Source: a virus. Taken from it: a stretch of DNA of 24,126 nt. The position numbers and the translations under genes are program-made. The notes under the pieces were generated by a model. The model was not told where the DNA came from. It saw only the letters and a list, made by a program, of their open reading frames with translations, and made no database searches. Positions 1-24,126 of this stretch are shown in pieces. Positions within the stretch are counted from its first letter, which is position 1. Each line of letters begins with the position of its first letter. The stretch covers positions 1 through 24,126 of IMG/VR virus record IMGVR_UViG_3300037285_000172. The stretch is one strand, 5' to 3'.

Positions 1-173
1 CAGATGGTAAACTAATGAAAGTGCCATTGACTATTGAAACTCAAGCGTATATACTATATCAGACAATGCCCGATTTAATTAACCAAGCTTATGACAATGA
101 GAACCAAACATTGGTTAAATTGTTACAAAAGTTTCAGGCACGATTACATGCAAAGCTAGTAGGAGGCGAGTAA
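1..173 (+). CDS. C-terminal end of an unknown protein (5' truncated)
   Basis: An open frame enters from the left edge (codon phase starting at base 3) and stops with TAA immediately before the ATG of the next gene. The visible ~56 residues are mostly helical-looking and charged (for example LIETQ-like and LVKLLQKFQARLHAKL segments) and end in VGGE. I do not recognise a family. The GGAGG near its end (about 163-167) is the Shine-Dalgarno site of the next gene, so the two are probably in one operon. An internal ATG at 15 is possible but the frame is open to the edge. Confidence 0.55.
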   Translation, partial: DGKLMKVPLTIETQAYILYQTMPDLINQAYDNENQTLVKLLQKFQARLHAKLVGGE

Positions 174-758
174 ATGCGTACAACAATTGGAATTATCAGC
201 GGCAGGTTTCAACCTCCGCATAGTGGTCATACACAGTCATGGCAATGGCTAAACGATAAGTTCGATGAAGCATTTGTAGGAACAAGTGATAAAACTGATC
301 CTTTACGCAGCCCATTTAATTTTAGTCAAAAGCATGCGCTGTTGGCCCATGCTGGTATTCCTTTCAATAATATTATCAAAGTAGCCAATCCGTATATCGC
401 CACTGAGATTGTGGAAAGATTTGACCCCACATCAACCGTTGTGGTATTTGCCATTAGTGAAAAAGACATGCAGGATAATCCAAGGTTTGACTTCAAACCC
501 AAAAAGGATGGCAGTGCTGGATTCCTCCAGCCATATGCTGCCAATGCAGCTAAATTACAGTCGGTGAACACACATGCCTATGTTATTACTTTGCCTACCT
601 TTGAGTTTGTGGTGGCAGGTGTACTTATGACAAGTGCCACCCAACTTCGTAATCGGTTTGCAATGTCAGATTATGCTGGGCAGAAGCAGATCATTACAGA
701 TTTATACGGTGCACACAACGAAAATATCCACGACCTTATGTGTGGAAAAATTGGCTAG
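174..758 (+). CDS. NMN adenylyltransferase-like (HxGH) nucleotidyltransferase
   Basis: A 194-residue protein of the HxGH nucleotidyltransferase fold. The N-terminus GIISGRFQPPHSGH (residues 5-18) carries the GRFQPxHxGH signature that binds the NTP phosphates, and TSATQLRNRF near residue 154 is in the place of the C-terminal ISxTxxR motif. Families with this signature adenylylate NMN (NadM/NadR) or transfer CMP; which substrate is used cannot be told from sequence. The start is supported by AGGAGGCGAG just upstream. T4-like phages often carry NadR/NadM-like genes for NAD salvage. This is one of three separate HxGH nucleotidyltransferase domains in the window (also 8454-8891 and 12119-12928). 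Fold confidence is high, substrate confidence low. Confidence 0.8.
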   Translation: MRTTIGIISGRFQPPHSGHTQSWQWLNDKFDEAFVGTSDKTDPLRSPFNFSQKHALLAHAGIPFNNIIKVANPYIATEIVERFDPTSTVVVFAISEKDMQDNPRFDFKPKKDGSAGFLQPYAANAAKLQSVNTHAYVITLPTFEFVVAGVLMTSATQLRNRFAMSDYAGQKQIITDLYGAHNENIHDLMCGKIG

Positions 759-1401
759 CGTTGTAGACGACTGTGATGCGTGGGAAGTATACCCGCAACA
801 CCGTTGGATATTTAATAAATTAGAATTGAGTTTGCGATTGGGATATGCGGCTGGACCAGGCGGGACCAGTGTGCCCTGTGATGCTGATTATATAATTCGA
901 CCAATATATAATTTAAGTGGCATGGGTGCAGGTGCAGTCCGACAACATCTCTCATGTAATGACCTTTCCAGTGTGCCGCCAGGATATTTTTGGTGTGAGC
1001 TATTTGCTGGTGCCAATATAACAGTTGACTACCAGTGGGACAATGCTGGTATTATATATCCAGTATTTGCAGCACAAGGCGCCCGCACCAGCCCAGATCT
1101 TTATCGGTTCAGTGGCTGGCGTGAAATTTATCCGCCCACAGTTGCATTGCCCACATGGATAACCCAGCTTGCAGATGTACCTAGAATCAACGTGGAATTT
1201 ATCAACAATCATATTATTGAAATTCATCTAAGAGCTGGCTGTGATTTCCCTGAGGGTGCCACAAAACTCATCCCAGTATGGAGTGACATGCTGGAATCAG
1301 ACCTACTGCCATTCTTGCACAAAGGATATAAATTTATTGATAATGCAGATGATGCAGATGGTAACTTAACAATTAAACGAGTAGGGTTCCTGTACAAGTA
1401 G
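742..1401 (+). CDS. conserved phage protein of unknown function
   Basis: This frame encodes a globular protein of about 219 residues. No ATG is available near the end of the preceding gene; GTG at 742 gives a 17-base overlap and an N-terminus VEKLASVVDDCDAW. An upstream ATG at 634 would overlap the nucleotidyltransferase by 125 bases and gives a low-complexity N-terminus, so I prefer GTG, with little Shine-Dalgarno support. Segments such as WIFNKLELSLRLGYAAGPGG and YIIRPIYNLSGMGAGA look like a conserved glycine-rich nucleotide- or phosphate-binding region, vaguely ATP-grasp-like, but that is a guess. The coding quality through to the TAG at 1399-1401 is good. Confidence 0.6.
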   Translation: MEKLASVVDDCDAWEVYPQHRWIFNKLELSLRLGYAAGPGGTSVPCDADYIIRPIYNLSGMGAGAVRQHLSCNDLSSVPPGYFWCELFAGANITVDYQWDNAGIIYPVFAAQGARTSPDLYRFSGWREIYPPTVALPTWITQLADVPRINVEFINNHIIEIHLRAGCDFPEGATKLIPVWSDMLESDLLPFLHKGYKFIDNADDADGNLTIKRVGFLYK

Positions 1402-1408
1402 ATAGATA

Positions 1409-1416
1409 GATAAATA
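1409..1416 (+). promoter_or_regulatory. possible T4-type late promoter (GATAAATA)
   Basis: GATAAATA lies 24 bases before the endolysin ATG and differs by one base from the T4 late consensus TATAAATA. A start about 10 bases downstream would keep the GGAG ribosome site (1427-1430) in the transcript. Lysis genes are late genes, which fits. The surrounding GATA repeats make a chance match possible. Confidence 0.4.
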
Positions 1417-1440
1417 CTACTATAATAGGAGACTAAACTT

Positions 1441-2238
1441 ATGACAAGTATCAAAAATCACCGTATTGCGGGCGCAGCATATATCAGCTCACCCAACACA
1501 AGCGGCAAAATTACCCCCAAATTTATCGTACAACATTATACAGCAGGCTATTCAGCAGAATCAGCTATCAATGCTCTCACTCGCAAAGGCAGTGGTGTTA
1601 GCGCCCATGTAACAATTGATGTAGACGGCACAATCACACAGCACGTTCCATTCAATGTCAAAGCATGGCATGCTGGTCCAAGTACATGGATGGGCTATAC
1701 TGGTTTGAACGCACATAGCATCGGATTGGAAATTGTAAACATTGGCTGGATGCGGATCATTGGTGCAGGTAGATATCAGGATTCATATGGCAACAACCGC
1801 ACAGATGCAGATTTCCCAAATGGCGTTATTGTATCGCCAAATGCCCGTGTTGGTGGTGGTGACTTTGTATGGCCATGCTATCCACCAGAACAAATTGCAG
1901 CCGTTGAAGCATTAAATATTGCACTGATTGCCAAGTACAACATCATGGACATTGTCAGTCATGAAGAAATTGACACACGTGGATGGAAAACTGACCCAGG
2001 ACCTGCTTTTCCAATGCGCCGTATGACACAGCATTTGACCAGTGATCGTGGTGATGACAGCGAGTCATGGGAAGTAACAGCCAGCTCACTTCGCGTTCGT
2101 GGTGGCCCAGGATCTGCATACAGTGTTCTACGTGGCATCGAACGTGGTGACCGAGTGGAAGTTCATACTCGCTCAGGCGAATGGGGGCGCATTGATGACG
2201 ATGGTTGGGTACACACCGGATACCTACGCCGCGCTTGA
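1441..2238 (+). CDS. endolysin: N-acetylmuramoyl-L-alanine amidase with C-terminal SH3b domain
   Basis: A 265-residue peptidoglycan amidase. The Amidase_2/PGRP domain (about residues 20-195) shows KFIVQHYTAG with the first zinc histidine, the conserved AWHAGPS segment, GLEIVNIG, and a C-terminal HEEI...K-DPGPAF segment carrying the second zinc site and catalytic region. A short SH3b cell-wall binding domain follows at about 210-265, with SLRVRGGPGSAYSVLRGI and a WGRIDDDGWVHTGYL ending. The enzyme would cut the amide between MurNAc and L-Ala at lysis. There is no signal peptide, so release would depend on a holin not seen here. GGAG 11 bases upstream supports the start. The gene is followed directly by a promoter whose -35 box overlaps its stop codon. 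Confidence 0.9.
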   Translation: MTSIKNHRIAGAAYISSPNTSGKITPKFIVQHYTAGYSAESAINALTRKGSGVSAHVTIDVDGTITQHVPFNVKAWHAGPSTWMGYTGLNAHSIGLEIVNIGWMRIIGAGRYQDSYGNNRTDADFPNGVIVSPNARVGGGDFVWPCYPPEQIAAVEALNIALIAKYNIMDIVSHEEIDTRGWKTDPGPAFPMRRMTQHLTSDRGDDSESWEVTASSLRVRGGPGSAYSVLRGIERGDRVEVHTRSGEWGRIDDDGWVHTGYLRRA

Positions 2239-2263
2239 CAACTATAATGGCATATGCTACAAA
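2235..2263 (+). promoter_or_regulatory. sigma70-like promoter, TTGACA-17-TACAAA
   Basis: TTGACA (2235-2240), a 17-base spacer ending in TGC (extended -10), then TACAAA (2258-2263). The -35 box contains the endolysin stop codon TGA. Transcription would begin near 2270 and drive the small paralogous pair. Confidence 0.6.
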
Positions 2264-2277
2264 AGTGTATGCCATTA

Positions 2278-2664
2278 ATGAAACCACATAGTATAGCTGA
2301 CTTGACGCATATACATGTCGATCAAGGCAACTATGTCTATGACGAATGGCGGTGGCAAGGTCAGCTTCACAGCATCGACGACCATCCCTCTATGATATCT
2401 GATGAGTATATGACATGGCACCGCCATGGCGTGAGACATCGTGATGAGCATCAAGGCCCAGCACAATCATGGAGAAATAAGCTTGAGTATACATATTGGA
2501 ATGCAGGATTAATTCATCGCGCCAGGGGCCCTGCTACATGCTACTATAATGTGGTTGAATGGTGGTGGTACGGTGTAAATTTTGAATCAAATATGGATGC
2601 ATGGGCTGACCGTGCCAATATCGATCCTGAACTATTTGTTGTGTTGAAGTTAAAATATGGTTAA
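2278..2664 (+). CDS. small phage protein with H-x-DGPA/GPA-type repeats, copy 1
   Basis: A Trp/His/Tyr-rich protein of 128 residues from ATG 2278; in-frame ATGs at 2254 and 2269 are also possible. The start at 2278 is favoured because the promoter would start transcription at about 2270, making the mRNA almost leaderless. It has two degenerate repeats of the pattern H-R-x-x-GPA followed by EW-W-Y-G (for example HRARGPATCYY and VVEWWWYG), like the MORN-resembling repeats of many large phages. The last ~35 residues resemble the C-terminus of the next gene, and both end in KLKYG. Function unknown. Confidence 0.6.
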   Translation: MKPHSIADLTHIHVDQGNYVYDEWRWQGQLHSIDDHPSMISDEYMTWHRHGVRHRDEHQGPAQSWRNKLEYTYWNAGLIHRARGPATCYYNVVEWWWYGVNFESNMDAWADRANIDPELFVVLKLKYG

Positions 2665-2881
2665 AGAACGGATCTCCCATCCAAATAAGACTATGTTCTT
2701 TGACCGTTGGACCACTGCTTTTGGCCGCGTTCATCGCATAGATGGTCCTGCTATCTTATGGCATGATAACGTTCCTGAGTGGTATATTCAGGGTAAAAAA
2801 TACACGTTTGAACAATGGCTGGAAGCCAACAACCATATATCAGCAGAAGAAAAAGTCATGATCAAATTAAAATATGGTTGA
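2657..2881 (+). CDS. small phage protein with H-x-DGPA/GPA-type repeats, copy 2
   Basis: A 74-residue protein whose ATG overlaps the end of copy 1 by 8 bases (ATGGTTAA), indicating translational coupling. It contains GRVHRIDGPAILWHDNV and then PEWYIQGKKYTFEQWLEAN, aligning with the second repeat and tail of copy 1; both end in (L/I)KLKYG. This is therefore a tandem paralogue that keeps only the C-terminal module. Such repeats recur in tail or adhesion-related and uncharacterised phage proteins; no enzyme motif is visible. Confidence 0.65.
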   Translation: MVKERISHPNKTMFFDRWTTAFGRVHRIDGPAILWHDNVPEWYIQGKKYTFEQWLEANNHISAEEKVMIKLKYG

Positions 2882-2906
2882 CACCAAAGTGTCTTGCTGC
2901 TATATA
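2878..2906 (+). promoter_or_regulatory. sigma70-like promoter, TTGACA-17-TATATA
   Basis: TTGACA (2878-2883) overlaps the TGA of the preceding gene, followed by a 17-base spacer ending in TGC and a TATATA -10 box (2901-2906). The spacer contains a small inverted repeat, GACAC-CAAA-GTGTC. It would drive the gene starting at 2935. Confidence 0.6.
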
Positions 2907-2934
2907 TAACAAGTAAGCAAAAAAGGAATACACA

Positions 2935-3315
2935 ATGAATTATGAAGTTGGCGATACAGTTGGTTTTGCAAGTTTTCACCGTCATGGTATGCTTTTAAGT
3001 CATGGATTTGGCATTATTACCAAAATCAACGGCCACGGTCATATCCATATTACTCAAAACGGTGGCAACGAAAAGAAGTTTGATAAGTATGGCGACTCAT
3101 ACAAAGACAATTATGGCCCTCGCCTCATTGGTGCTGCTGAATTGACTGAAATCATCGAGCGTAATGCCAATAGCCAAAATATTACCCGTGCTACTCAAGA
3201 CATTACCCGGGCTATCCAATCCCGGCAGTGTGGTAATGGTAAGAATGCCATGGACGCCGAAACATTAGATGAGATCCAAATACTGATTACCAAACTGCGC
3301 GATATGGTGGCATAG
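2935..3315 (+). CDS. hypothetical protein, SH3/KOW-like N-terminus
   Basis: A 126-residue protein with AAGGA six or more bases before the ATG. Residues 1-40 (YEVGDTVGFASFH, then HGFGIITKINGHGHI) look like a small beta-barrel of the KOW/SH3 type often seen in phage small proteins that touch nucleic acid. Residues 75-125 are helical and hydrophilic. It has its own promoter upstream and is followed by another promoter, so it is probably a single-gene transcript. No family recognised. Confidence 0.65.
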   Translation: MNYEVGDTVGFASFHRHGMLLSHGFGIITKINGHGHIHITQNGGNEKKFDKYGDSYKDNYGPRLIGAAELTEIIERNANSQNITRATQDITRAIQSRQCGNGKNAMDAETLDEIQILITKLRDMVA

Positions 3316-3342
3316 CAAGCGGCTTTACATCAGTGTAACACA

Positions 3343-3371
3343 TTGACAACATTACAATAATTTGCTAGAAT
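3343..3371 (+). promoter_or_regulatory. sigma70-like promoter, TTGACA-17-TAGAAT
   Basis: A near-consensus promoter: TTGACA (3343-3348), 17-base spacer ending in TGC (extended -10), TAGAAT (3366-3371). It lies upstream of dsbA and probably serves the dsbA-polymerase operon. Confidence 0.75.
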
Positions 3372-3400
3372 GGGGGAGTAGTTTAAAAGCTGCTCCCCCA
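3371..3400 (+). promoter_or_regulatory. strong leader hairpin before dsbA
   Basis: TGGGGGAGTAG (3371-3381) pairs with the CTGCTCCCCCA region ending at 3400, with one or two G-U pairs and an A/T-rich loop. There is no U-run after it, so it does not look like a terminator. It overlaps the predicted transcription start of the promoter just upstream, so it may shape the 5' end of the dsbA mRNA. Confidence 0.5.
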
Positions 3401-3422
3401 ATCACATCCAAAGGATATACAA

Positions 3423-3680
3423 ATGACAAGAAACTTTTCCGAAGCTGAAAAATCCAAACTCAAAGAGCTGGTGACTGAAGGCATCCAAGTGTTGCAGGAA
3501 ACTGATACACTCAAAGAAGCCTTGGGCGATACAGTTAAAGCCATCGCAGAAGAGCTGGATATGAAGCCTGCCATTCTCAACAAAGTGATTCGCACAGCTT
3601 ACAAGGCTGATCTTGAAGAAAAGCGCGAAGCCATGAGCGATATTGAAGACATCCTTGTTGCGGTTGGCCGTGACTTCTAA
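3423..3680 (+). CDS. dsbA: DsbA-like double-stranded DNA-binding protein
   Basis: An 85-residue, highly charged, all-helical protein. The order of segments KLKELVTEGIQVL, AIAEELDMKPAILNKVIRTA and YKADLEEKREAMSDIEDIL matches the layout of T4 DsbA (89 residues), in which a similar AKDELGVDGKMFNRLLALYHKD core is found. T4 DsbA binds double-stranded DNA and has been linked to late transcription. AAAGGA precedes the ATG. It is the first gene after a strong promoter and leader hairpin, upstream of a small gene and the polymerase. The assignment rests on my recollection of the T4 sequence, so treat it as likely rather than certain. Confidence 0.7.
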   Translation: MTRNFSEAEKSKLKELVTEGIQVLQETDTLKEALGDTVKAIAEELDMKPAILNKVIRTAYKADLEEKREAMSDIEDILVAVGRDF

Positions 3681-3711
3681 GACACCTGCAAAACCAGACC
3701 AATCCCAAATT

Positions 3712-3933
3712 ATGTACGACAAGTTGGGTCAAGAGATCAAGGTGGGCAGCATTGTTGTCGCACCTTACTCTTCTACCTCAATAAAAATATGCCGGATCAT
3801 TAGGATCACACCTAAAAATTTCAGACTATCTGATGTGACAAATGGCCATAATATAATGAAGCAACATAATGAAGTCATATGTTTGGACGAAATGGAAGCA
3901 TTGTTGATGTTTTTACTTTCGCGCAATCTTTAA
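3712..3933 (+). CDS. small hypothetical protein, SH3-like
   Basis: A 73-residue protein from ATG 3712 (MYDKLGQEIKVGSIVVAPY). The pattern 'DKxGxxIxVGSxVxAP...IxRITxK' is a common small beta-barrel phage protein. An in-frame GTG at 3670 would overlap dsbA by 11 bases and is an alternative start; neither has a good Shine-Dalgarno site. The TAA at 3931-3933 lies 3 bases before the AGGAG of the polymerase gene. Function unknown. Confidence 0.5.
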   Translation: MYDKLGQEIKVGSIVVAPYSSTSIKICRIIRITPKNFRLSDVTNGHNIMKQHNEVICLDEMEALLMFLLSRNL

Positions 3934-3947
3934 CCAGGAGAACTACC

Positions 3948-4343
3948 ATATATATTGATATGCTATTCGATCGCGGTCGCGATACTATATCTGTGGTAGA
4001 ACGTAATGAAGCAGGCGAACGTGTATTCACACAATATCCTGCTCATTACGTTTTTTATTACCCAGATAAAAAAGGCAAGTTCACCAGTATTTTTGGTGAT
4101 ACACTAGGGCGTTATTCCACAACCAGTGGTAAAGCGTTTAACAAAGAAAAGAAGTCGTTCTACGGTCAAACATTGTTTGAGAGCGACATCAAGCCAGAAT
4201 TCCGTTGTATTTCAGACAATTATCTGGATGCTCCTGTTCCCAATTTGAACGTGGCATTTTTCGATATTGAAACTGAGGGGCGGCCGTTCGCCGCCCCTAA
4301 TCAGAAAATGGTTAAGATAAGAAAGAGACAACCAAGAATATAA
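3948..4343 (+). CDS. 43A: DNA polymerase gp43, N-terminal fragment (through Exo I), probable AUA start
   Basis: This frame encodes the N-terminal domain of a T4-type family-B polymerase, ending in the Exo I motif AFFDIETE. IYIDMLFDRGRDTISVVER is the expected first beta-strand region of gp43. The only good ribosome site, AGGAG at 3936-3940, is 7 bases before ATA at 3948; the first in-frame ATG in that area (3960) is 19 bases away, and ATG 3879 would overlap the previous gene by 55 bases. I therefore call an AUA start. After Exo I the frame runs through a GC-rich hairpin into about 20 basic residues of non-polymerase sequence and stops at 4341. The polymerase continues as a separate frame at 5072, with an HNH endonuclease between. 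The exonuclease and polymerase activities would need both polypeptides to assemble. Confidence 0.8.
   Translation: MYIDMLFDRGRDTISVVERNEAGERVFTQYPAHYVFYYPDKKGKFTSIFGDTLGRYSTTSGKAFNKEKKSFYGQTLFESDIKPEFRCISDNYLDAPVPNLNVAFFDIETEGRPFAAPNQKMVKIRKRQPRI
4276..4298 (+). promoter_or_regulatory. GC-rich hairpin at the polymerase break
   Basis: AGGGGCGGC (4276-4284), a 5-base loop CGTTC, and GCCGCCCCT (4290-4298) form a perfect 9-bp stem, much more GC-rich than its surroundings. It starts one base into the codon after FDIET, exactly where polymerase homology ends. No U-tract follows. It may be the boundary of the inserted endonuclease element or may limit expression of the endonuclease. Confidence 0.6.
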
Positions 4344-4345
4344 TA

Positions 4346-4360
4346 TTTGATATTGAGACT
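4346..4360 (+). repeat. second copy of the FDIET (Exo I) coding sequence
   Basis: TTTGATATTGAGACT (4346-4360) encodes FDIET, as does TTCGATATTGAAACT at 4260-4274 in the polymerase. The two differ only at two silent third positions. The copy lies between the end of the N-terminal fragment and the HNH gene, in a frame that closes at the TGA at 4373. It may be flanking exon sequence carried in with the endonuclease from a related polymerase gene; at 15 bases chance cannot be excluded. Confidence 0.4.
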
Positions 4361-4389
4361 AATATGCTAAATAGTTGAAAGGAAGAACT

Positions 4390-5094
4390 ATGGATCATCA
4401 ATTAGTATACAACAATATAATTGTTGCCGCACTTAGCAGAAACAGTGGTGATGAACGTCACCACATTGTACCCAAGAGCTGTGGCGGCAGCAATGAATTG
4501 GACAATCTGGTATTATTGACATATAGGGAACATTACGTGTGCCACTGTTTACTGGTTCGCATGTTTCCTGCAGGATCACCTCATCGTAAGAAAATGGTAT
4601 ACGCACTGTGGTGGATGTCGAAGACCAGGGCAAATAAAACTAGAGTAAGCAGCCACCAATATGCAGTGGCGCGCGATCTTTTCATTGCCAACATGCCCAC
4701 CAGGCAGGAAGGGTACCGCAAACGATTTGCTAGAAAATACCACGCAGGTGAATACAAATATAATCCTGCCATAAATGCAGCATCTTTACGATTATATCTT
4801 GCTGACCTAAGTCGGTTAGAATTACAAGAACGAATGGCACGATCTACCGGAACATGCGATCATATAGCCAGGGGCCGCAATATTGCCAAAGGCAAGTCGT
4901 CACAATTTGAGATTACTGACGACAACCACAATTCAATTACAGTTTGGACACACGAAGATGTCCTTTCTATCACAGGATACACCACCGCCCAATTACGCTA
5001 CCGTATCCAGAAATGTGACGGTATATTGCCTGATTGTAGGCGCGTAACATATTTAAAAAGGTACACAGGTAATGACAGGACACAGCGAACATGA
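4390..5094 (+). CDS. HNH homing endonuclease splitting the polymerase gene
   Basis: A 234-residue HNH endonuclease. ERHHIVPKSCGGSNELDNL (residues 22-40) and the later EHYVCH (from 47) provide the His-His, Asn39 and His48 of the beta-beta-alpha metal fold. The C-terminal part (ITGYTTAQLRYRI at about residue 195) resembles the NUMOD-type DNA-recognition helices of phage homing enzymes. AAGGAAG precedes ATG 4390. The gene sits between the two polymerase fragments and its 3' end overlaps the second fragment by 23 bases. With only 46 bases between the first fragment's stop and this ATG, there is little room for a group I intron core. A free-standing homing gene that splits its host gene is more likely, as for the T4-like nrdA/mobE arrangement. 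Confidence 0.85.
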   Translation: MDHQLVYNNIIVAALSRNSGDERHHIVPKSCGGSNELDNLVLLTYREHYVCHCLLVRMFPAGSPHRKKMVYALWWMSKTRANKTRVSSHQYAVARDLFIANMPTRQEGYRKRFARKYHAGEYKYNPAINAASLRLYLADLSRLELQERMARSTGTCDHIARGRNIAKGKSSQFEITDDNHNSITVWTHEDVLSITGYTTAQLRYRIQKCDGILPDCRRVTYLKRYTGNDRTQRT

Positions 5095-7594
5095 AACGAT
5101 ATCAGTTTACGAGTTAGGCACCATGGCCAACAAAGACGATTATGAAGTATGGGATGATGAAAGTAAAAGTTGGGTTACACCATCCAGTTCGTCCTATCTA
5201 AAACCAGGCTTTGGTTTTGCTCCGCCAGATGATCCTTTTAATATGATCACGGCTGTGGGGGTACACCTAAGTTGGTTAAACAAGACAATTTGTTTGGCTA
5301 TCAAGCCCAAAGCCATGTCACAAGAAGAAGCAGAAGCCATTGTTGCTGACATGGATGATGTTTTCCTTATGAGGACTGAAGACGAACTACTGCTGACATT
5401 TTTGGATCTGATTGAAGATGCTGACATTTTGTCAGGTTGGAACAGTGAAGGATTTGATATTCCATACACAACCAATCGTATTGCACTGGTGTTGGGTAAA
5501 GATTACACTCGTAAGCTTTGCCTATGGGACCAATATCCCAAGAAACGCACCTATGAAGCGTTTGGTAAAGAGCAAGAGACGTTCGATCTTGTTGGGCGTG
5601 TACACTTGGATTATATGCAGCTCTACAAAAAATATACCTATCATGAAATGCACAGCTATGCGCTCAATGCAATTGCTGAACATGAACTCAACGACAACAA
5701 GATTGAATACGAAGGTACACTGGATCAATTATACAACAACGACTTCAAGAAGTTTATTGAATACAACATTCAAGATACTGATTTGTTGCGGGCTTTGGAT
5801 GACAAACTCCAGTTTATTGACTTGAGTAACGTGTTGGCGCATGCAAATGGTGTGTTGATTCCCACTACTGCTGGTGCTGTGGCACAAACTGACCAGGCTA
5901 TTATTAATGAAGCGCACGGACGTGGGTTGGTGGTTCCTGATAAAGTACGTGGACAAGAACATATTCCAGCAGCTGGTGCATATGTCGCCACACCAGTCAA
6001 AGGATTGCACGAGTGGATCGGATCAATGGACCTTAACTCATTGTATCCATCAATTCTGCGAGCATGTAATATGAGTCCAGAATGTATTATTGGGCAGGTT
6101 AGACATGATTTAACCAATGCTGGATTGCATGAATTTATCAAACGTGGTAAAGGTTATGCACTGAAAGTAAAAGATCCTACTAATATGAAGGAAGTGTTTG
6201 CATTTGGCAAGTCACTGCTAGACAGTCCATTCCCCAAGTATTGGGAAGGCAAGTTTGCATGTGATGAGTATAATTTGGTGATGGCTCGAGATCGTGGTCA
6301 AGAACTTATAATCGACTTTGAGGATGGCAACAGCTATGCATCGTCCGGCGCAGAGATTCATGATTTGGTATTCAACAGTGGTAAGCCATGGTGCATTACC
6401 AGCAACGGTACTATTTTTACGTTTGAAAAGCAAGGCGTTGTGCCAGGCTTGTTAGAGCGTTGGTATTCAGAGCGTAAAGTGTTACAGAAGAAGGCACGTG
6501 AGTTTAAAGAATCAGATCCAGTGCAATTTGCATACTGGGACAAGCGTCAGTTAGTTAAGAAGATTAACTTGAACAGCCTGTACGGTGCCTTGTTGAATCC
6601 GGGCAGTCGCTTCTTCGATATCAGGCTTGGGCAGTCTACCACGCTCACAGGGCGTACAATCGCCCGTCACATGAGTGCTGCGACTAATGAAGCGTTCACT
6701 GGTGAATATGATCACGTTGGTGATTCCATTATCTATGGTGATACTGACTCAGTTTACTTCAGTGCCTATCCTATCTTCAAGCCACAAATTGACACTGGTG
6801 AATTTAAATGGGACAAGGACACAATCGTTGAGTTGTATGATACAGTGGGTGATCAGGTAAATGATACATTCCCTGGATACATGGAACGCGCCCATAATTG
6901 TCCTGATTCATATGGTCGCATTATTGCGGCTGCACGTGAAGCAGTGTGTGAAAAAGGCTTGTTTATCAGCAAAAAGCGTTATGGATTGTTGGTATATGAT
7001 GATGAAGGCACAAGGGTGGATACTCCCACCAGTAAAGGCAAACTTAAAGTCATGGGCTTGGAAATCAAGCGCAGTGACACACCAGTTTACATGCAGGAAT
7101 TCCTCAAAGAGATCCTGAGTGCTACACTGTATGGTGCAACTGAGAAAGAAGTTGTTACCAGAATTTTAGAATTTCGACAGGAGTTCAAGAATATGCCAGC
7201 ATGGGAAAAAGGTACACCAAAACGTGTAAACAACCTAACCAAGTATACCAAAGCTTGGAATAAAACTGGCAAATGTGGTGTAGGGCATGTTACAGCGGCG
7301 ATTAACTACAATCGTCTGCGTGAAATGCACAGCGATCAATACACTATGGAGATTGTTGATGGTATGAAAACCATCGTATGCAAACTCAAGCAGAATCCGC
7401 TGAATATGACCAGCATCGGTATTCCCACTGATGAAAAGCGGATTCCACAATGGTACAAAGACTTGCCATTCGACAACGACTTAATGGAAGAGACCATTAT
7501 TACCAAGAAGATCAGCAACCTATTGGGCACACTGAAATGGGATTTATCCCGCGCAGAGTCCAAGACTACATTTAACGATTTATTTGATTTTTAA
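5072..7594 (+). CDS. 43B: DNA polymerase gp43, C-terminal fragment (Exo II to C-terminus)
   Basis: 840 residues holding the rest of a family-B replicative polymerase: Exo II GWNSEGFDIPY (about residue 123), Exo III YNIQDTDLL (about 230), motif A SMDLNSLYPSIL (about 320), motif B KKINLNSLYGALLNPG (about 500) and motif C YGDTDSVYF (about 555). The last residues TTFNDLFDF form a clamp-binding tail like T4 gp43's. Only Exo I and the N-terminal domain are missing; they are encoded at 3948-4343. ATG 5072 has AAGG 10 bases upstream; ATG 5123 (MANKDDYEVW) with AGG 4 bases upstream is an alternative. The first ~45 residues before GFAPPDDPFNMI do not look like typical gp43 and may be new sequence gained with the split. 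All catalytic motifs appear intact. Confidence 0.92.
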   Translation: MTGHSEHETISVYELGTMANKDDYEVWDDESKSWVTPSSSSYLKPGFGFAPPDDPFNMITAVGVHLSWLNKTICLAIKPKAMSQEEAEAIVADMDDVFLMRTEDELLLTFLDLIEDADILSGWNSEGFDIPYTTNRIALVLGKDYTRKLCLWDQYPKKRTYEAFGKEQETFDLVGRVHLDYMQLYKKYTYHEMHSYALNAIAEHELNDNKIEYEGTLDQLYNNDFKKFIEYNIQDTDLLRALDDKLQFIDLSNVLAHANGVLIPTTAGAVAQTDQAIINEAHGRGLVVPDKVRGQEHIPAAGAYVATPVKGLHEWIGSMDLNSLYPSILRACNMSPECIIGQVRHDLTNAGLHEFIKRGKGYALKVKDPTNMKEVFAFGKSLLDSPFPKYWEGKFACDEYNLVMARDRGQELIIDFEDGNSYASSGAEIHDLVFNSGKPWCITSNGTIFTFEKQGVVPGLLERWYSERKVLQKKAREFKESDPVQFAYWDKRQLVKKINLNSLYGALLNPGSRFFDIRLGQSTTLTGRTIARHMSAATNEAFTGEYDHVGDSIIYGDTDSVYFSAYPIFKPQIDTGEFKWDKDTIVELYDTVGDQVNDTFPGYMERAHNCPDSYGRIIAAAREAVCEKGLFISKKRYGLLVYDDEGTRVDTPTSKGKLKVMGLEIKRSDTPVYMQEFLKEILSATLYGATEKEVVTRILEFRQEFKNMPAWEKGTPKRVNNLTKYTKAWNKTGKCGVGHVTAAINYNRLREMHSDQYTMEIVDGMKTIVCKLKQNPLNMTSIGIPTDEKRIPQWYKDLPFDNDLMEETIITKKISNLLGTLKWDLSRAESKTTFNDLFDF

Positions 7595-7596
7595 TT

Positions 7597-7631
7597 GTCG
7601 GCAAGACTTGACACCAACAAGTCTTGCCGAC
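7597..7631. terminator. perfect 14-bp hairpin after DNA polymerase
   Basis: GTCGGCAAGACTTG (7597-7610), loop ACACCAA, CAAGTCTTGCCGAC (7618-7631) form a perfect 14-bp stem 3 bases after the polymerase TAA. There is no U-run on its 3' side on either strand. It could end or process the polymerase transcript, protect its 3' end, or be a protein-binding site, and it is followed directly by the clamp promoter. Confidence 0.6.
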
Positions 7632-7641
7632 ATCAAATACC

Positions 7642-7670
7642 TAGACATGGAATAATCGTTATGTTACAAT
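7642..7670 (+). promoter_or_regulatory. sigma70-like promoter, TAGACA-17-TACAAT
   Basis: TAGACA (7642-7647), 17-base spacer ending in TGT (extended -10), TACAAT (7665-7670). It lies between the hairpin and gene 45 and would drive the clamp operon. Confidence 0.65.
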
Positions 7671-7709
7671 AGGTTATACCCGAACATAGAAACTTTACAA
7701 GGAAATATC

Positions 7710-8453
7710 ATGGATATTAAATCCGTCCTAATGGACATCGTCAAGCACACCAGTGGGCTTGGCATTATCGAAAACGTTAAGATCACCGGCACTGACGACG
7801 GCACTTCCATTACAGCAATGGATGCCAACAAAACAGTAATTCTCACTGGCAAAATGCATGACACTGTTCCTGAATTTGTTGGTGACTTTGGCATGGGCAA
7901 TCTGGGATTACTTACATCGTTGATGCGATTGTCAAACTATCAAGATGCAAATGCTACAATTGACGTTGTACGTCAAGAACGCAATGGCGAAGAACTGCCT
8001 GTGAACTTGGTGTTCAGGGATGCTGAAGGCGGCAAAGACCAATATCGTTTTATGAGCCGCGAAGTAATTGACCAAGCTATGAAAGTGGCTACGTTCAAAG
8101 GCGCAAGCTGGGACGTACAAGTAACCCCAGCAGCCAAGCGCATTAGCCAATTGGCAGAAGTTGCTGGCATCTACTCAAGTGTTGATCCTGCGTTCAGCGT
8201 AAAAACAGAAGACGGCAATTTGGTTTTGGAAGTGGGCAGCAACGAAGGTGGTGTAACTGGTCGCCGTGTATTTGCAGAAAATATTGAAGGCAATCTATCC
8301 ACAACTTGGAGTTGGCCACTTGCACAGTTCTTGGCTATTATCAAGCTGGGCGGCACAATTGTTGTACATTTCAGCAACCAAGGTGTATGCCAAATTAATG
8401 TTGACAGCGGACTGGGGGTGTACAGCTATATTATGCCAGCACTCAGCAACTAA
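7710..8453 (+). CDS. 45: sliding clamp (T4 gp45-type)
   Basis: A 247-residue processivity clamp. Its length, the position right after gene 43 and the segment pattern fit T4 gp45: a first domain with SITAMDANKTVILTGKM and FGMGNLGLLTSLM (the gp45 'LNGFLGILSLV' strand-helix), a long interdomain region with RFMSREVIDQAM, and a second domain with LAQFLAIIKLGG and an IMPALSN end. The clamp is a trimer that encircles DNA, tethers the polymerase through its C-terminal peptide and, in T4, also activates late transcription. CAAGGA precedes the ATG. The clamp-loader genes 44 and 62, which lie between 43 and 45 in T4, are not in this position here. Confidence 0.85.
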   Translation: MDIKSVLMDIVKHTSGLGIIENVKITGTDDGTSITAMDANKTVILTGKMHDTVPEFVGDFGMGNLGLLTSLMRLSNYQDANATIDVVRQERNGEELPVNLVFRDAEGGKDQYRFMSREVIDQAMKVATFKGASWDVQVTPAAKRISQLAEVAGIYSSVDPAFSVKTEDGNLVLEVGSNEGGVTGRRVFAENIEGNLSTTWSWPLAQFLAIIKLGGTIVVHFSNQGVCQINVDSGLGVYSYIMPALSN

Positions 8454-8891
8454 ATGGCAACAAAATATTACACTGGTTTTACGTGCTCGACATTTGATTT
8501 GCTGCATGCAGGTCACGTCGCCATGCTACGTGAAGCCAGTGGAATATGTGATACACTGATTGTTGGGTTACAAATTAATCCCAGCCTAGACAGACCTCAA
8601 AAAAACACACCAGTACAGTCAATTGTAGAACGATACATGCAGCTCAGTAGTATTAAATATGTGGATGAAATTATCCCGTATCAAACTGAGCAGGATTTGA
8701 TTGATATTCTATCCACACTGCAACTTGACGTGAGAATACTAGGCGATGAATACCGCCACAAAGATTTTACAGGCAAAGACATCTGTAATACTCGTGGTAT
8801 TCAAATTTATTTCAACCAACGCGATCATCGTTTTTCCAGCAGTGAATTACGCAAACAAGTCGCATTATATGAGAGAGACCGTAATGGTTAA
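8454..8891 (+). CDS. TagD-like cytidylyltransferase (HxGH family)
   Basis: A 145-residue protein of the glycerol-3-phosphate cytidylyltransferase type. GFTCSTFDLLHAGHVAML (residues 8-25) carries the HxGH motif. ILGDEYRHKDFTG is in the place of the family's substrate-binding region, and RFSSSELRKQV is the C-terminal ISTSxLR-like motif. Enzymes of this size make CDP-glycerol, CDP-ethanolamine-like or ADP-linked products; the substrate is not readable here. The ATG follows the clamp stop with no gap (TAAATG), so translation is probably coupled. It may supply an activated alcohol or sugar to the modification genes downstream. Confidence 0.8.
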   Translation: MATKYYTGFTCSTFDLLHAGHVAMLREASGICDTLIVGLQINPSLDRPQKNTPVQSIVERYMQLSSIKYVDEIIPYQTEQDLIDILSTLQLDVRILGDEYRHKDFTGKDICNTRGIQIYFNQRDHRFSSSELRKQVALYERDRNG

Positions 8892-9126
8892 AAAGATTAA
8901 ATTTATTGAAGAAGAGATTCCTGTAGAGGTGATGGACGAGCAGACGTACCAGACAAAGATGCTGGAATACCAAAAATCCATGGACTGGAAAGTTTGGGAA
9001 ATACTGAAACTTATGCAAAGTATGGCAGAAACCACAGTATCAGTTGACGACACAGATATTGAAGTTGCAACTCCTGCCAAACTCAAGTCAGGAATAACAC
9101 CTATTATCGTTGAGGAAGACCAATGA
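8884..9126 (+). CDS. small acidic hypothetical protein
   Basis: 80 residues from ATG 8884, which overlaps the end of the cytidylyltransferase by 8 bases (ATGGTTAA) and is preceded by GAGAG. The N-terminal half (KKIKFIEEEIPVEVMDEQ) is charged and the middle (QTYQTKMLEYQKSMDWKVWE) is likely helical. An in-frame ATG at 8869 would extend it by five residues. No family recognised. Its end overlaps the next gene by 4 bases (ATGA). Confidence 0.6.
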   Translation: MVKKIKFIEEEIPVEVMDEQTYQTKMLEYQKSMDWKVWEILKLMQSMAETTVSVDDTDIEVATPAKLKSGITPIIVEEDQ

Positions 9127-9542
9127 CGCACACATTAACACTGACCAATACCAAGATCTTTGTAACTTTTCAAAAGGAAGGCATCCACTGTTATCCTGCA
9201 GCCGCTGATGATCCCATGTTGAAAACAGGTGATAAATATGACGTAAGCTTTTTAGGTTATCCGCATCGTCATATATTTCACTTTACTGTGGGAATTGATG
9301 TATTCCATGATGACCGTGACATTGAGTTCATTCAATTTAAACGTTGGTTAGAAGGGCTTTACGCAGACGGAACCATTGAACTAGACTATAAAAGCTGTGA
9401 AATGATGGCTGAAGAACTGGCTAATCAAATTCATCAAGTTTACCCTGGTCGTGCAATGGCAATCACGGTTAGTGAAGACGGCGAAAACGGCGCTACACTT
9501 AACTTTACATCAACAAACGACAACAACGTCGTGAAAATCTAA
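9123..9542 (+). CDS. QueD/PTPS-like protein (6-carboxytetrahydropterin synthase-like)
   Basis: A 139-residue protein with the layout of the QueD/6-pyruvoyl-tetrahydropterin synthase fold. His22 (EGIHCYP) and the His48-x-His50 of YPHRHIFHFTV sit where QueD has its first zinc histidine and HGH pair. DIEFIQFKRWLEGL is in place of the 'DFxxLK' helix, SCEMMAEELANQI in place of 'PTxENLAxxI', and ITVSEDGENGATL in place of the final 'VxVxETxxxGA' strand. QueD makes 6-carboxytetrahydropterin from the FolE product, the substrate of QueE. FolE, QueE and a DpdA-like enzyme are all in this window, which supports the idea. The same family is common in T4-like phages, usually unannotated, and may have another substrate. 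It overlaps the previous gene by ATGA. Confidence 0.5.
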   Translation: MTHTLTLTNTKIFVTFQKEGIHCYPAAADDPMLKTGDKYDVSFLGYPHRHIFHFTVGIDVFHDDRDIEFIQFKRWLEGLYADGTIELDYKSCEMMAEELANQIHQVYPGRAMAITVSEDGENGATLNFTSTNDNNVVKI

Positions 9543-9552
9543 GGACTACAAT

Positions 9553-9843
9553 ATGTCAACTCCATTAAGCCTCAATGACATCAAATACGATCTTCTAAAA
9601 ATTATCGAGCCATGGGATGGTTGCCTTGCAGAAGGAAGCCCGCGGCCAGTACGACAGTTATTCACTGCTTACTTGCTGGATAACCAGAAAGACAAAACTA
9701 TCTACGACTTCAGCATTGACACAAGTGCAAGGGATAAAGCCATTACGTTTGATATCAACATTCGTATGTCACCAACCCGCGCCCCGAAAAAGCTGAAAAT
9801 CCATGTGGGCATCTTCACCAAGCCTTGGTGTAATGCTGCATGA
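9553..9843 (+). CDS. hypothetical protein
   Basis: 96 residues with AAGGA upstream of ATG 9553. IIEPWDGCLAEGSPRPVRQL and FTAYLLDNQKDKTIYDFSID suggest a small globular alpha/beta protein, and the second half has alternating beta-like segments (ITFDINIRMS, LKIHVGIF). No motif that I can name. The TGA overlaps the ATG of the phosphomannomutase (ATGA), so it is in the same translationally coupled operon. Confidence 0.6.
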   Translation: MSTPLSLNDIKYDLLKIIEPWDGCLAEGSPRPVRQLFTAYLLDNQKDKTIYDFSIDTSARDKAITFDINIRMSPTRAPKKLKIHVGIFTKPWCNAA

Positions 9844-10562
9844 AAACTGCATATGTCTTTGATGTAGATGGCACACTTACTCCCAGCCGTGATGTAATTA
9901 CTGATGAGTTTCGTGAATTTTTTACGACATTCTGCGAGCAGCATCTTGTGTATCTGGTAAGTGGTTCCGACCATGCAAAGACCGTGGAGCAGCTGGGTGA
10001 GGTTATTACAAATGATCTCACCCAGCTGGTTTACAGTTGCTCAGGCAACAGTGTGTGGGACAACGGTGTTGAAATATACTCAGATCCGTGGACGCTGCCT
10101 GTCCCAGCCCGAAACTATTTAATAGATGTGCGATTGTTTAGTAAATGCCCTGAAAAGACTGGTAACCATCTTGAAGCACGGCCTGGCTCTGTTAATTTTA
10201 GCACTGTGGGCAGAAATGCCACACGTGAACAACGTGCAGAATATATTGAGTTTGACAATCGAACTGGTGAACGTGAAAGTATTGTGAAAACATTCAACAC
10301 TTGCTTTGGTAGTAAATTAAACTGCACTGCACTGATCGGCGGCGAAACAGGTATCGATATCACCAAAACTGGCCATGATAAATCACAAATTCTCAAAGAC
10401 TTTACAGATATGAATGTTATTTTCTTTGGTGACAGATGTGCACCAGGCGGGAATGACTATCCATTAGCCAATGCCATATTACAACGATTTTATCCTGCAG
10501 ACAGCGTCTTCCCCGTTTCTGGGTGGCAAGACACCATGGGCATCTTGACACAGCACTGTTAA
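9840..10562 (+). CDS. phosphomannomutase, eukaryotic-type (HAD superfamily)
   Basis: 240 residues of the alpha-phosphomannomutase (PMM1/PMM2) family, which interconverts mannose-6-phosphate and mannose-1-phosphate. FDVDGTLTP (residues 7-15) holds the Asp8 nucleophile and Asp10 acid/base of HAD enzymes. RPGSVNFSTVGRNA matches the family's substrate-binding 'RNGMLNxSPxGRN' segment, IGGETGIDITKTGHDKSQIL the 'GGxxSFDVFPxGWDK' segment, and FFGDRCAPGGNDYPL the metal-binding 'FFGDxxxxGGND' loop. This type is typical of eukaryotes and some bacteria and is unusual in a phage. It completes the middle step of the GDP-mannose route with the isomerase cupin at 12119-12928 and Gmd at 14029-15039. The start overlaps the previous stop (ATGA). 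Confidence 0.85.
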   Translation: MKTAYVFDVDGTLTPSRDVITDEFREFFTTFCEQHLVYLVSGSDHAKTVEQLGEVITNDLTQLVYSCSGNSVWDNGVEIYSDPWTLPVPARNYLIDVRLFSKCPEKTGNHLEARPGSVNFSTVGRNATREQRAEYIEFDNRTGERESIVKTFNTCFGSKLNCTALIGGETGIDITKTGHDKSQILKDFTDMNVIFFGDRCAPGGNDYPLANAILQRFYPADSVFPVSGWQDTMGILTQHC

Positions 10563-10573
10563 CCTGCTACAAT
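10545..10573 (+). promoter_or_regulatory. sigma70-like promoter, TTGACA-17-TACAAT
   Basis: TTGACA (10545-10550) inside the end of the phosphomannomutase gene, 17-base spacer ending in TGC (extended -10), TACAAT (10568-10573). It drives the DpdA-FolE block. Confidence 0.75.
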
Positions 10574-10597
10574 CATTACATAATCCAAGGAAATTAC

Positions 10598-12106
10598 ATG
10601 ACTCAACCACAAATTAATCTGACCGACACGAACAGTGACTACAGCGTATTTTTACCCAGTATCAGCAGCTTCTACACAGGCCAGTTGGCTAATCCCACTA
10701 CCCGCACCCCTGCAGGTTTTGAAAAGGGCTTGGACGGACTGGACTTTTTAAAGCCCAAAGACAATTATTTCAGCTATAAATGGGGACTGTACTCTGCAGG
10801 TCACGCCCAGTTGGATATTACCAAGAGCAAAGTATCTGATGCCATGGTGCAAAACCGTGATCGTAAAAGCAGCTTTATCCTGGGCGACAGTGGAGGGTTC
10901 CAGATTATTACTGGCATCCTGAAAATGGACTGGCCAAACTTTTACACAAATGACGACATCCGTCACAAGGTGCTTGACTGGCTGGAAGAAACTGCTGATT
11001 ACAGCATGACACTGGATGTTCCCAGCTTGGCAGCAAGTGAGCCGTTCAGTTCGCGCAACGGTATCAAGTCTTTCCAACAATGTCTGGATTACAGCAAGTT
11101 TAACAACGACTGGTTTGTGAAGAATCGCAAATATCAAACAAAATTCCTGAACAGTATGCAGGGACGGACAGTTGCAGAATCACGTCATTGGTTTGACGAA
11201 GTAAAAGACTATCCTTTTGATGGCTTTGGCTTTGGTGGTTCCACAAGTAAAAACTTGGTGGTATTACTGAAATTGTTGATTTGGATGCGTGACCATGGAC
11301 TGATGCAAAAGGGTGTTCAGGATTGGCTGCACTTTTTGGGTGTTAGCCGTGTGGAATATGCCAGCTACTATACAACTATTCAGCGTTGTTTGCGACAAAC
11401 TGTAAACTCTGATATCACAGCCAGTTATGATGCGGCAAGTGCATTTATTATGGCAACAAAAGGTCAGCACTACGACAACATTTCGCTAACCAACAAAAAG
11501 TTTATTGCAAGTGCTGCGCCAGTGATTGATGACAAGCGCTATGCAGGCAGCACATTGCCCATGCCTAATATGAGTCCTATCTACAATCGTATGACTGCTG
11601 GTGACCTATGTGTCCACAGTCATGGCACACCTGATCTGGCAGCACTGGCAAGTCTGGATATTGATGTTGAAGATGTGTACAACAACAAAGAACTGTTGAA
11701 CAATCCAGAGCTGTGGTTGGCACAAGGCAGCACAAATAAGATCAACAAAGTTGGCAAAACAAGCTGGGATACATCCAGTTATCTGTATGTGATGGCGCAC
11801 AATGTTTACAAGACTATTGAAACATTGCAGCAAGTTAATCAGACTGTTGACTTGAGTCAAGTTGATGCTGGCGACTTTGATCATCGTGAATTTACCACAA
11901 TGGCTGCTCGCAAGGGCAAAATAGAACTCAGCCACTGGACGCCAATTAATGTTTTGATTACAAACAAAATTATTGAAGATGTGTTGACAAGTGAAACACC
12001 CATGGATGTAATTAACGACTCGGCGCGTTACCTGGACAGTCAGAGTATTGTCAAGGGCTATGCAAGTACAGACACTGCTTTCCATAGCAACTTTGATTTT
12101 ACATAA
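10598..12106 (+). CDS. dpdA: DpdA-like DNA guanine transglycosylase (TGT paralogue)
   Basis: A 502-residue TIM-barrel protein of the tRNA-guanine transglycosylase superfamily. LGDSGGFQI (residues 96-103) is the TGT 'DSGGFQ' substrate pocket with Asp97; MTLDVPS holds Asp140; FGFGGS (210-215) matches the TGT glycine loop; HFLGVSR (246-251) matches 'MGVG'; and Asp278 in ITASYDAAS is in the position of the nucleophilic aspartate. The CxCxxC...H zinc site of tRNA TGTs is not evident. Phage members of this superfamily (DpdA) exchange guanine in DNA for a 7-deazaguanine such as preQ0. FolE, QueE and a QueD-like protein in the same window supply the precursor route, supporting DNA rather than tRNA as the substrate. 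AAGGA precedes the ATG and the gene has its own promoter. Confidence 0.75.
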   Translation: MTQPQINLTDTNSDYSVFLPSISSFYTGQLANPTTRTPAGFEKGLDGLDFLKPKDNYFSYKWGLYSAGHAQLDITKSKVSDAMVQNRDRKSSFILGDSGGFQIITGILKMDWPNFYTNDDIRHKVLDWLEETADYSMTLDVPSLAASEPFSSRNGIKSFQQCLDYSKFNNDWFVKNRKYQTKFLNSMQGRTVAESRHWFDEVKDYPFDGFGFGGSTSKNLVVLLKLLIWMRDHGLMQKGVQDWLHFLGVSRVEYASYYTTIQRCLRQTVNSDITASYDAASAFIMATKGQHYDNISLTNKKFIASAAPVIDDKRYAGSTLPMPNMSPIYNRMTAGDLCVHSHGTPDLAALASLDIDVEDVYNNKELLNNPELWLAQGSTNKINKVGKTSWDTSSYLYVMAHNVYKTIETLQQVNQTVDLSQVDAGDFDHREFTTMAARKGKIELSHWTPINVLITNKIIEDVLTSETPMDVINDSARYLDSQSIVKGYASTDTAFHSNFDFT

Positions 12107-12118
12107 AGGACCTAAAGT

Positions 12119-12928
12119 ATGAATAGTAAAATAGTAATATGCTCAGGGGGTTACGACCCCCTGCACAGCGGCCATATTAAATTGTTCGAAGCTGCCCGCA
12201 AGTTGGGCGGTACCCTAATTGTAGGCGTCAACAGTGATGCCTGGCTTGACCGCAAAAAGGGCCAGCCATTCATGCCTTTTGAAGAACGCACCGCTATTGT
12301 TGGCGCGTTGGGTGTTGTTGATGATGCATATGGATTTAATGATGATGACGGTAGTGCTACTGATGCAATACGTCAAACCCTGATTCGATATAACGAGTGT
12401 GATATCATCTTTGCAAATGGTGGTGACCGCACAGTCAGCAACATTCCGGAAATGGATGCCTTTAAGGATGAACCACGTGTAAAGTTTGCATTTGGTGTGG
12501 GCGGTGAAGACAAGGCCAACAGCTCAAGCTGGATCCTAAGTGAGTGGAAATCGCCCAAGACAGAGCGTCCTTGGGGGTATTATCGCAAGCTGCATCAAGA
12601 CGGTCCAGGCACCCATGTTAAAGAACTGGCAGTGATGCCGGGGCAGACACTGAGTATGCAACGCCACAGAAGCAGGAGTGAGTTGTGGATGGTGACATCA
12701 GGCCAAGCAACCGTTGTTACTGCTATAGATGACCTTGACAATTCAGTGAAAAATGTATATAATAAACACGAACAGCTAGCTATCCCTGTGGGAATGTGGC
12801 ATCAGTTGTCTAATGAAACCAATGACATAGTGAAGATTGTTGAGATCCAATACGGTGAACGCTGTATGGAAGAAGACATTGAACGTGTGGGCGTTGATAA
12901 AGATTATGGATCAAGTTTATATGAATAA
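12119..12928 (+). CDS. HxGH nucleotidyltransferase fused to mannose-6-phosphate isomerase (type II cupin)
   Basis: A 269-residue two-domain protein. Residues 1-140 are an RfaE/HldE-type nucleotidyltransferase: CSGGYDPLHSGHIKLFEAA with HSGH at 16-19, LIVGVNSDAWL, and FANGGDR in place of 'KGGDY'. Residues 148-260 are a type II phosphomannose isomerase cupin: ERPWGYYRKL, VMPGQTLSMQRHRSRSELW with metal ligands His183 and Glu188, IPVGMWHQLSN with His228, and the closing VEIQYGERCMEEDIER. In the usual bifunctional enzyme (ManC/AlgA) this cupin follows a GT-A-type GDP-mannose pyrophosphorylase; here that domain is replaced by an unrelated HxGH domain. With phosphomannomutase and Gmd nearby, the N-terminal domain may activate mannose-1-phosphate, but this is inference. 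AAAGGA lies upstream. Confidence 0.85.
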   Translation: MNSKIVICSGGYDPLHSGHIKLFEAARKLGGTLIVGVNSDAWLDRKKGQPFMPFEERTAIVGALGVVDDAYGFNDDDGSATDAIRQTLIRYNECDIIFANGGDRTVSNIPEMDAFKDEPRVKFAFGVGGEDKANSSSWILSEWKSPKTERPWGYYRKLHQDGPGTHVKELAVMPGQTLSMQRHRSRSELWMVTSGQATVVTAIDDLDNSVKNVYNKHEQLAIPVGMWHQLSNETNDIVKIVEIQYGERCMEEDIERVGVDKDYGSSLYE

Positions 12929-12941
12929 TAAAGAAAACACA

Positions 12942-14036
12942 ATGAATACAATATGGGTAGTACCTATCGAGCCGCTGTCAAATAGATATACAACTATTTG
13001 GTATGATGACATCCCCAAGATTTTACGGTCAGAAATTGCTGAGGCTGGCAGTGACTTTGTAGTTAAAACTATTGACGGCGAAAGTATTGCTGATCAGACA
13101 ACAACTGGTGCCTTTCTTGATTTTGCACAGACAAATATCTACAAAGGATCACAGGCAGTTACAATCAGCAAGCTGTTTGCTGATGGGATGGTTAAAGACG
13201 GTGACAGATTCCTGGTCACAGATGCATGGAATTTTGTAATCACTCCTATTATCTATATGAGTGAACTGCTGGATATTGACATTGACATCCATGGTATTTG
13301 GGAAGCAGGCGCACACGATCCCACTGACATATTGGGTATGAAGGTGGGCAAAGACTGGGCGTTCAATCAAGAGCGGGCATGGTTTTATGCTTGCAAGAAG
13401 AATTACTTTGCCAGTGAATTCCACAAAGACTTGTTCTTAAAGAACTTGGAAATTCCAGAGAAGGATCATCACTTAGCTGAGAAGTCCGCACACCCAAGCA
13501 TTCATCTTGAGGAAGCATGTACCCCATATCAGCGCAACACTCAGCGTGATAAGACAATCGTATTCACACATCGTTTAAATGCTGACAAGCAGCCTGAGAT
13601 TTTCCGAGACTTGGTAACGCATCTGCCCAAAGACTGGTCACATGTTATTACACAAGATGAATCGCTTTCAAAGGCAGACTATTTTAAAATGCTGGGCAAC
13701 TCCAAGATTGTGTTTAGTTGCTCGTTGCATGAAAACTTTGGCTATGGGCAACTGGAAGGAACAATGTGTGGTGCGCTGCCAGCGGTCCCGGATCGTGCAT
13801 GTTATTCAGAAATGTATCGTCCAGCGTTTACCTATCCCAGCGAATGGACAGAATCATTTGATAAATATGTAGAACATAGAGACCAACTAGTGGCGTATTT
13901 GGTTGATATGATGGATAATTACCAGGCTATTCGTGATGATGAATATCAAGAGCAAGTAACACATATCGGTAGACACCATACATATCCCACTGAAATGGCC
14001 CGAAACATTACACAAAGAAAGAACCATAATGACTAA
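12942..14036 (+). CDS. GT-B glycosyltransferase
   Basis: A 364-residue protein with the GT-B pattern. The C-terminal half has TIVFTHRLNADKQPEIFRDL (start of the nucleotide-binding Rossmann domain) and then NSKIVFSCSLHENFGYGQLE and GTMCGALPAVPDRACYSEMY, the family-4/1-like donor-binding region with its conserved Glu (E-G). The N-terminal half includes the Rossmann-like FLVTDAWNFVITP and an acceptor region. ATG 12921 in the same frame is a possible earlier start, overlapping the previous stop; 12942 begins MNTIWVVPIEPLS, a natural beta-strand start. Its neighbours suggest it moves a GDP-mannose-derived sugar; the acceptor (DNA, capsid or host surface) is unknown. Its end overlaps gmd by 8 bases. 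Confidence 0.8.
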   Translation: MNTIWVVPIEPLSNRYTTIWYDDIPKILRSEIAEAGSDFVVKTIDGESIADQTTTGAFLDFAQTNIYKGSQAVTISKLFADGMVKDGDRFLVTDAWNFVITPIIYMSELLDIDIDIHGIWEAGAHDPTDILGMKVGKDWAFNQERAWFYACKKNYFASEFHKDLFLKNLEIPEKDHHLAEKSAHPSIHLEEACTPYQRNTQRDKTIVFTHRLNADKQPEIFRDLVTHLPKDWSHVITQDESLSKADYFKMLGNSKIVFSCSLHENFGYGQLEGTMCGALPAVPDRACYSEMYRPAFTYPSEWTESFDKYVEHRDQLVAYLVDMMDNYQAIRDDEYQEQVTHIGRHHTYPTEMARNITQRKNHND

Positions 14037-15039
14037 AACCGCATTTATAACCGGGATCACCGGGCAAGACGGATCTTATCTAACAGAACTATTGTTGGAG
14101 AAAGGTTACAATGTACACGGACTGATCCGTCGTTCAGCAACAGCAAGTGACCAAAATATCAGTCACTTGCTGGGCCACGAACGTCTTAACCTACACTATG
14201 GTGGATTGACTGACGCACTGTCAATCTATCAGGTATTGAAGATTGCTCGTCCAGATGAAATTTACAACTTGGCAGCACAGAGTGATGTAAAGATTTCCTT
14301 TGATACACCAGTTGAGACTGCTGATATCAACGCCCTCGGCACAATGCGTATTTTAGAAGCCATGAAGCAATTGGATATGATGGGTACTACAAAGTTCTAT
14401 CAAGCATCTACATCTGAGCTTTATGGTGCAGTTAAAGAGATTCCACAAACAGAAACCACACCATTCCATCCGCGCAGCCCATATGGTGTAAGCAAATTAT
14501 ATGCTTATTGGGGTCTACTCAACTACAAAGAGTCATACAACTTGTTTGGATGTAATGGTATTTTGTTTAACCATGAATCGCCACGTCGCGGAACAAACTT
14601 TGTAACACGCAAGATTACGTCACAAATTGGTGAACTCATGCGTGGTGAACGCACTGAAATTGAACTGGGCAACATTGACTCGCGTCGCGATTGGGGCCAT
14701 GCCAAGGATTATGTCCGTGGAATGTGGCAAATGATGCAGCATGATACACCTGATGATTATGTACTGGCCACAGGCGAAACACGCACCATCCGTGAATTTG
14801 TGGAATCAGCATTTAAACATGTTGATGTCAACATATCATGGGATGGCAGTGGCTTACAGGAAGTGGGCATTGTCGGCGGCAGAAAGACTATTAAAATTAA
14901 CCCAGCATATTACAGGCCAGCAGAAGTTGACTTGTTGATTGGCTGCCCTACAAAAGCAGAAACTGTATTAGGCTGGGAGCGTGAATTTACATTCGACCAG
15001 CTTGTAGCTGATATGATGCAAAACGACTTAACAAAATAA
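14029..15039 (+). CDS. gmd: GDP-mannose 4,6-dehydratase
   Basis: A 336-residue extended short-chain dehydrogenase. GITGQDGSYL (from residue 9) is the NAD(P)-binding loop with the Gmd-specific QDGSY; LIRRSAT binds the nucleotide; STSELYG (Thr128 region) and SPYGVSKLYAYW (Tyr152, Lys156) are the catalytic motifs; NHESPRRG and FVTRKITSQI are Gmd-specific substrate-binding segments. The enzyme turns GDP-mannose into GDP-4-keto-6-deoxymannose, the precursor of GDP-fucose, GDP-rhamnose and GDP-perosamine; no later reductase or aminotransferase is seen in the window. ATG overlaps the glycosyltransferase stop (ATGACTAA), indicating coupling. Length is within the family range. Confidence 0.95.
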   Translation: MTKTAFITGITGQDGSYLTELLLEKGYNVHGLIRRSATASDQNISHLLGHERLNLHYGGLTDALSIYQVLKIARPDEIYNLAAQSDVKISFDTPVETADINALGTMRILEAMKQLDMMGTTKFYQASTSELYGAVKEIPQTETTPFHPRSPYGVSKLYAYWGLLNYKESYNLFGCNGILFNHESPRRGTNFVTRKITSQIGELMRGERTEIELGNIDSRRDWGHAKDYVRGMWQMMQHDTPDDYVLATGETRTIREFVESAFKHVDVNISWDGSGLQEVGIVGGRKTIKINPAYYRPAEVDLLIGCPTKAETVLGWEREFTFDQLVADMMQNDLTK

Positions 15040-15052
15040 ACAAGGAATATAC

Positions 15053-15733
15053 ATGACAACCTCAAAAACTATCCACGATCGCCTTATTGAAGCCGGTCAC
15101 CGATTCCACTCAAATGATAACATTGCTGATTATATTGAAGCTGGTGAGTTAGAACTACTACAAGCAGAAGTTGAAGCACAAATGCAAGGCGTTTTGGAGG
15201 CGTTGGTTATTGATACTAAAAATGACCACAACACACACGAAACAGCAAAACGTGTGGCCAAGATGTTTGTACGCGAGACATTTGGTGGACGTTATACACA
15301 GCCGCCAGTCGTCACAGCGTTCCCCAACGCAGCCCTGTACGATCAAGTATACATTACTGGTCCTATTACAATTCGATCTACATGCGCACACCATATGGCA
15401 GCAATTAAAGGAAAATGTTGGGTTGGAATCTTCCCAGGTGACGAAGTAGTTGGACTAAGTAAGTTCAATAGGATAGTGGATTGGGTCGCATCCCGTCCCC
15501 AAATTCAAGAAGAAATGACAACAGAAATTGCTGATGAAATTGAGAAAATGACTAAAGCAAAAGGGGTTGCCATTGTATTGAAGGCTGAGCACCAGTGTAT
15601 GACCATGCGAGGAGTCAAAGAACATGATTCCGATATGACGACCTCTATTATGCGAGGTCTCTTCCGAACTGATCCACAATTGAAGAATGAGTTTCTTCAA
15701 TTGTTGGCTGGTATGAAGGGATTTAACGGTTAA
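15053..15733 (+). CDS. folE: GTP cyclohydrolase I
   Basis: A 226-residue FolE. It has the three zinc ligands: Cys111 and His114 in STCAHHMAAIKG (His113 beside them is the catalytic one) and Cys182 in EHQCMTMRGV. The conserved helix GLSKFNRIVDWVASRPQIQE and the C-terminal HDSDMTTSIMRGLF follow. One change is CAHH in place of the usual CEHH. FolE makes 7,8-dihydroneopterin triphosphate, the first intermediate of both folate and queuosine-type 7-deazaguanines; with QueE and DpdA here the latter is more likely. CAAGGA precedes the ATG. The 3' end overlaps the convergent pseudogene on the minus strand by 11 bases. Confidence 0.95.
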   Translation: MTTSKTIHDRLIEAGHRFHSNDNIADYIEAGELELLQAEVEAQMQGVLEALVIDTKNDHNTHETAKRVAKMFVRETFGGRYTQPPVVTAFPNAALYDQVYITGPITIRSTCAHHMAAIKGKCWVGIFPGDEVVGLSKFNRIVDWVASRPQIQEEMTTEIADEIEKMTKAKGVAIVLKAEHQCMTMRGVKEHDSDMTTSIMRGLFRTDPQLKNEFLQLLAGMKGFNG

Positions 15734-16451
15734 ACGACTTATAGTCATTTTCACATATTGTAATTAACTCGAACCCTGCATCTAAAATTTGTTGTTCCCG
15801 TTGCAGGGTTCAAGTATATAATTCGCCATATGTTTTATTAATCATCGGATGCTTGTCTTCTGCATTAAATAGTTTGGGATTACCGTGCCAGAAGTCACCA
15901 TTAAATAAAAACGCTGTATTTGACACTGGATTATACCCGTCAAAAATATGCTTCGTTTGTCCTATTCTTACTATGTGCTGTCTTACTGGTACATCTAATA
16001 AATCCAACCACTCTTTTTCTGGTTTAGATATGCGCATAGATACTTTGGAACATGACGGACACCCACTACCCATCATGTGTAATTTGGCAGTAGTTTCAAA
16101 CTCACCATGAGTACTGCATGTTGGAATTACAGGCGCATCTATATGCGTATATATAAAATTAGAATATGTATATAACATGCCATGAACTTTAATGAAATCT
16201 AGCAGCCGTTCTTCCGTAGACTTTCTTTTACTGTTGCCAGTTTTAATACCACGTTGTTCGTTCGCACAAGTAGGACATCCTCTCCCGTAACGATGGTCAT
16301 TGGCCCGTTGTTGAAACATGCCATGTGTGATACATATAATTTGAACATGCTGGTGGGCGCTTATATAATTTGTTCTACTATAATCATATAAATTATTATG
16401 GACGATAGACGCAATGGCTGCCCATTTCTTGGTTGTTAGCTTTTTAGACAT
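15723..16451 (-). pseudogene. DUF723/Vsr-like homing endonuclease interrupted by an in-frame UGA
   Basis: Read on the minus strand from ATG 16451 (GGAGAAC upstream), 213 codons reach a TGA at 15812-15810. Two zinc-ribbon repeats (YDYS...ICITHG...GCPTC, then CSTHGEF...GSGCPSC) are followed by a Vsr/EDxHD-type nuclease region (FDGYNPVSNTAFLFNGDFWH and HPMINKTYGELYT). In the same frame after the TGA, 28 more codons (TLQREQQILDAGFELITIC and on) give the C-terminal helix and strand expected after 'GELYxxT', ending in TAA at 15723. The gene therefore carries an opal nonsense codon in its last eighth. It is probably a decayed homing endonuclease; UGA readthrough is possible. It is the only minus-strand gene in the window, inserted between folE and the next operon. 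Confidence 0.75.
15771..15811. repeat. 10-bp inverted repeat overlapping the UGA of the endonuclease
   Basis: GAACCCTGCA (15771-15780) and TGCAGGGTTC (15802-15811) are perfect inverted copies around a 21-base loop. On the minus strand the stem begins inside the interrupting UGA codon. With no U-run it is not a clear terminator, but it is the only structured element between the convergent folE and endonuclease genes. Confidence 0.5.
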
Positions 16452-16462
16452 AATGTTCTCCA

Positions 16463-16470
16463 GATAAATA
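16463..16470 (+). promoter_or_regulatory. possible T4-type late promoter (GATAAATA)
   Basis: GATAAATA with one mismatch to TATAAATA, in the 129-base gap between the divergent endonuclease and the next + strand gene. The gap otherwise holds the endonuclease's ribosome site (minus strand, GGAGAAC) and an AAGGA site at 16569-16573 for the gene at 16581. Confidence 0.3.
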
Positions 16471-16580
16471 GTATGTGGGACAGCCTTGAAACTTCCAGAC
16501 TGGGTTTTGAAATGTTTCTACCATTTCAATTACCACAGCTATTTATTTAATACTTACCATAAACACATAAGGATAAACAA

Positions 16581-17036
16581 ATGACTATGGGTGACCCAGC
16601 AGACATCATTACCGCAGCGGGTGTAACCGCTGCGATTACAACTGCCTCGATACAGCAACACATCACTGGCTTCAACTCTAACACAATGAGCAACGGTGGT
16701 TATGTAAACAACCAGCCATGGTTTAATGATGACTATCAAATTGTTCCCCATGAACAATATCCTGTTACATTCGTCACTGGTGTGCGGATAGGTAGTGATG
16801 CTGAGTTATTAGAAGATCGTTTGAGCAGGATTGAAAAGGCAATTGGTATATCCACACGTTACCCAGATCTTGAATCCAAATATCCAGATCTGCATACCAT
16901 TGGTGAACAAATGGATCGTGTAATAAATCACTATCCTGTACAAACCCCTATATCAATTGGTGGTGATTACACGCAATTGGCTGGAGAATGTATGATAATG
17001 GAAAAATTGAAGGAAAACAATGACACTAACGAATGA
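16581..17036 (+). CDS. hypothetical protein, hydrophobic N-terminus and short coiled coil
   Basis: 151 residues with AAGGA before the ATG. The N-terminal 25 residues (DIITAAGVTAAITTASIQQH) are Ala/Thr/Ile-rich and could be a membrane-associated or amphipathic segment. ELLEDRLSRIEKAIGI (about 75-90) is a short coiled coil of a type frequent in T4-like phage small proteins. YPDLESKYPDL contains a near-repeat of YPDL. No enzyme motif. It overlaps the next small gene by 17 bases. Confidence 0.65.
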   Translation: MTMGDPADIITAAGVTAAITTASIQQHITGFNSNTMSNGGYVNNQPWFNDDYQIVPHEQYPVTFVTGVRIGSDAELLEDRLSRIEKAIGISTRYPDLESKYPDLHTIGEQMDRVINHYPVQTPISIGGDYTQLAGECMIMEKLKENNDTNE

Positions 17037-17190
17037 ACAACTTCTTAAAAAGAACGCAGACCTTGATGCACAACTAGTGGAATTAACAGGTATCTTGGAA
17101 AAGATGATCTGTAAAATGGATTCAATTGAATCAGAATTAGTTGAAATGCGCAGGCTAATGGCCGCAGACTTTAACAAAGATAAATCATAA
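17020..17190 (+). CDS. small coiled-coil protein (56 aa)
   Basis: A short frame from ATG 17020 with AGGA at 17011-17014. It is almost wholly heptad-like: LLKKNADLDAQLVELTGILE, then MICKMDSIESELVEMRRLM. It probably forms a helical dimer or trimer. It starts inside the previous gene and its TAA overlaps the next ATG (TAATG), so it is part of a coupled chain that ends in peptide deformylase. No known family. Confidence 0.65.
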   Translation: MTLTNEQLLKKNADLDAQLVELTGILEKMICKMDSIESELVEMRRLMAADFNKDKS

Positions 17191-17288
17191 TGTGGTATTT
17201 TCCTGAGTTTACATATTTTACCATAGCATTACTCGCCGCAGAACAAACACGATACAGTAATAATAACACTATTGGAACTTCAAAATGA
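17190..17288 (+). CDS. tiny hydrophobic protein (32 aa)
   Basis: ATG 17190 overlaps the previous stop (TAATG) and its TGA overlaps the deformylase ATG (ATGA), so the frame fills exactly the space between two genes. FPEFTYFTIALLAAEQ (residues 4-19) could be one short membrane-spanning or membrane-lying helix. No Shine-Dalgarno of its own; translation would rely on coupling. Supported mainly by its exact fit in the gene chain. Confidence 0.5.
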   Translation: MWYFPEFTYFTIALLAAEQTRYSNNNTIGTSK

Positions 17289-17815
17289 TCGACATGCAAA
17301 AACATCAATTAATTTATGCGCCTCATATAGCTCTTGACACCGCAGTGAAAGAATTTGTCGGCGATCATGTTGAACGTCAAGCTGTTAGCCAGCATATGCA
17401 GACATTATGTCAGCATCACAAAGGGTTGGGCCTTGCTGCTAATCAAATTGATATGGATGCCGCAGTATTTGTCACCCACATTCAAGGTGACATGGTAACA
17501 ATGTTCAACCCCATGGTCTTGGAAGTAAGCGATGACAATGTGCTAATGAGCGAAGGATGTTTGAGCGATCCTGGGTTGTATTTAAAAATCAAACGTCCAG
17601 ATATGATTTTAGCCAGCTGGGAAGATGAACTGGGTTCGCGCACCCAAGCACAGTTGTATGGTATGGACTGCCGCACCTTCTTACATGAAATGGATCACCT
17701 ATCTGGGGTGATGTTCAGTGACAGGGCAGGCGCAACCAAACTTAAAATGGCGCGGGCCAAACAAGCCAAACTAATGAGCCGGGCGGCAGACCGTATTATT
17801 CAATCAATGAAGTAA
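17285..17815 (+). CDS. def: peptide deformylase
   Basis: A 176-residue zinc/iron metalloprotease that removes formyl groups from nascent proteins. All three family motifs are intact: GLGLAANQ (47-54), EGCLS (90-94) with the metal Cys92, and HEMDH (134-138) with the two metal histidines and catalytic Glu135. The C-terminal helix after HLSG is short and basic. Phage deformylases are well known in marine T4-like phages, where they may help process phage-made or host membrane proteins during takeover. The start overlaps the preceding mini-gene by ATGA. Confidence 0.95.
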   Translation: MIDMQKHQLIYAPHIALDTAVKEFVGDHVERQAVSQHMQTLCQHHKGLGLAANQIDMDAAVFVTHIQGDMVTMFNPMVLEVSDDNVLMSEGCLSDPGLYLKIKRPDMILASWEDELGSRTQAQLYGMDCRTFLHEMDHLSGVMFSDRAGATKLKMARAKQAKLMSRAADRIIQSMK

Positions 17816-17844
17816 TTGCATTGTGCTGTCAACTGTGCTACAAT
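17816..17844 (+). promoter_or_regulatory. sigma70-like promoter, TTGCAT-17-TACAAT
   Basis: TTGCAT (17816-17821), 17-base spacer ending in TGC (extended -10), TACAAT (17839-17844), immediately after the def stop codon. The -35 is weaker than in the other copies. Confidence 0.55.
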
Positions 17845-17848
17845 GAGT

Positions 17849-17856
17849 TATAAATA
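17849..17856 (+). promoter_or_regulatory. T4-type late promoter, perfect TATAAATA
   Basis: An exact match to the T4 late consensus TATAAATA, 5 bases after the sigma70-like -10 box and 18 bases before ATG 17874. The gene following could thus be read both early and late. Confidence 0.55.
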
Positions 17857-17873
17857 ACATAATGGATATGAAC

Positions 17874-18158
17874 ATGACTAATCAAGAGCAACAATGCCAC
17901 TTCTGGCACAAGGCCGATCGACCAAACTCAATTTTCGCACAGCCTGAAAACTACGTCCAAAACATTGAAGACGGTATCGTATTTGCTGAATTTCAAGCCG
18001 CACTTGCGGTGGCTCTTTCTTCAGTATATGGCTTTGAACGCGACAGCTTTGAAATTGTAGATGCACATGTTGCTGAAGATCAAGCAGGTCTTGAAGCAGA
18101 AATCATCTTCACAGAAGAAGGTGTTATTATGGCCAAGCTACGTGACATGATTACATAA
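17874..18158 (+). CDS. hypothetical protein
   Basis: 94 residues from ATG 17874 (GGA 9 bases upstream); an in-frame ATG at 17862 lies at or before the predicted late transcription start. The sequence is acidic. CHFWHKADRPNSIFAQPENY near the start and VAVALSSVYGFERDSFEIVD in the middle suggest a small alpha/beta protein. No family recognised. It is followed by 54 bases and then the orphan first ten codons of queE. Confidence 0.65.
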   Translation: MTNQEQQCHFWHKADRPNSIFAQPENYVQNIEDGIVFAEFQAALAVALSSVYGFERDSFEIVDAHVAEDQAGLEAEIIFTEEGVIMAKLRDMIT

Positions 18159-18212
18159 CCCATAAAAAACAAGCCCATGCAAAATGGCAACAGTATATTA
18201 AAAGGATGATAC

Positions 18213-18245
18213 ATGTTTGGAACAAACGAAATAGTCGGAAAATAA
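18213..18245 (+). pseudogene. orphan first ten codons of queE
   Basis: ATG 18213 begins MFGTNEIVGK and then stops with TAA. The same ten residues begin the complete queE at 19065. The two 30-base segments differ at six positions, all silent third positions. AAAAGGATG upstream is a good ribosome site, so this is likely the original queE start, cut off when the GIY-YIG gene inserted. Confidence 0.8.
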
Positions 18246-18254
18246 TACCGCCTG

Positions 18255-18262
18255 CATAAATA
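18255..18262 (+). promoter_or_regulatory. possible T4-type late promoter (CATAAATA)
   Basis: CATAAATA differs from TATAAATA at the first base and lies 15 bases before the GIY-YIG ATG, with AGGAG (18268-18272) between. T4 homing endonuclease genes are often expressed from late promoters. Confidence 0.45.
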
Positions 18263-18277
18263 CATGTAGGAGATATC

Positions 18278-19081
18278 ATGATACATACGGTTTATAAAAC
18301 AACAAACTTAATAAACGGCAAATATTACATTGGGAAACATTCTACTGAAAACATAAATGATAATTATTTAGGGTCAGGTATTGCACTGCTTAAAGCAATA
18401 TCTAAGTATGGTAGAGATAAGTTCGTTAAACAAATATTATTTCAGTATACTGACGAAGCTGCGGCCTACGCAACTGAACATAAATTAATAATAGAAGCAG
18501 ATATGGTGAACGATCCGCAAAGTTATAATTTATGCTATGGTGGACTTGGATTCTGGCAAGGATCAACACACACTATTGAAACTCGAAAAAAAATATCAGA
18601 AGGCAATAAAGGCAAGGTACGCTCAGACACTGCCAAGATTAAATATAGCACAGCCAAACGCGGCATACCTAAAAGTGCAGATCACAAACAAAAACTAAGT
18701 GATATAAACACTGGTAAAATACATACACAGGAAACTAAAGATAAAATATCAGCAGCAAATACTGGACGGACACTTACACAAGCCACCAAAGATAAAATAT
18801 CAGCATCTAACAAAGGTCGTCCAAGCAACAGATTGGGCACAACCTGTTCTAATGAAACTAAAGCACGGATGTCGGCGGCACAAAAAGGTCGAATAGTGTC
18901 TACAGACGCCCGTGCAAAATTGAGCGTGGCTAACACTGGTGAAAATAATCCTAATTTTGGTACAATGTGGATTACAAATGAAGAAGAGAATATGAAAATT
19001 AAAAAGACAGACGTTATCCCGGATGGATGGCGAAGAGGACGAATATTTAAGAAGGGATACAACCATGTTCGGAACAAATGA
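18278..19081 (+). CDS. GIY-YIG homing endonuclease inserted at queE
   Basis: 267 residues. The N-terminal nuclease domain has VYKTTNLINGKYYIGKH (GIY...YIG equivalents at about residues 5-21) and the later conserved NDNYLGSG and EHKLI segments. From about residue 95 to 200 it has NUMOD3-like DNA-binding repeats of the form T-x-x-K-I-S-x-x-N-x-G. The C-terminal FGTMWITNEEENMKI and PDGWRRGR are typical of Seg-type phage endonucleases. AGGAG precedes the ATG. It lies between the orphan queE start and the full queE; its last codons overlap the new queE start in another frame, so its stop TGA falls inside queE codons 5-6. Confidence 0.9.
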   Translation: MIHTVYKTTNLINGKYYIGKHSTENINDNYLGSGIALLKAISKYGRDKFVKQILFQYTDEAAAYATEHKLIIEADMVNDPQSYNLCYGGLGFWQGSTHTIETRKKISEGNKGKVRSDTAKIKYSTAKRGIPKSADHKQKLSDINTGKIHTQETKDKISAANTGRTLTQATKDKISASNKGRPSNRLGTTCSNETKARMSAAQKGRIVSTDARAKLSVANTGENNPNFGTMWITNEEENMKIKKTDVIPDGWRRGRIFKKGYNHVRNK

Positions 19082-19988
19082 AATTGTGGGCAAGCGTTTT
19101 TTCAAAGACGCAGAAAAAGATCAGATGCTGGTAACATCTATGTTTATGACACTACAGGGTGAAGGCCCTTTTAGAGGGGAGCCTGCGTTTTTTATCCGGC
19201 TGGCAAAGTGCAACTTGGATTGTCAGTTCTGTGACACATTCTTTGACGACGGTGATTGGCTGACTTTTGATGAGATTGAGCAGCGCATTGAGGAAACTAT
19301 TGACCAGTTCTACATTGATAAAAAAATGGATCGACCAGCATGGACAAGACACGCAATAAAAACAACTGATTTGTCTGAAGATTCAGTAGTTGAATATCAG
19401 TTAGGGTCGCCTATGCGCAAACGTATGGTGCTGGTGATGACTGGTGGCGAACCGATGCTGCAAGATAATATCAATCCTTTCCTTGAACGCATGGAACAGG
19501 TGTTTGATAAGTCACAGATTGAGAGCAATGGCACACAGGCAACTGCCATTCCAGAAAGCACAACATTGGTGTGTTCGCCTAAATGCTTGGAAAAGAAAAA
19601 GGTAGCTGTACGGTATTTGAAACCCCGTCCGGAAATTCTAGAGCGGGCAACTTGTTTGAAGTTTGTTATGGAAGCTGACCAGGATTCGCCATACTGTGAT
19701 ATTCCAGATTGGGCACATGAATGGCATGCTGAAACTGGCCGTGCTGTTTTTGTTAGCCCTATGAACGTGTACAACACAGTGCCGTTGGAGAGCAAAAAAT
19801 TCCGTCTCAACAGCAATACAACCAGCTTGAAGCAGCGTAGCGAGATTGACGAAGTGGTGTCATTTTGGGAACCAGAATTGCTGGATATGAAAGCAAATCA
19901 GATTAACCATGAATATGCTGCACAATTTTGTGTGAAGCATGGTTATATCCTAAATTTACAGATTCATCTTTACTGCACTATGGCATGA
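19065..19988 (+). CDS. queE: 7-carboxy-7-deazaguanine synthase (radical SAM)
   Basis: A 307-residue QueE. The radical-SAM cluster motif CX3CX2C is Cys49, Cys53 and Cys56 in AKCNLDCQFCDTFF, preceded by the QueE hallmark TLQGEGPFRGEPAFFIRL. TGGEPMLQ (126-133) binds SAM. The end HGYILNLQIHLY matches the usual 'LQxHKY' end of QueE. It rearranges the QueD product to 7-carboxy-7-deazaguanine, precursor of preQ0. It is longer than typical bacterial QueE because of an insert around residues 60-120. The start ATG has AAGAAGGGA upstream, located in the end of the endonuclease gene. Its TGA overlaps the first mini-ORF of the array (ATGA). Confidence 0.92.
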   Translation: MFGTNEIVGKRFFKDAEKDQMLVTSMFMTLQGEGPFRGEPAFFIRLAKCNLDCQFCDTFFDDGDWLTFDEIEQRIEETIDQFYIDKKMDRPAWTRHAIKTTDLSEDSVVEYQLGSPMRKRMVLVMTGGEPMLQDNINPFLERMEQVFDKSQIESNGTQATAIPESTTLVCSPKCLEKKKVAVRYLKPRPEILERATCLKFVMEADQDSPYCDIPDWAHEWHAETGRAVFVSPMNVYNTVPLESKKFRLNSNTTSLKQRSEIDEVVSFWEPELLDMKANQINHEYAAQFCVKHGYILNLQIHLYCTMA

Positions 19989-20134
19989 TTATCACTGCTA
20001 TCATACCCAGGCCATATGAAGTATCAATTCGGTATGTTATGCCAAATATAATTGCACATGACATTATTGGCTGTTCACCATTTTGCGGACCTAAAGGCAA
20101 GATCGTTGACATGTCAACGAGGTACAAACAATGA
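19985..20134 (+). CDS. MIITAI micro-ORF 1, gp23-like tail
   Basis: 49 residues starting MIITAIIPRPYE; ATG overlaps the queE stop. From residue 16, YVMPNIIAHDIIGCSPFCGP and then KGKIVDMSTRYK resemble the region of T4 major capsid protein gp23 that reads IPNLIAFDICGVQPM followed by G-x-x-F-x-x-R. Conserved points are the P-N-x-I-A-x-D-I-x-G run, GP-x-G and the closing R-Y. This is the gp23 segment around residue 100-130. The capsid likeness is by eye; the function is unknown. Confidence 0.7.
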   Translation: MIITAIIPRPYEVSIRYVMPNIIAHDIIGCSPFCGPKGKIVDMSTRYKQ

Positions 20135-20277
20135 TCATCACTGCTATTGTTCCGTTGGATGGTGTCGAATTATTGAAGCGCCTAGTTGCCAGCAAATCAT
20201 ATACTTTTCGTGAACGATTAGCGTCTTGTAACGTAACCGATGACGAATTTATGAAATACTGGGCGGATGTGTTATGA
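20131..20277 (+). CDS. MIITAI micro-ORF 2
   Basis: 48 residues starting MIITAIVPLDG, with GAGG 9 bases upstream of the ATG and an ATGA overlap with micro-ORF 1. The rest (VELLKRLVASKSYTFRERLA, then VTDDEFMKYWADVL) looks like a small two- or three-helix peptide and does not obviously match gp23. Function unknown. Confidence 0.65.
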   Translation: MIITAIVPLDGVELLKRLVASKSYTFRERLASCNVTDDEFMKYWADVL

Positions 20278-20408
20278 TTATCACTGCAATAATCCCACGT
20301 CCTGGCTTTTGGATTGACTGGGGCACGACTTTCCATGGCCAACCATTCATGGAAAGTTTTGCACGATCATATTTGGGCGTATGGCCAGTAGTTGAGGATA
20401 TAAAATGA
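20274..20408 (+). CDS. MIITAI micro-ORF 3
   Basis: 44 residues starting MIITAIIPRPGFWIDWG, ATGA overlap with micro-ORF 2. Residues 10-13 (PGFW) are shared with micro-ORF 4, and both end in DIK, so 3 and 4 are the closest pair: probably a recent duplication with a shortened middle in 4. The middle (HGQPFMESFARSYLGVWPVV) is aromatic-rich. Confidence 0.65.
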   Translation: MIITAIIPRPGFWIDWGTTFHGQPFMESFARSYLGVWPVVEDIK

Positions 20409-20494
20409 TTATTACTGCTATTATTCCCCGACCAGGTTTTTGGGCCCAATGGGCACCCGCTATTTGGGCAAAGTCCGCACAGGATATCAAATGA
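20405..20494 (+). CDS. MIITAI micro-ORF 4
   Basis: 29 residues starting MIITAIIPRPGFWAQW and ending AQDIK. GAGG lies 8-9 bases upstream (GTTGAGGATATAAAATG). It is closely related to micro-ORF 3 at both ends. It has four Trp in 29 residues, which is unusual. ATGA overlaps on both sides. Confidence 0.65.
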   Translation: MIITAIIPRPGFWAQWAPAIWAKSAQDIK

Positions 20495-20649
20495 TTATTA
20501 CTGCTATCATACCTTATAATTATAACTTAGTATTAGCTAATATGCGCCGTATTATGCCTGCACAGATGGCTGATGAACTCGTTGGTATTCAGCCAATGAC
20601 TGGACCAGTTGGTGATATATTTACCCGGGCACCAGCATACAAAAAATGA
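20491..20649 (+). CDS. MIITAI micro-ORF 5, gp23-like tail
   Basis: 52 residues starting MIITAIIPYNYN, with AGGA upstream. From residue 18 it reads MRRIMPAQMADELVGIQPM, then TGPVGDIFTRAPAY, the clearest match to gp23: T4 has MVRRAIPNLIAFDICGVQPM, then N-S-P-T-G-Q-V-F-x-x-R-A-x-Y. Shared points include RR, IP/MP, G-(I/V)-QPM, P-x-G and F-x-x-R-A-x-Y. This is the Gol region of T4 gp23. The match covers most of the peptide after the shared leader. Confidence 0.75.
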   Translation: MIITAIIPYNYNLVLANMRRIMPAQMADELVGIQPMTGPVGDIFTRAPAYKK

Positions 20650-20678
20650 TTATTACAGCTATTATCCACAAAGCATAG
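20646..20678 (+). pseudogene. MIITAI micro-ORF 6, apparently frameshifted
   Basis: Starts MIITAIIHKA and stops at TAG after 10 residues. The bases ATTATCCACAAAGC would read IIPQS if one C were added, and the frame would then join the open frame described at 20684-20917, which continues SIEDMISEILAAEITAEI. A one-base loss in the Pro codon that is conserved in all other members is the simplest explanation; a sequencing error or a programmed shift are alternatives. Confidence 0.6.
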
Positions 20679-20683
20679 AAGAC

Positions 20684-20917
20684 ATGATTTCTGAGATATT
20701 GGCTGCTGAAATTACTGCTGAAATAGACAAGCAAATACTGGAGACGCTTTATGAAAATTACGGCTATGATCCCTTGGCCAAAACATTTGGTGCGAGTGAG
20801 ATTTACAATGGCAACGGGCAGTTGATTATCACAGCCATTGTGCCGCGACCGCAAATAACTGGATACTCTAGTTGGATTAGCGCCTACAAAGCGATATTGA
20901 CAGCCAGGCCTAAATAG
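20684..20917 (+). CDS. gp23-like continuation of micro-ORF 6, read through into member 8
   Basis: Frame open from before 20684 to 20917 (77 residues from this ATG). Its first part, MISEILAAEITAEIDKQIL, resembles a helix of T4 gp23 (AELSGILATEIMLEINREVV, roughly residues 265-285). It would follow the MIITAIIP leader of member 6 if the one-base shift is repaired. The frame then runs through the DNA of member 7 in another phase and joins member 8 in frame (LIITAIVPRP). It is not clear whether it is translated from 20684 itself. Confidence 0.45.
   Translation: MISEILAAEITAEIDKQILETLYENYGYDPLAKTFGASEIYNGNGQLIITAIVPRPQITGYSSWISAYKAILTARPK
20751..20825 (+). CDS. MIITAI micro-ORF 7
   Basis: 24 residues, MKITAMIPWPKHLVRVRF and then TMATGS. 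The leader is a divergent family member (K2, M6, W9). GGAG 8 bases before the ATG (CTGGAGACGCTTTATG) and a TTGA overlap of its stop with the start of member 8 support translation, even though another open frame covers the same DNA. A basic stretch (K11 to R17) follows the leader. Confidence 0.55.
   Translation: MKITAMIPWPKHLVRVRFTMATGS
20822..20917 (+). CDS. MIITAI micro-ORF 8 (TTG start)
   Basis: 31 residues starting at TTG: LIITAIVPRPQITGYSSW, ending TARPK. The TTG overlaps the stop of member 7 (TTGA), mirroring the ATGA junctions elsewhere in the array; GGG lies a few bases upstream. It could also be made as the C-terminal part of the longer frame at 20684-20917. The TTGACA at its end may serve as the metK -35 box. 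Confidence 0.55.
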   Translation: MIITAIVPRPQITGYSSWISAYKAILTARPK

Positions 20918-20925
20918 TATAAAAT
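20897..20925 (+). promoter_or_regulatory. possible sigma70-like promoter before metK, TTGACA-17-TAAAAT
   Basis: TTGACA (20897-20902), 17 bases, TAAAAT (20920-20925). The predicted start, about 20932, is only a few bases before the metK ATG and after its AAGGA, so either the start is further upstream or this box is a chance match. Confidence 0.35.
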
Positions 20926-20936
20926 GAAGGAATAAT

Positions 20937-22031
20937 ATGAGCAGAAACTACACATTTACATCAGAGAGCGTAAGCCGTGGCCATCCAGACAAAATTGCAG
21001 ACCAAATATCCGACGCACTGTTGGACGCCGCCCTCCAAGCAGGAGACCAAACAACCCGCTGCGCAATTGAAACGCTCGTTACGCGAGATATGGTTATTGT
21101 TGCTGGGGAAGTCAAAAATTTCAATCTCTCAGAAGCAGATGTGGAACGAGTCATTCGGTCTACAGTGCGGAGAATTGACCCCTATAATGACGGGTTTCAG
21201 TGGGATAGACTCACTATATCCAATCATCTCCAGTCACAGAGTGCTGACATCCGACGTGGAACAGATGGTTTCGGAGCAGGAGATCAGGGAATCATGTTTG
21301 GTTACGCTAGCAATGGAACAGCTGACCTTATGCCCGCGCCAATCCACTTTGCCCACGAAATCCTTCATGGACTTGATGCCCGCCGAGTTGCAGGAGCGGA
21401 TTTCCTACGCGCAGACGCCAAAAGCCAGATCTCAGTCGAGTATCAAAACGACGCGCCCCGGCGGATAGATTCTATTGTTTGCTCACACCAGCACACACAA
21501 GGCAGCATGGATCAAGTCAGAGCCATTGTATACGAAGCTGCTCATGCCAGCAGTTTCAGCAAGCTGATTGACAACGATACCAAATGGCACATAAACCCCA
21601 CTGGTAATTTTGTAATTGGCGGACCAGCAGGTGACTGTGGTGTCACAGGGCGAAAAATTATTGTTGACACCTATGGCGGATGGGCCCCACACGGCGGCGG
21701 TGCGTTCTCAGGCAAAGATCCCACAAAGGTTGATCGCAGTGGTGCGTATGCTGCACGATGGGTAGCCAAAAATGTAGTTGCTGATGATATGGCTGACTGG
21801 TGTCAGATCCAAATATCTTATGCAATCGGTGTGAAACAACCAATAAGTATACTGGTGGACAGCAATGGACACAATAGAACTATTGAGAAATTTATCAGAG
21901 AGACCATAGACCTCACGCCCAAGGGAATTATTGACAGATTTGACCTTTTCAGTTATACTGATTACAGCGAAAATTGTGTCTACGGACACTTTGGCAATAA
22001 TCACACCCCATGGGAGAAAATTGGATGGTAG
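20937..22031 (+). CDS. metK: S-adenosylmethionine synthetase
   Basis: 364 residues. GHPDKIADQISDALLD (15-30) is the N-terminal ATP-binding motif, GAGDQGIMFGYA (about 112-123) the second signature, and GGGAFSGKDPTKVDRSGAYA (from about 254) the glycine-rich phosphate loop. ADAKSQISVEY and NPTGNFVIGGPAGDCGVTGR are also conserved. It joins ATP and methionine to SAM. A phage copy could support the radical-SAM enzyme QueE just upstream or DNA/RNA methylation. It is about 20 residues shorter than the E. coli enzyme. AAGGA precedes the ATG. Confidence 0.95.
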   Translation: MSRNYTFTSESVSRGHPDKIADQISDALLDAALQAGDQTTRCAIETLVTRDMVIVAGEVKNFNLSEADVERVIRSTVRRIDPYNDGFQWDRLTISNHLQSQSADIRRGTDGFGAGDQGIMFGYASNGTADLMPAPIHFAHEILHGLDARRVAGADFLRADAKSQISVEYQNDAPRRIDSIVCSHQHTQGSMDQVRAIVYEAAHASSFSKLIDNDTKWHINPTGNFVIGGPAGDCGVTGRKIIVDTYGGWAPHGGGAFSGKDPTKVDRSGAYAARWVAKNVVADDMADWCQIQISYAIGVKQPISILVDSNGHNRTIEKFIRETIDLTPKGIIDRFDLFSYTDYSENCVYGHFGNNHTPWEKIGW

Positions 22032-22221
22032 AAAGAACATTTGAACATTTGAACAATGGTTCATTGAACACCAAATACACGAAGTTATTTCGTGCCGCTC
22101 AGAGTTATTGGCTGAACACATCAACGACGCTGGCAGTGGTCATACAAGTATGACAATAACACACGAAAGAATTACTACTATGCTAAAAGAAGCATATGAA
22201 CAAGGGAAAAACGATGTTTAA
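22025..22221 (+). pseudogene. small gene broken by an 8-base tandem duplication
   Basis: ATG 22025 overlaps the metK stop (GGATGGTAG) and starts MVERTFEHLNNG, closing at 22153. The DNA AACATTTG occurs twice in tandem at about 22036-22051. Removing one copy joins MVERTF to a frame open from 22045 (EQWFIEHQIHEVISCRSELL, then AEHINDAGSGHTSMTITHER and on) that ends in KNDV with TAA at 22219-22221. That would be a complete 62-residue protein overlapping the next gene. The duplication shifts the frame by 8 bases. Either it is a real slip mutation, possibly reversible, or an assembly artefact. The family is not recognised. Confidence 0.6.
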
Positions 22222-22609
22222 AAAACTATTCGGCCCCAGCAAAATGGACAAGCTGGAAGAAAAATTTACAGCCATGGAGGGTGAGCGAATTCAAGCTGCT
22301 GAACAAGCCGCCCAGTCTCAACGTGAGGCAGATGCAGAAAATCAACGACTGGCAGCAGCACTCAAAGCCATCCAAGACGCAAAGACACCCAAGGAACTGG
22401 CAACAGATGCTGATGAGCCATGGGTTGATGTTATTGAAACTGTATTTGAAGATCCTGAAAATCCGTCCAAAGGGTCGTTTGAATTGGATTGGAATCAGCA
22501 ATTTATTGATCTGCTGATTGAGCAGGGATACAGTGGCCGTGGCGACTCTGATGTAATTGACCAATGGTTTAACGACTTGTGTCGTGGCGTAATTGGCGAC
22601 AACGTATAG
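22214..22609 (+). CDS. conserved phage hypothetical, coiled coil plus acidic C-terminal domain
   Basis: 131 residues from ATG 22214 (AGGG upstream). Residues 10-60 form a coiled coil (KLEEKFTAMEGERIQAAEQA and on). The C-terminal ~65 residues (EPWVDVIETVFEDPENPSKG, then SFELDWNQQFIDLLIEQGY) are acidic with a DPENP-x-G-x-FELDWN-x-x-F pattern that I recall from other T4-like marine phages without known function. It overlaps the broken gene upstream. Cytoplasmic; partner unknown. Confidence 0.7.
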   Translation: MFKKLFGPSKMDKLEEKFTAMEGERIQAAEQAAQSQREADAENQRLAAALKAIQDAKTPKELATDADEPWVDVIETVFEDPENPSKGSFELDWNQQFIDLLIEQGYSGRGDSDVIDQWFNDLCRGVIGDNV

Positions 22610-22619
22610 GAGTTCTCCC

Positions 22620-22820
22620 ATGGACGATAAAAAATTCCAGCGTGTTACCCATACATTTACCCAACAATATTCCAACTGGGGTGAAGGTTCTGTGTTTGAC
22701 CAATTTTCAGCACGTACCAATACGTTTGATATCCTGGAAATGATGGACTTGTTGGAGGCAGAGGTCATGCGTGACCGCGATTACACAATGGCCAACCAGA
22801 TGCTAGACAATGTCACATGA
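22620..22820 (+). CDS. small hypothetical protein
   Basis: 66 residues from ATG 22620 with AGGAG at 22609-22613. It is acidic: FTQQYSNWGEGSVFDQFSAR and then MMDLLEAEVMRDRDYTMANQ. It sits in a tight run of small genes between metK and rnh. No family recognised. Confidence 0.65.
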   Translation: MDDKKFQRVTHTFTQQYSNWGEGSVFDQFSARTNTFDILEMMDLLEAEVMRDRDYTMANQMLDNVT

Positions 22821-22829
22821 GGTTCTAAA

Positions 22830-23057
22830 ATGAAACACGCTGACATCGAGCGTTCTATTAAAGTGGCGATGGCACACTTTTGCGATAAATCTTCCTCCGT
22901 TTTTGGACCGACCAACGGTGGGTTTCGTAGATGGCTAAGTGTTTACTGGGGCATTGAAGCTGACAGGGAGAAGAGCAATGGCGCGGGCATATGGACGTGG
23001 ACAGTTACAAATATACGTGACCCTGAAAAGGCCGTTATGTTCAAGTTGAGGTTCTAA
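22830..23057 (+). CDS. small hypothetical protein
   Basis: 75 residues, with GAGG 9-12 bases upstream of ATG 22830. It begins MKHADIERSIKVAMAHFCDK and has a Trp-rich middle (RRWLSVYWGIEADREKSNG, IWTWTVTNIRD) ending in FKLRF. It is probably a small beta-sheet domain. No family recognised. It is the last gene before the rnh promoter. Confidence 0.6.
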   Translation: MKHADIERSIKVAMAHFCDKSSSVFGPTNGGFRRWLSVYWGIEADREKSNGAGIWTWTVTNIRDPEKAVMFKLRF

Positions 23058-23061
23058 CCCA

Positions 23062-23090
23062 TTGACAAATCACTATAAACAGTATACAAT
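23062..23090 (+). promoter_or_regulatory. sigma70-like promoter, TTGACA-17-TACAAT
   Basis: TTGACA (23062-23067), 17-base spacer, TACAAT (23085-23090), 22 bases before the rnh ATG with AAAGGA between. This copy lacks the TGn extension. Confidence 0.7.
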
Positions 23091-23111
23091 AAGAAAAACA
23101 AAGGAATAACT

Positions 23112-24110
23112 ATGACATATATCTTGGTGGACGCCGCCAACATGTTCTTTAGAGCAAAACACGTGGTTCGTGGAGACATTGAAACTAAAATTGGCATGGC
23201 AATGCACATCATCTTTGCCAGCATTAATAAGAACTGGCGGGATTTAGGCGGCACCCATGTTGTGGTATGCTTTGAAGGACGCAGTTGGCGCAAAGACTTC
23301 TACCCGCCTTACAAAGCCAATCGCAAAGTCAAGCGTGAAGCGATGTCTGCTAGTGATACTCAAGACGATGTGTTGTTTTTTGAGGCGTTCGATAACTTCC
23401 ATAAATTCCTACATGAAAAGACAAATGTTACCGTGTTGCAGGATCCGCAAGTGGAAGCAGATGACTTTATTGCACGTTGGATCCAGACACACCCAGATGA
23501 CAAGCACGTAATTGTCAGCTCAGACAGTGACTTTTATCAGCTTATTAACGAGAATGTATCACAATACAATGGTGTAAGTAACCAGCATATGTTCCATGAT
23601 CGGGTTGTAGATGACAAAGGCAAAGCAGTTATTGACAAGAAAACTGGTGAGGCCAAGCAGATTGGCGATCCTGAATGGCTGTTGTTTGAGAAGTGTATCC
23701 GTGGCGATGTAAGTGATAACATTTTCAGTGCATATCCTGGCACACGCACCAAAGGCACCAAGAACAAGATTGGCATGCTGGATGCGTTTGAAGATCGCAA
23801 TGGCAAGGGCTTTAACTGGAATAACTATATGTTGCAGACTTGGACTGATCACAATGGTGACGAGCATCGTGTACGTGATGACTATCTGCGTAACAAACAC
23901 ATGATTGACTTGACAGCGCAGCCTGATGATATTAAAGCAAGATTGGACGCGGCCATTGTTAACGCTGTACAGGCTGAACACAAAGGACAAGTTGGTATGC
24001 GATTGCTACAATTTTGTGGCGCAAATGACTTGTACAAAGTTGGCGATCAAGCAGACGACCATGCAAAATATCTAGGAGCATCATATGCCAACAAAACTAA
24101 CCGCAACTGA
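23112..24110 (+). CDS. rnh: 5'-3' exonuclease / RNase H (T4 Rnh, FEN-1 family)
   Basis: A 332-residue FEN/5'-nuclease. ILVDAANMFFRA (4-15) holds the first metal Asp; FEGRSWRKDFYPPYKANRK matches the family's 'DxxxxWRxxxYPxYKxxR' helical-arch region; DPQVEADDFIARW has the EADD metal site; SSDSDFYQLI is the next metal motif; and CIRGDVSDNI matches the helix-hairpin-helix DNA-binding 'GDxSDNI' loop. In T4 this enzyme removes RNA primers and short flaps during Okazaki fragment processing, working with the clamp and polymerase found upstream. Good promoter and AAAGGA upstream. Confidence 0.92.
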   Translation: MTYILVDAANMFFRAKHVVRGDIETKIGMAMHIIFASINKNWRDLGGTHVVVCFEGRSWRKDFYPPYKANRKVKREAMSASDTQDDVLFFEAFDNFHKFLHEKTNVTVLQDPQVEADDFIARWIQTHPDDKHVIVSSDSDFYQLINENVSQYNGVSNQHMFHDRVVDDKGKAVIDKKTGEAKQIGDPEWLLFEKCIRGDVSDNIFSAYPGTRTKGTKNKIGMLDAFEDRNGKGFNWNNYMLQTWTDHNGDEHRVRDDYLRNKHMIDLTAQPDDIKARLDAAIVNAVQAEHKGQVGMRLLQFCGANDLYKVGDQADDHAKYLGASYANKTNRN

Positions 24111-24126
24111 GATTACCAAGAACTTT
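24085..24126 (+). CDS. start of an unknown protein (3' truncated)
   Basis: ATG 24085 with AGGAG at 24074-24078 (spacing 6) begins MPTKLTATEITKNF and runs off the window. It overlaps the end of rnh by 26 bases. Too short to assign; in T4 the gene after rnh is dsbA, which is elsewhere here. Confidence 0.5.
   Translation, partial: MPTKLTATEITKNF

Follow-up and report, generated by a model that had tools for sequence, protein, structure and literature searches.

The usual reason why essential genes tolerate selfish elements is that these are spliced out, and HNH genes are commonly carried within introns and inteins. The locus presented above raises the question of how a replicative DNA polymerase is kept when an HNH gene cuts its coding sequence at a proofreading motif, and what the sequences on both sides of the cut may contribute. 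The window analyzed here is a 24,126-base virus record from IMG/VR, in which the T4-type DNA polymerase gene gp43 spans positions 3948-7594 and is interrupted after the Exo I motif FDIET. The favored explanation, to which a probability of roughly 0.8 is given, is that a MobE-like HNH homing cassette with an operator-like copy of the motif occupies the Exo I site of gp43, fragments the polymerase and supplies parts by which the fragments would dock. The evidence for this explanation and for its alternatives is described below, together with the biological systems to which the locus may be compared.

Organization of the interrupted gp43 locus

Homology of gp43 to unsplit relatives is last seen at FDIET and the two following bases GA (4260-4276) and picks up again at GFAPPDDPFN (5213). 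Alignment to these relatives, which accompanied the original prediction as a means of locating residues lost or gained, shows that six codons (DFNKEL) have been lost and that a cassette of 936 bp (4277-5212) stands in their place. The nearest relatives (L001, L002 and L012, 87% identical) have the uninterrupted reading VAFFDIETDFNKELGFAPPEDPFN. The coordinates of the features discussed in this article are collected in Table 1.

Table 1. Features of the interrupted gp43 locus in the window.
Feature	Position	Strand	Supporting observation
Part of gp43 chain 1 homologous to the polymerase, 109 residues to FDIET	3948..4274	+	93% identical to L001
Chain 1 tail EGRPFAAPNQKMVKIRKRQPRI and stop, basic (+6)	4275..4343	+	Homologous tails in other split loci
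GC hairpin GGGGCGGC-CGTTC-GCCGCCCC within tail-coding sequence	4277..4297	+	z -4.5
Second FDIET-coding copy, proposed operator/homing-site mimic of the HNH endonuclease	4346..4360	+	DIE copies in HNH leaders
Late-promoter-like box GCTAAATA	4366..4373	+	17 nt past start of GATATTGAG
Weak inverted repeat ATAGTT/AACTAT around ribosome-binding site AAAGGAAG	4371..4391	+	z -0.6 alone
Free-standing MobE-like HNH homing endonuclease, 234 aa	4390..5094	+	Pfam HNH E 1e-4; PHROG 655 E 9e-33
Acidic (-6) extension MTGHSEHETISVYELGTMANKDDYEVWDDESKSWVTPSSSSYLKPGF at the N-terminus of chain 2	5072..5212	+	Homologous sequence at 30 further gp43 loci
Main part of gp43 chain 2, with the remaining exonuclease (Exo II, Exo III) and the polymerase domain	5213..7594	+	PHROG 262 E 4e-183

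The most likely start codon of chain 1 is AUA at 3948, preceded by AGGAG. Chain 1 reads ...VAFFDIET followed by EGRPFAAPNQKMVKIRKRQPRI up to a stop codon at 4341-4343. The split of the polymerase at Exo I by an HNH element, as originally predicted, is borne out by these data; the accompanying claim that chain 1 ends at FDIETE has to be given up, since 22 more codons follow FDIET and encode a tail that has homologs elsewhere. A GC hairpin after FDIET had also been predicted and is found there, and because chain 1 reads through these 22 codons it lies inside coding sequence. Two other loci (L220 and L221) have hairpins of different sequence at the equivalent place (z -3.1 and -3.5), and no equivalent GC hairpin is present in two loci of another subgroup.

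Chain 2 is encoded by an ORF (5072-7594) that carries GWNSEGFDIP, SLYPS and YGDTDS and begins with about 46 residues not found in unsplit relatives. Exo I is carried by chain 1 and Exo II and Exo III by chain 2; provided that both are made, the exonuclease site would consequently have to combine the two polypeptides, in agreement with what had been proposed for this locus. No frameshifts or frame decay were found in chain 1 or chain 2. A low-confidence model of L001 suggests that the split falls in a loop (residues 111-123) between the Exo I strand (102-109) and the strand 127-134.

The tail of chain 1 and the extension of chain 2

The two separate ORFs bear additions, one C-terminal and one N-terminal, that are both missing from unsplit homologs. 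The tail in the window comprises 22 residues and has the C-terminus VKIRKRQPRI, and the tails of other split loci terminate in [VI][KR][IV]R[KP][KR]. In the tail alignment K-[IV]-R-[KP]-[KR] is kept, while in that of the acidic extension (YEVWDDESKSWV in the window) EVWD, a W and a Y are kept; no Pfam family covers this tail/extension module. Both additions are under purifying selection. Where close pairs differ, pN is 0.00-0.14 against a pS of 0.46-0.90 in the tails, and mostly 0.02-0.21 against a pS of 0.6-0.9 in the extensions. All 20 of 20 loci combine a tail whose net charge is zero or positive with a negatively charged extension. Given that substitutions are mostly silent and that the charges are opposite, the tail and the extension are most likely translated and constrained. 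Since AlphaFold gave models of low quality (mean pLDDT 44 and 49), the proposal that the two additions dock draws on conservation, selection and charge.

Distribution of the split and states of the locus

The site is uninterrupted in about 94 viral-contig relatives of gp43, and the 60 phage records listed among 61 matches are all contiguous across it. The sister of the window, L001 (87-88% identical), with which it groups at 100% on a quick tree, is unsplit, contains the DFNKEL loop and lacks the module; thus, tail, HNH gene and extension differ as a block between the two. A single-protein search for close relatives of the HNH protein gave none in viral or genome contigs, and loci carrying the module were collected by an HNH profile search, which led to L164, and by an extension pattern followed by a profile search, which led to 30 loci. 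L164 has a diverged gp43 split at the equivalent place, with the tail HVVKIRPKR and the extension YEVWDEEKKAWV. In the 30 IMG/VR loci the extension is joined to gp43 just past the Exo I loop, and most of them have a chain 1 that ends in DIE[VTC] plus a tail, with an HNH gene in between. Four queries with the extension, run on 50,697 phage records, and one run on plasmids did not detect the module, and no cultured phage with this arrangement appeared in these searches. As the window is a single metagenomic contig, its HNH gene might have been fused to gp43 by faulty assembly, but about 30 further contigs share the arrangement, which makes the probability of such an artefact negligible.

The locus occurs in several states. 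In L226 the split is kept and the gap of 82 nt holds the last 30-odd HNH codons, a 3' remnant reading KYRISSHNGLLLDGRIVKLINKYIGGNRWKKK up to the stop. L238 and L241 are split and have no HNH gene, the gap being 76 nt in the former and the two ORFs almost abutting in the latter. In L231 (on the same contig as L189) and L246 the tail and the extension lie within a single continuous gp43 ORF. On a quick maximum-likelihood tree with some long branches, supported branches force at least five gains or losses of the split. The four states, namely unsplit, split with the HNH gene, split without an intact HNH gene and fused, are what a homing element would leave.

These comparisons also bear on the possibility that the split disables proofreading, chain 1 being a decaying remnant and chain 2 a lone, exonuclease-deficient polymerase. 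The break does fall in a proofreading motif, and the window gained its insertion recently on the scale of the family, as the unsplit sister L001 indicates. However, conservation of chain 1 (93% identity to L001, pN 0.039, pS 0.78) equals or exceeds that of chain 2 (89% in the exonuclease part and 86% in the polymerase part), DIE is unchanged in 14 of 14 aligned chain 1 sequences of the family, and tails are under selection even where the HNH gene is not intact. Loss of proofreading is accordingly regarded as an unlikely outcome of the split.

Introns, inteins and bypassing

Another answer to the question would be that the insert is a self-splicing intron or an intein, split or not, that restores a whole polymerase; a precedent of this kind is gp43 of MIJ3, which was described as intein-split (PMC6892783). 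In the window, a search of Rfam at E<=10 over positions 4000-5400 gave no group I or group II intron, although a positive control of this kind, run on gp43 of phage 25, picked up its group I intron with E 2e-15, and the original prediction, in which a group I intron had been doubted, was correct in this respect. No intein or Hint domain was detected by Pfam on either chain, and the residues expected at intein junctions are missing, with no Cys/Ser following FDIET and no terminal Asn preceding GFAPP. The DFNKEL codons being absent, excision of the insert would fail to bring back the ancestral loop. Moreover, in relatives selection acts on the amino acids of both tail and extension, and at some loci two ORFs persist with only a short gap between them. 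Splicing at the RNA or protein level is therefore considered highly improbable.

Two other candidates were rejected. A weak PDB hit, the fused split intein VidaL, was not significant (E 0.14), and translational bypassing from ACU to ACU would land in a frame that ends after FDIETNMLNS.

The HNH gene and the copied FDIET

The HNH gene of the window is intact, with the motif residues H24, H25, N39 and H48 present in the alignment, and the gene belongs to the same family as Aeh1 MobE (31% over 93 aa). The original prediction placed a second, silent variant of FDIET ahead of this gene and of chain 2, and such a copy is indeed present, reading TTT GAT ATT GAG ACT where the native motif reads TTC GAT ATT GAA ACT. 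The degenerate FDIET pattern occurs twice in the window against a mean of 0.00 over 100 shuffles, and the 13/15 match in the leader was equaled by none of 5,000 shuffles. A GAYATHGAR copy lies at most 50 nt before the HNH start in 15 of 17 leaders, which belong to related and hence not independent loci, compared with 0.9% of random 50-mers from the same loci; the DIE copy is absent in L188 and L236. In nine loci, including the window and L108, the copy starts exactly 17 nt ahead of NNTAAATA, a TAAATA late-promoter-like box, and the box of the window agrees with TATAAATA at 6 of 8 positions. The hairpin at the ribosome-binding site is stronger in L108 (z -2.7) and L176 (z -2.4) than in the window.

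The context of the copy varies among loci. Relative to the HNH gene it is in frame in L108 and L200 but not in the window, and in L198 it forms part of the chain 1 tail. Where the native motif is DIECP (L192), the copy likewise encodes DIECP. L108 still has the DIE copy, although its gp43 is unsplit and the HNH gene is located at the 5' end of that gene. The copy and the late-promoter-like box, as judged from their sequence and placement, most likely constitute an operator for the HNH endonuclease.

The copy was at first thought to be a recoded piece of the target gene, as at queE. As an alternative to an operator, it might be a leftover or recoded stretch of gp43 coding sequence produced by co-conversion and devoid of a regulatory role. 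Consistent with such a scar, both differences from the native FDIET are silent, the residues upstream of the copy are weakly gp43-like (P 0.05), and silently recoded gene starts adjoin endonuclease genes at queE in this window and in L108. Yet the copy recurs across the HNH leaders in varied reading frames and close to the promoter-like box, its 17-nt spacing to TAAATA is fixed in the nine-locus subgroup, and L108 has it though its HNH gene is not at Exo I and its gp43 is unsplit. The queE-like interpretation is consequently not supported, and a co-conversion scar is held to be doubtful, with operator function preferred. No contig matched NIIFDIETNM or FDIETNMLN as a donor gene. Pairing of the two near-palindromic FDIET copies in an RNA helix gave P 0.035 for the duplex and 0.20 without the hairpin.

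Comparison with known systems

A study by Crona et al. from 2011 reportedly dealt with the requirement for the tail in Aeh1 NrdA, and in the work on this protein tails made by insertion are said to have been proposed as a possible general remedy that does not involve splicing. The arrangement NrdA-a/MobE/NrdA-b of Aeromonas phage Aeh1 yields a functional split ribonucleotide reductase (PMC2988022). As in the window, a free-standing HNH gene of the same family interrupts a critical region of an essential gene, and the NrdA pieces acquire a tail at the C-terminus and an acidic extension at the N-terminus (PMC2988022). In contrast, the gene is a different one, and the window-type tails are conserved over many diverged polymerases and occur in HNH-less and fused forms. 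Profile comparison detected no homology between the tails of the two systems (hhalign probability 0.4%).

In Aeromonas phages 44RR and 25, the split T4-type polymerase is made up of gp43A and gp43B, which co-purify and show activity (PMC2988022). A GC hairpin lies between the gp43 cistrons of 44RR, as one lies at the split in the window, and phage 25 also has a free-standing endonuclease at its gp43 split, but of the seg type. In both phages the break follows approximately residue 498, away from Exo I, and no VKIRKK/YEVWDE module was recognised. The jumbo Pseudomonas phage MIJ3 resembles the window in having an HNH gene between two parts of gp43 (PolB), whereas its PolB is split elsewhere, with a chain 1 of about 800 aa, and the split is attributed to an intein (PMC6892783).

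Regarding the proposed operator, I-TevI binds an operator that resembles its own homing site (PMC2988022). I-TevI, I-TevII and I-TevIII of T4 have an upstream homing-site-like copy at a late or middle promoter (PMC2988022), and the FDIET copy at the putative late promoter of the window is comparable in sequence pattern; these enzymes are intron-encoded, whereas the HNH gene of the window is free-standing and its operator is a proposed one. The general kind of arrangement is already known from the split of Aeh1 NrdA by MobE and the split of 44RR/25 gp43 at another site (PMC2988022). As far as the open-licence PMC literature was searched, the Exo I site, the conserved putative docking module that goes with the HNH gene, its recurrence in diverged polymerases and the HNH-less splits are new.

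Proposed mechanism and biological significance

In the favored explanation, the HNH protein would cut the Exo I codons of uninvaded gp43 genes and repair would copy the cassette into the cut gene. Bound to the FDIET copy without productive cutting, the endonuclease could repress its own gene. The basic tail of chain 1 and the acidic YEVWDE...WV extension of chain 2 would dock, allowing both chains to fold as one polymerase with a rebuilt exonuclease site. Homing activity, operator function and docking are the presumed steps of a scheme that starts from the split itself, its conserved and selected parts, its recurrent gain or loss and the HNH-less and fused forms, as far as these can be read from the sequences. 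It also appears fairly probable, with less assurance than for the cassette in the window, that endonuclease and docking module move as a unit, a widespread mobile 'split-and-staple' cassette, into the Exo I codons of diverse phage B-family polymerases. As part of this broader reading, the docking module may represent a protein-level alternative to intron or intein splicing that is retained after the endonuclease has been lost.

The conserved tail pair seems to travel with the endonuclease in about 30 loci and several polymerase lineages, and the split is kept in some loci after loss of the endonuclease gene. The family offers a comparative system for how a mobile element could carry the repair for its own damage, and for how a replicative polymerase tolerates a cut in its proofreading site, with a possible effect on mutation rate. 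The split-gp43 cassette further predicts a short natural docking pair.

Duplicated gene starts and HNH relatives

In L108, a locus with an unsplit gp43 (the T4-type DNA polymerase gene), an HNH gene related to that of the window is found where gp43 begins, flanked on each side by a copy of gp43 codons 1-17; the two copies differ silently. The window itself contains codons 1-10 of queE (MFGTNEIVGK) twice, the copies flanking most of a GIY-YIG endonuclease gene; they differ at several codons, in every case silently, and a stop codon follows the upstream copy. In the locus L176 (2425-2480), a related HNH gene lies close to gp43, with a perfect TATAAATA; a 12-bp hairpin spans the ribosome-binding site of this gene and its 5' arm overlaps the promoter box.

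Homologues of the endonuclease-like ORF of the window adjoin gp43 in L005 and are found within the gp43 HNH region of the Pseudomonas phage MIJ3 (L020). Two small ORFs contain short repeat motifs, and their relatives, some of them multi-copy, are located upstream of gp43 in L001, L002, L012 and L018. A 28-nt repeat (TGATTATYACTGCTATNATNCC...) is present as seven imperfect copies ahead of the SAM synthetase gene.

Coordinates of features in the window and in L108
Feature	Locus	Position	Strand	Family
Endonuclease-like ORF	window	15810-16451	minus	PHROG 681/559
queE start, upstream copy	window	18213-18242		
queE start, second copy	window	19065-19094		
GIY-YIG endonuclease gene	window	18278-19081		
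28-nt repeats	window	19986-20850		
Small ORFs	window	2254-2881		
gp43 codons 1-17, first copy	L108	2375-2425		
gp43 codons 1-17, second copy	L108	from 3213		

Start codon of gp43

Start codons were compared in the window and its relatives L001-L016, across which the gp43 start position and an AGGAG-like site 5' of it are kept. The apparent start is AUA in the window (3948-3950), L001, L002, L003 and L012, AUU in L004, L006, L008 and L015, and AUC in L010; UUG, GUG and CUG starts are confined to L005, L009 and L016. Judged from these sequences, an essential polymerase seems to use a rare start codon.
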